Source: Thalassobius vesicularis | Lineage (GTDB): Bacteria; Pseudomonadota; Alphaproteobacteria; Rhodobacterales; Rhodobacteraceae | DNA length: 64,000 nt | NCBI RefSeq assembly: GCF_004799325.1 | Contig: NZ_SSMD01000002.1 | Coordinates: 434,001 to 498,000 of the forward strand | Direction of reading: 5' to 3' | Shown here: piece after piece, positions 1 to 64,000 of the stretch | Numbering within the stretch: position 1 is the first letter of the stretch | Layout: every line of letters begins with the position of its first letter | Translations under genes and position numbers: made by a program | Notes under the pieces: generated by a model | The model's input: only the letters and a program-made list of their open reading frames with translations | Database searches by the model: none | Told to the model about the DNA's origin: nothing

Positions 1-717
1 CAGATAGACCGCCGGCCCTAAAAACACGTCCAGCTGCGCGCAATGGTACAGCGGCAGGGCGTGCAGCATGGATTCCGAGCGCGTCATCTCGGTGTCCACG
101 ATGCAGCTGACGTATTGCCACATCACCGCATCATGGCTCAGCATCGCGCCCTTCGGCGCGCTTTCGGTGCCGCTGGTATAGACGATCTGCGCCAGGCTGG
201 CGCCTTTCAGGCCCAGCAGGACGGGGCTGTCATCCGCATCGGGCAGCACGTCGAACGGCACGTCCGAGTCCTCGGCGGCGGGCAGTGCCTCGCCCGGCAG
301 GGCGACAGTCCATTCCACCGCAGTGCCGTGGTCGCGCGCCTTGGCACAAAGGTCAGCAAATTCCGGGCCATAGCACAGCACCTTGGCACCCGAGCTGGCG
401 AGGATATAGCCCACTTCCTCGGGGTTCAGCATGAAGTTGACGGGCACCAGCACTGCCCCGGCCCGCGCGATGGCGAACCGCATCGCCGCAAAGGCATGGC
501 TGTTGCGCGACACCATCGCCACGCGATCCCCCTGCCCCACGCCGCGCACGATCAGGCCCCGCGCCAGACGGTTCACAAGGGCGTCGAACTCGGTATAGGT
601 CCAGCTGACATCGCCGCAGATAATGGCGGTCTTGCCCGGTGCCTTCTGCGCCGAGCGGCGCAGCAAATCCCCGATCGTGTGCTGCCGCGCGATGTCGATC
701 TGCGTTTCCAGGTTCAT
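1..717 (-). CDS. Acyl-CoA synthetase (AMP-binding), partial: C-terminal part beyond window
   Basis: Class I adenylate-forming enzyme that activates a fatty or other carboxylic acid to its CoA thioester through an acyl-AMP. The reading frame begins MNLETQIDIARQHTIGDLLR and stays open to base 1, giving about 239 residues of a usual 500-550. The ATP/AMP-binding A3 loop is visible near the truncated end as YTSGTESAPKGAMLSH, followed by an LPLYHCAQL segment typical of the family. The start ATG at 717 is preceded by a GGAG-type ribosome site. Substrate cannot be predicted from this part. The fatty-acid genes at 9.7-12.8 kb are not in the same transcript. Confidence 0.9.
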   Translation of the reverse strand, partial: MNLETQIDIARQHTIGDLLRRSAQKAPGKTAIICGDVSWTYTEFDALVNRLARGLIVRGVGQGDRVAMVSRNSHAFAAMRFAIARAGAVLVPVNFMLNPEEVGYILASSGAKVLCYGPEFADLCAKARDHGTAVEWTVALPGEALPAAEDSDVPFDVLPDADDSPVLLGLKGASLAQIVYTSGTESAPKGAMLSHDAVMWQYVSCIVDTEMTRSESMLHALPLYHCAQLDVFLGPAVYL

Positions 718-847
718 GGCGTACTCCTCCGTGCTCCGGCCCACATGGCCGAACTTTCCCGCCATTCTGGCGGGACCGTCGGCGGTCGTCTTGTGTGGGG
801 CCTCTTCCGGTGGGAAGATTAGCGCAGTTTTCGCCGCTGAGAAGCGA

Positions 848-1291
848 TTACCAGCGGGTCAGCGCCTCTTCGTCCGCGTCCTTTGCGGCAACCCATTCGG
901 CGCCGGACGCGGTGAATTCCTTCTTCCAGAAGGGCGCGCGGGATTTGAGGTAATCCATCAGGAACTCGGCCGCCTCGAACGCGTCCTTGCGATGGCGAGA
1001 GGCGGTGGCGACCATCATGATCCGCTCGTTCGCGGCCATCGGTCCAAAGCGGTGGATGATCAGCACGTCGCCCAGCGACCAACGCTCACGGGCGTCCAGT
1101 TCGATCTTCTCCAACGCCTTTTCGGTCATGCCGGGGTAATGCTCGATCACCATGCGGTCCAGGCTGTCGCCGGGCAGATCACGCACGATGCCAGTAAAGG
1201 TGACGACCGCGCCCATATCGGCCTGCGCATCGGCGAAGCGTTCGGTTTCAGCGCCCAGATCAAACGGCGCTTCCTGCACGCGGACGGCCAT
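848..1291 (-). CDS. moaE: Molybdopterin synthase catalytic subunit MoaE
   Basis: Large subunit of molybdopterin synthase, which inserts two sulphurs from MoaD thiocarboxylate into cyclic pyranopterin monophosphate during molybdenum cofactor synthesis in the cytoplasm. The 147-residue length is normal. Family landmarks are VTFTGIVRD near residue 30, EHYPGM, VLIIHRFG, and the active-site segment LKSRAPFWKKE near the C terminus with its conserved lysines. It begins one base after the moaD stop, so the two subunits are translated from one transcript. Confidence 0.96.
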   Translation of the reverse strand: MAVRVQEAPFDLGAETERFADAQADMGAVVTFTGIVRDLPGDSLDRMVIEHYPGMTEKALEKIELDARERWSLGDVLIIHRFGPMAANERIMMVATASRHRKDAFEAAEFLMDYLKSRAPFWKKEFTASGAEWVAAKDADEEALTRW

Positions 1292-1292
1292 C

Positions 1293-1538
1293 TCAGCCCC
1301 CCGTCATCGGCGGAAAGAACGCCACCTCGCGGACACCGGCCAGCGGGGCATCAAACTCGGTCAGCTCCTGATCCAAGGCGACGCGCAGGGCAGAGAGATC
1401 GGCAAACGCGGCGGCATAGCGGGGTTCGCGGGCGCGCAGCTCCTCGACCAGATCGGCCACGGTGGCGGCTTGGGTTTCGACCTTTTCGCGAGGAATTCCG
1501 ATGCGTTCCCGCACCCATGCGAAATAGAGAACATCCAT
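1293..1538 (-). CDS. moaD: Molybdopterin synthase sulphur-carrier subunit MoaD
   Basis: Small ubiquitin-fold subunit of molybdopterin synthase. The 81-residue protein starts MDVLYFAWVRERIGIPRE and ends in the diagnostic Gly-Gly (FPPMTGG), the residue adenylated and thiocarboxylated by MoeB. The start at 1538 is chosen because its A is shared with the pgsA stop (TGATG), and the upstream part of the open frame is a pgsA shadow. Translational coupling pgsA-moaD-moaE is a conserved arrangement in this family of bacteria. Confidence 0.95.
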   Translation of the reverse strand: MDVLYFAWVRERIGIPREKVETQAATVADLVEELRAREPRYAAAFADLSALRVALDQELTEFDAPLAGVREVAFFPPMTGG

Positions 1539-2161
1539 CAGCGCTCGTCCTTCAGATATGGCAGGGACTTGCGGAAATAGTCCCAGCCGGTGATCGCAGT
1601 CAGGATAGCGGCCACCCAGATCAGCGCCAGTCCGACATGAGTCGCAAGATCGGCAAGGCTGGCGCCCATCGGAATGTCGCCTTCGCCAGCACGCGGGGCG
1701 CGGCCCTTTTCCAGATAATCCAGCCCGGTGCCCAGGAACAGCGTCGCAATCGCCACCATCTGGGCGGTGGTCTTCCACTTGGCCAGCTTGGTCACCGCCA
1801 GACGGCCCGAGTCAGCACCCAGGAATTCCCGCAGGCCTGAGACGAACACTTCGCGGAACAGGATCACGGTGGCGGGCAGGATCAGCCAGGGATTCATCCC
1901 CGAATAGCCCGTCAGCACCACCAGCGCGATCACGACCATCGCCTTGTCGGCGATCGGGTCAAGCATCGCGCCGAACTTGCTTTCCTGTTTCCACAGGCGG
2001 GCCAGGTAGCCGTCGAACCAATCGGTAATCGCCGCCCCGACGAACAGCGCCAGCGCAAACCAGTCGGCCCAGGGGCGCGTGAAATACAAAAACATCACCG
2101 CAACGCCGGGCGCGGCAAGCAGACGGCCAACCGTCAGGATATTCGGGATCGTCCATTTCAT
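1538..2161 (-). CDS. pgsA: CDP-diacylglycerol--glycerol-3-phosphate 3-phosphatidyltransferase
   Basis: Inner-membrane enzyme of phosphatidylglycerol synthesis, making phosphatidylglycerophosphate from CDP-diacylglycerol and glycerol-3-phosphate. The CDP-alcohol phosphotransferase signature DGx2ARx8Gx3Dx3D is complete at about residues 49-72 (DWFDGYLARLW then GAMLDPIADK). Four to five hydrophobic segments follow and precede it. It is 207 residues long, normal for PgsA. It shares its last base with moaD. In many proteobacteria pgsA directly follows uvrC; here a histidine kinase on the other strand separates them. Confidence 0.96.
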   Translation of the reverse strand: MKWTIPNILTVGRLLAAPGVAVMFLYFTRPWADWFALALFVGAAITDWFDGYLARLWKQESKFGAMLDPIADKAMVVIALVVLTGYSGMNPWLILPATVILFREVFVSGLREFLGADSGRLAVTKLAKWKTTAQMVAIATLFLGTGLDYLEKGRAPRAGEGDIPMGASLADLATHVGLALIWVAAILTAITGWDYFRKSLPYLKDER

Positions 2162-2348
2162 AAGGCTTTCCTATCCGGTTCCCGCGTCGCTGGAAAGCGC
2201 CGTTTCAGGCTGTTGTTAGCCAATACAACCCCGGGATCACCACCGTAATCACCTCAGGAAGCCCAAGTTTTGACACATAAGTATACATATATTGCACCTT
2301 GGGTATGATTGCCGCCCCGGCGCCCCTGGGATGCTTAGGGAATAGGAT

Positions 2349-4136
2349 TTGAGTGTGACTTGTCTTGCTCCGAGTTATTTTGACGTCCCCGTTTTGGGGA
2401 CCTTCGCCGTTTTCGTGGCATCTGTGCTGTTCGCCGTCTGGGTCTGGGTGAATCACCAATTCGCAGGCAAGCGCGCCTTCATGATCGCTGAAATCGGCAT
2501 GCTGTGGTGGCTGCTGACCGCCACGATGGAGCTGTCCAGCGCATCCCTGACCTGCAAACTGTTCTGGAGCCAGTTCGCATGGCCGGGCATCGTCCTGATG
2601 CCCTCGGCCTGGGCGATTTTCCTGTTCCACTACGCCATCGGCCAGGACGATTCCCTGCCGCAGCTCAAGAAATTCTCGTACTGGGTCGGCCCCAGCATCA
2701 TCGGGCTGATCGCGATTTCCAATGACCTGCACCACTTGATGTACACCGAGAACACCCACCTGGCCGAGGTCAACGGCCGCCCGTCCGGTGTCTTTGACCA
2801 CGGCCCGCTGTTCTATCTGGCGGTGTCGTATGTGTATGCGTTCATGCTTGCCTCGATCGGGGTCGGAGTGACCGCAGTCCGCCGCGCCATGCCGCAACTC
2901 CGGGGGTTCTTCGTGATGATGCTGGTCATCACGCTGGTCCCCATCTCGGCCAACCTGGCCTATATCCTTGGTGGGTTCACGCTGTTTGGATTTGACCCCA
3001 CGCCGTTCATGTTCTCGTTCGTCATCATGGCCTTTGGCTGGCTGGTGGTGAACAACCGCATGATGGATATCACCGCGATTTCGCGCGATCTTCTGTTCGC
3101 CTCGACCACCAGCCCGATCCTGATTTTCGACGACGAAGGGCTGCTGTCCGGGATGAACCCCGCCGCCAAGCGTCTACTGGGGCGCGATCACCGCGCGATC
3201 GGGACCAACCTGACAACCGTGCCAAAAATCGGCCCGATCGTCGGGGACGTCCTGCTCAGGGGCGCCCAGGCGCAGATGTCCACCATCTTGTGGGACGACC
3301 GCGCCTATCACGCACGCCTGACGCCGATCCCCAGCCCCATCAACCCCGACAGCGCGCCGGTGGGCTGGACGATTGCCTTCATCGACATCACCGAGCAGCA
3401 AGCCTACGGCGAGTTGATGAAACAAGCCGCCGAGCAGGCCGAGGCCGCCAACCGGGCGAAATCCGATTTCCTGGCCACCGTCAGTCACGAGCTTCGCACG
3501 CCGCTGACCTCGATCCAGGGGGCACTGGATATCGTCCAGATGACCGCCGGGGACAAAATCCCCGAGCAGACCGCCCAGCTTCTCAGCATCGCGGCCAACA
3601 ACACCCGCCGCCTGAAATCGCTGATCGACGACCTGCTGGACCTGCAGAAGATCGAACAGGGCCTCATGGAGTTCCAGATGGAAGAGGTGGACCTTGTGCC
3701 CCTGCTCGAGGAATCCATCAGCGCCAACAAAGGGTATCTGGACCGCTACGGCGTGATCGCCGTGGCGAACCTGCCGGAAACGCCTTGCGTGGTGCACGGC
3801 GACCAGAAACGCCTGATGCAGGTCATGGCGAACCTGATGTCGAACGCGGCCAAATTCTCGGACAACGGCAAGACCGTCGATATCGCGCTGCGCCCGGAAA
3901 ACGGCTCGGTCTCGATCCTGGTGACGGATCACGGCGTGGGCATCCCGCCGGGCTGCGAGGACAAGGTTTTCGGCCGATTCAGCCAAGTCGACTCGGCGGC
4001 GACACGGTCGCGCGGCGGGTCGGGCCTGGGGCTGAACATCACGCAGGAAATCCTGGCCGCCCATCGGGGAACGATCCATTACGAAAGCCAGCTGGGCAAA
4101 GGCACGACCTTTGTCGTCAGCCTGCCCGCCGCCTGA
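2349..4136 (+). CDS. Sensor histidine kinase with N-terminal 7TM domain and PAS domain
   Basis: Membrane sensor kinase. Residues about 15-230 hold seven hydrophobic helices like the histidine kinase N-terminal 7TM region; a PAS domain follows (about 240-340, ending TIAFIDITEQQ). The HisKA box SHELRTPLTSIQG has the phospho-acceptor His at about residue 380. The ATPase domain has the N-box (ANLMSNAAKFSD), G1 (DHGVGIPP), F (FGRFSQVD) and G2 (RGGSGLGLNI) motifs, all intact. Start is TTG at 2349, supported by AGGGA seven bases upstream; a GTG two codons on is the alternative. No response regulator lies next to it, so its partner is unknown. Confidence 0.9.
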   Translation: MSVTCLAPSYFDVPVLGTFAVFVASVLFAVWVWVNHQFAGKRAFMIAEIGMLWWLLTATMELSSASLTCKLFWSQFAWPGIVLMPSAWAIFLFHYAIGQDDSLPQLKKFSYWVGPSIIGLIAISNDLHHLMYTENTHLAEVNGRPSGVFDHGPLFYLAVSYVYAFMLASIGVGVTAVRRAMPQLRGFFVMMLVITLVPISANLAYILGGFTLFGFDPTPFMFSFVIMAFGWLVVNNRMMDITAISRDLLFASTTSPILIFDDEGLLSGMNPAAKRLLGRDHRAIGTNLTTVPKIGPIVGDVLLRGAQAQMSTILWDDRAYHARLTPIPSPINPDSAPVGWTIAFIDITEQQAYGELMKQAAEQAEAANRAKSDFLATVSHELRTPLTSIQGALDIVQMTAGDKIPEQTAQLLSIAANNTRRLKSLIDDLLDLQKIEQGLMEFQMEEVDLVPLLEESISANKGYLDRYGVIAVANLPETPCVVHGDQKRLMQVMANLMSNAAKFSDNGKTVDIALRPENGSVSILVTDHGVGIPPGCEDKVFGRFSQVDSAATRSRGGSGLGLNITQEILAAHRGTIHYESQLGKGTTFVVSLPAA

Positions 4137-6017
4137 TCACCCGTTTTCGTGAAAGAAACCGTAGATCGTTTCGGCCAGCGCGTCCGAGATCCCCTCGACC
4201 GCCTTCAGGTCCGCCAGGTTTGCCCGGCTGACCGCCTTGGCCGAGCCGAAATGCGCCAGCAACGCCCGCTTGCGCGTGGCACCGACGCCCGGCACCTCGT
4301 CCAGCGGCGTGGCGCCCACGGCCTTGGCGCGCTTGGCCCGATGGGTGCCGATGGCAAAGCGGTGCGCCTCGTCCCGCAGACGCTGCACGAAATACAGCAC
4401 CGGGTCGTTCATCCGCAGCGCAAAGGGGCGTTCGCCGGGGCGGTGGAATTCCTCTTTGCCGTGGTCCCGGTCCACACCCTTTGCGACGCCGACCATCGGG
4501 ATATCCTCGACCCCGTATTCCTCCATGATCTGCTGAACCGCGCTGACCTGCCCTGCCCCGCCGTCAATCAGCAACAGGTCGGGCCATAGGCCCTTTTCGC
4601 GGTCTGGGTCTTCCTTCAGCAGCCGTGAAAAGCGCCGCGTCAGCACCTCTTTCATCATGCCGAAATCGTCGCCGGGGGTCAGTGCGTCGCCCTTGATGTT
4701 GTACTTGCGGTACTGGTTCTTCATGAACCCCTCGGGGCCCGCCACGATCATCGCGCCGACCGCGTTGGTGCCCTGGATGTGCGAGTTGTCGTAGACCTCG
4801 ATCCGCTGCGGCGGGCCGTCCAGCGCAAACGCCTCGGCCAGCCCCGCCAGCAGCTTCGACTGGGCCGAGGATTCCGCCATCTTCCGCGCCAGGCTTTCAC
4901 GGGCGTTGCGGGCGGCACCGGCCACCAGCTCGGCCTTTTCGCCGCGCTGCGGGACCAGCAGTTCCACCTTGCGGCCCAGTTTCTGGGCCAGCGCCTGTTC
5001 CATCAGGTCAGCATTGTCGATCGGATGCGACAGGATCACCTGCCGGGGCGGCTCCTTGGTGTCATAGAACTGGCCCAGGAACGCCTCCAGCACCTCGGCG
5101 GCCTCGATCTCGGCCCCGGCGCGCGGATAGAAATCGCGGTTCCCCCAGTTCTGCCCCGCCCGGATAAAGAACACCTGAACGCAGGCTTGGCCGCCCTCCA
5201 GATGCAGGGCGACGATGTCCGCCTCGTCCACGGTGCGCGGGTTGATGCCCTGCGCCGTCTGCACCTGCGTCAGCGCGCGGATACGGTCGCGCAGGGCCGC
5301 GGCGCGCTCGAACTCCATCGCCTCGGACGCGGCCATCATCTGGGTCGCCAGTGCCTCCTGGATCTCGGTCGAGCGTCCCGACAAGAACCGCTGCGCATCC
5401 TTCACCGAGGCTGCGTATTCCTCGGCGCTGATCCGGTCCACACACGGCCCCGAGCACCGCTTGATCTGGAACAGCAGGCACGGCCGCGTGCGCGTGTCGA
5501 ATTGCGAGTCCGGGCAGTTGCGCAGCAGGAACACGCGCTGCAACTGGTTCAGCGTCCGGTTGACCGCGCCGGCGCTGGCGAAGGGGCCGTAATAGGTGCC
5601 CTTCGCGCTTTTGGCTCCGCGGTGTTTCTTGATCTGCGGGAACGGGTGCCCCGTCGTGACCAGGATATTCGGAAAGGATTTGTCGTCGCGCAGCAGCACG
5701 TTGTAACGCGGCTTCAGCTGCTTGATCAGGTTCTGCTCCAGCAGCAGCGCCTCGGTTTCCGTCTTGGTCGTCAGGAACATCATCGAGGCGGTTTCCCGAA
5801 TCATCCGCTCGATCCGCCCCGAATGCCCCGAGGGCCGCGCGTAGTTCGACACCCGCGCCTTCAGGTTCCGCGCCTTGCCCACGTAAAGGACACGCGCCTG
5901 CGCATCCAGCATCCGATACACCCCCGGAGAGGCATCCAGAACCCGCAGGTACGACTGGATCAGCGCGTGCCCTGTCAGGGCAGGTTCAGCGGGGGAAGAG
6001 GGGGCCTCGGGCGTCAT
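4137..6017 (-). CDS. uvrC: UvrABC excinuclease subunit C
   Basis: Dual-incision nuclease of nucleotide excision repair. The N-terminal GIY-YIG-type nuclease is at about residues 25-105 ([26 protein letters not shown]), the UVR motif for UvrB binding at about 220-255 ([18 protein letters not shown]), the RNase H-like 5' nuclease begins at [10 protein letters not shown] with its catalytic Asp, and a C-terminal helix-hairpin-helix pair is present ([26 protein letters not shown]). Its 626 residues match the family. It is convergent with the sensor kinase with no spacer between the stop codons. Confidence 0.98.
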
Positions 6018-6317
6018 GTTTCAATTGTTATGATTCTTGGAATATGGCTGCAATCTTTGCTGGGTCTAGGCAAGGGAGAAAGAACCCACCAAATCTGTGG
6101 ATAAGTCTGCAGATAACTTGTAGGTATCGCCATTTTTTCCTTGTTTCGCGGCGGGTTCCTTGAATTGCCCAAAAATTAGGCACTCCCCCAAATCATTGAT
6201 ATCTTTAGATAGTTTTTTTATCCAATGGCAAAACATTGATATCATTAAGGTTTTTGTAACGCTTCCGTAACACCCGTGTGAACGGTGCACAACTTTCAGA
6301 TAGGTGCACGCGAAATG
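6018..6317. promoter_or_regulatory. AT-rich intergenic region upstream of uvrC with a duplicated CATTGATATC motif
   Basis: 300 bases with no credible gene. It is clearly richer in A/T than its surroundings. The 10-mer CATTGATATC occurs at 6194-6203 and again at 6234-6243, exactly 40 bases apart, each centred on the near-palindrome TGATATCW and followed by WTTA. They lie on the upstream side of uvrC and could be operator sites or part of its promoter region. A 74-codon minus-strand frame inside (6066-6290) has no coding character. Confidence 0.5.
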
Positions 6318-7097
6318 CTACTCTAGGCCCAGAATATCCGGGGTTTTCCAGCCCAGATGCTGCCCGCCATCGACGCAAATCAGCTGTCCGGTGACACCCG
6401 GCGAGTCGATGAAAAACCCCAGCGCGGCGGTGATATCCGAAGCGTTCGCGCCGCGCCCCAGGACGGTGTTTTCACGCTGCCTGCGAAAGTGGTCGTCGCT
6501 TTGCCGCCCGCCTTGCAAGGTCGGCCCCGGCCCGATCGCGTTGACCCGGACGCGCGGCGCCAGCGCCTGTGCCGCGGTTTGCGTGAAGGCCCACAAGCCC
6601 ATCTTGGCCAACGTATAGGTCATGAATTCGGGCGTCAGTTTGCGCACCCGTTGGTCGATCAGATTGACGACCAGCCCCTGCGCTAGCGGCTCTCCGTTCT
6701 CGTCGGTCACCGGATCGGGCACATGCCGGGCCATCGCCTGCGTCAGCACGAAGGGCGCGCGCAGGTTGGATTCAAAATGCCGGTCCCAGCTGGTGCGGCT
6801 GGCGGTCTCCAGCCGGTCGTATTCAAAGATCGAGGCGTTGTTGACCAGGCACGTCACCGGCTGCCCGAAATGCGAGACCACGACGGGCATCAGGGCCTGA
6901 ACCTGCGCCTCGTCCAGCAGGTCGGCCTGAAAGGCATGTGCGTTGCCGCCCTTGTTGCGGATCGCCTGCACCACCTCTGCCGCCTCCGCCTCGGAGCTGG
7001 CGTAGTGCACGGCCACATCCCAACCCCGCCCGGCCAGATACTCGGCCATCGCGCGCCCCAGTCTTTTGGCGCCTCCGGTTACCAGCGCGAGCGGCAT
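6318..7097 (-). CDS. SDR oxidoreductase, FolM/pteridine-reductase-like
   Basis: Short-chain dehydrogenase of 259 residues. The nucleotide site reads VTGGAKRLGRAMAEYL, i.e. the TGxxxRxG form found in NADPH-dependent pteridine reductases, rather than TGxxxGxG. The second motif is NNAS (NNASIFEYD) instead of NNAG, also characteristic of that branch, and the catalytic YxxxK is MTYTLAKMGLW. A role in reducing dihydropteridines (dihydromonapterin reductase, FolM-like) is inferred. The start MPLALVTGG at 7097 is chosen, with AGGAAGGTC upstream; the longer frame runs into the antiporter gene. It is the last gene of a minus-strand series. Confidence 0.8.
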   Translation of the reverse strand: MPLALVTGGAKRLGRAMAEYLAGRGWDVAVHYASSEAEAAEVVQAIRNKGGNAHAFQADLLDEAQVQALMPVVVSHFGQPVTCLVNNASIFEYDRLETASRTSWDRHFESNLRAPFVLTQAMARHVPDPVTDENGEPLAQGLVVNLIDQRVRKLTPEFMTYTLAKMGLWAFTQTAAQALAPRVRVNAIGPGPTLQGGRQSDDHFRRQRENTVLGRGANASDITAALGFFIDSPGVTGQLICVDGGQHLGWKTPDILGLE

Positions 7098-7108
7098 GAC
7101 CTTCCTCC

Positions 7109-8071
7109 TCAGCTCAGAACAGCTATGACGTAAGCGGCGTAAAGGGCCGTCAGGATCACGCCCCAGGTCCGGGTGATGTCGCGGCGCATGAACACGAAGG
7201 GGAACAGCAGCGCCGAGGCGCCCAGCATCACCCACAGGTCAAAACGCAGGAACTCGGGTGCGACGGGGATCGGGCTGACCAGCGAGGCAATCCCGATGAT
7301 CGCAAGCAGGTTGAACATGTTCGACCCGATCACGTTGCCCAAAGCCACGTCCGCCTGCCGGCGCAGGGCCGCCATGACAGTCGTCGCCAGCTCGGGCAGC
7401 GAGGTGCCCACGGCGACCAGCGTCAGGCCGATGACGGTTTCGCTGACCCCAAAATCGCGGGCAATATTCACCGCCCCCTCCAGCAGCAGGTCCGCGCCCA
7501 GCGGCAGGCCGACAAGCCCAAGGCCGAGGAACAGGACGATGCGCCACCACGGCATGTCCGGGTCCGCGCCCTCGGGATCCTCCAGATCATCGTCGGCGCA
7601 GGCCGGGGCGCCATTGCAGGCCGCACGATGCGCCCGGGCATCGCGCACCGCGTCGATCAGCACCAGCGCCAGCGCGCCCAGCAGGATCAACCCGGTGACC
7701 CAGTTGAACATGCCGCCAAAGGCCAGACCGATGAACAGCACCGAGGCCGCCATCATCATGACAAAGCTTTTGCGGGTCTCGCATTCGCTGGAATGCATGG
7801 TGGCCAGCAGCGCCGGAATGCCCAGAACCAGCAGGATATTCGCGGTGTTCGAGCCGACCACGTTCCCCAGCGCGATGCCCGGCACCCCCTCTAGCGCGGC
7901 GGTGATCGAGATCAGCAATTCAGGCGCCGAGGTGCCGAAGGCCACGATGGTCAGGCTGACGATCAACGCCGGAATCCCGATGCGCAGGCTCAGGTTCACG
8001 GCGCCCTTGACCAGTGCGTCCCCTGCCAGCAGCAGGATCACCAAACCGACACCCGCATAAAGCCAATCCAT
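7109..8071 (-). CDS. Calcium/sodium antiporter (CaCA family, YrbG-like)
   Basis: Inner-membrane exchanger of 320 residues with two inverted alpha-repeats. Repeat 1 carries VAFGTSAPELLIS and GNVVGSNTANILLVLG; repeat 2 carries VAVGTSLPELATTV and GNVIGSNMFNLLAIIG, the Ca/Na-binding GTSxPE and GSNxxN motifs. A charged cytoplasmic loop rich in Asp and Glu (about residues 145-165) separates the halves. Ten or so hydrophobic helices are evident. It lies four bases after the microprotein stop and eleven before the next gene, so it is probably co-transcribed. Confidence 0.93.
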   Translation of the reverse strand: MDWLYAGVGLVILLLAGDALVKGAVNLSLRIGIPALIVSLTIVAFGTSAPELLISITAALEGVPGIALGNVVGSNTANILLVLGIPALLATMHSSECETRKSFVMMMAASVLFIGLAFGGMFNWVTGLILLGALALVLIDAVRDARAHRAACNGAPACADDDLEDPEGADPDMPWWRIVLFLGLGLVGLPLGADLLLEGAVNIARDFGVSETVIGLTLVAVGTSLPELATTVMAALRRQADVALGNVIGSNMFNLLAIIGIASLVSPIPVAPEFLRFDLWVMLGASALLFPFVFMRRDITRTWGVILTALYAAYVIAVLS

Positions 8072-8074
8072 TGC

Positions 8075-8242
8075 TCAGCGTTCTCCTTTGCGGCAGGGGC
8101 ATTGGCCCTTGCCTATCCTGAACCGGCCGCAATTCGGGCAGCGGTGGGATTGCAGTTTCTTTTGACCCGGCAGGCGCAATTTGCCGAACATGGCCAGCAC
8201 GGCCATGCCGATCAGGAACAATATGACGACGCGCAGGATCAA
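8075..8242 (-). CDS. Membrane-anchored zinc-ribbon microprotein
   Basis: A 55-residue frame beginning at a TTG one base after the sppA-like stop codon. It has a single hydrophobic helix at residues 2-20 (MILRVVILFLIGMAVLAMFG), a short basic linker, and a C-terminal zinc-ribbon-like CPNCG-x9-CPC cluster. I infer a small membrane-tethered metal-binding protein, function unknown. The longer 99-residue frame overlaps the upstream protease gene and is not favoured. Position between two tightly packed genes and the organised Cys pattern argue that it is real; the start codon is the uncertain part. Confidence 0.65.
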   Translation of the reverse strand: MILRVVILFLIGMAVLAMFGKLRLPGQKKLQSHRCPNCGRFRIGKGQCPCRKGER

Positions 8243-8243
8243 C

Positions 8244-9038
8244 TCAGAGGCCAAAACGCGCGTAGGCCGCGCGCTCCTCGATCCCGGCGATGGCGTCTTG
8301 CGCAAAGGCCGCGCCAAAGCGCGACAGCAGGCCCCGTTTGCGCCCGTAACGCACAAAGCGCACCTTGTCGCCATACAGCTCTTTCAGCTTGGGTTCAGCG
8401 TGGGCCAGCCCGTCGATCAGCCCCAGCGCCTGCGCCTTTTCGCCCAGCCAGACACGGCCACTGAACAGGTCGGGATCGTCGGCCAGTTTCTCGCCCCGGC
8501 GCTCGCGCACATAGGCTTCGAACCCTTTGTGCATGTCGCCCAGAATGTCCTTCAGCCGTTCGACATCCGCGGGTTTTTCCGGCTGGAACGGGTCCAGCAT
8601 GGATTTCGATTTGACCGAGGTATAGACCCGCCGCTCGATCCCGTGCTTCGCGATGAACTCATGTGCGCCGAAGCTGGACGAGATCACACCGATCGACCCC
8701 ACGATCGAGCCGTAATCCGCCCAGATCTGATCTGCCGCCGCCGCCAGCCAATAGCCACCCGAGGCCGCCACGTCCTCGACAAAGGCGTGAACGGGGATGT
8801 CTTTTTCCTCGGACAGACGCCGGATGCGCGCGGCGATCAGCGCCGATTGCACAGGCGATCCGCCGGGCGAGTTGATGATCAGCGCCACCGCCTTGGGCTT
8901 GCCCTTGCGAAAGGCGCGCTCGATCACCGGGGCCAGGGCGGCATCGTTCAACGGCGCGCGGCCGGTGCCGATCACGCCGTTCAGCCGGATCACCGCAACC
9001 TTGGGCGCCGGGTTCAGAAAGGGGATGAAACGCTTCAT
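8244..9038 (-). CDS. S49-family serine peptidase (SppA/SohB-like)
   Basis: Signal-peptide-peptidase-like protease of 264 residues. The core shows VAVIRLNGVIG, LIINSPGGSPVQS, and the nucleophile segment DVAASGGYWLAAAAD, followed by GSIVGSIGVISSSFG. The general-base Lys probably lies in RRVYTSVKSKSMLDPF. The start MKRFIPFLNP at 9038 fits short SppA forms with no long N-terminal domain; upstream codons are not conserved-looking. It probably acts at the cytoplasmic membrane in degrading membrane or signal-peptide fragments. Confidence 0.9.
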   Translation of the reverse strand: MKRFIPFLNPAPKVAVIRLNGVIGTGRAPLNDAALAPVIERAFRKGKPKAVALIINSPGGSPVQSALIAARIRRLSEEKDIPVHAFVEDVAASGGYWLAAAADQIWADYGSIVGSIGVISSSFGAHEFIAKHGIERRVYTSVKSKSMLDPFQPEKPADVERLKDILGDMHKGFEAYVRERRGEKLADDPDLFSGRVWLGEKAQALGLIDGLAHAEPKLKELYGDKVRFVRYGRKRGLLSRFGAAFAQDAIAGIEERAAYARFGL

Positions 9039-9138
9039 ACAGGCCCATGTAGATTGCCGGAAGGCGACAAACAAGGTGAGGCCACCTAATGCCGCCCCTT
9101 GCCGGGAAAAATCGGCAGGTTTCGTAAGGAAATCCGGC

Positions 9139-9645
9139 TTATTTTCCACGCAGCTTGGAAAACCAGCCCTTGGGTTTTTCGTCACCTTCGGGGGCCTCTT
9201 CGGCGTCGCCTTCCAGCGCCGACTGAAAGCGGGCAAAGAAATCGTCGGCCATTTTCTTGGCGAAACTGTCGATCAGACGGCTGCCCAGCTGGGCCAGCTT
9301 GCCGCCGACCTTGGCCTCGACATCGTAGCTCAGCAACGTGCCGTCGGGATCATCGGCCAGCACCACCTTGGCCCCGCCCTTGGCAAAGCCAGCAGCGCCG
9401 CCCTTGCCTTCGCCCGACAAGGTCAGGCTGGTCAGTTCCACCACGTCCGAGACGGTGACCTGCCCCTTGAACGTCGCCTTCACCGGGCCGACCTTTTGCA
9501 CGACCGTCGCCTCGAACCCGTCCTCGGGGGTGCCCGTCACCTCTTGCGCGCCGGGGACGCACTCTTTCAGCACTTCGGGGCTCAGCAAGGCGGCCCAGAC
9601 CGTGGCCCGGTCCGCCTTGATCACGCGGCTGTCGCTCATTTCCAT
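9139..9645 (-). CDS. CoxG-like SRPBCC-domain protein
   Basis: Carbon-monoxide-dehydrogenase subunit G (CoxG) family, START/SRPBCC fold, 168 residues. The N terminus reads SDSRVIKADRATVWAALLSP then VLKECVPGAQEV, the usual family opening; the middle has YDVEAKVGGKLAQLGSRLID, and a charged tail ends FSKLRGK. CoxG proteins anchor CO dehydrogenase in carboxidotrophs, but many alphaproteobacterial members lie far from cox genes, as here, and their role is unknown. Start at 9645 follows AGGACATCCC. Confidence 0.85.
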   Translation of the reverse strand: MEMSDSRVIKADRATVWAALLSPEVLKECVPGAQEVTGTPEDGFEATVVQKVGPVKATFKGQVTVSDVVELTSLTLSGEGKGGAAGFAKGGAKVVLADDPDGTLLSYDVEAKVGGKLAQLGSRLIDSFAKKMADDFFARFQSALEGDAEEAPEGDEKPKGWFSKLRGK

Positions 9646-9712
9646 GGGATGTCCTTTCCTGTTCGCCGCCAAGCTAGAGCAGCCAACGCGGAAGGCCAAG
9701 CCACGGAATGCG

Positions 9713-10840
9713 TTACAGCCCGCGGGCGATCACCAGTCGCTGCACCTCGCTGGTGCCTTCGTAGATCTGGCAGACGCGGACGTCGCGATAGATCCGCTCG
9801 ACGGGGTAGTCGGCCAGATAGCCATAGCCGCCGTGGATCTGGATTGCGGCCGAGCAGACCTGTTCAGCCATTTCCGATGCGAACAGCTTGGCCATCGACG
9901 CCTCGGTCAGGCATGGCAGCCCGGCCTGACGCAGCTGCGCCGCGTGCAGGACCATGTGGCGCGCGGCCTCGATCTTGGTCGCCATGTCGGCCAGTTTGAA
10001 CCCCACCGCCTGATGCGAGATAATCGGCTTGCCGAACGTGACCCGCTCATGTGCGTAGGCCCGCGCCGCGTCGAACGCGGCCCGCGCCATGCCCACGGAT
10101 TGCGAGGCGATGCCGATGCGTCCGCCCTCAAGGTTGGCCAGCGCGATCTTGTAGCCCTCGCCCTCGGCGCCCAGACGGTTCTCGACCGGGATGCGCATGT
10201 TGGTGAACGCCAGCGAACACGTGTCCGAGCTGTGCTGACCCAGCTTACGCTCGACCGAAACGACCTCGTAGCCGGGCGTATCCGTGGGCACGATGAAGGC
10301 GCTGATGCCCTTCTTGCCCGCCGCCGGATCAGTGACCGCGAACACGATCACCACGTCGCCATTCTTACCCGAGGTGATGAACTGCTTGGCCCCGTCGATC
10401 ACGTAGTGATCACCGTCCAGACGCGCGCGGGTTTTCAGCCCGGACGCGTCAGAGCCGGCCTGCGGTTCGGTCAGGGCAAAGCCGCCGATCCATTCGCCCG
10501 CCGCCATTTTCGGCAGGAACCGCGCCTTTTGTGCGTCCGTGCCGTATTTCAGGATCGGCACGCAGCCCACGGAACTGTGCACCGACACGATGGTCGAGCA
10601 CGCGCCATCCGCCGCCGCGATCTCCTCCAGCGCCAGGGCGTAGGACACCATGCCCATGTCCGAGCCGCCGAATTCCTCGGGCACCAGCATCCCCATGAAG
10701 CCAAGATTACCCATCTCGGCCAGTTCAGCCTTGGGAAAGGCGTGCTCCTCGTCGCGCTTGGCGGCACCGGGGGCCAGTTGCTCTTGCGCAAAGGCCCGAA
10801 CGGCATCGCGCACCATTTCGTTGGTTTCGTCCAGCATCAT
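9713..10840 (-). CDS. Acyl-CoA dehydrogenase
   Basis: FAD-dependent dehydrogenase introducing the alpha-beta double bond of acyl-CoA, 375 residues. Visible features are the FAD/substrate segment [17 protein letters not shown], the loop [36 protein letters not shown], and the C-terminal [21 protein letters not shown] with the position of the catalytic base downstream of it ([15 protein letters not shown]; Glu of YEGT). This is the short/branched-chain type. It begins at the last base of the thiolase gene (TGATG), so the two are translationally coupled. Confidence 0.95.
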
Positions 10841-12027
10841 CACGCGATCCTTTCCAGACCAATCGCCGTGGCCTCCCCGCCGCCGATGCACAGCGACGCG
10901 ACGCCACGTTTGAGGTCATATTTCTCCAACGCTGCCAGCAGCGTCACCATCACCCGCGCGCCGGACGCACCAATCGGATGGCCAAGCGCACAAGCCCCAC
11001 CATGCACGTTGACCTTGTCATGCGGCAAGTCCAGATCCCGCATCGCTGCCATGGCGACCACGGCAAAAGCTTCGTTGATCTCGAACAGGTCCACGTCTTT
11101 CATGGCCCAGCCGGTTTTCTCGGCCAGCTTCTGCATCGCGCCGATAGGTGCGGTGGGGAAGTTGTAGGGCTCGATCGCGTGGGTCGAATGGCCGACGATC
11201 CGCGCCAGCGGGGTCAGGCCGCGCTTTTCGGCCTCGGACTGACGCATCATCACCAGCGCCGCCGCACCATCGGAAATCGACGAGGCATTCGCCGCCGTCA
11301 CCGTCCCGTCCTTGCGGAAGGCGGGTTTCAGCGTCGGGATCTTGTCCAGACGGGCGTTGCCGGGTTGCTCGTCGATGCTGACCACGGTCTCGCCCTTGCG
11401 GGTCTTCACCGTGACGGGCGCGACTTCACGCACGAAACTGCCGTCGCTGATCGCCTTTTGCGCGCGGGTCAGCGAGGTGATGGCGAACTCGTCCTGCGCC
11501 TCGCGGGTGAACTGGTAGGCCTGCGCACAATCCTCGGCAAAAGTGCCCATCAGGCGGCCCTTGTCATAGGCGTCTTCCAGCCCGTCCAGGAACATGTGGT
11601 CCATGACCGCGCCATGCCCCATGCGATACCCGCCGCGCGCCTTGGGCAGCAGGTAGGGCGCGTTCGACATGCTCTCCATCCCGCCGGCGACGATCACGTC
11701 GGCGCTGCCAGCGACCAGCATGTCATGAGCGAACATCGCCGCCCGCATGCCGCTGCCGCACATCTTGTTGATGGTCGTGGCCCCGGCCCCCAGCGGCAAA
11801 CCAGCCGCCATGCCTGCCTGCCGCGCGGGCGCCTGGCCCTGACCGGCGGGCAGCACGCAGCCCATGATCACCTCTTGCACGGCCTCGGCCGACAGCCCTG
11901 CCCCGGCCAGCGCGGCCGAGATCGCTGCCCCGCCCAGTTTGGAGGCCTCAACCTCGGCGAAATCGCCCTGGAACCCACCCATCGGCGTACGAGCCGAACC
12001 CACGATCACGATCGGATCAACAGTCAT
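10840..12027 (-). CDS. Acetyl-CoA C-acetyltransferase (thiolase)
   Basis: Thiolase of 395 residues that cleaves 3-ketoacyl-CoA or condenses acetyl-CoA. The nucleophilic Cys lies in [13 protein letters not shown], the [15 protein letters not shown] motif follows, and the C-terminal [19 protein letters not shown] and [10 protein letters not shown] supply the catalytic His and second Cys. [10 protein letters not shown] at 12027 is preferred as start because AAGGAG lies eight bases upstream; an ATG two codons earlier is too close to it. Lies between the HSD10-type SDR and acyl-CoA dehydrogenase. Confidence 0.95.
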
Positions 12028-12039
12028 GTCCATAACTCC

Positions 12040-12807
12040 TTATTTCGGTGCCATGCGCAGCGCGCCGTCCAGACGGATCACCTCGCCGTTCAGCATCTGG
12101 TTTTCGATGATGTGCTTGACCATCGCCGCGTATTCCGTGGGCTTGCCCAGACGCGGCGGGAACGGAACCGAGGCCCCAAGCGCGTCCTGCACCTCGTCCG
12201 GCATGCCTGCCATCATCGGCGTCGCAAAAATGCCCGGCGCGATCGTCACCACCCGGATGCCCGAGCGAGCCAGCTCGCGCGCGGCGGGCAAAGTCAGGGA
12301 GGCAACCCCGCCCTTCGACGCGGCATAGGCCGCCTGCCCGATCTGGCCATCATAGGCCGCGATCGAAGCGGTGTTGACGATCACGCCGCGCTCGCCGCCC
12401 TCTCCAGCGGGTTGCTGTGCGATGGCCTCGGCTGCAAGGCGCAGCATGTTGAACGTGCCGACCAAGTTGATCGAGACGGTCCGCGCGAACGTGTCCAGAT
12501 CATGCGCGCCCTTGCGGCCCACGATCTTTTCGCCCGGTGCGACGCCCGCACAATTGACCAGCCCGTCGATGCGGCCAAACGCGCTCTGCGCAGCGGCCAC
12601 TGCGGCGCGGCCGTCCTCGTCCTTGGTCACGTCGGTCTTCACAAAGCGCGCGTCCTCGCCCAGCTTTTCCTGCATTGCGGCGCCCGCCAGTGCGTTGATG
12701 TCCACCAGCACGACCTTGCCACCGGCCCCGACCACCATTTCGGCAACAGCGGCGCCCAGACCCGAGCCACCACCCGTCACAAGGAATACTTTACCGTCGA
12801 TCTGCAT
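12040..12807 (-). CDS. 3-hydroxyacyl-CoA dehydrogenase, type II (HSD10-like SDR)
   Basis: SDR of 255 residues closely patterned on HSD17B10. Landmarks are [48 protein letters not shown], and the catalytic [17 protein letters not shown] with Tyr and Lys, then [16 protein letters not shown]. The family oxidises short or branched 3-hydroxyacyl-CoA, including 2-methyl-3-hydroxybutyryl-CoA of isoleucine degradation. With thiolase and acyl-CoA dehydrogenase it makes a partial beta-oxidation set lacking an enoyl-CoA hydratase. The start at 12807 has AGGAGG upstream. Confidence 0.92.
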
Positions 12808-12925
12808 ATCATCCTCCTGCGGGCCAGGGGCCCTCTCCTCTGGGCGCAAGATACTGATCGGCGCATGGCAATCAATGACAGCTCATGACTTGATTTGTGA
12901 TCGAATTTGCCAGTATCCCAGACCG
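12808..12925. promoter_or_regulatory. Divergent control region between HSD10-type dehydrogenase and AraC regulator
   Basis: 118 bases between the start codons of the catabolic genes and the AraC-family gene. A strong AGGAGG site for the dehydrogenase lies at its left end. The middle (about 12860-12915) is A/T-richer than the flanks. No clear promoter or repeat could be fixed by eye; the assignment as control region rests on gene orientation. Confidence 0.45.
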
Positions 12926-13894
12926 ATGACCGCCACACCGATCACCGCTGAATTCGTCGACGACGCGCTGGATTGCGTGCGTGCGGCTGGTCACGACCCG
13001 ACCGCCCTGCTGGCCGAGCTGGGGCTGAGCGCCCCCGTGACCCACCCCGTCAGCAACGCGCTTTACGGCCGTCTGTGGTGGCTGATCGCGCAGCAGATGC
13101 AGGACGAGTTCTTTGGTCTGGGCGCCCGCCCGATGCGTCCGGGCAGTTTCACCCTGCTCTGCCACGCCGTTCTACAAACCAAGACGCTGAAACAGGCGCT
13201 GCACCGGGCGCTGTTGTTCCTGTCCGTGGCCCTGGACGACCCGCGCGGCACCTTGCACATCCAGGACGGCGAGGCCCGGATCGAGCTGACCTCGACCACC
13301 CCGCGCAGTGCCTTTGCCTATCGCACCTACTGGCTGATCCTGATGGGCGTGACCTGCTGGCTGGTCGGGCGGCGCATCCCGTTGCGCGGTCTGGATTTCG
13401 CCTGCCCCGCACCCGAGCATCGTAGCGAATACCGCCAGTTCTTTGGCGCGCCCGTCCACTTTGACGCGCCCACCACGGCAATGCGATTCGACGCGGCCCA
13501 TCTGGGCCTGCCGGTGATCCGCGACGCGGCGGCCCTTCGGACTTTCCTGCGCGAGGCCCCGGCGAACATCCTTGTCCGCTTTCGGCACGATCAGGGCATG
13601 GCGATCCGGGTCCGCGCGCATCTGGGCGCGCTCCCCCCCGCCGACTGGCCCGATTTCGAGGCTCTGGCCCGCGCGATGTCCCTGTCCCCGGCAACGCTAC
13701 GCCGCCAGCTGCGCGCCGATGGGCAAAGCTATCAGGCGATCAAGGACGATCTGCGTCTGGCCCGCGCGCAACGGATGCTGGAGGCGGGCGGGTTGAGTGT
13801 GGCCGAAATCTCGGCCCAGGTCGGCTACAGCGAACCCAGCGCGTTTTTCCGGGCCTACCGCAAATGGACCGGCCGCAGCCCGCGCGGGGATTAA
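12926..13894 (+). CDS. AraC-family transcriptional regulator
   Basis: Regulator of 322 residues. The N-terminal two thirds resemble the arabinose_bd-type ligand domain (TLLCHAVLQTKTLKQALHRA; FGAPVHFDAPTTAMRFDAAH); the C-terminal AraC double helix-turn-helix is at about 240-320 (LARAMSLSPATLRRQLRADG, VAEISAQVGYSEPSAFFRAYRKWTG). Start ATG at 12926 (MTATPITAEFV) is preferred over a much longer open frame that runs antisense through the HSD10 gene. It is divergent from the beta-oxidation genes, so 12808-12925 probably holds the shared control region. Its stop overlaps the mntH stop by three to four bases. Confidence 0.92.
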   Translation: MTATPITAEFVDDALDCVRAAGHDPTALLAELGLSAPVTHPVSNALYGRLWWLIAQQMQDEFFGLGARPMRPGSFTLLCHAVLQTKTLKQALHRALLFLSVALDDPRGTLHIQDGEARIELTSTTPRSAFAYRTYWLILMGVTCWLVGRRIPLRGLDFACPAPEHRSEYRQFFGAPVHFDAPTTAMRFDAAHLGLPVIRDAAALRTFLREAPANILVRFRHDQGMAIRVRAHLGALPPADWPDFEALARAMSLSPATLRRQLRADGQSYQAIKDDLRLARAQRMLEAGGLSVAEISAQVGYSEPSAFFRAYRKWTGRSPRGD

Positions 13895-15180
13895 CCGGCC
13901 AGGAACGGCACCGGCAGGCCGAACACATCGGCCAGCAGCACGAAGTTCAGCCCCAGCACCACGGCCGCCCCCAGCAGGGCCAGCCCCCGCAGCACCAGCC
14001 CCACGGCGAATTCGCCCATCAGATCCCGGCGGGCCGAGAAATGCAGCAACGCCAGCATCGGCACCGGCAGGGCAATTGACAGGATCACCTGACTGACAAC
14101 CAGCGCCTGCGTCGCGTTCACCCCCGCCGCCACCACGGCAAAGGCGGGCAGCATGGTGATCGCGCGGCGCAGCCAGATCGGGATGCGGATATGCAGGAAG
14201 CCTTGCATGATCATCTGCCCCGCCATCGTCCCCACGACCGAGCTGGAAATCCCCGAGGCGATCAGCGACGTCAGGAAAATCCCCGCAGCCGCCGCCCCCA
14301 GCAAGGGCGTCAGGGTGTGATAGGCGGTCTCGATCTCGGCCACCTCGGTGTGACCCCGGTGGAACGCGCTGGCGGCCATCATCACCATGGCGATGTTGAC
14401 CAACCCGGCGACGGCCAGCGCCAGCACCACCTCGACGTTCGAGAACCGCAGAACCTTGCGCCGGTCGGCATCGTCGCGCAGATCGGCGCGCGATTGGGTC
14501 AGGCCCGAATGCAGATAGATCGCGTGCGGCATCACGGTGGCTCCGATGATCCCCACGGCAATCGTCAGCGCGGCGGCATCCGGCAGATCGGGGGTCAGCA
14601 GGCCCGCGCCCGCCTCTGCCCAATCGATGGGGGCGATCAGAACCTCGGCCAGATAGCACAGCCCGATAACGGCAACCAAGGCGCCGATGATCAACTCCAT
14701 CGGGCGGAACCCACGTCCTTCGAACACAAGGATGCCGTAGGTCACGATCGCGGTGATCCCCATCCCCACCATCAGCGGCAGGTTGAACAGCAGCGCCAGA
14801 CCGATCGCACCGCCCAGGAACTCGGCCAGGTCGGTGGCCATCGCGGCGATCTCGGACACGGCCCACATCACCCAGACCAACGGACGCGGCAGGTGATCCC
14901 GTGACAGCTCGGCCAGGTTACGGCCCGTCACGATGCCCAGCCGGGCCGACAGCGCCTGAAACAGCATGGCGATCAGGTTGGCCAGCAGCACCACCCACAA
15001 CAGGCGATAGCCATAGCCCGCACCGGCCTGAATGTTTGTCGCATAATTGCCCGGGTCCATGTAGGCCACCGACGCGATGATCGCCGGCCCCGCGAACAAC
15101 AGACGCGCACGCAGCCCGTGACGCTCGCCGCGCAAGACGGCTGCGATTCCGGTCCGTGTCCGATGTGTCATTCCGCTCAT
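13891..15180 (-). CDS. mntH: Nramp-family Mn(II)/H+ symporter MntH
   Basis: Divalent-metal importer of 429 residues with about eleven membrane helices. Diagnostic Nramp motifs are present: AYMDPGNYATN in helix 1 with metal-binding Asp and Asn, and VMPHAIYLHSG in helix 6 with the MPH motif. The start MSGMTHRTR at 15180 follows AGGGGTGACC; the open frame extends further but through the operator. It is divergent from mntR, and a palindromic box lies 31 bases before the start, consistent with manganese repression. Confidence 0.95.
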   Translation of the reverse strand: MSGMTHRTRTGIAAVLRGERHGLRARLLFAGPAIIASVAYMDPGNYATNIQAGAGYGYRLLWVVLLANLIAMLFQALSARLGIVTGRNLAELSRDHLPRPLVWVMWAVSEIAAMATDLAEFLGGAIGLALLFNLPLMVGMGITAIVTYGILVFEGRGFRPMELIIGALVAVIGLCYLAEVLIAPIDWAEAGAGLLTPDLPDAAALTIAVGIIGATVMPHAIYLHSGLTQSRADLRDDADRRKVLRFSNVEVVLALAVAGLVNIAMVMMAASAFHRGHTEVAEIETAYHTLTPLLGAAAAGIFLTSLIASGISSSVVGTMAGQMIMQGFLHIRIPIWLRRAITMLPAFAVVAAGVNATQALVVSQVILSIALPVPMLALLHFSARRDLMGEFAVGLVLRGLALLGAAVVLGLNFVLLADVFGLPVPFLAG

Positions 15181-15210
15181 GGTCACCCCTAGCGCGTTTC
15201 GAGGCGATTC

Positions 15211-15224
15211 ATAGCCACGGCTAT
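15211..15224. promoter_or_regulatory. MntR-type operator, copy 1 (mntH side)
   Basis: Perfect inverted repeat ATAGCC-AC-GGCTAT, embedded in a longer direct repeat shared with copy 2 that ends ATAACTCTTGCA. The half site resembles the ATAGC...GCTAT core of enterobacterial MntR sites. It lies 31 bases upstream of the mntH start codon. Confidence 0.75.
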
Positions 15225-15290
15225 AACTCTTGCAACCGGAAAATTTCAAAAAGCTGAATTTGTGAAGCATCTGCGCGCTGGTGAAACAGT

Positions 15291-15305
15291 AAAGCCACGG
15301 CTATA
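15291..15305. promoter_or_regulatory. MntR-type operator, copy 2 (mntR side)
   Basis: AGCCACGGCTATAACTC repeated almost exactly from copy 1, with AA in place of AT at the left end so that the inverted repeat loses one pair. It lies immediately before the first possible mntR ATG (15310), so a bound repressor would block initiation of mntR itself: autoregulation is inferred. Confidence 0.7.
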
Positions 15306-15309
15306 ACTC

Positions 15310-15762
15310 ATGCACCCCTTTGCCCGAGATTCCATGCCCGACACCCCTCCAGAGTTCCAGGACCAGGCCGACCGTTTTGCCCGCGCCCGCGAGGCGCAGG
15401 CCAAGGCCGTGCTGGAGGACTATGTCGAGATGATCGGCGATCTGATCGCTGAATTCGGCGAGGCGCGGGTTGCCGACATCGCGGCCCGCATGGGTGTAGC
15501 GCAGCCCACCGCCACCAAGGCCATCGCCCGGCTGAAACGCGAAGGGCTGGCCACCTCGCGCCCCTATCGCGGCGTCTTTCTGACCGACGAAGGCGCCCGG
15601 CTGGCCGATCACGTCCGTGCCCGGCACCGGACGGTGGTCGAGTTGCTGATCGCGGTGGGCGTTCCGGCCGACATCGCCGAGCTGGATGCCGAAGGGATCG
15701 AGCATCACGTGTCAGCCAGAACCCTGGCCGCTTTCGGCAAATATCTGGCCCAAAAGCGGTGA
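15310..15762 (+). CDS. mntR: Manganese-responsive DtxR-family repressor MntR
   Basis: Metalloregulator of up to 150 residues, similar in length and pattern to enterobacterial MntR. The winged-helix part contains DYVEMIGDLIAEFGEARVADI and MGVAQPTATKAIARLKREG; the metal/dimerisation part contains HRTVVELLIAVGVP and DAEGIEHHVSARTL, whose Asp, Glu and His residues match DtxR-family ligands. The first ATG at 15310 has no ribosome site and abuts the operator; ATG 15334 (MPDTPPEFQ) is a plausible alternative. Paired with mntH. Confidence 0.93.
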   Translation: MHPFARDSMPDTPPEFQDQADRFARAREAQAKAVLEDYVEMIGDLIAEFGEARVADIAARMGVAQPTATKAIARLKREGLATSRPYRGVFLTDEGARLADHVRARHRTVVELLIAVGVPADIAELDAEGIEHHVSARTLAAFGKYLAQKR

Positions 15763-15799
15763 TTTGCGACCTGACCGTTTGTTGACACCGGTCAAATCA
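15761..15799. promoter_or_regulatory. Nested inverted repeats between mntR and the RTX gene
   Basis: TGATTTG at 15761 is the reverse complement of CAAATCA at 15793-15799, and inside it TGACCG pairs with CGGTCA; a smaller TTGAC-ACCG-GTCAA palindrome occupies 15782-15795. There is no T run after it, so a simple terminator is unlikely. It lies 70 bases before the RTX start and may be an operator. Confidence 0.4.
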
Positions 15800-15869
15800 A
15801 ACATGCCGCATACCGGATACAATACCCCCAACTGCAATGGATGCAGTCATTGAAGAGGGGGATATTATT

Positions 15870-18410
15870 ATGCCGAGTACTTTCATGTTTCCTCTGACGA
15901 GTGACGTTTTGATCGAAGGCCCGAACGGCGACATCGTTGGGTCGTTTTCCGAGGCGCTGAACGTAACGCGTCTGACGAATGGCAACTATGTGGTTGTCTG
16001 GGATAACGAGCCCGACACCGGCGCGTCCGAGGTCTGGGGCTGCGTGGTTGGCGCGAATGGCCAGCCGCTGGGCGCGGCCTTCGAGATCAGCACCCCGGTG
16101 CTGGATCCGGGCGACAACGAGATGGCTCAGTGGAACCCCGATGTCACCTGGCGGGCCGATGGCGGCTTTACCGTGACCTGGACGGTGGTCGAGTACAACT
16201 CGGGCTACAACACCGGCCGCAACCTGATGATGCGCCATTACGCAGCCGACGGCACCCCGCTGGGCGACGCCTATGTCGAGGCATATCAGGTCAGCGACTC
16301 GGGGTTTGTCGTGACCTCCAGCTGGGAACATGATGGCTCTCTGACCACGCTGTCGGATGGCGCGATCGTGGTGGTTTTCACCAATGACGCCAATCTGGAC
16401 ATGCGTATCTACGAGGCCGACGGAACCACCCTGCGCGCCTCGGCACAGGTCAACTCGCTGGCCAGTGGCTGGCAGAGCTATGGGCAGGTCGTGGCGCTGG
16501 ATGGCGGCGGCTTCGTCGTGGTCTGGCAGGACGGAACCGGCGTGGACGGCGCCTATAACGGCGTGCTGATGCAGATTTTCGACGATCAGGGCAACACGGT
16601 CGGCGATCAGCGCATTGCGCCCTCTGTCACTGATAGCAGCGAAGGTCTGCCGCGCATTTGCGCGCTCGAGGGTGGCGGCTACGTGATCGCCTGGACCTTC
16701 TGGCCGTCGGCTCACCTGCAGGTCTATGGCGCCGATGGCACCATGGTCGGCAGCGAAACCCCCCTGCAACCCGGTGGCGGCGCCTTGGGCGATTACGAAC
16801 TGGTCGCCCTGCCGGACGGAGGATTCCTGTCCATTTACACGGTCGATGACTATTGGTCGCCGAACCGCTTTGACATCTACGCCCAGCGGTACGCGGCCGA
16901 TGGCACCGCGGTCGGTCCGGCCCAGATGGTCGACTCCAGCATCCTTGGCTGGCAGATCCGCCCGCGGGCTGAAATGGGCCTGAACGGCGAGATCATCGTC
17001 ACCTGGTACAGCCAGGGCGACAATGGCGGCACCGAGGGCATCTACACCCGCACCTTCCTGGTGCCCGAACTGAACGGCACCCCGACCTGGGGCGACGACG
17101 TGATCGCGCTGGACGATTCCGGTGGCTCGGTCGACCTGCTGGGCGGCCATGACATCGGCGTCGGCGGGGCCGGAAACGACACGATCTGGGGCAACTGGGG
17201 CAATGACACCCTGTATGGCGGCGGCGGCAACGACTTGCTGGACGGCAGCTATGGCAATGACGTGCTGGAGGGCGAAGACGGCGACGACGTGCTGAACGGC
17301 GGCGACGGCAACGACACCCTGCGCGGCGGTCTGGGCAATGACAACCTGGCCGGTGGCGCTGGCAATGACGTTCTGCTGGGCGAAGACGGCAACGACACCC
17401 TGGGTGCCGGGGCTGGCAATGATCAGATCTGGGGCGGCAACGGCAACGACTACATCTTCGGTGTCAGCGGCGCCAACATCCTTGGCGGCGGCGCGGGCAG
17501 CGACACGATCTGGGGCGGCTCGGATGCCGACACGATCTATGCCGGCACCGAGAACGACGAGCTGCACGGCTTGGACGGCAACGATCAGATCTGGGCCGAT
17601 ACCGGCGACGATACCGCCTGGGGCGGCAACGGCGACGACCAGATCGGCGGCGGCGCGGGCAACGACCTGCTGTATGGCGAGGGCGGCAACGACCTGCTGT
17701 ATGGCGGAGCCGGCAATGACACCCTCGGCGGTGGCGCCGGAAACGACCAGCTGTGGGGCATGGATGACGACGACATCATCTATGGCATCGCCGGTCAGAA
17801 CACCATCGGCGGTGGCACCGGCAACGACCAACTTTGGGGCGGCAGCGGTGTCGACCTGATCTATGGCGGTCTGGGCAGCGACTTCGTCAACGGTGGCGAA
17901 GGCAATGACACGGTCTGGGCTGGCGACGGCGACGACATCGTGCATGGCGGCGGCGGCAATGACGTGCTGTATGGCACCAACGGCAACGACTACATGATCG
18001 GCGGTTGGGGCAATGACACGATCGATGGCGGGGCCGACATGGACAACCTGCTGGGCGAGCAAGGCAACGACGTGCTGCGCGGCGGGGCTGGTGACGACTG
18101 GCTTTGGGGCGGGTCGGGCACCGACACCCTGACCGGCGGTTCCGGCGCGGACTTCTTCCTGTTCCAGCCGGGCGAGGACACGGCCATCATCACCGACCTG
18201 ACCTTTGCCGACAACGACATGATCGAGCTGGTGACTGCCCTGTGGACGGATCACGGCTATGGCACCTTGACCGCAGCCGAGGTGATCGCCCAGTTCGCGA
18301 CCGTCACGGCCTGGGGCAACACCGTCTTCAACTTCGACGGCGGCGAAGTGCTGATCGTTCAGGGGGTGACCGATCTGGTCGCGCTGGAGGGCGCGCTGTT
18401 CATGACCTGA
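15870..18410 (+). CDS. RTX calcium-binding repeat protein, probable type I secretion substrate
   Basis: A secreted-type protein of 846 residues. Residues about 1-420 contain repeated beta-strand units of the pattern YVVVWDN / FTVTWT / [10 protein letters not shown] / [13 protein letters not shown], often followed by an AADGTPLG-like turn, as in beta-propeller-like repeats of marine RTX proteins. Residues about 424-757 are roughly three dozen GGxGNDxLx nonapeptides that bind calcium. The C-terminal 90 residues ([15 protein letters not shown] onward) look like the uncleaved type I secretion tail. No N-terminal signal is seen. Start 15870 (MPSTFMFPL) has GAGGGGG upstream. No protease or lipase catalytic motif was recognised, and no transporter genes are nearby. 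Confidence 0.88.
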
Positions 18411-18435
18411 CCGGTCTGATCGGCCCGAAAAACGA

Positions 18436-18472
18436 AACCGAAGCGGCCCGCGCCGCTTCGGTTCTTTTTATT
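18436..18472 (+). terminator. Rho-independent terminator of the RTX gene
   Basis: Perfect 12-bp stem AACCGAAGCGGC / GCCGCTTCGGTT with loop CCGC, followed by CTTTTTATT. It lies 26 bases after the RTX stop. Confidence 0.92.
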
Positions 18473-18745
18473 CCATCCCGGAATTGTACATTTTTCAGTG
18501 AAAATCGTACGACAGCTTCTGGCAGGACACCGGCCGCAGGAACCGGCGGATCGCCCGGCTGCGCGGCCTAGCCTTCCCGATCCCGGCAAGGCGGCGAACA
18601 TCCTGTCGCAGCTCAGCCGGGTCATGGACCGGAGTCCGGAATTCTTTTGAACACCCTTTCAGGCTTACAGCCCCATGTGGGTCAGCCGCCCCGGTTCAAA
18701 CCCATGCCAAAATGCATAAGAACAGTCGGGCGCGCTGGCCAGCAT
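18473..18745. other. Gene-free stretch between the RTX terminator and the left repeat of the island
   Basis: No coding frame of merit. An imperfect inverted repeat, GTACATTTTTCA / TGAAAATCGTAC, spans 18486-18510 around a central G and could be an operator or weak hairpin. The rest shows nothing I can name. Confidence 0.4.
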
Positions 18746-18800
18746 GCGTCTCAGTTGGACGATTTATTCAATCTTTTCAGGGGAAAGTGGCGGACTGGGG
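18746..18800. repeat. Left attachment-site repeat (tRNA-distal)
   Basis: 55-base copy beginning GCGTCTCAGTTGGACG and ending GTGGCGGACTGGGG. It matches 24766-24820 except A at 18784 against T at 24804. It carries 13 bases of the tRNA-Arg 3' end without the rest of the gene, as expected for a duplicated att core. Confidence 0.9.
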
Positions 18801-18946
18801 AACCGCCAATATCACGTTGCACCCCAGCGCCGCAAATCGAAAATTTCCGTTATTTTACGATATTTTATTAAGCATCTTAGACTTGACCCATTGCAACCTG
18901 TCGCAACACGTCACATATTTTTAGGCGGGTAAGATGGTGGGTAAAA
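18801..18946. promoter_or_regulatory. Integrase leader with paired GGYGGGTA repeats (candidate arm sites)
   Basis: AT-rich leader of the integrase. GGCGGGTA at 18924-18931 and GGTGGGTA at 18936-18943 lie 12 bases apart; TTAGGCGGG at 18921 is repeated at 24742. An equivalent pair with the same 12-base spacing lies beside the right att repeat. I infer integrase arm-binding sites, the left pair overlapping the integrase ribosome site. No convincing promoter could be fixed. Confidence 0.55.
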
Positions 18947-20239
18947 ATGCCGCGAGTTGCCAAAGAGCTTTCTGCGCTGGAAGTGAAACGGATGCAGCAC
19001 CCTGGCAAAGGGGGCAACATAACGATTGCGGTAGGTGGGGTGTCCGGTCTGCTGATGCAACTTACACCCAATGGAGGCCGCTCTTGGCTTCTGCGGGCAA
19101 GCGTAGGAGGCAAGCGCCGGGAAATCGGTCTAGGCGGCTTCCCAGACGTGACACTAGCCCAAGCGCGCGACAGAGCGCGTGATACCAAAGACAAAATCCG
19201 AAGCGGCATTGATCCCGTCGAAGAACGCAAAGCAACACGGGCCGCACTGGAAACCGCCCAGCGCAGAGGGCTGACGTTTGCAGACGCCGTTGACAGGTGT
19301 CTTGCTGCGAAGCTGGACGCCTTCAAGAACGCAAAGCACCGCGACCAGTGGCGCAACACCCTGAACACCTACGCCATGCCTGATCTGCGGAACATGCTGG
19401 TGGACGAAATCACCGTTCAAGACGTTCTGAGGGTGTTAGAACCAATCTGGCGCACCAAGACCGAAACCGCCAAGCGCCTGCGGGGCCGAATTGAGGCGGT
19501 TCTATCTTGGGCAACCGTTGCCGGACACCGGACAGGAGACAACCCCGCCCGCTGGGCCGGAAACCTGAAAGAGCTTCTGCCCGCACCTGACCGGATAGCA
19601 AAGCAGGACAACCAACCCGCCATTCAAATAGACGACGCTCCGCGTTGGTTCGCGGCAATCCGCGACCGAGACGGCATGGGCGCAAGAGCTTTGGAATTCG
19701 CCGCCCTGACCGCTGCACGGTCGCAAGAAGTGCGCGGCGCACAGTGGGATGAAATCGACCTGGACGCCGGGGTTTGGACCATTCCGGCAGGCCGGATGAA
19801 GAAAGAACGCGAGCACCGCGTTGCCCTGAGCAATGAAACAATGGCGCTTCTAGCGGCTCTACCCCGGTTTCCAGACAACACTCTGGTATTCCCCGCCCAG
19901 CGCGGCGGGCAGTTGTCCGACATGACCCTGAGCGCGACCATGAAGCGCATTCACAAGGCAGACGTGGCCGACGGGGGCTTGGGCTTCGTGGATCGCGTCA
20001 GCAAGCGCCCCGCTGTACCTCATGGCCTACGCAGCACGTTCCGCGATTGGGTGGCCGAGCGCACTCATTTCCCGGGTGACATGGCCGAGGTGGCTTTGGC
20101 CCACAAGGTCAGCAACGCCGTAGAGGCGGCATATCGGCGGGGCGACATGATTGAGAAACGCCGTGCGATGATGGCAGCTTGGGCGGATTATTTGACCGGA
20201 ACCAGCAAGGCCGGAGCCAAAGTTGTGAGGATAGTCTAA
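18947..20239 (+). CDS. int: Tyrosine-type site-specific integrase (P4-like, DUF4102 N-terminal domain)
   Basis: Integrase of 430 residues. The N-terminal arm-binding domain (about 1-95) has the DUF4102 pattern GLLMQLTPNGGRSWLLRA and RREIGLGGFPDVTLAQAR. The core-binding domain follows, and the catalytic domain shows the Arg in LTAARSQEVRGAQWDEID, a Lys in GRMKKEREHRVAL, HGLRSTFRDW with the His and second Arg, LAHKVSNAVEAAYRRGD with the second His and the nucleophile Tyr. All key residues are present, so it is probably active. It sits beside the tRNA-distal repeat, transcribed toward the tRNA. Confidence 0.95.
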   Translation: MPRVAKELSALEVKRMQHPGKGGNITIAVGGVSGLLMQLTPNGGRSWLLRASVGGKRREIGLGGFPDVTLAQARDRARDTKDKIRSGIDPVEERKATRAALETAQRRGLTFADAVDRCLAAKLDAFKNAKHRDQWRNTLNTYAMPDLRNMLVDEITVQDVLRVLEPIWRTKTETAKRLRGRIEAVLSWATVAGHRTGDNPARWAGNLKELLPAPDRIAKQDNQPAIQIDDAPRWFAAIRDRDGMGARALEFAALTAARSQEVRGAQWDEIDLDAGVWTIPAGRMKKEREHRVALSNETMALLAALPRFPDNTLVFPAQRGGQLSDMTLSATMKRIHKADVADGGLGFVDRVSKRPAVPHGLRSTFRDWVAERTHFPGDMAEVALAHKVSNAVEAAYRRGDMIEKRRAMMAAWADYLTGTSKAGAKVVRIV

Positions 20240-21040
20240 ATGTATGCACCAGAGGGATTTTCCCCTATCAATTATGCTCTCCAATGGTGCCAAGAACGCG
20301 GCGATAGGTTTTTTCGAGAATGCGCCTTACCTTGGGTCGCGGAAAATGATCCAACCGGAAAGGATATGTTTGATAGAGATTTTCTCGAATTTGCTCTGCG
20401 GTCTCGAATGCTCCTAATCGAGTGGCTAGTTAGCAATTTATTACAACGCCAGCCTGTACCTTTGTACCTCTCAGCCCCATCGGGAACTACAATGCAGGCG
20501 TCTCCGACATTTTTTCTTTCGCAGGAAATGCTGCACTGGTTTGAATTCGAGTGGCCCCTAACTGATGCAGGGCTTGTGAACATCGCCAAGAAAAAAACCG
20601 CCGAAGAAATCCTATCTGGCAAATCCACATACTACATCTTTGATATTCAGACGGGGTGCATCGTGGTTCCGTCTGAAACGGAAATCCAATCGTTCCCAGA
20701 TGCCGACGCTGTTCGTAAATTGTCACGAACAGCCGCGCCTTTTGACGGATGGTCAGTCTGCATCCGCAACGAAGATGTGGACAGAATACAAAAAATTCTA
20801 TCGTCAATGTTCAGCTGGCCCCATGAAGTTGAGGAAATTACCGCCCCTATCGGCCGCCCAAGAAAGCAAGAAGAGGCAGCAGATGTATATACAGCACTTT
20901 TCCCGAACGGACACGGCGCGTTAGGAATCACATGGGCCACTGTGGAGCAAATGGTATCCAAAGCGTTGCGACAAAGCGTCAGCATCTACACGATCAAACG
21001 TGGTTTGAAGATGCGTACGGATGGCAAAAGTAATGCATAA
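20240..21040 (+). CDS. Hypothetical island protein, 266 aa
   Basis: Begins with the ATG directly after the integrase stop (TAAATG), so it is probably co-translated with it. I do not recognise the family. Visible features are an acidic, aromatic-rich N-terminal half (WCQERGDRFFRECALPWV; EMLHWFEFEWP), and a C-terminal stretch beginning GRPRKQEEAADVYTALFPNG and ending SVSIYTIKRGLK, which looks like a helix-turn-helix of the kind used for DNA or phage-protein contacts. No signal peptide or membrane helix. Codon use is A/T-richer than in the chromosome. Confidence 0.7.
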   Translation: MYAPEGFSPINYALQWCQERGDRFFRECALPWVAENDPTGKDMFDRDFLEFALRSRMLLIEWLVSNLLQRQPVPLYLSAPSGTTMQASPTFFLSQEMLHWFEFEWPLTDAGLVNIAKKKTAEEILSGKSTYYIFDIQTGCIVVPSETEIQSFPDADAVRKLSRTAAPFDGWSVCIRNEDVDRIQKILSSMFSWPHEVEEITAPIGRPRKQEEAADVYTALFPNGHGALGITWATVEQMVSKALRQSVSIYTIKRGLKMRTDGKSNA

Positions 21041-21143
21041 CCAACTCAAATCCCGATTTCCCTTTTGCTAGTTCTGCCTGTGTTCCAAAGCCCATTTTGA
21101 CGCGTCAGTATGCTCCTAATTGCAACCGATTGGAGTGCTTCGC

Positions 21144-21329
21144 ATGGCTGAAACTTATCTAGCAGACACACATCTTGCCGCCCGCTATGGCGTTCACCGC
21201 TCAACGCCGTGGCGCTGGGCAAAGACAGACGCCACCTTTCCCCGCCCTGTGAAGCTGTCGCCGCAATGTTCGCGGTGGAAGCTGTCCGAAATTGAAGCCT
21301 GGGAACGCAACCGGGCCAATCCTGCCTAA
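21144..21329 (+). CDS. AlpA-family regulator / excisionase-like
   Basis: 61-residue winged-HTH protein of the AlpA/MerR-like type. The recognition region reads HLAARYGVHRSTPWRWAKTD, followed by FPRPVKLSPQCSRWKLSEIEAW, the standard AlpA pattern. Such proteins activate or act as directionality factors for integrases in P4-like elements. Start ATG 21144 has GGAG eight bases upstream. Confidence 0.9.
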   Translation: MAETYLADTHLAARYGVHRSTPWRWAKTDATFPRPVKLSPQCSRWKLSEIEAWERNRANPA

Positions 21330-21427
21330 AGGAAAGCCCCGCCATTTCTGGACGGGGCCGAGGGCAAAATCTCACATTCACAAACTAGCCCCGCCCGTCC
21401 TCTGGCACAACGTCAAAGGACTAAATC

Positions 21428-21742
21428 ATGTCATCCAAAAAATGGGGGCCGATCCCCTACGAAATCACCGACGCCAACGGGGACACCCGGACCGAAATTC
21501 TTAATGGCCGTGTCCGCTGGGCGGTTGAAGAACTGCGCAAGGCAGGACCGGAAGGCCGCACAGGGCGCGAAGCCCTAGGGCCGCGCTGGGCCGCGTACAT
21601 CTACACCGCCAAGCATGTTCACGGCATCCCGATCCGCGACGAATGGGAAACCCACAAGGGCGAACACCCCGGCAAGCACAAACGCTGGTGGCTGGATTGC
21701 CTGATCCAACCTGTATTTCAGACACGCAGCGACGGGAACTGA
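21428..21742 (+). CDS. Small winged-helix-like island protein, 104 aa
   Basis: Unrecognised family. The sequence NGRVRWAVEELRKAGPEG followed by GREALGPRWAAYIYTAKHVHGIPI and KHKRWWLDC has the shape of a small winged-helix domain, with conserved-looking aromatic and basic residues. AAGGACTAAATC precedes the ATG. It follows the AlpA-like gene and precedes other element genes, so a regulatory or replication-accessory role is plausible but unproved. Confidence 0.7.
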   Translation: MSSKKWGPIPYEITDANGDTRTEILNGRVRWAVEELRKAGPEGRTGREALGPRWAAYIYTAKHVHGIPIRDEWETHKGEHPGKHKRWWLDCLIQPVFQTRSDGN

Positions 21743-21833
21743 TCGGGCAGAACTTGGGCAAATATGCCTGTGCATTTGAGCCGACTGACAGCCGCGCGAG
21801 ACTCCGGGCAGATAAAATCGAAGGAGACAGACT

Positions 21834-22010
21834 GTGGGACAACTACCCAGCTACCAACTAACGCGAAACAATGGGCGGTGGCAGATCAACGCCCGTACAG
21901 GCTCTGAGAGCGCCACAGGCGGCGCTTTGCTAGTTCTTGGCAGTTGCCCTAGCCAAGTTGTCGCCTTGCGCCTGTGGCTATCTCTGCTTGTGAACGGAGC
22001 GATTGAATGA
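21834..22010 (+). CDS. Island microprotein, 58 aa, GTG start
   Basis: Frame from GTG at 21834 with a strong AAGGAG seven bases before it, ending in a TGA whose T and G lie in the next gene's ATG (ATGA overlap). Translation starts MGQLPSYQLTRNNGRWQINA and ends LWLSLLVNGAIE; the C-terminal half is hydrophobic and leucine/valine rich. Family not recognised. The ribosome site and stop-start overlap make a real gene likely; it is probably translationally coupled to the HTH protein. Confidence 0.72.
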   Translation: MGQLPSYQLTRNNGRWQINARTGSESATGGALLVLGSCPSQVVALRLWLSLLVNGAIE

Positions 22011-22462
22011 ACAAGCGCCCCTACAAATACAAAAAGAAAGGAACTGGGCGTCACGTCCAGTTGTCCGAGTGGCTACAAGCATCCGAAGCCTGGGCGACGC
22101 TCGCCCCCGGCCCTAGGGCGCTCTACATCGAACTTAAGCGTCGCTACAACGGGTCAAACAACGGGGAAATCATCCTCAGCCACAGGGACGCAGCAACCGC
22201 TATCAACGTCCACCGAAATTCCGTTGGCGGATACTTCAGAGAGCTTGAACGCCGGGGGCTGATTCACTTGACCCAAGCGCCCTATCTTGGGCCGTCGGGT
22301 ATTGGGAAAGCGTCGGTTTGGGCGCTGGATGAGCTTCCGACCGCAGACAAATGCCCAGCGCGTAAAGGTTTCATTTCCTGGCGAGAAAAAAAATCCCCCG
22401 CACAGCCATGGTGCCGAGGTGGCACAGCCATTGTGCCAGTTGACGCCGAAACCAATGAATAA
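22007..22462 (+). CDS. Winged-HTH protein, replication-initiator-like, 151 aa
   Basis: Very basic N terminus (MNKRPYKYKKKGTGRHVQLS), then WATLAPGPRALYIELKRRYN and the HTH segment ILSHRDAATAINVHRNSVGGYFRELERRGLI typical of phage or plasmid helix-turn-helix replication proteins. The C-terminal tail (PAQPWCRGGTAIVPVDAE) is encoded by the first two of four 17-bp palindromic repeats, an arrangement seen when a Rep gene contains its own origin iterons. Rep function is inferred. Overlaps the microprotein by four bases. Confidence 0.75.
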   Translation: MNKRPYKYKKKGTGRHVQLSEWLQASEAWATLAPGPRALYIELKRRYNGSNNGEIILSHRDAATAINVHRNSVGGYFRELERRGLIHLTQAPYLGPSGIGKASVWALDELPTADKCPARKGFISWREKKSPAQPWCRGGTAIVPVDAETNE

Positions 22463-22534
22463 ATGGCCTTACTGTCACAAGCATTGTGACGTGATAGCCC
22501 GTTTTCCTTTGCTGAACGGCACAGTGATTGTTCC
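22399..22534. repeat. Four 17-bp iteron-like palindromes
   Basis: Copies at 22399-22415, 22421-22437, 22474-22490 and 22518-22534. Copy 2 is GGCACAGCCATTGTGCC, copy 3 GTCACAAGCATTGTGAC; both are perfect 6-bp inverted arms around a 5-base centre. Copies 1 and 4 are imperfect. Start-to-start spacings are 22, 53 and 44 bases. Two copies lie in the end of the HTH gene, two in the following gap. Consistent with a replication origin or operator array. Confidence 0.75.
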
Positions 22535-22674
22535 ACATCTACATCTAGCCATAGGGACTGGATCGCGAGTATTCCCTTGGCGTTCCGTATCACCATCAAG
22601 CCAAAGACAGACGTTCCGATTGATCGGCGGATTAGTAGTGTGCAAAGATGTGCTGGTTGAAAACGGGTACCAGA

Positions 22675-24099
22675 ATGAAATGCTTTGCGCGAATTCTTGC
22701 CTTGATATTGGCAGCTTGGTTTTTACCACACCCCACAATTGCCCAAGACTACGCCAATCTTTTGCAAGGCTTTGATGCCAGCCGCCTAAGTGTTGGGGAC
22801 AAAAGATTTCTTCAAGCCGCCCTTGCGTTTGAAGGAGACTACCAAGGACTCCTCGACGGAGCATGGGGACGGTTAAGTCAAAGAGCTTTGGCGCGGTTTT
22901 CAGCGAGAGAACTGAACGAAGCTTCAAGAGACTGGCATATGGTAGTTTTGGCCCTGTCTCTGATTGACAAGGTCGATAGAGACGGCTGGCAATTTAGATA
23001 CCTACCCGACCTTGGCATTTCCCTTCTCGTACCATCAAAGAAGCTAGTCGTTGATCCACCTTCGGAACGGTTTGCCAACTATCGGCATAGAACAAATTCG
23101 TTCTCATATTCCGTCGGGGCGTTGGACTTGGACGCCGCAAACTCAATCCACAGCTTCACTGAAAATTGGCATGAAGGTTACGGCAAGCCCTATATCGTCA
23201 GAAAGCAAGGGCTTGCCGTTACAAGCTCAACCAAGCCCACAGGAGAAGCACTTTACACTCGATCAGACTTTGTGAATGGCAAGTGGTCGACGGTAATGTT
23301 GTACGCCAACAAGCAGGATGCAAACCTGCTGGGAGCAGTCTCATCAAGCATCGTCGTGGGCAGGACACCCCCACTGGACATAACCAAAGATGGGTACTTG
23401 AACCGGACAATTTTGGATCTTTTCAGGTGGTTTGACGAAAACCAAAAAGACGAAGAGGCCAGTCAGAAAAAGCCCACAGAAAAGCGTGAAACAACAGGGA
23501 GTGGATCGGGGTTTGTAGTGTCGACTTCCGGCCACGTCCTAACAAACGCCCACGTTGTAGATGGATGCCGCGAAATCTTTGTCGACAAACAGCGTTCGCA
23601 GCTGGTGGGCAGTTCACCTGATTTTGACCTAGCATTGCTGCTGACCCAACTACCGGCAAGTAAAGCACCCGCCAAATTCTCACCTAGCCCCGCTCTGCTG
23701 AATTCAGACGTGACTGTGGTCGGTTATCCCTATGCGGGCTTATTGGGCGGTTTAAATGTTACGCGTGGTGCAATTTCTTCCCTCACCGGCCTCCGAGGTG
23801 AGGCAACACAAATGCAAATTTCCGCCCCAGTTCAGCCTGGGAATTCAGGCGGACCAGTGGTTGGGCGAGACGGAGAAGTTGTGGGCGTCGTTGTTGCGAA
23901 GCTGAATGCGAAAAAGCTGTCGGAAGTCACCGGAGACATCCCGCAGAATGTGAACTTTGCGGTACGTGGTGAGATTGCCAAACTATTTCTCTCACAACAC
24001 GGAGTTCAACCACTTTTGGGCGACAGTGACGAACCAATGGAAGCCGTTGCGCTTGCGCGGATCGCGAGCCAGTTCACGGTATTCATTGAGTGCAAATAG
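22675..24099 (+). CDS. Exported trypsin-like serine protease with N-terminal peptidoglycan-binding-like domain
   Basis: 474 residues. A signal peptide (MKCFARILALILAAWFLPHP then TIAQD) is followed by a peptidoglycan_binding_1-like segment, KRFLQAALAFEGDYQGLLDG AWGRLSQRAL (about residues 40-70). The S1C-type protease domain begins near 280: GSGSGFVVSTSGHVLTNAHV contains the catalytic His, PDFDLALLLTQLP the Asp, and QPGNSGGPVVGRDGEVVGVV the Ser. No PDZ domain is visible, unlike the Do-like protease at 47.3 kb. An ATG nine codons upstream (22648) is an alternative start. Probably periplasmic; role in the element unknown. Confidence 0.88.
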   Translation: MKCFARILALILAAWFLPHPTIAQDYANLLQGFDASRLSVGDKRFLQAALAFEGDYQGLLDGAWGRLSQRALARFSARELNEASRDWHMVVLALSLIDKVDRDGWQFRYLPDLGISLLVPSKKLVVDPPSERFANYRHRTNSFSYSVGALDLDAANSIHSFTENWHEGYGKPYIVRKQGLAVTSSTKPTGEALYTRSDFVNGKWSTVMLYANKQDANLLGAVSSSIVVGRTPPLDITKDGYLNRTILDLFRWFDENQKDEEASQKKPTEKRETTGSGSGFVVSTSGHVLTNAHVVDGCREIFVDKQRSQLVGSSPDFDLALLLTQLPASKAPAKFSPSPALLNSDVTVVGYPYAGLLGGLNVTRGAISSLTGLRGEATQMQISAPVQPGNSGGPVVGRDGEVVGVVVAKLNAKKLSEVTGDIPQNVNFAVRGEIAKLFLSQHGVQPLLGDSDEPMEAVALARIASQFTVFIECK

Positions 24100-24133
24100 T
24101 GTCCGTCAGTTAGAAAGATTGCTCACGGCCCCA

Positions 24134-24607
24134 ATGTCAGACCTTCACCCCATAAGCATGTCTGGCGATTGCCTTCGCTCACTAAGGCACAGCCATGGTC
24201 TCTCGCGCTCTTCACTAGCTAGGCTGGCGGGCTTGCACCCTGACACCGTCAAGTATTGGGAGAGAAAACCAACTGTTCGGCCTTTTGCCTACGGACCACG
24301 ATTGATATTGGCCGCACTGGGCATTCAGGTTGCTCCGCGATTTGGCTTGGGGGTTTTTCGGAACACTACGCGCGCACGTGATGGGGTCTTAGCAACAACA
24401 AGCCGTCCTCAAACTAAACACCTTTGCGGCGCAAAGACCCGAAAAGGCGCTCCATGCCAAGCCAAAGCAATGCCAGGAAGGAAGCGTTGCAAATTTCATG
24501 GTGGCGCTAGTACGGGGCCTAGAACACAAGAAGGGCGCAGGCGAATTTCCGAAGCGCAGAAACTTCGCTGGGCGTTACGCACAGCGTCGAAGAACTTGGA
24601 CCTTTAG
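24134..24607 (+). CDS. XRE-type HTH protein with HGGxSTGPRT motif
   Basis: 157 residues. An N-terminal helix-turn-helix (LRSLRHSHGLSRSSLARLAG then LHPDTVKYWERK) is joined to a C-terminal Cys/His segment, CGAKTRKGAPCQAKAMPGRK then RCKFHGGASTGPRTQEGRRR. The latter motif is common in alphaproteobacterial phage and island proteins and probably binds zinc and DNA. The longer open frame begins inside the protease gene; ATG 24134 or 24158 is more likely as start, neither with a strong ribosome site. Last gene before the right att repeat. Confidence 0.72.
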   Translation: MSDLHPISMSGDCLRSLRHSHGLSRSSLARLAGLHPDTVKYWERKPTVRPFAYGPRLILAALGIQVAPRFGLGVFRNTTRARDGVLATTSRPQTKHLCGAKTRKGAPCQAKAMPGRKRCKFHGGASTGPRTQEGRRRISEAQKLRWALRTASKNLDL

Positions 24608-24741
24608 AGGCCGCTCTTTGCATTCTCTATCCAGCAAGCAGGAAAGAAACCGACAGAGCACACCAAATTGGAAAGCGCGTCCACCAGCAGCTAATTCACG
24701 GAGACGCCCTACCCAACATCACCCCATCTAAGCGCAAATTC

Positions 24742-24764
24742 TTAGGCGGGATTTTTGGCGGGTA
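24742..24764. promoter_or_regulatory. Right-end GGCGGGWW pair (candidate integrase arm sites)
   Basis: TTAGGCGGG at 24742-24750 repeats the left-end sequence; GGCGGGAT (24745-24752) and GGCGGGTA (24757-24764) are 12 bases apart, matching the spacing of the left pair. They end two bases before the att repeat. Confidence 0.55.
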
Positions 24765-24765
24765 C

Positions 24766-24820
24766 GCGTCTCAGTTGGACGATTTATTCAATCTTTTCAG
24801 GGGTAAGTGGCGGACTGGGG
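24766..24820. repeat. Right attachment-site repeat (tRNA side)
   Basis: 55-base copy matching 18746-18800 with one difference (T at 24804). Positions 24808-24820 are the CCA end, discriminator, acceptor strand and two T-stem bases of tRNA-Arg; the remaining 42 bases lie downstream of the tRNA. Confidence 0.9.
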
Positions 24821-24884
24821 AGGATTCGAACCCCCGACCCCTTGATTCGTAGTCAAGTACTCTATCCAACTGAGCTACCAGTCC
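24808..24884 (-). tRNA. tRNA-Arg (anticodon ACG)
   Basis: 77 bases including an encoded CCA. Acceptor arms GGACTGG and CCAGTCC pair fully; the D-loop is AGCTCAGTTGGATAGAGT; the anticodon stem CTTGA/TCAAG encloses loop CTACGAA, anticodon ACG; the T-loop is GGTTCGAATCC. The 3' end is the integration site of the adjacent element, which preserves the gene. Confidence 0.97.
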
Positions 24885-24979
24885 GTGGAGGCGGGGTTTA
24901 GACTCTGCTGCGGATACTTGCAAGGGCAAAAGTAACAGTTTTTGCAGAAGTTTTTTCGCCCCCTCGCAGGCCCCTTATT

Positions 24980-26365
24980 TTACTGACCCGCCACACCTTT
25001 GGGCAAAGAAATCTCAAACGAGGTGCCCTCAGCCCCGGTATGGACCAGCCGCAAAGCGCCGCCGTGGCCGCGGATCAGTTCCTGCGCGATGGCCAGCCCC
25101 AGCCCGCTGCCGCCCTTGGTGGCGCCGCCCTGGAACGGGGTGAACAGGTGTTCGCGGGCCTTTTTCGGCAGGCCGGGGCCGGTATCCGAGATTCGGATCA
25201 GCCAGCGCGACTCGTCTTCCTCGGCGTGGATCGAGATTTCGCCCGCCTCGCCCGATTGCGCGATCGCCTGCCGGGCATTGCGCACCAGGTTGAAAATCAC
25301 GCGGTACAGCTGCTCGGCATCGGCGCGCACTTGCAGGGTGCCGGGGACGTCCTCGGCGAAGGAGATATCGTGCTCGCCCACCGACAGGCGTTCGCTGTCC
25401 ACCACGTCGCTGACGATATCGGCCAGGTAGACGCGCGACAGGCGGGGCGCCGGTTCCTCGGCCTTACCAAAGGCCAGCGTGGATTCGCACAGATGCACGG
25501 CGCGGGTGATCGAGTTCACCAGCTTCGGCGCCAGACGTTTGACGCCGGGATCCTCGGACATCTCGATCCGGTCGGTGAACAGCTGCGCGCTGGTCAGCAT
25601 GTTGCGCAGATCGTGGCTGACCTTGGCCACCGCCCCGCCCAGCTGCGCCAGGCGTTCCTTTTGCTTCAGCGCGCCGGTCAGCTGAGTCTGCATGGTCGCC
25701 AGCGCCTCTTCGGCCTCGCGCAGCTCGCGCAGGCCCGAGGTCGGCTGGATGATGCGCCGGGCGTCCTCGGGGTTGGCGGCATAGTTCTGCATGTGCCGCA
25801 CCACGCCCTTGATCGGTTTGACCAGGAACACCCGCACGGCCAGGAACAACAGCACCGCCGTGAAGGCCGAGATCACCGCAGACAGCAGCAGGATGCGCAA
25901 GCCATAGTCGATCATCGCCATGCGCAGCGGCGCGGTTTCCATCGTGATCTCGATCAGCAGACCGGCCTCGCGCACGGGGTTGCCGATGACTCGGATGACG
26001 TGCGGCTCGGGGTCGAACAGCTCCATCATGGCGTCGCGGATCAGCTCGAACGGGGGGGCGTTGCGCAGGTCGAACGTCGCGTGGATCGGCATCGGTAGCG
26101 GAGAGGACAGCATCAGCTGCCGCGCCTCGTTCCGGCGCAGCACGACGTTGAACACCTCGGCGTTGCGCAGCAGCTCTTCCTCCAGATCAGGCGAGATCAT
26201 GTCGTCCGCCAGCAAGGCCAGCGAGGCGATCTGCGCCCGTTCCAGGCGCGACAGCAGGTAATCCTCGCGGAAGCGGGCGATCGAGGGGACAAAGATCAGC
26301 ACCTCGGCCAGCATCACGAAGATGACCGTCAGGATCAGGAATCGGCCCGAAAGGGTATTCAGCAT
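24980..26365 (-). CDS. Membrane sensor histidine kinase
   Basis: 461 residues. Helix 1 at about 7-28 (FLILTVIFVMLAEVLIFV), a periplasmic domain of about 130 residues, helix 2 at about 158-182, a HAMP-like linker (RVFLVKPIKGVVRHMQNYA), the HisKA box VAKVSHDLRNMLTSAQLFTD with the phospho-acceptor His, and an ATPase domain with NLVRNARQAI, SDTGPGLP and GGSGLGLAIAQELI. No response regulator adjoins it. Start at 26365 has GGAG upstream. Confidence 0.92.
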   Translation of the reverse strand: MLNTLSGRFLILTVIFVMLAEVLIFVPSIARFREDYLLSRLERAQIASLALLADDMISPDLEEELLRNAEVFNVVLRRNEARQLMLSSPLPMPIHATFDLRNAPPFELIRDAMMELFDPEPHVIRVIGNPVREAGLLIEITMETAPLRMAMIDYGLRILLLSAVISAFTAVLLFLAVRVFLVKPIKGVVRHMQNYAANPEDARRIIQPTSGLRELREAEEALATMQTQLTGALKQKERLAQLGGAVAKVSHDLRNMLTSAQLFTDRIEMSEDPGVKRLAPKLVNSITRAVHLCESTLAFGKAEEPAPRLSRVYLADIVSDVVDSERLSVGEHDISFAEDVPGTLQVRADAEQLYRVIFNLVRNARQAIAQSGEAGEISIHAEEDESRWLIRISDTGPGLPKKAREHLFTPFQGGATKGGSGLGLAIAQELIRGHGGALRLVHTGAEGTSFEISLPKGVAGQ

Positions 26366-26383
26366 CGGCGCTCCGTCACGGGG

Positions 26384-27796
26384 TCAGGGCAGCCAGCGTT
26401 GCACCAGCCGCACCACCCGTTTGACCGTCATGTTATCAAACAGTTTCGGAGAGAAATAGGCACCCGCCGCCCGCTTGTTAAGCTCTGCGATGGTCGGATA
26501 GGGGGCAATCATCGCTGAAATCCCTGCCATTTTGACCCCGTTGGCGATAGCCAGCGACCATGTGGCGATCAATTCGCCCGCCTGATGGCCAACGATCGAG
26601 GCCCCGACGGGCCGCCCCTTGACCACCATCACCTTGATCAGGCCACGGGTCTGGCGCGTGGCGATGGCGCGGTCGTTGTGGTGATAGTCGAACCGGGCGA
26701 CCTCCAGCTTGTCGCCGTATTGCTCGCGCGCCTGCGCTTCGGTCAGGCCGACCTGAGCGATCTCGGGGTCGGTATAGGTGGCCCATGGGATATGCGCGGT
26801 GTTCACGCGCGCGGGCAGGCCGAACAGCGCCTCGCGGATGATCAGCCCGGCGTGATAGCCCGCGACATGGGTGAATTGCAGCCCGCCCGCCACGTCGCCG
26901 ATGGCATAGACCTTGCGGTTCGAGGTCCGCAGGCGCCCGTCCACCGTGATCCCGGCGCGGGTATGGGCGATGCCGGCGGCGTCCAGATTCAGCTGCTCGA
27001 TATTCGGTTTGCGCCCCACCGCGACCAGCAGGTGCGAGCCGGTGAAAGCACCCTTGGAGGTCTGCACGGTGATCCCGTTTTCCGCACTGATACGCTCGGC
27101 CAAAGCGCCCTCGACGATCTCGACGCCCTCGTCCCGCAGCGCCGCCAGCGCGATGGCGGCCAGTTCCGGGTCATCCTTGCCCAGCGCCTTCGCGCCCTCG
27201 ATCACGGTGACCTTGCAACCCAGCCGGACATGCGCCTGCGCCATCTCCATCCCGATGGGGCCGCCGCCGATGATCAGCAGGTGCCCGGGCTTTTCGCGCA
27301 GATCGAACAGGGTTTCGTTGGTCAGGTAGGGCACATCCGCCAGCCCCGGAATCGGCGGCACCAAGGGCGAGGAGCCCGTCGCGATCACGATCCGCCGCGC
27401 GGTGATGGTATCCTCGCCCGCCTGCACGGTGCGCGGCCCGGTGAAGCGGCCGAACTCGCGGATCACCCGCACGCCCAGCCCTTCGAACCGTTCCTGGCTG
27501 TCCACGGGGGCGATCCGGGCGATCACGGCGGCCACATGATCCTTGGCCGCCGCATAATCCACCTGCGGGGCCACGGGTGTGATCCCCATCGCCGCGCCCG
27601 CCGTCATCGCATGGGCCGCATGACCCGCCGCCAGCAGCGCCTTGGACGGCACGCAGCCGTAGTTCAGGCAATCGCCGCCCATCTTGTGCCCCTCCAGCAG
27701 GGTCACATCGGCGCCCATCTGGACGGCCCCGGCGGCCACGGACAACCCGCCCGAGCCCGCGCCGATCACCAGCAGATCCGTCTTGATCTGAGCCAT
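26384..27796 (-). CDS. FAD-dependent pyridine-nucleotide disulphide oxidoreductase (mercuric-reductase/LPD-like)
   Basis: 470 residues. FAD site LLVIGAGSGGLSVAAGA, redox disulphide GGDCLNYGCVPSKALL, NAD(P) site LLIIGGGPIGMEMAQAH, and the second FAD site YAIGDVAGGLQFTHVA are all present. At the C terminus the expected HPT..E of dihydrolipoamide dehydrogenase reads YPTIAELNKRAAG, so the proton-relay His is Tyr while the Glu is kept. Substrate is unknown; lipoamide is unlikely. Its ATG shares a base with the stop of the TVP38-like gene (TAATG); the pairing of these two families recurs in bacteria and is sometimes a fusion. Confidence 0.88.
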   Translation of the reverse strand: MAQIKTDLLVIGAGSGGLSVAAGAVQMGADVTLLEGHKMGGDCLNYGCVPSKALLAAGHAAHAMTAGAAMGITPVAPQVDYAAAKDHVAAVIARIAPVDSQERFEGLGVRVIREFGRFTGPRTVQAGEDTITARRIVIATGSSPLVPPIPGLADVPYLTNETLFDLREKPGHLLIIGGGPIGMEMAQAHVRLGCKVTVIEGAKALGKDDPELAAIALAALRDEGVEIVEGALAERISAENGITVQTSKGAFTGSHLLVAVGRKPNIEQLNLDAAGIAHTRAGITVDGRLRTSNRKVYAIGDVAGGLQFTHVAGYHAGLIIREALFGLPARVNTAHIPWATYTDPEIAQVGLTEAQAREQYGDKLEVARFDYHHNDRAIATRQTRGLIKVMVVKGRPVGASIVGHQAGELIATWSLAIANGVKMAGISAMIAPYPTIAELNKRAAGAYFSPKLFDNMTVKRVVRLVQRWLP

Positions 27797-28527
27797 TACA
27801 GTCCTTTCCGGCCACGGGTGGCCTTGATTACGATCGGCAGCGCCGCCAGCGCGCACAGGCCCAGAATGGGCAGCAGGATGCGCGGCTCAAAGATCAGTCC
27901 CAGGTTCGGCGTCTCGCCACGGGCAAAGACCTCGCCCAGCCCCGCCCCGACCGAGGTGTAGACCAGCCCGCCCGGAATGATCCCCAGAAAGGTCGAGACC
28001 ACGAAGCGCCCCAGCGGCACCCCCACCATCGCCGGCACCAGGTTGGCCACGAAGAACGGCACGGCCGGCACCAGACGGATCAGGAACAGCATGGACCACT
28101 GGTTTTCGTCGATGCCGTCCTTGATGCGTTTGACGGCGCCGTGGCCTGCCTCCATCCGGGCGGCAAGGCGTTCACCCAGCCCCCAGCGCGCGGCCAGAAA
28201 GATGCCCACCGCCCCGATGGTCGCCGCCGAGACGTTGAACAGCACGCCCGGAAAGGTGCCGAACAGGAACCCGCCCGTCAGCGTCGCCACCAGCGCACCG
28301 GGCAATGAGAACGCCACGATCGCCACATAGGCCGCCATGAAGGCCAGCACCGTCAGCGCGTAATGCTGATCGCGGAACGCCAGCAGGGCCTGCCGGTTGT
28401 CCCGCAGCGCCTCGAACCCCAGCACGTCGCGCAGCAGGTAGCCGCCCACCAGCGCCACGGCCAGAATCACCGCCAGCGGCAGCATCCGGGCCCAGCCCCG
28501 GCGTTGCGAAATCCGTCCCTCTTGCAC
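27796..28527 (-). CDS. TVP38/TMEM64 (VTT-domain) membrane protein
   Basis: 243 residues from a GTG start at 28527, chosen for AAGGGGAG six bases upstream; a longer frame to 28593 lacks such support. The VTT/SNARE-associated domain is visible as SLPGALVATLTGGFLFGTFP and RLVPAVPFFVANLVPAMVG, with about five membrane helices. Proteins of this family move lipids or affect membrane homeostasis. It is coupled to the disulphide oxidoreductase. Confidence 0.9.
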   Translation of the reverse strand: MQEGRISQRRGWARMLPLAVILAVALVGGYLLRDVLGFEALRDNRQALLAFRDQHYALTVLAFMAAYVAIVAFSLPGALVATLTGGFLFGTFPGVLFNVSAATIGAVGIFLAARWGLGERLAARMEAGHGAVKRIKDGIDENQWSMLFLIRLVPAVPFFVANLVPAMVGVPLGRFVVSTFLGIIPGGLVYTSVGAGLGEVFARGETPNLGLIFEPRILLPILGLCALAALPIVIKATRGRKGL

Positions 28528-28708
28528 GGCAGTCTCCCCTTCTTCGGTGCGGCCAAGATGCGCGCAGGCCCGGTCAGATGATAGCCCGTTCACGCCGGGT
28601 TGATCGCCGGTGACCGCTCACGTAACGTTTTTTCAGGCCCAATTCGTCGACTGAAACATTCGCGCACGAAAACCGCAGCATTTTTGTTGCAAAACTGGCC
28701 ATGGGCAT

Positions 28709-28737
28709 TTGACTTCTGAAAAAGCCCCCCCTATAGA
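28709..28737 (+). promoter_or_regulatory. Promoter of the rpmH-rnpA operon
   Basis: TTGACT at 28709-28714, a 17-base spacer, TATAGA at 28732-28737, 78 bases before rpmH. This matches the form of the promoters found in front of rpmC and rplO in this window. Confidence 0.8.
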
Positions 28738-28815
28738 CCGGGCTTCGAATACCTGGGTCCGGCGAATCCGATCGCCTGCCCCAATGATGACCACAGTTGA
28801 TTTGGAGACGGAGCG

Positions 28816-28950
28816 ATGAAACGCACCTACCAGCCCTCGAACCTGGTTCGCAAGCGCCGCCACGGCTTCCGCGCACGTATGGCAACCAAAGCTGGCCGCA
28901 AGGTCCTGAACGCCCGTCGTGCACGCGGCCGCAAGTCGCTGAGCGCATAA
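28816..28950 (+). CDS. rpmH: 50S ribosomal protein L34
   Basis: 44 residues: [20 protein letters not shown] then [20 protein letters not shown] and SLSA, the full L34 pattern. GGAGACGGAGCG precedes the ATG. First gene of the rpmH-rnpA-yidD run. Confidence 0.98.
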
Positions 28951-28970
28951 GCTCGGTCGACCAGACGGAC

Positions 28971-29387
28971 ATGACACCGCCGGAGGCCCCCGTGGATGGC
29001 AGTGCCAGCCCCGGGGATACGCCCCCGGCGGTGTCCGTTTGTCTGACGGTTCTCAAAACCCGGGCCGAGTTCCTGAAAGCCGCCAATGCGCGGCGTCAGG
29101 GCACCAAAGGCATGATGGTACAGGCGCGCAAACGTCGCGCTGATGAGCCCGCGCAGGGAATCCGCGTGGGCTTTACCTGTTCCAAGAAGGTTGGCAACGC
29201 CGTCGCCCGCAACCGCGCCAAACGGCGGCTGCGAGAGGTCGCCCGCATGATCCTGCCCGCGCATGGCCATGCCGGATGGGATTACGTTCTGATCGGCCGC
29301 GCCGGTGACACCGCCGCGCGCCCCTTTGTCGACCTGCAATCCGACCTTATCTATGCGCTGAAAAAGCTGCATCAGGATCGCTCATGA
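28971..29387 (+). CDS. rnpA: Ribonuclease P protein component
   Basis: 138 residues. RNase P protein assists the catalytic RNA in 5' maturation of tRNA. The RNR motif is [19 protein letters not shown], preceded by [12 protein letters not shown]. An alphaproteobacterial N-terminal extension (about 20 residues) is present before [17 protein letters not shown]. Start ATG 28971 lies 20 bases after rpmH. Confidence 0.96.
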
Positions 29388-29617
29388 CGCCCCTCGCCCA
29401 TATCGCCGCCCTGCCCGTGCGCGCCTATCGGCTGATCTTCAGCCCCTGGGTCGGGTATAACTGCCGCTACCAGCCCACCTGCAGCGCCTACGCGCTTGAG
29501 GCGCTGGAGAAACACGGCGCGATCCGTGGCAGCTGGCTGGCCCTGCGCCGCATCGGCCGCTGTCACCCCCTGGGCAGCGACGGCTATGACCCCGTCCCCG
29601 AGCCAAAGAAGAAATGA
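29384..29617 (+). CDS. yidD: Membrane protein insertion efficiency factor YidD
   Basis: 77 residues with the family pattern [31 protein letters not shown] and [17 protein letters not shown]. It helps YidC-dependent insertion at the inner membrane. It overlaps rnpA and ttcA by four bases each (ATGA). Confidence 0.97.
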
Positions 29618-30492
29618 CCATGCTGGACGACGATCTCGACGACATCCACCCGCTGTTCCACGGTGCGCCCTCCAGCACCGATTTCAAGAAGCTGCGCAAG
29701 CGGATCGTCCGCCACACCCGCGAAGCGATCGAGCAATACGGCATGATCGAACCCGGCGCGCGCTGGCTGGTCTGCCTGTCGGGCGGCAAGGACAGCTACA
29801 CCCTGCTGGCCGTGCTGCACGAGCTGAAATGGCGCGGTCTGCTGCCGGTCGAGCTGCTGGCCTGCAATCTGGACCAGGGCCAGCCCGGTTTCCCGGCCAC
29901 CGTCCTGCCCGAGTTCCTGCAAAAGATGGGCGTGCCCCACAGGATCGAGTATCAGGACACCTACTCTGTCGTCATGGACAAGGTGCCCCAAGGCCGGACC
30001 TACTGCGCGCTCTGCTCGCGTCTGCGGCGCGGCAACCTTTACCGAATCGCGCGCGAAGAAGGCTGCTCGGCCGTGGTGCTGGGCCATCACCGCGACGACA
30101 TTCTGGAAACCTTCTTCATGAACCTGTTCCACGGCGGGCGCCTGGCGACCATGCCGCCCAAGCTGGTCAATGAAGAGGGCGACCTGTTCGTTTACCGCCC
30201 CCTCGCTCATGTGGCCGAGGCCGATTGCGAGAAGTTCGCCCGCCTGATGAACTACCCCATCATCCCTTGCGATCTGTGTGGGTCTCAGGACGGTTTGCAG
30301 CGCCAGCAGGTCAAGCAAATCCTTGATGGATGGGAGAAAAACTCTCCCGGTCGGCGTCAGGTGATGTTCCGCGCGCTGATGAACATCCGCCCCTCGCACA
30401 TGCTGGACCCCAAGCTGTTCGACTTTGCCGGGCTGGCGCTGGGTAAGAACGATTTTCAGCAAATCGACACGGAAATTCCCAAGCTGCGTTAA
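29614..30492 (+). CDS. ttcA: tRNA 2-thiocytidine biosynthesis protein TtcA
   Basis: 292 residues. Fe-S-dependent PP-loop enzyme thiolating cytidine 32 of tRNA. The PP-loop is [16 protein letters not shown]; the two cluster CxxC motifs are [10 protein letters not shown] and [31 protein letters not shown] is also typical. Its coupling to yidD is a local feature of this family of bacteria. Confidence 0.96.
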
Positions 30493-30548
30493 GGCCACGT
30501 TGAGACTCGGGCGCCTAGCTTTCCCACAACCGGAAAGAGAGGCCACCC

Positions 30549-32072
30549 ATGTCGCACACCCGCCTGCCGGCGCTGCCCCCCCTGCGGACCAGGCTCCGCT
30601 ATGCCCTGACCGGGCCGCATATTCTGGCGTTCCTGCCCGCCGCGGTGCTGGGCTCCTACTGGATTGGCGGCGAGGGGTATCTGCTGGCCATCTCGCTTGG
30701 CTTTCCGATGCTCTACGCGCTGGCGGGGGGCTTTGGTCAGATGGCCCGCCCGGTCGAACCGGCTGAATTGCCCCCGATCGAGGTGATCGCCGAATCCCGC
30801 CTGCAAGACGCCCACGCCCAGCAAAAGGCCTTTGCCATCTACCTGATCGCGCTGGACGATCATGACGAACTGCTGGATCGCTACGGCCGCGCCGCCACCC
30901 AACGTGTGATGGAGCGTGTGACCGACCGCGTCGGCGCGATTCTGCGGCAGGGCGATCTGGTCCTGCGCCCCGAAGAGGGCATGGTCGCCGTCGTCTTGGC
31001 CCCCGTCCGCCTGCTGGATCTGGAAAGCGCGATCCAACTGGCCCGCCGCCTGCAAGCCGCCGTCGAGGAACCGATCGCGCTGGATTCGACCAGCGTGTTC
31101 CTGTCCTGCTCCATCGGTTTCAGCCTCAGCCAACAGAACAGCCATCGCAACGGGCTGAAGATGATGCAGAACACGCTGGCCGCGCTGGACGACGCGCGCG
31201 CCAATGCCCCCTCGGCGATCCGCGCCTGGTCCGAAGGCATGCGCGCCCCCCGCCTGACCCGCGCCAACCTGACCGACCAGGCCGCCCGCGCGCTGGAGGA
31301 CGGCCAGATCCACCCGTGGTTCCAGCCCCAGATCTCTACCGATACCGGCCAGATTTCGGGGTTCGAGGCACTGGCCCGCTGGATTCATCCCCAACAGGGC
31401 ATCATCCCGCCGGGCGATTTCCTGCCCGTTCTGGCCAGCGCCGGCATGCTGGAACGGCTGGGCGAGGTGATGCTGTCCCGCTCCCTCACCGCAATCGCGG
31501 AATGGGATCGCGCCGGGGTGCACATCCCCACGGTCGGCGTCAACTTCTCCGAGGCCGAGCTACGCAACCCCAAACTGCTGAACCGGATCGAGTGGGAGCT
31601 GGACCGACACGAACTGTCCCCCGACCGCCTGACCATCGAGGTGCTGGAAACCGTCGTCGCTGCCTCGCCCGACGACATGATCGCCCTGAACATCAACGCC
31701 CTGTCGCAATATGGCTGCGCCGTCGATCTTGACGATTTCGGCACCGGGCATGCCTCGATTTCCTCGATCCGCCGCTTTGCCGTGAAACGGATCAAGATCG
31801 ACCGTTCCTTCGTGATGAAAGTGGACCGCGACCCCGAACAACAGCGCATGGTCACCGCGATCCTGTCGATGGCCGAACGGCTGGGCCTGGAAACCCTGGC
31901 CGAAGGGGTGGAAACCGCGGGCGAACATACCCTACTGGCGCAACTGGGCTGCGGCTATGTGCAGGGCTTCGGCATTGCCCGTCCGATGCCCTTTGCCCAG
32001 ACGCTGGACTGGATCCGCGCCCACGAAGCCAAGTTGAAACAGCCCCCTCTGATCGGACGCAAGCAGGTTTGA
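30549..32072 (+). CDS. Cyclic-di-GMP phosphodiesterase: EAL domain with degenerate GGDEF
   Basis: 507 residues. Two hydrophobic segments at about 22-60 anchor it. A GGDEF-like domain (about 85-235) has RPEEG where GGDEF is expected, so it should not make c-di-GMP. The EAL domain (about 250-495) is intact: GFEALARW, VNFSEAELRN, EVLET, DLDDFGTGHASI, KIDRSFV and EGVETAGE, giving all metal and base residues. c-di-GMP hydrolysis is therefore predicted. It lies between ttcA and yidC. Confidence 0.9.
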   Translation: MSHTRLPALPPLRTRLRYALTGPHILAFLPAAVLGSYWIGGEGYLLAISLGFPMLYALAGGFGQMARPVEPAELPPIEVIAESRLQDAHAQQKAFAIYLIALDDHDELLDRYGRAATQRVMERVTDRVGAILRQGDLVLRPEEGMVAVVLAPVRLLDLESAIQLARRLQAAVEEPIALDSTSVFLSCSIGFSLSQQNSHRNGLKMMQNTLAALDDARANAPSAIRAWSEGMRAPRLTRANLTDQAARALEDGQIHPWFQPQISTDTGQISGFEALARWIHPQQGIIPPGDFLPVLASAGMLERLGEVMLSRSLTAIAEWDRAGVHIPTVGVNFSEAELRNPKLLNRIEWELDRHELSPDRLTIEVLETVVAASPDDMIALNINALSQYGCAVDLDDFGTGHASISSIRRFAVKRIKIDRSFVMKVDRDPEQQRMVTAILSMAERLGLETLAEGVETAGEHTLLAQLGCGYVQGFGIARPMPFAQTLDWIRAHEAKLKQPPLIGRKQV

Positions 32073-32179
32073 ACAAGCGAAAGGCCGCATTCCCGGCGAA
32101 ATCCGGGGATTCCGCTTGACCTTTTTAGCCGCCCCCTGTTGAACCACCCACAACTTCACCAGGACAGGCTAGGATCCCG

Positions 32180-33967
32180 ATGGACGATCAGAACAAGAAC
32201 CTCATTTTGGCAACGGCGCTCAGCTTTGTCGTTATCCTTGTATGGTTCCTCCTCTTCCCGCCGCCGGAAAAACCGGCCGAAGATCCGAACGCGCCCGTCG
32301 CCACCACCGAGGTGACCAGCCCGGTCGCCCCTGCGACCCCTGCTGCCACGCCGGGCCAGTCCGTGACGGCCGAGTCCGCCTCGGACGCGCCGCGCCTGGC
32401 CATCGACACTCCGCGCCTGAAGGGCTCGATCTCGCTGCAGGGCGGCCGCATCGACCAGCTGTTCCTGAAGGACTACAACGAAACCATCGCCAAGGACTCG
32501 CCCACCGTGCAGGTCCTGTCGCCGGTCGGCTCTGACAACGCCTATTACGCGCTGTTCGGCTGGGCCGCAGGCGCTGGCATCGCGCCCGAAGGCGTGCCCG
32601 GCCCGAACACCGTCTGGGCGGTCGAAAGCGGCAGCACCCTTGCGCCCGCGACCCCCGTCACGCTGGTTTGGGACAACGGCAAGGGCCAGACCTTCCGCCG
32701 GATCATGTCGATCGACGACAACTACATGTTCTCGGTCGAGCAGACCGTCACCAACGCTGGCGACGCTTCGATTTCTCTGGCCCCCTATGGTGTGCTGGTC
32801 CGCCACGGCGAGCCGAAGAACGCCAAGAAGTTCTTCGTTCTGCACGAAGGCACCGTTGGCATGGCCGATGGCGAGCTGACCGAGACCACCTATGGCGACC
32901 TCGAAGATCTGGACTATAGCGAGCGTGAAGGCGCCCGCGCCGACGTGACCCAGGTCACCGAGACCGGCTGGATCGGCTTTACCGATCACTACTGGATGTC
33001 CACGCTGATCCCGGCCAAGGGCACCGCCTTCAAATCCGCGATCAAGTATGACGAGCGCCGCGACATCTTCCAGGCCGAGGCCGTGCAGCCGACGCAAACC
33101 GTCGCGCCCGGTGCCACCATTTCGGCCAAGACCCAGATGTTCTCGGGGGCCAAGGAATGGGAAGTCATCCGCGCCTACGAAGACAAGGGCGTCGAGAAAT
33201 TCGTCGACTCGATCGACTGGGGCTGGTTCTTCTTCCTGACCAAGCCGATCTTCCAGCTGCTGCACTTCCTGCACGGCTTCATCGGCAACATGGGCTGGTC
33301 GATCATCGCCCTGACCGTCGTGCTGAAGGCGATCGTTTTCCCGCTGGCCTACAAATCCTATTCGTCGATGGCGAAGATGAAGGAACTGCAGCCCAAGATG
33401 GAAGAGCTGAAAAAGGCCGCTGGTGACGATCGCGCCAAGGTCCAGCAAGCCATGATGGAGCTGTACAAGAAGGAAAAGGTGAACCCCGCCTCGGGCTGTC
33501 TGCCGATCCTGATCCAGATCCCGATCTTCTTCTCGCTCTACAAGGTGATCTTCGTCACGCTGGAACTGCGTCACGCACCGTGGTTCGGCTGGATTCAGGA
33601 CCTTTCGGCGCCCGATCCCAGCTCGATCCTGAACCTGTTCGGCCTGCTGTCGACCCCGGTTCCCGGCCCTGACAGCATCTTCGCGATCGTCAGCCTCGGC
33701 ATCCTGCCGATCCTGCTGGGCATCTCGATGTGGCTGCAGCAGAAACTGAACCCGGCACCCACCGATGCGACCCAGGCGATGATCTTTGCCTGGATGCCCT
33801 GGGTGTTCATGTTCATGCTGGGCAACTTTGCCAGCGGCCTGGTTCTGTACTGGATCACCAACAACACGATCACCTTCACGCAACAGTACCTGATCATGCG
33901 TAGCCACGGGTATCGCCCCGATGTGTTCGGCAACATCCGGTCCAGCTTCAAGAAGAAGAAGACGTGA
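32180..33967 (+). CDS. yidC: Membrane protein insertase YidC
   Basis: 595 residues. N-terminal helix NLILATALSFVVILVWFLLF, a large periplasmic domain (about 60-340, rich in Ala, Thr and Pro at first), then the conserved Oxa1 core with NMGWSIIALTVVLKAIVFPL, YKKEKVNPASGCLPILIQIP and a C-terminal basic tail ending FKKKKT. TTGACC at 32115 followed at 18 bases by TTGAAC may be a weak promoter. It overlaps the MOSC gene by GTGA. Confidence 0.97.
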   Translation: MDDQNKNLILATALSFVVILVWFLLFPPPEKPAEDPNAPVATTEVTSPVAPATPAATPGQSVTAESASDAPRLAIDTPRLKGSISLQGGRIDQLFLKDYNETIAKDSPTVQVLSPVGSDNAYYALFGWAAGAGIAPEGVPGPNTVWAVESGSTLAPATPVTLVWDNGKGQTFRRIMSIDDNYMFSVEQTVTNAGDASISLAPYGVLVRHGEPKNAKKFFVLHEGTVGMADGELTETTYGDLEDLDYSEREGARADVTQVTETGWIGFTDHYWMSTLIPAKGTAFKSAIKYDERRDIFQAEAVQPTQTVAPGATISAKTQMFSGAKEWEVIRAYEDKGVEKFVDSIDWGWFFFLTKPIFQLLHFLHGFIGNMGWSIIALTVVLKAIVFPLAYKSYSSMAKMKELQPKMEELKKAAGDDRAKVQQAMMELYKKEKVNPASGCLPILIQIPIFFSLYKVIFVTLELRHAPWFGWIQDLSAPDPSSILNLFGLLSTPVPGPDSIFAIVSLGILPILLGISMWLQQKLNPAPTDATQAMIFAWMPWVFMFMLGNFASGLVLYWITNNTITFTQQYLIMRSHGYRPDVFGNIRSSFKKKKT

Positions 33968-34713
33968 GCCATCTGGCCCAGATCATAAGGCATCCGATCA
34001 AATCCATCGGATACGAGACCCTGCAAAGCGCGCCCCTGACAAGGGGGCGCGCTCTGCCCTTTGACAGGGTGTGGGCCATCGCGCACGAGGCCGCCTCTTT
34101 CGGCGCCAACCCCACCGAATGGGCGCACAAGCGCAACTTCGTCCGTGGCGTTGCCGCGCCCGAGCTGATGGCCATCCGCGCCACGCTGGACGAGGCGACC
34201 GGCCTGGTCACCCTGACGCATCCGCGCGCCGGCACCATCACGCTGGACCCGGTTGCCCAGGCCGATGCGCTGCTGGACTGGGTGCGCCCCCTTTGGCCCG
34301 ACACCCGCCCCGCCGCCGCTGGCGTTGTCCACATCCCCGGCCAACCACTGGCCGACTGGCCGAACCCCTTCCTTGCGGTGCTGGGCATGGCCTCGCTGCG
34401 CGAATTGGGCGGCCATCTGGGCCAGGACCTGTCCGTCCACCGCTTCCGCGGCAACCTTTGGGTCGATGGCTGGGCCCCTTTCCAGGAATTCGATCTGATC
34501 GGCCGCCGCCTGCGTATTGGCGAGGCCGAGCTGGAGATCGTCCAGCGCATCACCCGCTGCGCCGCCACCACCACCAATCCCGAAACCGGAGTGCAGGATG
34601 CCGATACGCTGGCCGCCCTGAACACCCGATACGGCCACCAGGATTTCGGCACCTACGCTGTCGTCACGAAATCCGGTACAGTCGCCGTCAATGACCCCGT
34701 AGAGATCCTGTAA
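33964..34713 (+). CDS. MOSC-domain protein
   Basis: 249 residues, GTG start overlapping the yidC stop. N-terminal MOSC_N-like barrel ([29 protein letters not shown]) followed by the MOSC domain with [20 protein letters not shown] and the conserved Cys in [21 protein letters not shown] proteins bind molybdenum cofactor or handle sulphur groups. Location between yidC and engB is common in this group. The substrate is unknown. Confidence 0.93.
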
Positions 34714-35363
34714 TGCACCTGCCGTTCCCCATCGCCGAAGAGCCCGATCCCCAGACCCAGGAAAAGGGTCGCCTGATGTTCGCGGGCCAGACCGATTTCC
34801 TGAAAGGCGTCGTCGCCATGTCCGGCCTGCCGCCGTCGGACCGGCTCGAGGTCTGCTTTGCCGGGCGTTCCAACGTCGGAAAATCCAGCCTGATCAACGC
34901 GCTGACCGGCCGCAAGGGCCTGGCGCGCGCCTCGAACACGCCGGGCCGCACGCAGGAAATCAACTTCTTCACCGTGGGCGAGGAGCACTACCTCGTCGAC
35001 CTGCCCGGCTATGGCTACGCCAACGCGCCCGTCGCCGTGGTCGAGAAATGGCAGAAACTGCTGAAACAGTACCTCTCGGGCCGCCAGAACCTGCGCCGCG
35101 CCTTCGTGCTGATCGACTCGCGCCACGGCATCAAGAAGGTGGACGAGGAAATCCTGTCCTTGCTGGACAGCGCCGCCGTCACCTTTCAGGTGGTGATGAC
35201 CAAGGCCGACAAGGTCAAGGCCGCCGACCGCGAAGCGATCCTCAAGCAGGTGCGCGAAAAGCTGGCCAAACACCCCGCCGCCTTCCCCGAGATCATCGTG
35301 ACCTCCTCGGAAAAAGGCGACGGCATCCCCACCTTGCGCGCCATCATCTCCACCCTGATCTGA
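34713..35363 (+). CDS. engB: Ribosome biogenesis GTPase EngB (YihA/YsxC)
   Basis: 216 residues. GTP-binding motifs: G1 [15 protein letters not shown]2 [13 protein letters not shown]3 DLPGYGYA, G4 MTKADK, G5-like VTSSEKGDG. Essential 50S assembly factor. Start shares its A with the MOSC stop (TAATG). Confidence 0.97.
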
Positions 35364-35364
35364 C

Positions 35365-35412
35365 CCGAAATCTTTCAAAGATTTCGGACCGGATTTTTTT
35401 CAAAAAATCCGG
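35365..35412. repeat. Bipartite double hairpin (copy 1), bidirectional terminator
   Basis: Stem CCGAAATCT/AGATTTCGG (35365-35387) followed at once by CCGGATTTTTT/AAAAAATCCGG (35389-35412). It lies between the convergent engB and SDR genes. Similar pairs occur at 38315-38361 and 54203-54250. Confidence 0.8.
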
Positions 35413-35420
35413 CGCCCGGC

Positions 35421-36155
35421 TCAGACGTGCTGGCCTCCGTTCACCTCGATCTCGGTCCCCGAGATGTACGAGGATGCGTCGGTGCACAGGAAATAGATCG
35501 TGTTGGCCACCTCGATGGTCTGGCCCAGCCGCCGCATCGGGATGTCCTCGATCAGCTTGTCCGTGCCCGGCGACAGGATTGCCGTTTCGATTTCGCCCGG
35601 CGCAATCGCATTCACCCGCACGCCCATCGGCCCGAAATCATTGGCCATCTCGCGCGTCAGCGCCTTCAGCGCGGCCTTCGACGTCGCATAGGCCGCCCCG
35701 GCGAACGGATGCACACGATACCCCGCGATTGAGGTCACGTTGACCACCGCGCCCTTCGCAGCGGCCAATTCCTCGCGCAGGCCCCTCGCCAGCACGACCG
35801 AGGCGAAAAAGTTCACATGGAACACTTGGCCCCAGGTCATCAGATCCGTGTCGATCGTGTTCAGCCGCGCACCCCCCGGGCCCTTTGGCGAAATCCCGGC
35901 GTTATTGACCAGCGCGTCCAGCTTGCCGTCCAGTTTCTCGCGGATTTCCTCGACCTTGTTGATCGTGTCCGTGGGGTCGGCCAGGTCGATCTGGATGTGG
36001 TTTTCCGACCCGCCGCCCCAGGGGCATTCCTTTGGAAACGCCTGGCGCGAGCAGGTGATCACCCGCCAGCCCTCGCGTGCGAAACGGCGCACGGTGGCGT
36101 GGCCGATGCCCCGGCTGGCCCCTGTCAGCAACAGTGTTTTTTGTCTTTCGGACAT
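35421..36155 (-). CDS. SDR-family oxidoreductase
   Basis: 244-residue classical short-chain dehydrogenase: TGASRGIGHATVRRFAREGW, NNAGISPKGPGG, the serine in VVNVTSIAGYRVHP, and catalytic AYATSKAALKAL. The C terminus YISGTEIEVNGGQHV is typical. The insertion PKECPWGGGSENHIQIDLAD after the Rossmann beta-2 strand is unusual. Substrate not predictable. Convergent with engB, divergent from argB. Confidence 0.9.
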   Translation of the reverse strand: MSERQKTLLLTGASRGIGHATVRRFAREGWRVITCSRQAFPKECPWGGGSENHIQIDLADPTDTINKVEEIREKLDGKLDALVNNAGISPKGPGGARLNTIDTDLMTWGQVFHVNFFASVVLARGLREELAAAKGAVVNVTSIAGYRVHPFAGAAYATSKAALKALTREMANDFGPMGVRVNAIAPGEIETAILSPGTDKLIEDIPMRRLGQTIEVANTIYFLCTDASSYISGTEIEVNGGQHV

Positions 36156-36270
36156 TGCTCTTTACCCCTGGATGATTAGCTGAAACCCTAGCACTGCCAT
36201 CGCCAAGTTCAACGTAGCACTTGGCACCCCCAGTCAGACCCTGTAACACAGGACGAATTTCGGGACGCAA

Positions 36271-37173
36271 ATGATGAAGAAGCAGAACATGAACCGCGAT
36301 TGGATCGCCACCGCCCGCACCCTGGCCGAGGCCCTGCCCTACCTTCAACGCTTCAGCAACTCGCTGGTTGTCGTCAAATTCGGCGGCAACGCCATGGGCG
36401 ACGATGATGCGATGGCTGAATTCGCCCGCGACATGGTGCTGATGCGTCAGGTCGGCGTGAACCCCGTGGTCGTGCATGGCGGCGGCCCGATGATCAACGA
36501 CATGCTGAAAAAGCTTGGCATCGTCAGCGAATGGGTCCGCGGCAAGCGCGTCACCGACAAGGCCACCGTCGAGGTGGTCGAGATGATCCTCTCGGGTCTG
36601 GTGAACAAGCGCATCGTGCAGGCGATCAACGACGAAGGCGGCCGCGCAGTCGGCATCTCGGGCAAGGATGACGACCTGATGGTCTGCGTCGCCGACGACC
36701 CCGAACTGGGCTTTGTCGGTCGCCCCGTGGAAATGAACGTGCAGGTGATCCGCGATCTGTGTGCCGCCGGGATCATCCCCGTCATCGCACCCGTCGCCAC
36801 CGGCATGGCCGATAACGAAACCTTCAACGTCAACGGCGATACCGCTGCCGGTGCCATCGCCGGCGCGCTGAAGGCCGACCGCCTGCTGCTGCTGACCGAC
36901 GTGCCGGGCGTCAAGGGCAAGGACGGCGAGGTTCTGACCCAGATCACCCCCGAACAAGTGCGCGAGATGATCGCCGACGGCACCATTGCTGGCGGCATGA
37001 TCCCCAAGACCGAAACCGCGCTGGCCGCGCTGGATCAGGGCGTGCGCGCCGTGGTCATTCTGGACGGCCGCCTGCCCAACGCCTCGCTGTTGGAACTGTT
37101 CACCGAGCATGGCGCGGGCTCCATCATCCGCTCGACCGCGCCACGGGTGACGCCCACCCATCCGGACGAATGA
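36271..37173 (+). CDS. argB: Acetylglutamate kinase
   Basis: 300 residues, second step of arginine synthesis. Motifs: [30 protein letters not shown], the arginine-branch signature [39 protein letters not shown] and [14 protein letters not shown]. The N-terminal helix [20 protein letters not shown] is present as in arginine-feedback-regulated enzymes. An adjacent in-frame ATG and the inner MNRDW are alternative starts. Overlaps the next gene by ATGA. Confidence 0.97.
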
Positions 37174-37808
37174 GCGCGAGCTACCAACAGATTGCCGATG
37201 CCGCCCTTGGGCGGCATCTGTGCATCCGGGGGGCGTTTCATCCCACGGACCTGCCCGGGATCGGCACGCTGGTCCTGCTGGGCCCGGACGAGCCCGCCTT
37301 CTGGCCCGTCTTCTCGGCCAGCCCCGAGGCACAGGACAGCCAGCCGTCGCCGATGGATCGCTGGTCCGCCCGTGTGATCGGCGGTCTGGCCAAGGAACTG
37401 GGCGCGCAGCCCTTCTACCCCTTCGGCGGCCCGCCCCATGCCCCGTTCTTTCGCTGGGCCACCGACAGCGGCCGTGCCTGGCCCTCGCCGATCCAGTTTC
37501 TGGTGCATGACGTCGCAGGCCTGTTCATCTCGTATCGCGGCGCCCTCGGCTTTGCCGAGCGGTTGGAGCTGCCACCCCTGCCCACCTCGCCCTGCCCCAG
37601 CTGCGCCCAACCCTGCGCCACCACCTGCCCGGTGGATGCCTTCGCCGGGGGCGGCTACGACGTGCCCGCGTGCAAGGCCTACCTTGCCACACCCGAAGGC
37701 CGCGACTGCCTGGAGCGCGGCTGCGCCGCCCGCCGCGCCTGCCCGATCAGCCAAAGCTTCGGCCGGATCGAGGCGCAATCCGCATTCCACATGAGGGCCT
37801 TCCTATGA
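37170..37808 (+). CDS. 4Fe-4S ferredoxin-type protein (QueG C-terminal-like)
   Basis: 212 residues. Two cysteine clusters, [17 protein letters not shown] and [20 protein letters not shown] then RRACPIS, resemble the 4Fe-4S region of epoxyqueuosine reductase but the N-terminal catalytic region is reduced ([20 protein letters not shown]). Found next to argB in related genomes. Likely an electron-transfer protein; target unknown. Overlaps both neighbours by four bases. Confidence 0.85.
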
Positions 37809-38305
37809 GCCTGCGCCTGATCCTGATGCGCCACGCGAAATCCGATTGGGATGACCCCACCCAGCCCGACCACGCCCGCCCGCTGAACCCGCGTGGACGG
37901 GCCTCGGCCACGGCGATGGGCGACTGGCTGCGCGCGCGAGGGGATCTGCCCAACCTGGCGCTGGTCTCGGACGCCACCCGCACCCGCGAAACCTTTGCCC
38001 GGCTGAAGCTGGAGGCAGAAGCGCAGTTCCTGCCGCGCCTCTATCACGCGGGGCCGGCCATGATGATGGACGTGCTGCAGGGCGCGGGAACGGCGGGGTG
38101 CGTGTTGATGCTGGGCCACAACCCCGGCATCGCCGAATTCGCCGAGCGCCTTTTGACCCGTCCGGTGACCCATCCGCGGTTTTACGACTACCCGACCTGC
38201 GCCACGCTGGTTGCGAATTTTCCGGTTGCCGATTGGGCCGACGTCTCTTTCGGTACCGGCACCGCTGTCGATTTCGCTGTCCCCCGGGAAGTGATCGATG
38301 GCTGA
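37805..38305 (+). CDS. Histidine phosphatase SixA
   Basis: 166 residues. RHA motif LILMRHAKSDWDDPTQPDHA near the N terminus with the catalytic His; second His in LMLGHNPGIAEFAE. The family removes phosphate from phosphohistidine, e.g. of Hpt or NPr domains. Start ATG 37805 overlaps the ferredoxin stop. Confidence 0.92.
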   Translation: MSLRLILMRHAKSDWDDPTQPDHARPLNPRGRASATAMGDWLRARGDLPNLALVSDATRTRETFARLKLEAEAQFLPRLYHAGPAMMMDVLQGAGTAGCVLMLGHNPGIAEFAERLLTRPVTHPRFYDYPTCATLVANFPVADWADVSFGTGTAVDFAVPREVIDG

Positions 38306-38314
38306 GGTCGGGGG

Positions 38315-38361
38315 CAAAATTCTTTCAAAGAATTTTGTCCGGAAAATTTGAAATTTTCCGG
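38315..38361. repeat. Bipartite double hairpin (copy 2)
   Basis: CAAAATTCTTT/AAAGAATTTTG (38315-38337) followed by CCGGAAAATTT/AAATTTTCCGG (38339-38361), ten bases after the sixA stop. Same layout as copies 1 and 3. Confidence 0.8.
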
Positions 38362-38396
38362 GCCTCCGGCGGGAGTATTTCCAGTCAGAAAGAAAC

Positions 38397-38426
38397 AGAA
38401 AAGGCGCGCCCGGTGTGGCGCGCCTT
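38397..38426 (-). terminator. Terminator of the bzt operon
   Basis: 10-bp perfect stem AAGGCGCGCC/GGCGCGCCTT (loop CGGTGT), 20 bases after the bztD stop; on the minus strand it is followed by a T-rich run (TTTTCTGTTTC). Confidence 0.85.
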
Positions 38427-38446
38427 TGGTTGGTTTGGATGTGGGT

Positions 38447-39238
38447 TTAGTGACCCAGAATCTGCGACAGGAACAGTTTGGTCCGCTCGGATTTCGGGTT
38501 GTTGAAGAACTCTTCGGGTTCGTTCTGTTCCACGATCTGGCCCTGGTCCATGAAGATCACTCGGTTGGCGACCTGGCGGGCGAAGCCCATCTCGTGCGTC
38601 ACGCAGAGCATGGTCATGCCTTCCTCGGCCAGCTCGATCATGGTGTCCAGCACCTCTTTGATCATCTCGGGGTCCAGCGCCGAGGTCGGTTCGTCGAACA
38701 GCATGATCCGCGGCTTCATGCACAGCGAGCGGGCGATCGCCACACGTTGCTGCTGACCACCGGACAGCTGGCCGGGGTACTTATGCGCCTGGTCCGGGAT
38801 TTTCACCTTTTCCAGGAAGTGCATCGCGGTCGCCTCGGCCTCTTTCTTGGGGACCTTGCGGACCCAGATCGGGGCCAGCGTGCAATTTTCCAGGATGGTC
38901 AGGTGCGGGAACAGGTTGAAGTGCTGGAAGCACATCCCCACCTCGGAGCGGATCTTGTCGATGTTCTTCAGATCCGAGGTCAGCTCTGTCCCGTCCACGA
39001 CGATCTTGCCCGACTGGTGTTCTTCCAGGCGGTTGATGCAGCGGATCAGCGTCGATTTGCCGGACCCCGAGGGGCCCGCGATGACGATGCGTTCGCCGCG
39101 GTTGACGGTCAGGTTGATGTCGCGCAGCACGTGAAAGGACCCGTACCACTTGTTCATGTTGGAAATCTCGATGGCCACCTCGTCCGAGACGGTCATTTTC
39201 GAGCGGTCGATATCGCGGTCGATAGCAAGTTCAGACAT
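38447..39238 (-). CDS. bztD: Amino-acid ABC transporter ATP-binding protein (BztD/AapP)
   Basis: 263 residues. Walker [22 protein letters not shown]-loop [11 protein letters not shown], signature [14 protein letters not shown], Walker [17 protein letters not shown]-loop VTHEMGFA. It powers the glutamate/glutamine/aspartate/asparagine-type transporter with BztB and BztC. Start 39238 ([11 protein letters not shown]) follows AAGGAGATCGC, twelve bases from bztC. Confidence 0.95.
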
Positions 39239-39249
39239 GTGCGATCTCC

Positions 39250-40539
39250 TTAGTGATGGTCGGTCCTGAGCTTGCGCTCGAGGTACATGGAATAGCGGGA
39301 CATGGAGAAACAGAAGACGAAGAACAGGAAGGCGATGAAGCCGTACAGTTCCCAAACGACCCCGTTCCATGCGGCGTCCGCGCGGATGGCGTTCGACAGG
39401 CCCAGCGGGTCCAGCAGGCCGATCACCGACACCAGCGTGGTGTCCTTGAACAGGCCGATGAACGTGGACACGATGCCGGGGATCGAGATCTTCAGCGCCT
39501 GGGGCATGATGACCAGACGTTGCGACTGCCAGTAGTCCAGCCCCAGCGAATCCGCGCCTTCGTACTGGCCCTTGGGCAGGGCCGCCAGACCGCCGCGGAT
39601 CACCTCGGCCATGTAGGCGGATGCGAACAGCGTGGCCATGATGATGACGCGCATGATGATGTCGAAGTTGGTGCCCGGCGGCATGAAGATGTTCAGCAGG
39701 GTCGACGCCACGAACAGCAGCGTGATCAGCGGAACGCCCCGGATGAACTCGATAAAGCCGACGCACAGCGATTTGACGATCAGCAGGTCCGACCGGCGCC
39801 CCAGTGCCAGCACGATGCCGATCGGCAGCGAGCAGGCGATGGCGACGACGCCGATGGTGATCGACAGCATCATCCCGCCGAAATAGCGGCTTTCGACCGG
39901 GGTCAGGCCGATGTTCAGCACGTCACCCAGCGTACCCGAGACCGGGCCGGCCAGCAGCAGCCACCACACCAGCGATGCGGCAACGCCTGCGATGATCCCG
40001 GCCAGGCTGCCGACGGCGCGGTCAACGGCCTTGAACACCACGTAGCCGATCACGAAACCGGCGGCTGCGGTCAGCGGCCCCCAGATCGTCCCGCCCCACA
40101 GCATCCACGGCATGATGAACGGGAAGGCCGCCGAGAAGTAGATCAGCTTGGCCGGTACTTTTTCGGAAAACAGCACCGGGGCCAGTGCCACGAACAGCAG
40201 CACAAAGGTCAGGATCGGACGCCAGTACAGCTCGGACGGGTAGAACCCGAACAGCAGCTGCACCCAGCGGTCCCGGATCACGCCCCAGCAGGCGCCTTCG
40301 TGACCCGCCAGGATTTCCCGGCATTCGTTCAACGAGGCCGCAGCCCAGGTCGGCGACAGCGTCCAGGACAGCAGGAACCAGACGACGTACAGGATGAATG
40401 CACCGCTGACGACGGACAGGACCGAGTTCAGCCAGCCCGAGAACAGGTTTGCGCGCATCCAGCCGATGACACCGACCGAGGTTGCGGGCGGGGCCTGCTG
40501 CGGCAGCATTTCCGTGCGAACAAAAGAGATATCGCTCAT
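39250..40539 (-). CDS. bztC: Amino-acid ABC transporter permease (BztC/AapM)
   Basis: 429 residues, longer than simple permeases because of an N-terminal multi-helix extension as in Bzt/Aap systems. The EAA-like loop near the C terminus reads [40 protein letters not shown]. It pairs with BztB to make the channel. One base separates it from bztB. Confidence 0.95.
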
Positions 40540-40540
40540 G

Positions 40541-41788
40541 TTACCTCTCCACCAGTTTGACGCGGTTGTTGTACCAGTTCATCACGGCTGAGATGCTCAG
40601 ACTGATGGTCAGGTAGATCAGCATGCCGATCAGAACCGTCTCCAGCTCGCGGCCGGTCTGGTTCAGCGTGATGCCCATCAGGGTGCCGGTCAGATCCATG
40701 TAGCCCACGGCGATTGCCAGGGACGAGTTCTTGGTCAGGTTCAGATACTGCGAGATCAGCGGCGGGATGATCACCCGCAGCGCCTGCGGCAGGATCACCA
40801 GGCTCATCACTCGCTTGGGACGCAGGCCCAGGGCGCTTGCGGCCTCGGTCTGACCCTTGGAGATAGCCAGGATACCGGCGCGCACGTTTTCCGCGATGAA
40901 GGCGGCGGTGTACAGCGACAGGGCCAGCCACAACGCGATCAACGAGTTGCGCATGTAAATCCCGCCCTGGAAGTTGAAGCCCTTCAGTTGCGGGTAACCC
41001 AGGTAGAACCCCAGCGCGACCAGCACCGCGACCACGGGCAGCACCACGACGGCCATGTTGATATGCCAGGTCTTCGGGCGCTTGCCGGTGACATTCTGAA
41101 TGCGGTGGGCGCGGGCATTGATGAAGTGCCGCGCGATCAGGCCGCCGGCCAGCGCGATCAGCACCGCGATCAGGTCCAGCGAAACGTCGAAACGAGCGGG
41201 CGACCCGGCAAAGAAATGCAGGTTGCCCAGGCTGTTGGTGAACAGCGGCTCGGGAACGTAGACCCCCCTGTTGGTCAGAACCAGGGCACCCGTCTCGACC
41301 CCCTTATAGGCGCGGGGTGCGGGCAGCGTCTCGATCAGGATGGCCATGGTGAACACGATCCACAACAGCACGGGCACGTTGCGGAAGGTTTCCACGTAGA
41401 TGGTCATGATCCGGGCGATCAGCCAGTTCTTGGACAGGCGAGCGACGCCGATGAACACACCCAGCACCGTCGCGGTGATGCAGCCCATGACGGCCACCAG
41501 GATGGTGTTCAGGAACCCGATCACTGCGGCACGCAGGTGGGTGCTTTGGGAATCGTAGTCGATCAGGCGCTGGTTGATGTCATAGCCGGCCGGATCGGCC
41601 AGAAAGCTGAACGAGGGCTCTTTGCCCAGATCGTGCAGGTTCTGCGCCGTGTTGTTGATCAGCCAGGCGAACAGCAGCATGAATCCCAGCATCGCCACGA
41701 CCTGAATGGTCATGGATCGGTACCGGGTGTCGTAAATCAGCATAGATAGCCGAAACGACTCCTTCGGAGGGTCGGTCAATGTGGTCAT
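40541..41788 (-). CDS. bztB: Amino-acid ABC transporter permease (BztB/AapQ)
   Basis: 415 residues. Long N-terminal region with several helices and a periplasmic loop, then the permease core with NVRAGILAISKGQTEAASAL GLRPKRVMSLVILPQALRVI. Partner of BztC. A hairpin at 41878-41900 separates it from the binding-protein gene. Confidence 0.95.
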   Translation of the reverse strand: MTTLTDPPKESFRLSMLIYDTRYRSMTIQVVAMLGFMLLFAWLINNTAQNLHDLGKEPSFSFLADPAGYDINQRLIDYDSQSTHLRAAVIGFLNTILVAVMGCITATVLGVFIGVARLSKNWLIARIMTIYVETFRNVPVLLWIVFTMAILIETLPAPRAYKGVETGALVLTNRGVYVPEPLFTNSLGNLHFFAGSPARFDVSLDLIAVLIALAGGLIARHFINARAHRIQNVTGKRPKTWHINMAVVVLPVVAVLVALGFYLGYPQLKGFNFQGGIYMRNSLIALWLALSLYTAAFIAENVRAGILAISKGQTEAASALGLRPKRVMSLVILPQALRVIIPPLISQYLNLTKNSSLAIAVGYMDLTGTLMGITLNQTGRELETVLIGMLIYLTISLSISAVMNWYNNRVKLVER

Positions 41789-41877
41789 TGGGTGTTTCCC
41801 CGTCTTTCGGCCGGTGGTTTTTCTGCGGTCCCTGATGGGCCGGTGGCCGAATTATTCACTTGTCACAAGAGGAGGAA

Positions 41878-41900
41878 GGGCGCGGGATTTCCCCGCGCCC
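41878..41900. repeat. Intercistronic hairpin between bztA and bztB
   Basis: Perfect 9-bp stem GGGCGCGGG/CCCGCGCCC, loop ATTTC, 18 bases after the bztA stop. On the minus strand no T run follows, so it probably protects the bztA mRNA end or attenuates read-through rather than ending transcription. Confidence 0.7.
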
Positions 41901-41917
41901 CTCTGTTTTTCAAGCTC

Positions 41918-42934
41918 TTAGCGGAAGGGCGGGCTGTAGAGCAGGCCGCCATCCGTCCATTGTGCGTTCAGACCGCGCGACAGACCGATCGGGGTGTTCG
42001 AACCGATGGTCTTTTCGAACAGTTCACCGTAGTTGCCGTTGACCTTGATCGCCTTGTAGGCCCAGTCAGCCGACAGGCCCAGCATTTCGCCCAGGTTGCC
42101 TTCGGTGCCCAGAACGCGGTTGATTTCCGGGTTGTTGGTGCCTTTGGCCAGCTCGTCGATGTTGGCCGAGGTGATGCCATACTCTTCGGCTGCGATCAGC
42201 GCGTTCAGGGTCCAGCGGGCGACGTCGGCCCATTCGCTGTCGCCATGGCGGACCAGCGGTGCCAGCGGCTCTTTCGAGATGATTTCCGGCAGCACGACGA
42301 AGTCGCCCGGGTTCTCAAAGGTGGCGCGGGTTGCGGCCAGGCCCGAGGCGTCGGTGGTGTACACGTCGCACGCACCGGCCAGGAACTGCTGCTGAGCTTC
42401 GGCGTTGGTTTCGATCGGAACCGGCTCGTAGCTGATGTTGTTGGCGCGGAAGAAGTCCGCCAGGTTCAGCTCGGTGGTGGTGCCGGTCTGGATACACACG
42501 GTGGCGCCGTCCAGCTCTTTGGCCGAGGACACGCCCAGTGCCTTGGGAACCATGAAGCCCTGACCGTCGTAGTAGTTGGTGCCGACGAATTCGAACTTCA
42601 GGTCGACATCGCGCGAGTAGGTCCAGGTGGTGTTACGGGCCAGCAGGTCGACTTCGCCCGACGCCAGCGCGGTAAAGCGGGTCTTGCCGGTGGTCGGCAC
42701 GAATTCCACGGCTTCGCCATCGCCCAGAACGGCGGCAGCAACGGCGCGGCACATGCCGACGTCGAAACCGTCCCAGTGGCCGTTCGCGTCAGGTGCCGCA
42801 AAGCCCACCAGACCGGTGGTCACGCCGCAACGCAGTTTGCCGCGGGCCTTCACGTCCTCCAGGGTTCCGGCTGCGGCAACGCCTGCGGCCAGACCGGCGA
42901 CAGTCAAAGCGCCCAGAAATACGGATTTTTTCAT
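41918..42934 (-). CDS. bztA: Amino-acid ABC transporter substrate-binding protein (BztA/AapJ)
   Basis: 338 residues. Signal peptide MKKSVFLGALTVAGLAAGVA ending AAAG. SBP_bac_3 motifs: LRCGVTTGLVGFAAPDANGH then WDGFDVGMCRAVAAAVLGD, and ASGEVDLLARNTTWTYSRD. Length and pattern match the general L-amino-acid family binding Glu/Gln/Asp/Asn. First gene of the operon; GAGGTAAAA precedes the ATG. Confidence 0.95.
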   Translation of the reverse strand: MKKSVFLGALTVAGLAAGVAAAGTLEDVKARGKLRCGVTTGLVGFAAPDANGHWDGFDVGMCRAVAAAVLGDGEAVEFVPTTGKTRFTALASGEVDLLARNTTWTYSRDVDLKFEFVGTNYYDGQGFMVPKALGVSSAKELDGATVCIQTGTTTELNLADFFRANNISYEPVPIETNAEAQQQFLAGACDVYTTDASGLAATRATFENPGDFVVLPEIISKEPLAPLVRHGDSEWADVARWTLNALIAAEEYGITSANIDELAKGTNNPEINRVLGTEGNLGEMLGLSADWAYKAIKVNGNYGELFEKTIGSNTPIGLSRGLNAQWTDGGLLYSPPFR

Positions 42935-43135
42935 TTTTACCTCTTCCTGATTTTCCGCCTGATTATTTTGGCGGTTGATCCGATCCTCTCAGATCGGGCT
43001 AGAAACTTGAAAGGGCTCTCGCCCCTCAGTGTCCGAAGATTGGGCGGATTCAGTCCCAAAGGTCAAGGGACTGATGTGCAAAACGGCGCTCGCTTCGGCC
43101 GGTTTACGTCAGGGCAATGCAAAAAAATGATCAAA

Positions 43136-43849
43136 TTACGCGAGGCGGCTCAGATCAAAGAATCGTTTCGCGTGCAGGAAGGCCTGTTTTTTCGTCGCGG
43201 CCAGCTCGGCGGCTTCCTCGTCGACGCCCCATTGTTCCTCTTGCCAGGTCTCGTCGACTCTGGACATGTCCCACAAGGTTTCGGCCGGATATGTGTCGTA
43301 AATCGCGGCGAATCCCAGGATCAGCGACCCGCTCAGCCCGACCAGGTCATGGAACGCCGCAAGTGCAAACGAATCCATATCCCGCACGCGCTGATGCAGC
43401 CCCGCCAGAATCACCTCGTCCTGCTCGACATGCATGACGCCCGCGCCCACGTTCAGGCGCGCGCCCAGATTTTCGGCAGCCCAGTCCAGAACCGGATCCC
43501 AGGTCGCCGCCTGCCGCGCGATCAGCTCCTCGGGCGAGGTCGCCCGATAGCACAGCAGGTCCGTCCCGCCGTAATCCGCGATCAGCCCGGCCACTTCGGC
43601 GTGTTGCGTCGCCACCTTGTCCAGCGCGGCGTTGGCGCTGCGGGTGACCGGCATGATCTGCGGCTTGATCTCGCCCTCTTGTGCGTCCCACTCCTCGGCG
43701 ATCGCTTGCGCCATCGCCAGCGTCGGCACCACCAGCGGAGTCTTCGCCGGCGTTTTCACCCGACGTCCGTCCAGCAACACGGTGAACCCGCCCTCGCATG
43801 CCTCGGCCGTTGCCTGTTTCCAGAACCGTTTCGCCGTCCAGCCGCTCAT
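43136..43849 (-). CDS. ATP12-family F1-ATPase assembly chaperone
   Basis: 237 residues. Family features: AKRFWKQATAEACEGGFTVL LDGRRVKTPAK, VVPTLAMAQAIAEEWDAQEG, MPVTRSANAALDKV, TDLLCYRA and SLILGFAA. Assists assembly of the F1 alpha subunit. Start 43849 (MSGWTAKRF) is preferred because it overlaps the HAD stop by ATGA; ATG 43861 is an alternative. Confidence 0.93.
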   Translation of the reverse strand: MSGWTAKRFWKQATAEACEGGFTVLLDGRRVKTPAKTPLVVPTLAMAQAIAEEWDAQEGEIKPQIMPVTRSANAALDKVATQHAEVAGLIADYGGTDLLCYRATSPEELIARQAATWDPVLDWAAENLGARLNVGAGVMHVEQDEVILAGLHQRVRDMDSFALAAFHDLVGLSGSLILGFAAIYDTYPAETLWDMSRVDETWQEEQWGVDEEAAELAATKKQAFLHAKRFFDLSRLA

Positions 43850-44526
43850 GCCTGCCCCCATAGTCGTGTGATCGTGTCCGCCAGTTGCGCCACCTCATGC
43901 ACCACCACGTCCGCGCCGTCCAGCCTGTCGGGGGTGTGATAGCCCCAGCTGACCCCGATCGCGCGCATTCCGGCGGCCCGCGCCATCTGGATGTCGAACT
44001 CGGTATCGCCGATCATCACGGCATTCGCCGCGTCCACGCCGGTTTCCGCCAGCGCCGCCAGCAGCATCGCCGGATGCGGTTTCGAAGGGTGATGGTCCGC
44101 CACCTGTTGTGTCAGGAACAGCCCCTCCAGCCCGTGGCCCGCGATCAGCGCGTCCAGCCCACGCCGCGACTTGCCCGTCGCCACGCCCAGCAGATGCTCG
44201 GGGACCGAGGCGACCTGCCCCAGCATTTCCCGCACGCCCGGATACATCGGGCTGCTGACCAACGTCCCCTGAGAGGAGCGCCGTTGATGGTAAATCTCCT
44301 TGTACGATTTCTCGAGGAAATCATACGATTCGGCAGGTAAACCGGGGGTTAACCGCGGGATCGCCACGTTCAGCGACAGCCCGACAATCGCCAGAATCGC
44401 CGCCCGGTCCGGGGCTTCCAGACCGGCCGCCTCATAGGCGCCACGCATCGAGGCGACGATATCCTGCTGGCTGTCCACCAGCGTGCCGTCGACATCGAAC
44501 ACGATCAGCCGCAGTGGCTTGGTCAT
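43846..44526 (-). CDS. HAD-family phosphatase (phosphoglycolate-phosphatase-like)
   Basis: 226 residues. HAD motif I VFDVDGTLVDSQ, motif II in LLGVATGKSRRG, and motif III/IV KPHPAMLL and MIGDTEFDIQMARAAGM are present. A helical cap follows motif I (subclass IA). Overlaps both neighbours by four bases, in an operon-like run with the RluC-type gene. Confidence 0.92.
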   Translation of the reverse strand: MTKPLRLIVFDVDGTLVDSQQDIVASMRGAYEAAGLEAPDRAAILAIVGLSLNVAIPRLTPGLPAESYDFLEKSYKEIYHQRRSSQGTLVSSPMYPGVREMLGQVASVPEHLLGVATGKSRRGLDALIAGHGLEGLFLTQQVADHHPSKPHPAMLLAALAETGVDAANAVMIGDTEFDIQMARAAGMRAIGVSWGYHTPDRLDGADVVVHEVAQLADTITRLWGQA

Positions 44527-45566
44527 CGCAGGCTCTCGAACGGGTCCTCGGCGGCAAGGTCCTCGGTCCAGCCGAAGGTCTCCCAGCTGTGGGCCATGTG
44601 CGGCGGCAGCGGGGCGGTAAAGGTCACGATCTTGCGGCTGACCGGGTGTTCGATGGTCAGGCTGCGCGCGTGCAGGTGCAGCTTTTTGCTGATGACCCCG
44701 CCCAGTTGCGCGCCCCATCCGTCGCCCAGGTTTTCCTGGCCCGAGCCGCCATATTTCCCATCCCCGGCAATGGGATGGCCGATTTCTGCCATATGCGCGC
44801 GCAGCTGGTGGGTGCGCCCGGTCAGCGGCTCCATCGCCACCCAGGCGGCCCGGCTGCCGACCCGGTACAGCGTCGCATAAAGCGTATGCGCGCGTTTCGC
44901 GCCCGGCGTTGCGTCCATGTCGCGCGGGTGCACGGCGATCATCTTTTCGCCCTCACCGCTTTTGCCGTGGCCGGGGGCCTTGACCAGCCCGTACTTGATC
45001 TCGCCCAGATAGGGGTGCGGCACGCCGGCGACCAGCGCCCAGTAGATCTTGCGCGTGTTGCGGTGGCGGAAGGCGGCGGTCAGCGCCGCAGCGGCCGCAC
45101 GGGTCCGCGCCAGCACCAGAATGCCGCTGGTGTCCTTGTCCAGACGGTGCACCAGACGGGGTTTTTCGTCGTAGCCAAAGGTTAACGCCTCGGCCAATCC
45201 GTCCACGTGTTTGGTCTGTTTGCTGCCCCCCTGCGTCGGCAAGCCAGCCGGCTTGTTCAGCACGATGATATCGTCGTCCTTGTACAGAACGGCGTCCTGG
45301 ATCATCTTGGCGTCAGCATTGCTAACCCGCAGTTTTTGCAGGGGCTTTTGCTCATCCGGCTCGGGCAGAGGGGGGATGCGCACCTCGACCCCGACCTCCA
45401 GCCGCGTGCTGGCTTTGCACCGCGCGCCGTCGACGCGCAGCTCGCCCTTGCGGCACATTTTTTCGACATTCCCTTGCGTCAGGTGGGTAAACTTTCGTTT
45501 CAGCCAACGGTCCAGCCGCTGGTCCCCTTCGCCCGGTCCGACAATCACAGTCTGTACACGGCTCAT
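44523..45566 (-). CDS. RluC/RluD-family 23S rRNA pseudouridine synthase
   Basis: 347 residues. S4-like domain at the N terminus (RLDRWLKRKFTHLTQGNVEK), then the synthase domain with the catalytic Asp in RLVHRLDKDTSGILVLAR and GRTHQLRAHMAEIGHPIAGD. Most like RluC. Start 45566 (MSRVQTVIVG) overlaps crcB by ATGA; the longer frame is a crcB shadow. Confidence 0.93.
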   Translation of the reverse strand: MSRVQTVIVGPGEGDQRLDRWLKRKFTHLTQGNVEKMCRKGELRVDGARCKASTRLEVGVEVRIPPLPEPDEQKPLQKLRVSNADAKMIQDAVLYKDDDIIVLNKPAGLPTQGGSKQTKHVDGLAEALTFGYDEKPRLVHRLDKDTSGILVLARTRAAAAALTAAFRHRNTRKIYWALVAGVPHPYLGEIKYGLVKAPGHGKSGEGEKMIAVHPRDMDATPGAKRAHTLYATLYRVGSRAAWVAMEPLTGRTHQLRAHMAEIGHPIAGDGKYGGSGQENLGDGWGAQLGGVISKKLHLHARSLTIEHPVSRKIVTFTAPLPPHMAHSWETFGWTEDLAAEDPFESLR

Positions 45567-45940
45567 TGCACGATCCCCCGGGCAACCATCAGTCCCAGCA
45601 TCAGTGCGCTGATGGAAAACACCACAGAAACAAGGACATAAACGGCGGCGGTCGTGGTTTCTCCGCGCTCCCAGATCGTTACTGCATCCAGCGAGAAGGC
45701 CGAGAACGTGGTGAACCCGCCCAGCACGCCGGTCATCAGAAGCGGCGCAAAGCGGTTGGCGCTGAGATGGCCCAGCACCACGACGATCACGCCCATGACA
45801 AAACTGCCGACGACATTCACCGTCAGCGTCCCCCACGGGAACCCAGGCCCCATCAACCGCAGCGCGGCGAAGCCCGTCAAATAGCGCCCCGAGGCACCGA
45901 TCGCGCCCCCGAGGGCGACTTGCAGTAGCGTTGTCAACAT
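45563..45940 (-). CDS. crcB: Fluoride channel CrcB/Fluc
   Basis: 125 residues, four helices. Family motifs GGAIGASGRYL, GTLTVNVVGSFVMGV and GGFTTFSAFSLD are present, including the Asn and Phe-box residues of the pore. Start 45940 follows AGGAGGGGGC. No fluoride riboswitch was recognised upstream. Confidence 0.95.
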   Translation of the reverse strand: MLTTLLQVALGGAIGASGRYLTGFAALRLMGPGFPWGTLTVNVVGSFVMGVIVVVLGHLSANRFAPLLMTGVLGGFTTFSAFSLDAVTIWERGETTTAAVYVLVSVVFSISALMLGLMVARGIVQ

Positions 45941-46019
45941 GGCCCCCTCCTGATCGTGCACGGGCGGAAAGTCAAGCAAACCAGCTTATTTACAACGAAA
46001 ATGATGCGTTCCTGCCGCG

Positions 46020-47327
46020 TCAACCGCGCCGGTCACGCAGCTTGCTGAAATACTCGACACGTTTTTTCAGCTCGCGCTCGAACCCGCGTTCAACCGGTTG
46101 ATAGAGGTCCGGCCGCGCCACCCCGTCAGGGAAATAGTTCTGCCCCGAGAACCCGTCCTCGGCGTCATGATCATAGGCATAGCCCGTGCCATAGCCTTGA
46201 TCTTTCATCATTTTTGTCGGCGCGTTCAGGATATGTTTGGGCGGCATGGCCGAGCCTGTCTTGCGCGCCAACGCCATCGCCGCCTTGTAGCCCGCATAGG
46301 CCGCGTTCGATTTCGGTGCCAAAGCCAAGTAAACCACCGCCTGCGCCAGCGCCAATTCCCCCTCGGGACTGCCGAGGCGCTCGTATACCTCCCAGGCGTG
46401 CAGGCAAATGGATTGCGCCTGCGGGTCGGCCAGACCGATATCCTCGACCGCCATTCGTACGATCCGGCGCGCCAGATAGCGTGGGTCCTCGCCCCCTGTC
46501 AGCATCCGTGCCAGCCAGTACAGCGCCGCGTCCGGGTCCGATCCGCGCACCGATTTGTGCAGCGCCGAGATCAGGTTGTAATGCTCTTCGCCGCCCTTGT
46601 CGTACTTGGCCGCGCGGCGCATCAGACGGGTCGACAGCCCCTCGGTGTCCAGCTTGCCGTCGACCTTCCAGGCGGCGACCTGCTCGATCAGGTTCAACAG
46701 CGCGCGCCCGTCGCCATCCGCCATCTCCAGCAGCGCCTCGCGCGCTTCCCCCGTCAGGGGGAGATTGCGATCCAGCTCCTTCTCCGCCCGCTGCGCCAGC
46801 CGTTCCAGATCTTTAAGCGACAGCCGTTCCAGCACCAGAACCTGGGCACGGCTCAGGACAGCGGCGTTCAGCTCAAAGGACGGATTCTCGGTCGTGGCCC
46901 CGACCAGCAGGATCGTTCCGTCCTCCATATGCGGCAGGAAACTGTCTTGCTGCGCCTTGTTGAACCGATGAATTTCGTCGACGAATAGCAGCGTCCCCTG
47001 CCCGTTCCGCGCCCGCAGCTTCGCGCCCTCGAACACCTTTTTAAGGTCCGGCACGCCAGTGAAAATCGCGCTGATCTGGACGAAATGCAGCTCTGTTTCA
47101 GCCGCCAGCAACCGCGCGATTGTGGTTTTCCCCACCCCCGGAGGCCCCCACAGGATCAGCGACGACAACGAGCCCGAGGCCAGCATCACCCCCAACGGCG
47201 CCTCTGCCCCCAACACCTGTTCTTGTCCGATCACCTCGGCCAAGCTGCGCGGACGCAACCGATCCGCCAAGGGGCGGTGCGCAGGATGGGACGCGACGGG
47301 CGCATCAGAGTTAAACAGGTCAGCCAT
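46020..47327 (-). CDS. rarA: Replication-associated recombination protein A (RarA/MgsA)
   Basis: 435 residues. AAA+ ATPase: Walker A LILWGPPGVGKTTIARLLA, Walker B LLFVDEIHRFNKAQQDSF, sensor 1 LLVGATTENPSFELNAAVLS R. C-terminal MgsA domain with SVRGSDPDAALYWLARMLTG and APKSNAAYAGYKAAM. Acts at stalled forks. Four bases from the protease gene. Confidence 0.96.
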   Translation of the reverse strand: MADLFNSDAPVASHPAHRPLADRLRPRSLAEVIGQEQVLGAEAPLGVMLASGSLSSLILWGPPGVGKTTIARLLAAETELHFVQISAIFTGVPDLKKVFEGAKLRARNGQGTLLFVDEIHRFNKAQQDSFLPHMEDGTILLVGATTENPSFELNAAVLSRAQVLVLERLSLKDLERLAQRAEKELDRNLPLTGEAREALLEMADGDGRALLNLIEQVAAWKVDGKLDTEGLSTRLMRRAAKYDKGGEEHYNLISALHKSVRGSDPDAALYWLARMLTGGEDPRYLARRIVRMAVEDIGLADPQAQSICLHAWEVYERLGSPEGELALAQAVVYLALAPKSNAAYAGYKAAMALARKTGSAMPPKHILNAPTKMMKDQGYGTGYAYDHDAEDGFSGQNYFPDGVARPDLYQPVERGFERELKKRVEYFSKLRDRRG

Positions 47328-47330
47328 GCG

Positions 47331-48710
47331 TTACAGCCTGAACCGCATGCTGACCCGCTGCAAGCCACGTTGCACGTCCAGCGACAGGGTTTTCATCCGT
47401 GCAGTCAGGGCGCGCTCGGCCGCTTGCGTATCCGGAACCTCGTCGCCATTGACGCGCAACAGGATGTCACCGGGCTGCAGGCCGGCACGCGCGCCATAGG
47501 GGCCCGGGTTTTCGACCACCACCCCAGTCGCCGACAACGGTAAGCCGAACTGCGCCAGAACGCCGGGATTAACGTTCGACAGCGTCACATCGGGCAAAAC
47601 CGCCGCCTTCGTCAGGGTGCGCGTGTCCCGCGAAGGCGTTTCCGGGGCGACGATCATCGGCACCGAGACCTCATGGTTCTTGCCATCGCGGGCGTAAACC
47701 ACGCGCGCATCAGCCCCCATGCCCGCCACGGTCATGCGAAACACCATCTCGGCGGGCGTGTTCACCGCCTCGCCCTGCACTTCCAGCACCACGTCGCCGG
47801 TGCGCAGCCCAGCCTTGGCAAAGGGGCTGTCGGCGTGCAGGTCCGAGATCACGATCCCACCCGGACGGTCCAGCCCCAAACCGGCGGCCATATCGGCATC
47901 CACGGGCTGGCCGCTCATCCCCGCCCAGGGGCGCTGAAAGCTGTGATTGCCTGCCGCCGCCTGTGCCAGAAACTCGGCCACCAGGTTCGAGGGGATGGCA
48001 AATCCGATCCCGTTCGAGCCGCCCGAGCGCGTCAAAATTCGCGTGTTCACCCCGATCAGATGGCCGTTGATGTCGATCAGCGCACCGCCCGAGTTGCCCG
48101 GGTTGATCGCTGCATCCGTTTGCAGGAAATAGCCGCGCGCATTACCCACGGCCGCCCCCGATCGCGCAAGCCCCGATACGATGCCGCTGCTGACGGTCTG
48201 GCCCACGCCGAACGGGTTGCCGATGGCCAGAACCAGCTCGCCGACCTCGACCAGATCACTGTCGCGCAGGGCCAGATGCGGCATGTCCTGCGCGCCCTCC
48301 AGATGCAGGATCGCAAGGTCGGCCTCTTGATCGGCCAGCATGACCTTGGCGTCGAACTCCCGCCGGTCGTTCAGCACGACCCGGATCTCGGTCGCCTCGC
48401 CCACCACGTGGAAATTCGTCACCACGATGCCGTCCGCCGACAGGATCACACCCGACCCCAACGAATTCTGTACACGCTGACGCGTCGGCCCGACATCGCC
48501 AAAGAACTGCCGAAAAAACGGATCGTTCTGGAACGGGCTGGAGCGTTCGGCCACGATCCGCTTGGCATAGATGTTCACCACGGCGGGCGCGGCCTGTTTG
48601 ACCAGCGGCGCAAAGCCAAGCTGGATCTCCATCTGACTTGCCGGAACGCGGGTGTCGGCCAATGCGGGGCCAGAGATCGCCAGCAGCGCGATCATCAGAA
48701 TGCGAAACAT
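47331..48710 (-). CDS. Do-like periplasmic serine protease/chaperone (DegP/DegQ family)
   Basis: 459 residues. Signal peptide MFRILMIALLAISGPALA. Trypsin domain with His in VVTNFHVVGEA, Asp in EADLAILHLEGA, Ser in DAAINPGNSGGALIDINGH. Two PDZ domains follow (VISDLHADSPFAKAGLRTGD; NPGPYGARAGLQPGDILLRV). Start 48710 follows GGAGGATGGC. Confidence 0.95.
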   Translation of the reverse strand: MFRILMIALLAISGPALADTRVPASQMEIQLGFAPLVKQAAPAVVNIYAKRIVAERSSPFQNDPFFRQFFGDVGPTRQRVQNSLGSGVILSADGIVVTNFHVVGEATEIRVVLNDRREFDAKVMLADQEADLAILHLEGAQDMPHLALRDSDLVEVGELVLAIGNPFGVGQTVSSGIVSGLARSGAAVGNARGYFLQTDAAINPGNSGGALIDINGHLIGVNTRILTRSGGSNGIGFAIPSNLVAEFLAQAAAGNHSFQRPWAGMSGQPVDADMAAGLGLDRPGGIVISDLHADSPFAKAGLRTGDVVLEVQGEAVNTPAEMVFRMTVAGMGADARVVYARDGKNHEVSVPMIVAPETPSRDTRTLTKAAVLPDVTLSNVNPGVLAQFGLPLSATGVVVENPGPYGARAGLQPGDILLRVNGDEVPDTQAAERALTARMKTLSLDVQRGLQRVSMRFRL

Positions 48711-48770
48711 GCCATCCTCCGTCTGCTTGGTCCAGATATGCGAAGGCAGGCGCACGAATGCAAGCCGACA

Positions 48771-48803
48771 AAGAAAAACCCCCGCCTGAGGCTCAGGCGG
48801 GGG
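48771..48803 (-). terminator. Terminator after rplQ
   Basis: Perfect 11-bp stem CCCCCGCCTGA/TCAGGCGGGGG with loop GGC, followed on the minus strand by TTTTTCTT. It ends the alpha operon 28 bases after rplQ. Confidence 0.93.
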
Positions 48804-48830
48804 CGGATTTCGGCGCGAGGGCCGGAAATC

Positions 48831-49256
48831 TTATTCTTCTTCGGCAACTGCTTCTTCAGCTGCGACGCGTGCCTTGTCGGCTGCGCCTTTGGCCGAAACG
48901 TCGCGGTCCACGAACTCGATGATCGCCATCGGAGCCATGTCGCCGTAACGGAAGCCAGCTTTCAGGATGCGGACGTAACCGCCCTGACGCTCGGCGTAGC
49001 GCGGGCCCAGCACTTCGAACAGCTTGGCGACGTAGGCGTCCTGCTTCAGCTGAGCAGCGGCCTGACGGCGTGCGTGCAGATCGCCGCGCTTGCCCAGGGT
49101 GATCAGCTTTTCGATGATCGGACGCAGTTCCTTGGCCTTGGGCAGGGTGGTCTTGATCTGCTCGTGCTCGATCAGCGAGCCGGCCATGTTTGCGAACAGC
49201 GCCTTGCGGTGTTCATGAGTACGGTTCAGGCGGCGGTAGCCACGTGCGTGACGCAT
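48831..49256 (-). CDS. rplQ: 50S ribosomal protein L17
   Basis: 141 residues: [20 protein letters not shown] and [20 protein letters not shown] are the L17 signature; an acidic alpha-type C-terminal tail ([10 protein letters not shown]) is present. Last gene of the alpha operon, 133 bases after rpoA. Confidence 0.98.
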
Positions 49257-49389
49257 TTTGTATCTCCTTTAGCGTTTTGCTTTGTCCGGCCAGCGATGCG
49301 TGTCACCGGCTCTCCTTGGGGCATTGGCCCTGTTGTTCCCCGGCAGGCCCGGGCATTGGCAGGGTGGGCTAGGCACCCACCCCGTAATC

Positions 49390-50406
49390 TTAGAAGGCGT
49401 CTTCGAACTTCTTCGCCAGTTCTTCGATGTTGTCTGGCGGCCAGTCCTCGACGTCCATGCCCAGGTGCAGACCCATGCCCGAGAGCACTTCTTTGATCTC
49501 GTTCAGCGACTTGCGGCCGAAGTTCGGGGTGCGCAGCATCTCGGCTTCGGTTTTCTGGATCAGGTCGCCGATATAGACGATGTTGTCGTTCTTCAAGCAG
49601 TTTGCCGAACGGACGGACAGCTCCAGCTCGTCCACTTTCTTCAGCAGCAGCGGGTTGAACTCCAGACCGTCATCCTCGTCCTGGCGGCCGGCGGCTTCGG
49701 GTTCGTCGAAGTTCACGAAGATCGACAGCTGGTCCTGCAGGATGCGCGCGGCGTAGGCCACGGCGTCATCCGGGCTGATCGAGCCATCGGTTTCGATTTT
49801 CAGCGTCAGCTTGTCGTAGTCCAGAACCTGGCCTTCGCGGGTCGGCTGCACGTCATACGACACCTTCTTGACCGGCGAGTAGATCGCGTCGATCGGGATC
49901 AGGCCGATGGGTGCGTCTTCCGGCTTGTTGCGGTCCGCGGGGACGTAGCCTTTGCCGGTGTTGACGGTCAGTTCCATGTACAGGTCGGCGCCATCGTCCA
50001 GATGGCAGATCACGTGATCCTTGTTCAGGATCTCGATGCCAGCGCTGTCGCTGATGTCACCCGCGGTGACGGCACCCGGGCCCTTGGCCGAGATCGACAG
50101 GCGCTTGGGCCCTTCGACGTCCATGCGCAGGGCAACCTGTTTCAGGTTCAGGATGATGTCGGTGACGTCTTCACGCACACCGGCGACCGACGAAAACTCG
50201 TGCAGCACGTTGTCGATCTGCACGCTGGTGATGGCCGCGCCTTGCAGCGAGCTCATCAGCACGCGGCGCAGTGCGTTGCCCAGAGTCAGACCAAAGCCAC
50301 GCTCCAGCGGTTCGGCAACGACGGTTGCCTGGCGCTGCGGGTCGTTACCCGACTTCACGTCCAGCTGGGTCGGCTTGATCAGTTCTGCCCAATTCTTGTG
50401 GATCAT
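49390..50406 (-). CDS. rpoA: RNA polymerase alpha subunit
   Basis: 338 residues. N-terminal assembly domain with [33 protein letters not shown] and the C-terminal DNA/activator domain [40 protein letters not shown]. Start 50406 (MIHKNWAEL) follows GGAGGGACGC; upstream in-frame codons are not used. Confidence 0.98.
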
Positions 50407-50517
50407 GCGTCCCTCCATTCCTGTCTTGTCCCCATGTCCGAAGGCCAAGACGCCCGAGGTTTCAAAATGACGGAATGGGGCCGTGCGCAGGCACAGCCCC
50501 AAACGTTGATTTTCCGA

Positions 50518-50913
50518 TTACACCCGGCGGCGTTTCGGCGGGCGGCAGCCGTTGTGTGCGATCGGGGTCACATCACGGATCGAGGTGATGTTGAAACCGA
50601 TTGCGGCCAGTGCGCGCAGTGCCGATTCACGGCCCGAGCCGGGGCCCTGAACTTCGACTTCCAGGGTTTTCACGCCATGTTCCTGAGCCTTGCGGCCAGC
50701 GTCTTCGGCGGCCATCTGGGCGGCGTAGGGGGTCGACTTACGCGAGCCCTTGAAGCCCATGGTGCCAGCCGACGACCACGAAATGGCGTTGCCCTGCACG
50801 TCCGAGATCAGGATCTTGGTGTTGTTGAACGACGAGTTCACATGAGCAACGCCAGCGGCGATGTTCTTGGAAACCTTTTTCTTGCCGCCAGCGCGGCGAG
50901 TATCGCGTGCCAT
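50518..50913 (-). CDS. rpsK: 30S ribosomal protein S11
   Basis: 131 residues. [40 protein letters not shown] and [16 protein letters not shown] (C terminus) are diagnostic. Lies between rpsM and rpoA. Confidence 0.98.
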
Positions 50914-50928
50914 TGGTAATACCCTCCC

Positions 50929-51297
50929 TTACTTCTTCTTGCCGGCGATCGGCTTGGCCGGGCCCTTACGGGTGCGGGCGTTGGTGTGGGTCCGCTGACC
51001 GCGCACCGGGAGGTTGCGACGATGGCGCAGACCGCGGTAGCAGCCCAGATCCATCAGACGCTTGATGTTCATCTGCACTTCGCGACGCAGGTCACCTTCG
51101 ACGGTGTAGTTTGCGTCGATGTGCTCGCGGATGGCCAGAACTTCGGCGTCCGACAGTTCGTTTACACGACGGGTCGCTTCGATGTTCACAGCTTCGCAGA
51201 TAGCTTTGGCCGATGCGGGGCCAATGCCGGTGATATAGGTGAGGGCGATCGGTACCCGTTTGGAAGTCGGGATGTTTACGCCGGCGATACGTGCCAC
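50929..51297 (-). CDS. rpsM: 30S ribosomal protein S13
   Basis: 122 residues. [20 protein letters not shown] and [26 protein letters not shown] are diagnostic. First gene of the alpha operon; its 209-base leader follows the adk terminator. Confidence 0.98.
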
Positions 51298-51461
51298 GTG
51301 TCACTTTCCTTTTCGTTGCGGTTCCGTAGCTCCAGAACCTTTTTTCACAACGTAAGCCCGACGATTTTTTCCGCCGGGCCGCAGCTGATCCAGGTGATAA
51401 GATTACCGACGCAATAGCGCGCCGAGAATCACGTTCTCATGCGAGATAGGGCTGGGTATTT

Positions 51462-51487
51462 AGAAAAAGAGGGGGCGTCAAGCCCCC
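51462..51487 (-). terminator. Terminator after adk
   Basis: GGGGGC/GCCCCC stem (51471-51476 and 51482-51487), loop of five bases, then TCTTTTTCT on the minus strand, 20 bases after the adk stop. The loop itself reads TTGAC. Confidence 0.85.
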
Positions 51488-51506
51488 TTCCCCAACCTTG
51501 ACCAGA

Positions 51507-52082
51507 TTAGTCCAGAATTGCCGCGATGGCGGTCTGAACCTCGTCGATGGCGCCCAGGCCATCGACCGACGACAGGTTGCCCTTGGCGTGGTAATAGCCA
51601 ATCAGCGGCGCCGTCTTCTTGTAGTATTCCATCAGACGGAAACGCAGGCTTTCCTCGTTATCGTCTGCCCGGACGGGCTTGCCGGCAGCGCGGGCCTCTT
51701 CGGCGCGGCCAACGATGCGGCCAACCAGAACCTCGTCATCCACCTGCAGCTCGATCACGGCGTCCAGCGTCTCGCCCTGTTCTTGCAGCAGCGCGGCCAG
51801 GGCGTCTGCCTGGGCCAGGGTGCGCGGGAAACCGTCGAAGATGAATCCACCCTTCTTTTCGCCCTGCAGCTTTTCACGGATCAGGCCGATCACGATCTCG
51901 TCGGTCACCAGACCGCCGCTATCCATGACCTTTGCAACAACCTGACCCATTTCCGAGCCGCTGGCCTTGGCTTCGCGCAGCATGTCGCCCGTCGAGAGCT
52001 GGATCATGTCACGAGTTTCAACCAGATGGCCGGCCTGAGTTCCTTTGCCCGCCCCCGGCGGTCCAAGCAGAATGATGTTCAT
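51507..52082 (-). CDS. adk: Adenylate kinase
   Basis: 191 residues, short form without the LID insert seen in E. coli. P-loop [43 protein letters not shown] and the short lid region [17 protein letters not shown]. Overlaps the secY stop by ATGA. Confidence 0.97.
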
Positions 52083-53440
52083 CGACGTGCGGGTCCCTTG
52101 CGTACGCGTTTCTTGCCTTTGCCGCGAAGCTGCGACTTCTCGATCAGCCCTTCGTACTGATGGGCCAGAAGGTGGCTTTGCACCTGCTGGATCGTATCCA
52201 TGGTCACGGAAACGACGATCAGAACCGAGGTCCCGCCAAAATAGAAGGGGATCGCCAGTTGGCTACGCAGAATCTCGGGCAAGAGACAAACTGCCGCAAG
52301 GTAAGCAGAACCCAGCACCAGAACGCGGCTGGCGACGTACTCGAAATACTCGGCGGTTTTCTTGCCGGGGCGAATGCCGGGCACGAAACCGTTCTGGTTC
52401 TTCAGGTTGTCCGCAACTTCGTCCGGCTTGAACGAAACGTTGAAGGTGTAGAAGTAGGCGAAGAACACGATCATGCCGATGAAGAACGCCAGGTACAGCG
52501 GCTGGCCGGGTCCGAAATAGGCCAGGATGGTCGACATGACCGGCCCGGTCTGCGAGCCCGAGAACGTGCTGATCGTGGTCGGCAGCAGCAGCAGCGAGCT
52601 GGCGAAGATCGCCGGGATCACGCCCGCCGGGTTGACCTTGATCGGCAGGTGAGACGACCCGCCATCATAGACCTTCATCCCCACCTGACGGCGCGGATAC
52701 TGGATGTGCACCTTGCGCAGGGCGCGTTCCATGAACACCACAAAGGCGATCACGACGGCGACCATCACGAAGACGCCCACGATCACGGCAGGGCTGACGG
52801 CGCCCGAACGGCCTTGGCTCAGGAACTGGGCCAGTGCTGCGGGAACCTCGGCGATGATGCCGACGAAAATGATCAGAGAGATACCGTTGCCGATGCCGCG
52901 GCTGGTGATCTGGTCGCCCAGCCACATCATGAACATGGTCCCGCCAACCAGCGTCACAACGCAGGACAGACGGAAGAACATGCCCGGATCGGTCACCAGC
53001 TCGCCTGCCTCCAGCGACGCGGCCAGGCCATAGGCCTGCAGGGTCGCCAGCGCCACGGTGGCATAGCGGGTGTACTGGTTGATCTTCTTGCGGCCTGCGT
53101 CGCCCTCTTTCTTCAGCTGTTCCAGCGCGGGAACCATCGAGGTCAGCAGCTGCACGATGATCGAGGCCGAGATATACGGCATGATCCCGAGCGCGAAGAT
53201 CCCCATGCGGCCCAGTGCGCCGCCGGTGAACATCGACAGGATGCCGCCCAGACCGGCTGCTGCGCCTTCCATGAAGTCGCGAAGCGCCGCGCCGTCGATG
53301 CCCGGCACCGGGATGAACGTCCCGATACGGCAAACGATCAGAAGCCCGAGGGTGAAGAAGATTCGGCTGCGAAGGTCCGAGGCCTTGGCCAGCTGTGCCC
53401 AGCTGGTGTTCGCTGCCATTTGTTCGACTGCAGATACCAT
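52079..53440 (-). CDS. secY: Protein translocase subunit SecY
   Basis: 453 residues, ten membrane helices. Signature segments: [58 protein letters not shown] and the C-terminal [15 protein letters not shown]. The start [16 protein letters not shown] matches alphaproteobacterial forms. Confidence 0.98.
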
Positions 53441-53548
53441 AAAGCGGTCTCTCTTAGTAGCAACGCCGCCGGAGCGTTTTCCAGCTCTGGCGGCGTTCTA
53501 GGGAAAACTGGGTTGTATCTAAGCGGCCTTGGCGCCGCCCACAACCTG

Positions 53549-54016
53549 TTATTCAGCCGCGGCAGCGACCTTCAGCGAACCACCAGCTTTTTCCACTGCT
53601 TCGATGGCCGATTTCGAGGCGCCGGTGACGTCCAGATTGACGGCTGCGGTGATCTCGCCCTTGGCCAGAACGCGGATGCCGTCCAGCTTGCGGCGCACCA
53701 GACCCGAAGCGACCAGTGCGTCTTCGGTGATGACAGCCGAGGCGTCCAGCTTGCCGGCTTCGATGAACTTGGCGATCAGGCCCAGGTTCACTACGGCGAA
53801 CTGCTTCTGGTTGGGCTTGCTGAAGCCACGTTTGGGCAGACGCTGGTACAGCGGCATCTGGCCGCCCTCGTAGCCATTGATGGCCACGCCCGAGCGCGAT
53901 TTCTGACCCTTGATACCACGGCCAGCGGTTTTACCCTTGCCCGAGCCGGGGCCGCGTGCAACGCGCTTTTTCTTCGGTGCGGCGCCAGCGTTGTCGCGCA
54001 GTTCATGCAATTTCAT
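53549..54016 (-). CDS. rplO: 50S ribosomal protein L15
   Basis: 155 residues from ATG 54016 ([20 protein letters not shown]). [20 protein letters not shown] and [16 protein letters not shown] are diagnostic. A longer frame upstream runs into the promoter region. Confidence 0.98.
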
Positions 54017-54112
54017 GTCGCTTCTCCTTTGCCGGAACTGCCCTCCAGCGACGGAGCGGGCAAACACGGCGTTTCTTGATTGATTCTTATGCGGCCACAA
54101 GGCCACCGGGGG

Positions 54113-54141
54113 CGTATAGACGCAGCCTGCCCGCAAAGCAA
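54113..54141 (-). promoter_or_regulatory. Promoter of rplO-secY-adk
   Basis: On the minus strand TTGCTT (54141-54136), 17-base spacer, TATACG (54118-54113), 97 bases before rplO. It lies just after a hairpin that closes the rpmD unit. Confidence 0.75.
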
Positions 54142-54163
54142 GACCCCTGCCCCGCAAACATCA

Positions 54164-54190
54164 AAACGCCCCGCACTAAGCGAGGCGTTT
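54164..54190 (-). terminator. Hairpin between rpmD and rplO
   Basis: 11-bp stem with one mismatch, AAACGCCCCGC/GCGAGGCGTTT, loop ACTAA. On the minus strand it follows the double hairpin after rpmD and precedes the rplO promoter; the T run is short, so termination is probable, not certain. Confidence 0.6.
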
Positions 54191-54202
54191 CAAAAGGCGG
54201 AC

Positions 54203-54250
54203 CCGGAATTTTCAGAAAATTCCGGATCGCTTTCTTTGCAAGAAAGCGAT
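54203..54250. repeat. Bipartite double hairpin (copy 3)
   Basis: CCGGAATTTT/AAAATTCCGG (54203-54225) and ATCGCTTTCTT/AAGAAAGCGAT (54226-54250), the second reaching the first base of the rpmD stop codon. Read on the minus strand the order matches copies 1 and 2: CTTTC-type stem first, CCGG-type stem second. Confidence 0.8.
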
Positions 54251-54438
54251 TACTCGCGCTCTTCGATGATTTCGACCAGGTGCGGGATCTTCGCAACCAT
54301 ACCGCGGACCGAGGGGGTGTCCTCCAGTTCACGGGTCTTGTGCATCTTGTTCAGGCCCAGACCGATCAGGGTCTGACGCTGCACATCGGGGCGACGGATC
54401 GGCGAGCCGATCTGCTTGACAACGATGGTTTTAGCCAT
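54250..54438 (-). CDS. rpmD: 50S ribosomal protein L30
   Basis: 62 residues: [40 protein letters not shown] is the L30 signature. Twelve bases from rpsE. Confidence 0.98.
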
Positions 54439-54450
54439 GGGACGCTCTCC

Positions 54451-55011
54451 TTACGCTTCTGCGGAAGCTGCTTCATCCTTGCGCAGGATGTCAGCAACTT
54501 TCTTGCCACGACGCGCGGCGACCGAACGGGGGCTGGCTTCTTTTTTCAGCCCGTCGATGGTGGCGCGGATCATGTTGTAGGGGTTCTGCGAACCCAGCGA
54601 CTTCGACACGACGTCCTTGATGCCCAGCATCTCGAACACGGCGCGCATCGGACCACCGGCGATGATCCCGGTACCTTCCGGAGCGGTACGCATGACAACC
54701 TTACCGGCGCCATGACGGCCTTCCATGTCGTGGTGCAGGGTACGGCCGTCCTTCAGAGGGACGCGGACCATGCTGCGCTTGGCTTGCTCGGTGGCTTTGC
54801 GGATGGCCTCGGGGACCTCTTTCGCTTTGCCTTTGCCGAAACCAACGCGGCCTTTTTGATCGCCGACGACAACCAGAGCAGCGAAGCCAAAGCGCTTACC
54901 ACCTTTAACGGTTTTCGACACACGGTTAATCGCGACCAGACGGTCTGCGAATTCCGGGGCAGCTTCCTCGCGGTCGTTGCGGCGGTCCCGGCGGTTTTCA
55001 CGTTCTGCCAT
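54451..55011 (-). CDS. rpsE: 30S ribosomal protein S5
   Basis: 186 residues. [38 protein letters not shown] and [19 protein letters not shown] are diagnostic of S5. Confidence 0.98.
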
Positions 55012-55128
55012 ATGGACAGTCCTTTTGATGGTGGCGCGGCTGCGCCGTCAAACTCAATCCTGGTGTCCCGCACGACAGGCGCGCGGGACCCGGATCATCG
55101 GAGGGGCGACAAGCGCCCCCCGCAGGTC

Positions 55129-55488
55129 TTAGAACTTCAGGCCACCTTCACGCGCAGCGTCGGCCAGAGCCTTCACCTTGCCGTGGAACAGGAAGCCGCC
55201 ACGGTCGAAGTAGCACTCTTCGACACCGGCTGCCTTGGCGCGCTCGGCAATCGCCGCGCCCACTTTGGCTGCTGCTTCCACGTTGTTCTTGCCGACCACG
55301 CCCAGATCCTTTTCCAAGGACGAGGCTGCCGCCAGGGTGATGCCCTTGACGTCGTCGATCAGCTGAACGCTGATGTTCTTGTTCGAGCGGTGAACCGACA
55401 GGCGAAGCTTGCCGACGTTCACTTTCCGCTGCTTGTTCCGAACGCGCAGACGGCGCTTCAGGAACAGGGTCCGTTTGCTGTTTGCCAT
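55129..55488 (-). CDS. rplR: 50S ribosomal protein L18
   Basis: 119 residues. [34 protein letters not shown] and [20 protein letters not shown] are diagnostic (5S rRNA-binding protein). Confidence 0.98.
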
Positions 55489-55499
55489 TTTGCTCGTCC

Positions 55500-56033
55500 T
55501 TACTTCTTCTTACCTTCCTTACGGAAGATGTACTCGCCCTTGTACTTGATGCCTTTACCCTTGTAGGGCTCGGGCGCGCGCCATTCGCGGATGTTTGCCG
55601 CGACCTGGCCCACAAGCTGGGGGTCATTGCCTTCGATGACGATCTCGGTCTGCTTCGGGCAGGTCACGGTCACGCCGGCCGGCACTTCGAAGTTGACGTC
55701 ATGCGAGTAGCCCAGGCTCAGCTTCAGGGTGTTGCCCTGGATCTGTGCGCGGTAACCCACACCGGTGATCTCCAGCTCTTTTTTGAAGCCTTCGGTCACA
55801 CCTTTGACCATGTTCGCCACCATCGTACGCGACATGCCCCACTGCTGACGGGCGCGCTTGGACTTGCCGCGCGGCGTCACGGTGACAACATTGCCGTCAA
55901 CGGTGATGGAAACATCATCGGTTGCGGTGAAGGTCTGGGTCGCTTTCGGACCCTTCACTTCGATGGTCTGGCCGGACAGCGAAGCGGTAACACCGCTGGG
56001 CAGCTGAACCGGTTTCTTACCAATACGAGACAT
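55500..56033 (-). CDS. rplF: 50S ribosomal protein L6
   Basis: 177 residues. [15 protein letters not shown] at the N terminus and [39 protein letters not shown] at the C terminus are diagnostic. Confidence 0.98.
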
Positions 56034-56045
56034 TGCAGACCCTCC

Positions 56046-56438
56046 TTAGAAGACGGTGCAGAGAACTTCGCCGCCAACATTGTTGGAGCGAGCGCTTGCG
56101 TCCGACATCACACCTTTCGGAGTGCTGACAATCGACACGCCCAGGCCCTGACGGACGACGGGGATGTCATTGACGCCCATGTACACGCGACGACCGGGCT
56201 TCGAGACCCGCTTCAGTTCGCGAATGACAGGGGTGCCTTCGTAGTATTTCAGGCCGATTTCCAGGGTCGGGTGACCGTTGGTGTCGGTGCCTTTTTCGTA
56301 GCCGCGGATGTAGCCTTCGTCAGCCAGCACATCCAGGACCCATGCGCGCAGTTTCGACGCGGGGGTCGAAACGGTCGATTTGCCGCGCAGCTGGGCGTTG
56401 CGGATACGGGTGAGCATATCGCCGATAGGATCGTTCAT
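56046..56438 (-). CDS. rpsH: 30S ribosomal protein S8
   Basis: 130 residues. [40 protein letters not shown] and [20 protein letters not shown] are diagnostic. Confidence 0.98.
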
Positions 56439-56451
56439 ATCACTCTCTCCC

Positions 56452-56757
56452 TTACCAGCTGGATTTCACCAGACCGGGGATCTGGCCAAACGAGCCCAGT
56501 TCCCGCAGCATGATACGGCTGACCTTGAGCTTACGGTAGTAAGCGTGGGGACGACCGGTCAGCTGACAACGGTTGTGCAGACGGGTTGCCGAGCTGTTGC
56601 GCGGCAGGTTCGCAAGCTTCAGAGAAGCGCGGAAACGCTCTTCCATGGGCTTGTCTTGATCGTAGATGACCTCTTTGAGAGCAGCACGCTTTGCGGCGTA
56701 CTGAGCCACCAGCTTTTCGCGCTTCTTCTCGCGTTCGATCATGGATTTCTTAGCCAT
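56452..56757 (-). CDS. rpsN: 30S ribosomal protein S14
   Basis: 101 residues, the long form lacking the zinc CxxC pairs. [34 protein letters not shown] and the C-terminal [11 protein letters not shown] are diagnostic. Confidence 0.98.
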
Positions 56758-56774
56758 AATTCTCTCTCCCGCGC

Positions 56775-57338
56775 TTAGCTGTTGAACGGCATGTTGAAAT
56801 GCTTCAACAGCGCCTTCGCTTCCGCGTCGGTTTTCGCGGTGGTGGCGATCACAATGTCCATGCCCCAGACTTCGTCGACTTTGTCGAAGTTGATTTCCGG
56901 GAAGACGATGTGTTCTTTGATCCCCATGGCGTAGTTGCCACGGCCGTCGAACGATTTGCCCGGAACGCCGCGGAAGTCGCGGATACGGGGCATTGCAACG
57001 GTGATCAGACGATCCAGGAATTCGTACATGCGGTCGCCGCGCAGGGTCACTTTCGCGCCCATCGGCATACCTTCACGAACGCGGAAACCTGCGATCGAGT
57101 TACGCGCCACGGTCATCAGGGCTTTCTGGCCGGCAATTGCGGTCAGATCCTCGACGGCGGACTTGGCTTTCTTGCTGTCACGGACGGCTTCTGCGCCGCA
57201 GCCGATGTTCAGAACGACTTTGTCCAGCTTGGGGATCATCATTTCGTTCTTGTACGCGAACTCTTCTTTCAGAGCCGCGCGGATCGACGTTTTGTACAGC
57301 GCTTTCAGCCGCGGGGTGTAGTTTGCAGTATCCAACAT
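56775..57338 (-). CDS. rplE: 50S ribosomal protein L5
   Basis: 187 residues. [40 protein letters not shown]-like segment ([15 protein letters not shown]) and [19 protein letters not shown] are diagnostic. Starts on the last base of rplX (TGATG). Confidence 0.98.
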
Positions 57339-57643
57339 CAGATCGCATCCCCAGTGGTCTTGGCGAAACGGACCTTCTTGTCGCCTTCCATGCGGAAGCC
57401 GACGCGGGTCGCTTTGCCGTTTGCGTCAACGATGGCCAGGTTCGACAGGTCGATCGGCAGAGCCTTGGGCAGGCGGCCGCCCTGGGCGGTTTGCGACTGG
57501 CGGGTGTGACGGATGGCCATGTTGATGCCGTCCACGACAGCCTTGCCAGCTTTCGGGTCAACCGAGGCGATGGTGCCTTGCTTGCCCTTGTCCTTGCCGG
57601 CCAGAACGATGACCTTGTCGCCTTTACGGAGCTTAGCAGCCAT
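57338..57643 (-). CDS. rplX: 50S ribosomal protein L24
   Basis: 101 residues. [38 protein letters not shown] is the L24 KOW pattern. Coupled to rplN (TAATG). Confidence 0.98.
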
Positions 57644-58011
57644 TACAGCACCTCCGGAGCCAGCGAGATGATTTTCATGAAGTTCTTGGCGCGCAGCTCG
57701 CGAACAACCGGCCCGAAGATACGGGTGCCGACCGGCTCACCTGCGTTGTTCAGGATGACGGCGGCGTTACGGTCGAAGCGGATGGCGGTACCATCTTCAC
57801 GACGAACTTCTTTGGCGGTGCGAACGACGACGGCCTTACGGACGTCACCCTTCTTCACGCGACCGCGCGGGATGGCTTCTTTGACGGACACCACGATGAT
57901 GTCGCCAACCGAAGCGTATTTACGCTTCGAGCCACCCAGAACCTTGATGCACTGAACTCGGCGAGCGCCGGAGTTGTCAGCAACATCCAGATTGGTCTGC
58001 ATCTGGATCAT
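57643..58011 (-). CDS. rplN: 50S ribosomal protein L14
   Basis: 122 residues. [33 protein letters not shown] and [26 protein letters not shown] are diagnostic. Confidence 0.98.
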
Positions 58012-58097
58012 TTGGTTTCTCCCGACCTATGGGGGGACATGCAGCGTCCGCTTCCCCAGGGTTTCGCTAAATAGCGTCGGGATCGGCTAAGCTTGGC

Positions 58098-58325
58098 TTA
58101 GGCGATCACTTCCCAACGCTTGGTCTTCGACTTCGGCGCACATTCCTGGATACGGACGGTGTCGCCGACGTTGAATTGGTTGTTCTCGTCGTGAGCCCGG
58201 TACTTCTTGGACTTACGGACGGTTTTCTTCAGAACGGGGTGCGTGAAGCGGCGCTCGACCAGAACGGTGACGGTCTGTTCGTTTGCGTTCGAGGTCACGG
58301 TGCCTTGGAGAATACGTTTGGGCAT
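58098..58325 (-). CDS. rpsQ: 30S ribosomal protein S17
   Basis: 75 residues. [42 protein letters not shown] and [20 protein letters not shown] are diagnostic. Confidence 0.98.
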
Positions 58326-58337
58326 CTGTCAGGCTCC

Positions 58338-58538
58338 TTACTCTGCAGCCGCTGCGGCTTTTTCGTTCAGCACGGTCATCACGCGAGCGACGTCGCGACG
58401 CACGGTTTTGACGCGTGCAGTGTTTTCCAGTTGACCGGTTGCTTGCTGGAAGCGCAGGTTGAACGCTTCTTTCTTGAGGTTGGACAGCTCCTCGCGAAGC
58501 TGATCCAGCGATTTCTCGCGCAGATCGTTGGCGGACAT
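58338..58538 (-). CDS. rpmC: 50S ribosomal protein L29
   Basis: 66 residues from ATG 58538 ([20 protein letters not shown]). [20 protein letters not shown] and [15 protein letters not shown] are diagnostic. First gene of the segment expressed from the promoter at 58651-58679. Confidence 0.97.
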
Positions 58539-58650
58539 TTCGCCATTTCCTTCTTCTGACACCAGCAGGCCCCGTAGGGTTACCTGTATTCTGGTGGATT
58601 CAAAAATAAGACGCGCGAATCCCGGTTGCCCGGAATCCGCGAGATGCCGC

Positions 58651-58679
58651 TCTATAAGGGAGTGGCCCGGGGGGGGCAA
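58651..58679 (-). promoter_or_regulatory. Promoter of the rpmC-rpsQ-rplN segment
   Basis: On the minus strand TTGCCC (58679-58674), 17-base spacer, TATAGA (58656-58651). The same form as the rpmH promoter. The leader to rpmC is about 110 bases. It restarts transcription after the inserted opposite-strand gene and its terminator. Confidence 0.8.
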
Positions 58680-58786
58680 GGGAAAGTTTGAACTTTCTGC
58701 GACGCGGGGCCTGCGTACATCCGGCCCCTTGAGGCAGGCCGCGAAATGCGTCAGACCCAATGCAAACACAGACACAGGAGGCCCCG

Positions 58787-59407
58787 ATGGCCCAGATCGA
58801 ATCCCTTTTCGTCACCCGGCTCTACCGCGCCAAGCTGTCCGAACATGGCCCCGCCATCGACACGGACGAGCTGGAGGCCTCCTGCTACTCGATCGCCGAG
58901 GATGACGAGGCCGGTCAGGAATGGTGCGAGGCGAACGGCTATCCCGGCTACACCTCTTACGCCTCGCTGACCGATCTGGGCTGGCGCTTCCCGATCTTTG
59001 CCGATGTCATCAAGGCGCTGGACAAGCACGTCGCCGAGTTTGCCAAGGATCTGGAGTTCAACCTGGACGGCCGCAAACTGGTGCTCGAGGATCTGTGGAT
59101 CAACATCCTGCCCGAGGGCGGCACCCATTCCTCGCACCTGCACCCGCATTCGGTGATTTCCGGCACGACCTACGTCGCCATGCCCGACGGCGCCTCGGCG
59201 CTGAAGCTCGAAGACCCCCGTTCGGCCCGCATGATGGCCGCCCCTGCCCGCCTGAAAGACGCCCGGCGCGAGCTGCAAACCTTCATCTACATGAAACCCG
59301 AAGTGGGCGATGTCCTGTTGTGGGAAAGCTGGCTGCGCCACGAGGTGCCGCTGAACATGTCCGAATACGACCGCCTGAGCGTCAGCTTTAACTACAAGTG
59401 GGAGTGA
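58787..59407 (+). CDS. 2OG-Fe(II) oxygenase, TIGR02466-like
   Basis: 206 residues, on the opposite strand inside the ribosomal cluster. [17 protein letters not shown] opens the typical family pattern; the Fe(II) ligands are likely in [16 protein letters not shown] (HxH-type with following residues) and [15 protein letters not shown], with [10 protein letters not shown] near the end containing the 2-oxoglutarate Arg. Substrate is unknown for this family. The start at 58787 has AGGAGG five to six bases upstream; MQTQTQEAP at 58760 is less likely. Followed by its own terminator. Confidence 0.88.
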
Positions 59408-59449
59408 GCCACGCCCCTCCCTCACAAAACCAAACCACAGAAACGAAAA

Positions 59450-59479
59450 AACCCGCCGAGCGATCGGCGGGTTCTTTTT
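59450..59479. terminator. Bidirectional terminator between the oxygenase and rplP
   Basis: 10-bp perfect stem AACCCGCCGA/TCGGCGGGTT, loop GCGA, with CTTTTTTCG on the plus side and TTTTTTCG on the minus side. It can end both the oxygenase transcript and the rplP transcript. Confidence 0.9.
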
Positions 59480-59495
59480 TCGTATGCGACAGGAC

Positions 59496-59909
59496 TTACC
59501 AGTCTTCGCGGACCACGACGCGGGTCTTGATCGGCAGTTTCATCGCGGCCAGGCGCAGGGCCTCGCGTGCGATTTCTTCCGACACACCGTCGATCTCGAA
59601 CATGATACGGCCGGGTTTGACCTTGCATGCCCAGTAGTCCACCGAACCCTTACCTTTACCCATACGGACTTCGGTCGGCTTCGAGGTGACCGGGGTATCC
59701 GGGAAGATACGGATCCAGACGCGACCCTGACGCTTCATGTGACGGGTCATCGCGCGGCGTGCTGCCTCGATCTGACGCGCAGTCACGCGCTCGGGTTCGG
59801 TTGCTTTCAGGCCGAAATGGCCAAAGTTCAGGTCGCTACCGCCTTTTGCTTCGCCGTGGATACGGCCTTTGTGCATCTTGCGGAATTTCGTGCGTTTAGG
59901 CTGAAGCAT
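59496..59909 (-). CDS. rplP: 50S ribosomal protein L16
   Basis: 137 residues. [48 protein letters not shown] are diagnostic. Last gene before the bidirectional terminator. Confidence 0.98.
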
Positions 59910-59922
59910 TGTTCAGGTCTCC

Positions 59923-60630
59923 TTAACGACGGCCGCCGGCGCCGCGAGGCGCGGGACCATCCTGGACTTCCTGGGCGCGACGGTCACGAGCCTGCGGGTC
60001 GTGTTCCATGATCTCGCCTTTGAAGATCCAGGTTTTGATGCCGATGATGCCATAGGGCGTCGAGGCTTCTGCGGTTGCGTAGTCGATGTCGGCACGCAGG
60101 GTGTGCAGCGGCACGCGGCCTTCGCGGTACCATTCGGTACGTGCGATTTCAGCACCGCCCAGACGGCCCGACACGTTCACACGGATGCCCAGGGCACCCA
60201 TACGCATCGCGTTCTGCACGCCACGCTTCATGGCGCGACGGAAGGACACGCGGCGCTCCAGCTGCTGAGCGATCGACTCGGCCACCAGCTGAGCATCCAG
60301 CTCGGGCTTGCGGACTTCGACGATGTTCAGGTGCAGCTCGGAGTCGGTCATCTTCGCCAGCTTCTTGCGCAGGACTTCGATGTCTGCGCCTTTCTTGCCG
60401 ATGATGACGCCGGGACGTGCGGTGTGGATCGTGACGCGGCACTTCTTGTGCGGACGCTCGATGATCACACGGGCCACGCCGGCCTGCTTGCACTCTTCCT
60501 TGATGAACTCGCGGATCTTCAGGTCTTCCAGCAGAAGGTTGCCGTAGTCCTTGGTATCAGCGTACCAGCGGCTGTCCCAGGTGCGGTTGACCTGCAGACG
60601 CATACCGATCGGATTGACTTTCTGACCCAT
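59923..60630 (-). CDS. rpsC: 30S ribosomal protein S3
   Basis: 235 residues. [35 protein letters not shown]-domain [19 protein letters not shown] and [20 protein letters not shown] are diagnostic. Coupled to rplV (TAATG). Confidence 0.98.
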
Positions 60631-61010
60631 TATGCTTGCTCCTCAACTTGACGCACCTTGATGGTGAGTTCCGAGAACGGCTTCATGATCTTGCCGAAAC
60701 GGCCACGTGCACGGGGACGACCGCGCTTCATGACCAGGTTCTTACCAACGTAAGCTTCGGCCACGATCAGCTCGTCCACATCCAGGTTGTGGTTGTTTTC
60801 GGCGTTCGCGATTGCGGACTGAAGGCATTTCTTCACATCCACTGCGATCCGCTTTTTCGAGAAGGTCAGATCGGCCAGAGCCTTATCGACCTTCTTGCCG
60901 CGGATCATCGCTGCAACCAGGTTCAGTTTCTGCGGGCTGGTGCGAAGCATACGGACTTTGGCCATTGCTTCGTTATCTGCCACGCGGCGGGGGTTCTTTT
61001 CCTTGCCCAT
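60630..61010 (-). CDS. rplV: 50S ribosomal protein L22
   Basis: 126 residues. [31 protein letters not shown] and [20 protein letters not shown] are diagnostic. Confidence 0.98.
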
Positions 61011-61013
61011 GAC

Positions 61014-61292
61014 TTATTTCCGCTTCGCTTTTTTGTCAGCCGCATGGCCGTAATAGGTACGGGTCGGCGAGTATTCACCGAACTTCTGGCCGATCATGTC
61101 TTCGCTCACGTTCACCGGAACGTGCTTCTGACCGTTGTACACACCAAAAGTCAGACCCACGAACTGGGGCAGAATGGTGGAGCGACGCGACCAGATTTTG
61201 ATAACTTCGTTGCGACCCGACTCACGAGCTGCTTCGGCTTTCTTAAGCACGTAAGCATCCACGAAGGGGCCTTTCCAAACAGAACGTGCCAT
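61014..61292 (-). CDS. rpsS: 30S ribosomal protein S19
   Basis: 92 residues. [46 protein letters not shown] are diagnostic. Confidence 0.98.
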
Positions 61293-61295
61293 GTC

Positions 61296-62138
61296 TTAGC
61301 GGCCCTTCTTCTTGGCGTGACGCGAACGCAGGATAAGCTTTTGCGACGCCTTGTTCTTGTTGCGGGTCTTTGCACCCTTGGTCGGCTTACCCCAGGGGGT
61401 CACCGGGTGACGACCACCCGAAGTCCGGCCTTCACCACCACCGTGGGGGTGGTCGATCGGGTTCATAACCACACCACGGACCGACGGACGGATGCCCTTG
61501 TGGCGCATACGACCGGCTTTACCGTAGTTCTGGTTGCTGTTGTCGGGGTTCGACACGGCACCGACGGTGGCCATGCATTCCTGACGCACCATGCGCAGTT
61601 CGCCCGAGGACAGGCGGATCTGGGCGTAGCCACCATCGCGACCCACGAACTGGGCGTAGGTGCCTGCAGCGCGGGCGATTTGGCCGCCTTTGCCGGGCTT
61701 CATCTCGATGTTGTGGACGATGGTACCGATCGGCATACCCGAGAACGGCATTGCGTTGCCGGGCTTGATGTCGGCCTTGGCCGCTGCGATCACCTGGTCA
61801 CCAACCGCCAGACGCTGCGGAGCCAGGATATACGCCTGCTCGCCGTCTTCGTATTTGATCAGGGCGATGAACGCGGTCCGGTTGGGATCGTACTCGATCC
61901 GTTCCACGGTTGCTGCGACATCGAATTTGTTACGCTTGAAATCCACGATGCGGTAGAGGCGCTTTGCCCCGCCGCCCTTGCGGCGCATCGTGATCCGCCC
62001 GGTGTTGTTCCGGCCGCCGTTCTTGGTCAGACCCTCAGTGAGTGCCTTGACCGGACGCCCTTTCCACAGCTCCGAACGGTCGATCAGAACCAGCCCACGC
62101 TGGCCCGGCGTAGTCGGTTTATACGACTTGAGTGCCAT
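61296..62138 (-). CDS. rplB: 50S ribosomal protein L2
   Basis: 280 residues. [40 protein letters not shown] and the C-terminal [31 protein letters not shown] with the peptidyl-transferase-centre His are diagnostic. First gene after the rplW|rplB break. Confidence 0.98.
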
Positions 62139-62250
62139 GCTTTCTGTCTTCCGTTTTGTGAGGCAGGCTTGCGCCCACCCTTAGGTTATAGCCCCCCGAA
62201 GGTGGCCGTCTTGATAGGGCCCCGAAGGTCCCTGAGTCCAAAAATCATCA

Positions 62251-62271
62251 GCCCCGGAGCGAATCCGGGGC
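62251..62271 (-). promoter_or_regulatory. Attenuator-like hairpin in the rplB leader
   Basis: 8-bp perfect stem GCCCCGGA/TCCGGGGC, loop GCGAA, minus-strand tail TGATGATTTTTGG. About 115 bases before rplB. Confidence 0.55.
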
Positions 62272-62284
62272 CGAAGATTGGGCG

Positions 62285-62313
62285 TCTTTAGCAGGGGATG
62301 GGTGGGGTGTCCA
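62285..62313 (-). promoter_or_regulatory. Promoter of rplB-rpsS-rplV-rpsC-rplP
   Basis: On the minus strand TGGACA (62313-62308), 17-base spacer, TAAAGA (62290-62285). Spacing matches the other promoters in the window, though the boxes are one base further from consensus. Confidence 0.6.
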
Positions 62314-62537
62314 TAGCCACAAGAAGATTCTTGCCTAACGTCGACGCGAGACGCGCATCTACGACGCGCGCGGTGGCGATCCACCATTCGGCAAGGGCGC
62401 TTTATGCCGGCAAATCCGCAAGACCTTCGAGACTTGCACCTACCCCAACAAATCGCCGCCGCGTCCGGGCGCGTCGTCGATGCGCGGCGGCCTGCGGCCG
62501 CTGTTTCGCGCAGAAAGGCGCTAAAGACCCGCCGATA

Positions 62538-62566
62538 CAAAAAGCCCCCCGCTTGCGCGAGGGGCT
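62538..62566 (-). terminator. Terminator after rplW
   Basis: 10-bp stem with one mismatch, AGCCCCCCGC/GCGAGGGGCT, loop TTGC; minus-strand tail TTTTTG. It lies 25 bases after the rplW stop. Confidence 0.85.
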
Positions 62567-62590
62567 CTTTATTAGTCAAAGGCGACGATC

Positions 62591-62887
62591 TTAGAGACCG
62601 GTCGACACGTCGATCGTGTTGCCCTCTTCCAGGGTCACGTACGCCTTCTTGACGTCTTTGCGCTTACCCAGCTGGCCGCGGAAACGCTTGACTTTACCCT
62701 TGGTGACGACGGTGTTGACGGCCTTGACCTTCACACCGAACAGGGCTTCGACAGCTTCCTTGATCTGCGGCTTGTTGGAGTCGATCGCCACTTCGAAGAC
62801 AACCGCGCCGTTTTCGGACGCCATGGTCGACTTTTCGGTGATGATCGGCTTGCGGATCACGTCGTACAGTTCTGCTTTGGTGGTCAT
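62591..62887 (-). CDS. rplW: 50S ribosomal protein L23
   Basis: 98 residues. [20 protein letters not shown] and [20 protein letters not shown] are diagnostic. Overlaps rplD by ATGA. Confidence 0.98.
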
Positions 62888-63501
62888 TTCAGACGAGCCT
62901 CCAGAGCTTCGACACCTGCTTGCGTCAGCACCAGGGTGTCACGCTTCAGGATGTCATACACGTTTGCACCCATCGACGGCAGGATATCCAGACCTTCGAT
63001 GTTGGCGGCAGCTTGCAGGAAGCCCTCATTGACGGCGGCGCCGTCGATGATCAGAGCGCGCTTCCAGCCCAGGTTTTTCACCTGCTTGGCCAGAACGGCG
63101 GTCTTGCCTTCTGCTTCGGCTGCCGCGATCACGACCAGCGAACCCTCTTTGGCTTTCGCCGACAGAGCGTGCTTCAGGCCCAGAGCGCGGAACTTCTTGG
63201 GCAGGTCGTGGGCGTGGCTGCGCGGGGTCGGGCCCTTGTAGATGCCACCCTTGCGGAAGATCGGCGCCTTGCGGGAACCGTGACGTGCGCCACCGGTGCC
63301 TTTTTGGCGGTAGATCTTCTTGGTCGAGTAGCTGACTTCCGAGCGACCCAGCGTCGAGTGAGTGCCAGCCTGCGCTTTGTTGCGCTGCCAGCGGACCACA
63401 CGGTGCAGGATGTCGGCGCGGGGTTCCAGACCGAACAGTTCGTCCGACAGTTCCACCGAACCGGCGATGCTGCCGTCCAGATTGATCACATCAAGTTTCA
63501 T
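62884..63501 (-). CDS. rplD: 50S ribosomal protein L4
   Basis: 205 residues. [20 protein letters not shown]-like segment ([20 protein letters not shown]), [20 protein letters not shown] and [20 protein letters not shown] are diagnostic. In E. coli L4 regulates the S10 operon; no such leader is visible here as the operon start is outside the window. Confidence 0.98.
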
Positions 63502-64000
63502 GCTTCACCCCCTTCGGCGGGCGCTTCTGCGGCCGGAGCCTCGGCAACCGCTGCCGATTTCAGAGCTGCCGGGAACGGAACGTTCTCGGGCAGTTTCTTC
63601 TTCGCGGCGTCCTTGATGGTGACCCAGCCACCCTTGGAGCCGGGAACGGCGCCTTTGACCATGATCAGGCCACGGTCGGCGTCGGTCTTCACGACTTCCA
63701 GGTTCTGGGTGGTCACGCGGACGGCACCCATGTGGCCTGCCATCTTCTTGCCCTTGAACACCTTGCCCGGATCCTGGCACTGACCAGTCGAACCGTGCGA
63801 ACGGTGGCTGACCGACACACCGTGCGATGCGCGCAGACCACCGAAGTTGTGGCGTTTCATGGCACCTGCGAAACCTTTACCGATCGAGATACCGGCGATG
63901 TCCACCTTCTGACCGGCAATGTAATGCTCGGCCGAGATTTCGGCGCCGACTTCGATCAGGTTGTTTTCGGTGACGCGGAATTCGGCCAGCTTGCGCTTGG
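63498..64000 (-). CDS. rplC: 50S ribosomal protein L3, partial (N terminus beyond window)
   Basis: The frame runs off the window end, so about 166 C-terminal residues are seen. [50 protein letters not shown] is the L3 signature, with the Gln that is methylated in E. coli. A methionine at 63905 is internal, not the start. The C-terminal tail is Ala/Glu-rich ([15 protein letters not shown]), an alpha-type extension. Confidence 0.97.

Follow-up and report, generated by a model that had tools for sequence, protein, structure and literature searches.

What is the 6-kb segment that lies against an intact tRNA-Arg gene in this 64,000-nucleotide stretch of Thalassobius vesicularis DNA (hereafter the window), and how could it move? 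The reading that we favor, with a probability of about two in three, is that the segment is a minimal hitchhiker that would excise, replicate itself and depend for its movement on a helper, probably a phage. In this respect it would resemble the phage-inducible chromosomal minimalist islands (PICMI) described in Vibrionaceae (PMC10803314).

Integration at tRNA-Arg(ACG)

The segment is flanked by direct repeats that are identical at 55 of 56 positions (mismatch A18784/T24804) and are spaced 6020 bp apart. The last 14 bases of tRNA-Arg(ACG) lie within the right copy and the tRNA gene is kept intact, the arrangement expected of a tRNA-integrating element. The first-pass annotation had described a 55-bp repeat with one mismatch whose right copy held 13 tRNA bases. 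The repeat, its mismatch and the enclosed tRNA end all stood, whereas the length proved to be 56 bp, the coordinates were one base off and the tRNA count was 14; the intact gene proposed as the target could be placed on the minus strand (Table 1). No third copy was found in the window even with as many as 18 mismatches tolerated across 55 bases. When the right att region (201 bp) was compared with the genome that carries it, seven matches were obtained: the region itself, the left copy (56 bp, 98%) and five others of 53–98 bases at 71–79%. The GC content of the element is 54.2%, compared with 64.2% and 62.6% in the flanks.

Two observations in relatives had been named as able to overturn this interpretation: both repeats in strains that lack the element, or the same genes conserved at this place in species that lack the repeats. 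Neither was made. When whole genomes of congeners were searched with the att sequence of the tRNA side, 8/8 gave no second long copy, and in 8/8 none of the seven element proteins had a tblastn match (E ≤ 1e-3) in the 15 kb that adjoin the tRNA on the element side. One congener (G004) has A at the position of the att mismatch (18784). The congeners, in which the left flank is not conserved, showed no exact empty site for the copy in the window; among the matches listed, which reached down to E ~2e-5, this flank (about 18403–18740) gave a 46-bp stretch in congener G008 and the end of an RTX-like gene. For a 4.64-kb sister element of congener G005, in contrast, the exact empty tRNA-Leu site is present in G007, G002 and G008, the left flank of G008 being additionally interrupted between L106 positions 7013 and 7126, outside the junction.

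Table 1. Coordinates of features of the element and its integration site within the window.
Feature	Position	Strand	Description
Distal att copy	18746-18801		56 bp, one mismatch to tRNA copy
tRNA 3' end copy in distal att	18788-18801		14 nt
int	18947-20239	+	P4-type tyrosine integrase, 430 aa; Pfam PF22022/PF13356/PF00589
266-aa ORF	20240-21040	+	No family assigned; abuts int stop (TAA|ATG), place of PICMI iolg
alpA-like	21144-21329	+	Small HTH protein, 61 aa from ATG; PF05930 E 1.9e-7
HTH_91	21428-21742	+	Winged-helix protein, 104 aa; PF22324 E 8.6e-27
rep151	22007-22462	+	O/DnaD/RepA_N-like winged-helix protein, 151 aa; putative initiator
Box 1	22399-22415	+	Inside rep
Box 2	22421-22437	+	Inside rep; perfect dyad GGCACA-TGTGCC
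Box 3	22474-22490	+	Behind rep; perfect dyad GTCACA-TGTGAC
Box 4	22518-22534	+	
Tail of block	22534-22556	+	Near-invariant, AT-rich, 23 nt
Protease (cargo)	22675-24099	+	Trypsin_2/HtrA-like serine protease, exported-looking, 474 aa; PF13365 E 6.1e-24
HTH + HGGxSTG-domain protein	24134-24607	+	157 aa; NF041373 E 2.4e-18
tRNA-proximal att copy	24766-24821		
tRNA-Arg(ACG)	24808-24884	-	Intact; integration target

Gene content

Seven proteins are encoded between the repeats. The integrase, whose gene starts 159 bp after the point at which the tRNA-like portion of the distal att copy begins, carries Arm-DNA-bind_3, Phage_int_M and Phage_integrase domains. The 266-aa ORF that follows matched no family in Pfam, PHROGs, NCBIfam or PADLOC, and a partial homologue was found in one related locus (L100, 31% over 89 residues). 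The AlpA-like factor of the first-pass annotation was recovered by its Pfam family and is likely an excisionase or activator; this protein also gave a chance-level match to a transposase-type HTH family (PF13613, E 0.004), below the Pfam cut-off. The HTH_91 gene has one match in its own genome and is a backbone gene in many relatives of the element; its model (pLDDT 81) had no PDB match at E ≤ 0.001. The gene proposed earlier to encode an exported protease matched the Trypsin_2 family, and its product looks exported from a signal peptide judged by eye. No homologous ORF was found in the 13 other elements then delimited. The HTH + HGGxSTG protein also occurs in L112, L120, L121, L123, L128, L132, L145 and L149, and among PHROGs it matched a small terminase at chance level (phrog_10899, E 0.036).

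As had been claimed, no capsid or relaxase was recognised among the seven proteins in Pfam, PHROGs, NCBIfam or PADLOC, nor was a portal or large terminase (Pfam, E ≤ 1; other libraries, ≤ 0.1). The terminase, portal and capsid that would mark a prophage were absent at E ≤ 1e-3 in Pfam and PHROGs, and the relaxase typical of integrative mobilizable or conjugative elements was likewise not among the seven. The lack of structural genes that characterizes phage satellites holds for the window element and, among the families listed, for its relatives.

Rep151 and the block at the 3′ end of its gene

The gene earlier called Rep-like encodes rep151, for which a structural model was obtained with a mean pLDDT of 85. 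In a Foldseek search of the PDB, initiator entries occupied ranks 1–5 and 7, with 4pql first (E 7e-4), and the titles of the leading matches named an initiator, a Rep-DNA complex or the N-terminal domain of a DNA binding protein; we take these leading entries to be staphylococcal RepA. The predicted fold thus best matches plasmid initiators, in agreement with the earlier call. Rep151 has the N-terminal winged-helix fold of RepA_N proteins according to Foldseek. A C-terminal recruitment domain was not seen, as the last strand ends at residue 107 and the tail is of low confidence, and the Pfam RepA_N family (PF06970) matched 1 of 19 rep homologues, at E 0.12. At E ≤ 0.1 a DnaD-like helicase loader PHROG matched 19/19 homologues (best 2.3e-8), a replication initiation PHROG 15/19 and an O-like PHROG 9/19; the window protein alone scores weakly (PHROG E 0.0044 and 0.027). 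We take rep151 to be a probable replication initiator.

The first-pass annotation had also noted iterons. These were confirmed, and they extend to a block shared across the family, located where the gene ends and composed of four imperfect-dyad boxes and a near-invariant tail. The spacing of the boxes is kept in the homologues (22 bp in 18/20 rows, 52–53 in 16/20 and 44–46 in 17/20). Taken alone, the box consensus does not exceed chance in the window: 11 matches with up to 3 mismatches were found compared with a shuffle mean of 7.9, and 19 of 100 shuffles reached 11. The spacing and the tail are beyond chance; the tail occurs once in the window and in none of 100 shuffles. No covariation between the half-sites of a box was detected beyond that of between-sequence shuffles. 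When the strict tail pattern was used as a DNA-only query, a rep homologue lay alongside in 31 of 33 loci, 3 of which were already in the starting set; the search returned 32 genome loci, and 26 of them were taken forward, with L131 left out of the 26. We read the boxes and tail as a putative replication origin.

Rep151 could instead be a transcription regulator, with the four boxes as its operators and no self-replication. Regulator HTH families do match the homologues at E ≤ 1 (HTH_Crp_2 in 18/19, MarR in 8/19), and MarR-type folds appear in the fold search. However, they come after the initiators, PHROG replication families match all 19 homologues, and the boxes occupy the last part of the gene and the sequence just after it rather than its promoter, with the AT-rich tail adjoining. 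We consider this alternative improbable.

The block bears on a second alternative as well, in which a helper plasmid or ICE would supply the relaxase, acting on an unrecognised oriT, and rep151 would serve maintenance after transfer. Integration at a tRNA with an integrase and without packaging genes is also usual for elements mobilized by conjugation, and the conserved block might, in principle, act as a nick region. The seven proteins include no relaxase, however, and the block is tied to rep and consists of dyad boxes with conserved spacing, as in an initiator-binding origin. Mobilization of this kind therefore appears unlikely, if somewhat more credible than a regulatory role for rep151.

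A family of related elements

Among 295 genomes of the host family, 43 contained a relative of rep151 (E ≤ 0.001) and 21 a strong match (below 1e-26). Sixty loci were selected for similarity to rep or for the tail, and the following counts therefore describe a chosen sample rather than a random one; 59 of the 60 fetched were counted, L168, without rep, being left out. An integrase was present in 54 loci, and 44 of the 59 also had a tRNA in place. The tRNA 3′ end was repeated exactly (at least 14 bp) in 37 of these 44 eligible loci, compared with 15 of 8800 random control sites, and the distance from the repeat start to the int match was 123–199 bp in 36 of the 37. Twenty-nine core members, the clearest, were defined with a cut of 100 bits, which self-matches reach for most of the first 20 loci. 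In 29/29 the tRNA, mostly Leu or Ser, lies on the opposite strand, at the end farther from int. From these data we conclude that the window element is one member of a family of tiny tRNA-integrated elements. The earlier view of it as a minimal satellite or plasmid-like element is thereby supported; movement by a helper is proposed.

The families in the cargo of relatives come from a scan of 130 ORFs, the longest among 163 that were picked mechanically. Among the families listed (the best 25 of 51 for Pfam and PHROGs and the best 25 of 39 for PADLOC) was an IS21-type transposase pair, and no phage structural or packaging family was present. This bears on the suggestion that the window element is a dead, immobile remnant of a prophage or larger island. 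The window copy is without an exact empty site and the relatives are patchy among hosts, as that suggestion would have it. Against this, the backbone frames are open, the repeat copies differ at one position, and size and gene order agree with the 29 relatives, among whose listed families phage structural and packaging functions do not appear. A remnant is thus quite improbable.

The core elements span 3.8–11.4 kb with a median of 5.7 kb. An alternative vehicle would be the gene transfer agent (GTA), with small size selected by spread as cargo of ~4 kb particles; RcGTA packages about 4 kb according to the available text of PMC9662315. The host does have an RcGTA-type cluster containing the sole capsid found in a search for PF05065 (HK97 type), and 10 of the 29 core elements are 3.75–4.64 kb long. 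Among the first 13 sizes, 8 had been 3.8–4.6 kb, which had suggested a GTA-sized payload; that proposal lost ground once the 29 core elements gave their median. The window element, at 6.0 kb, and a core set with that median and with members up to 11.4 kb are too long for one particle, and the lower end of the range is in any case near the sum of the backbone genes. Because of the core median, GTA carriage is kept as a weak rival only, and we regard it as very unlikely.

Of the 54 integrase loci, 49 passed the frame check; in 33 of these, with 15 cases at −4, an ORF of at least 90 aa starts between −25 and +40 relative to the int stop. At 440 control stops, taken from other long ORFs of these loci, the counts were 173 in range and 47 at −4. 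The int-following ORF is therefore a moderate enrichment (67% vs 39%) rather than a hallmark, and the parallel with PICMI is weakened because the control stops reach 39%. The 34 ORFs at this position form 17 BLAST clusters, in which only the L100 ORF groups with the 266-aa ORF of the window.

In IMG/VR, one contig carried the strict motif. It is probably the genome of Cucumibacter locus L140 rather than a virome sequence, since its int and rep match values equal those of that locus. A role of the tail as a cos or pac mimic was not supported, the strict pattern being found in that one IMG/VR contig. A scan with the rep profile gave five divergent relatives without the motif, one of them on a phage-like contig of 42 kb that has an integrase of its own, and rep is therefore not unique to minimal elements. 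The rep relative of L098 matched none of 50,697 phage records (tblastn), and for this reason no helper phage is named. Contig L131 was considered as a circle and rejected, as its ends do not overlap.

Proposed mechanism

We propose that Int recombines the tRNA-Arg 3′ end with the att site of the element, and that Int and AlpA, perhaps with the product of the 266-aa ORF, would excise the element as a ~6.0-kb circle. Rep151 would then bind the four imperfect-dyad boxes located around the 3′ end of the gene that encodes it, open the AT-rich tail next to them and recruit host or helper replication machinery, thereby amplifying the circle. Because no transfer or packaging gene was recognised in the element, the amplified DNA would leave in a helper vehicle, most likely a phage capsid as in PICMI satellites. 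The stretch from the origin to the tRNA would carry mostly exchangeable cargo, represented here by the genes for the protease and the HTH/HGGxSTG protein.

A wider proposal, which we hold tentatively and at just under even odds, is that these elements form an alphaproteobacterial satellite-like family (3.8–11 kb) with a half-size RepA_N-like initiator that has its origin, made up of four often A-centred boxes and the 23-nt tail, at the 3′ end of its own gene. Different integrase lineages (the integrase tree comprised 34 of 38 sequences) would be coupled to one replication module and sent into different tRNA genes, making the family an independent counterpart of PICMI moved by phages yet to be found. 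If so, the rep gene would mark a class of mobile element probably missed by prophage and plasmid finders because of its small size, and the 23-nt tail and the rep profile would serve as markers for finding such elements and, in phage lysates, their helpers. RepA_N-like initiation, described as rare in Gram-negatives in the available text of PMC7145576, would also be extended to a shortened form.

Comparison with known systems

As far as the PICMI account goes (PMC10803314), both kinds of element are small, are alike in gene order, combine int and alpA with a replication gene and are without capsid remodelling genes. In both, a gene frequently overlaps or abuts the end of int; in PICMI this is iolg, which overlaps int by 1, 4 or 13 nt in 21/35 subfamilies. 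Unlike PICMI, which uses a DUF3987 primase, the element has rep151 and the four-box block, and no DUF3987-type primase (PF13148/PF19263) was listed for the seven window proteins at E ≤ 1. It also differs in integrating at tRNA 3′ ends rather than next to fis, in having an HTH_91 gene, and in its hosts, which are Alphaproteobacteria rather than Vibrionaceae.

The PLE satellites of Vibrio cholerae, in the portion of PMC7145576 available, share a RepA_N-type N-terminal fold in the initiator, predicted here, and semi-palindromic repeats that converge on a poly-A tract. They use a large serine recombinase, and rep151 differs from their initiator in having no meaningful Pfam RepA_N score and no second folded domain. 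In pSK41-type RepA_N plasmids, as presented in PMC5703833, a 120-residue N-terminal domain binds four Rep boxes inside rep; that Rep is a 319-aa plasmid protein with a linker, a C-terminal domain and mid-gene boxes, in contrast to the length of rep151 and its boxes at and behind the 3′ end. The tmRNA-site islands moved by a jumbo phage resemble the element in having a tyrosine integrase, in the direct repeats found at an RNA gene and in lacking transfer genes; they have other hosts, and the available text mentions no shared replication module (PMC12595487). Charybdis elements were considered as relatives and set aside, being archaeal and with no shared gene named in the available text (PMC12324425). 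The Rhodobacteraceae prophage survey, in the part available, does not mention satellites or AlpA (PMC8224337). In an element of Paracoccus versutus pTAV4 (L044), int, alpA and HTH_91 follow in the same order and are 77%, 69% and 40% identical to those of the window; its 18-kb stretch differs in giving no rep151 match.

Structure and insertion site of the element

Two direct repeats of 56 bp, differing at one position and spaced 6020 bp apart, bound the element in the Thalassobius vesicularis window; the right copy includes the 3'-terminal 14 bases of an intact tRNA-Arg(ACG) gene. The repeats enclose seven plus-strand genes: int, a 266-aa ORF, alpA, an HTH_91 gene, the 151-aa HTH gene (rep151), a serine protease gene and an HTH/HGGxSTG gene. 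The GC content of the element is 54.2%, as opposed to 64.2 and 62.6% in its flanks. The repeat extends 42 bp past the tRNA, whereas exact repeats in relatives usually total 14-26 bp; perhaps this length reflects a recent insertion, or repeated insertion, at the site. Adjoining the element on the left is a gene for an 857-aa protein with many GGxGxD-type repeats, as judged by eye.

Coordinates of features in the window and in three relatives' loci
Feature	Sequence	Position	Strand
857-aa protein gene	window	15837-18410	
Distal att copy	window	18746-18801	
rep151	window	22007-22462	plus
Origin-like block (four boxes and tail)	window	22399-22556	
HTH/HGGxSTG gene	window	24134-24607	plus
tRNA-proximal att copy	window	24766-24821	
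tRNA-Arg(ACG)	window	24808-24884	minus
499-aa ORF and DNA polymerase III alpha-type gene	L111	6084-10930	
rep homologue and integrase	L220	7983-9928	
Tail motif	L120	4072	

The tRNA-Arg gene and its right flank were present in all eight congeners. On the other side of the tRNA, tblastn (E <= 1e-3) found none of the seven element proteins within 15 kb in these genomes, a second long att copy was not found in any of them, and blastn of window 10-34 kb, run against 15 kb per congener, gave no match to anything left of the att region. Because the adjoining left flank is not conserved in the congeners, they provide no exact empty site for the window copy. A terminator-like stem, identified by eye, directly follows the tRNA-Arg gene in five of the eight congeners (L039-L043) and is absent from the window, G003, G004 and G006. 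In G004 its place is taken by ~45 bp similar to the att repeat, which align with the two copies at scores of 27 and 24 (500 shuffles, compared with the left copy, reached at most 11). G004 has A at the position that differs between the window copies; this single base suggests that the distal copy retained the chromosomal base and that crossover may have occurred within the tRNA part. The acceptor stem of tRNA-Arg is changed on both strands in the window and G004 (2/9 genomes), and another version is common to the other seven.

A family of related elements in tRNA genes

Relatives of the 151-aa protein were found in 43 of 295 host-family genomes (E <= 0.001), 21 of them below 1e-26, own genome counted. 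A rep profile was positive in 30/149 genomes of an order sample; it gave no match in congeners G003 and G007. We fetched 60 regions, 20 through strong rep similarity, 26 through the DNA tail motif and 14 further ones through rep similarity (2 strong); rep was present in 59, an upstream integrase in 54 and a tRNA gene also in place in 44. An exact repeat of the tRNA 3' end, 14-51 bp long, stood beside int in 37 of these 44 loci, compared with 15 of 8800 random control sites. The distance from repeat start to int match was 123-199 bp in 36/37 loci (159 in the window, counted from the tRNA-like part). Core elements, defined by a rep score of at least 100 bits or presence of the motif, plus an att (n=29), measured 3751-11376 bp (median 5667), and in all 29 the tRNA was encoded on the opposite strand, at the end away from int. 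Their targets were tRNA-Leu (12), Ser (10), Thr (5), Arg (1) and Ala (1). For one of the relatives, the 4.64-kb sister element of G005 in tRNA-Leu (L106), exact empty sites were found in G007, G002 and G008, where the two flanks join directly, sharing 15-17 bp that correspond to the repeat.

One genome, G148, holds four rep loci of the family (L098, L102, L108, L194). A nearly identical stretch 3' of the origin block is common to L098 and L102, neither of which has a tRNA within the 20 kb fetched. On L220, a 42-kb metagenomic contig whose genes look phage-like by eye (SSB, lysis-type), a rep homologue (57%) adjoins the contig's own integrase and lacks the tail motif.

An origin-like block and its putative initiator

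Alignment of the window and 20 relatives revealed four boxes of ~17 nt with imperfect dyad symmetry, followed by a tail close to CATATATACATCTAGCCATAGGC, at and behind the rep 3' end. Many rows have boxes centred on a run of A, which the window's own boxes lack; L103 has only boxes 3 and 4 within the aligned stretch, and boxes and spacing deviate in L110. Boxes 1 and 2 are spaced by 22 bp in 18 of 20 rows, boxes 2 and 3 by 52-53 bp in 16, and boxes 3 and 4 by 44-46 bp in 17. On average 2.8, 4.1, 4.0 and 3.0 of the 6 positions in the successive boxes were paired, compared with 1.4 in random 17-mers, and no covariation within boxes was seen across 20 rows.

A DNA-only search with the strict tail pattern returned 32 places in an 84,980-species genome collection and one IMG/VR contig. 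By record title the carriers in the genome collection were mostly Rhodobacterales, with Asticcacaulis, Brevundimonas and Cucumibacter also represented. A rep homologue (tblastn E <= 1e-4) was present in 31 of these 33 loci, three of which (L141, L143, L150) are L113, L099 and L111 by contig and coordinates. It usually lay directly 5' of the tail; the exceptions were L119 and L129 (0.6-1.3 kb apart) and L130 (tail on the other strand). When up to 2 mismatches were allowed, the tail occurred in 14 of the 394 family genomes, among them G005 and the own genome, and a reversed control in 0. L168 and L120 carry an exact tail motif with no recognisable rep homologue near.

PHROG matches of the rep homologues (E <= 0.1) were to DnaD-like helicase loaders in 19/19 (best 2.3e-8), replication initiation proteins in 15 and O-like proteins in 9; Pfam RepA_N matched 1/19, at E 0.12. 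When the predicted Rep151 structure (pLDDT 85, pTM 0.74) was searched against PDB folds, initiator domains led, with 4pql at rank 1 (E 7e-4, TM by target 0.54), the only rank below E 0.001. Ranks 2-5 were 4pt7, 5kbj, 4pql and 5kbj, rank 6 was an unrelated TFIIIC chain, rank 7 was 4pta and rank 11 the DnaD N-terminal domain. Because of the close parallel to a published initiator description, we read the block as a putative replication origin that Rep151 would bind.

Integrases and the ORF behind int

In an integrase tree of 34 of 38 sequences, 12 formed a Ser-rich clade and 16 a Leu/Thr clade; target labels changed 9 times on the tree, compared with 17.4 when shuffled. The window integrase was separate, together with two Ser elements (97/92); its branch is long, and the program marked the placement as unsure. 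Plasmid pTAV4 of Paracoccus versutus has a 77% identical int with alpA and HTH_91 and no rep151 match. From the tree and pTAV4, a single replication module seems to have been coupled to several integrases.

According to excerpts of PMC10803314, excision of PICMI115, a phage-inducible chromosomal minimalist island, requires alpA, int and iolg, and iolg, the ORF after int, overlaps int by 1, 4 or 13 nt in 21/35 PICMI subfamilies. The 266-aa ORF of the window abuts the int stop. Of 49 loci, 33 have an ORF (90 aa or longer) that starts at -25 to +40 of the int stop, with a 4-nt overlap in 15 and a 1-nt overlap in 6; a control set of 440 stops, taken from other long ORFs of these loci, gave 173, 47 and 9. 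The excess is real but moderate, because operon genes show the same arrangement. The 34 int-following ORFs, the window's counted, fell into 17 BLAST clusters.

Possible vehicle and cargo

A PF05065 search of the host genome found one HK97 capsid gene, in a gene transfer agent cluster with GTA_TIM and Rcc01698_C domains. The RcGTA capacity of ~4 kb, as stated in an excerpt of PMC9662315, is too small for the 6.0-kb element. By analogy with PICMI and with PLE, the Vibrio cholerae satellites, a putative helper phage would be the likeliest vehicle. By tblastn the L098 rep relative matched none of 50,697 phage records and 3 of 72,556 plasmid records. The matches listed for searches of open PMC full text include no account of elements of this kind from Rhodobacterales, and a term search of a Rhodobacteraceae prophage survey (PMC8224337) gave neither satellite nor AlpA.

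The HGGxSTG part of the last element gene matched a PHROG small terminase at E 0.036, which is chance level; if real, the match would bear on packaging. Sel1 and ankyrin repeats are among the first 25 families listed per scan for the relatives' cargo, as are a type IIG restriction enzyme, an adenylate/guanylate cyclase domain and an IS21-type transposase plus its ATPase partner. In L111, an 11.4-kb relative, the att repeats enclose a 499-aa ORF, presumably the one carrying an IMS domain in the cargo scan, followed by a DNA polymerase III alpha-type gene; we take the pair to resemble imuB-dnaE2.
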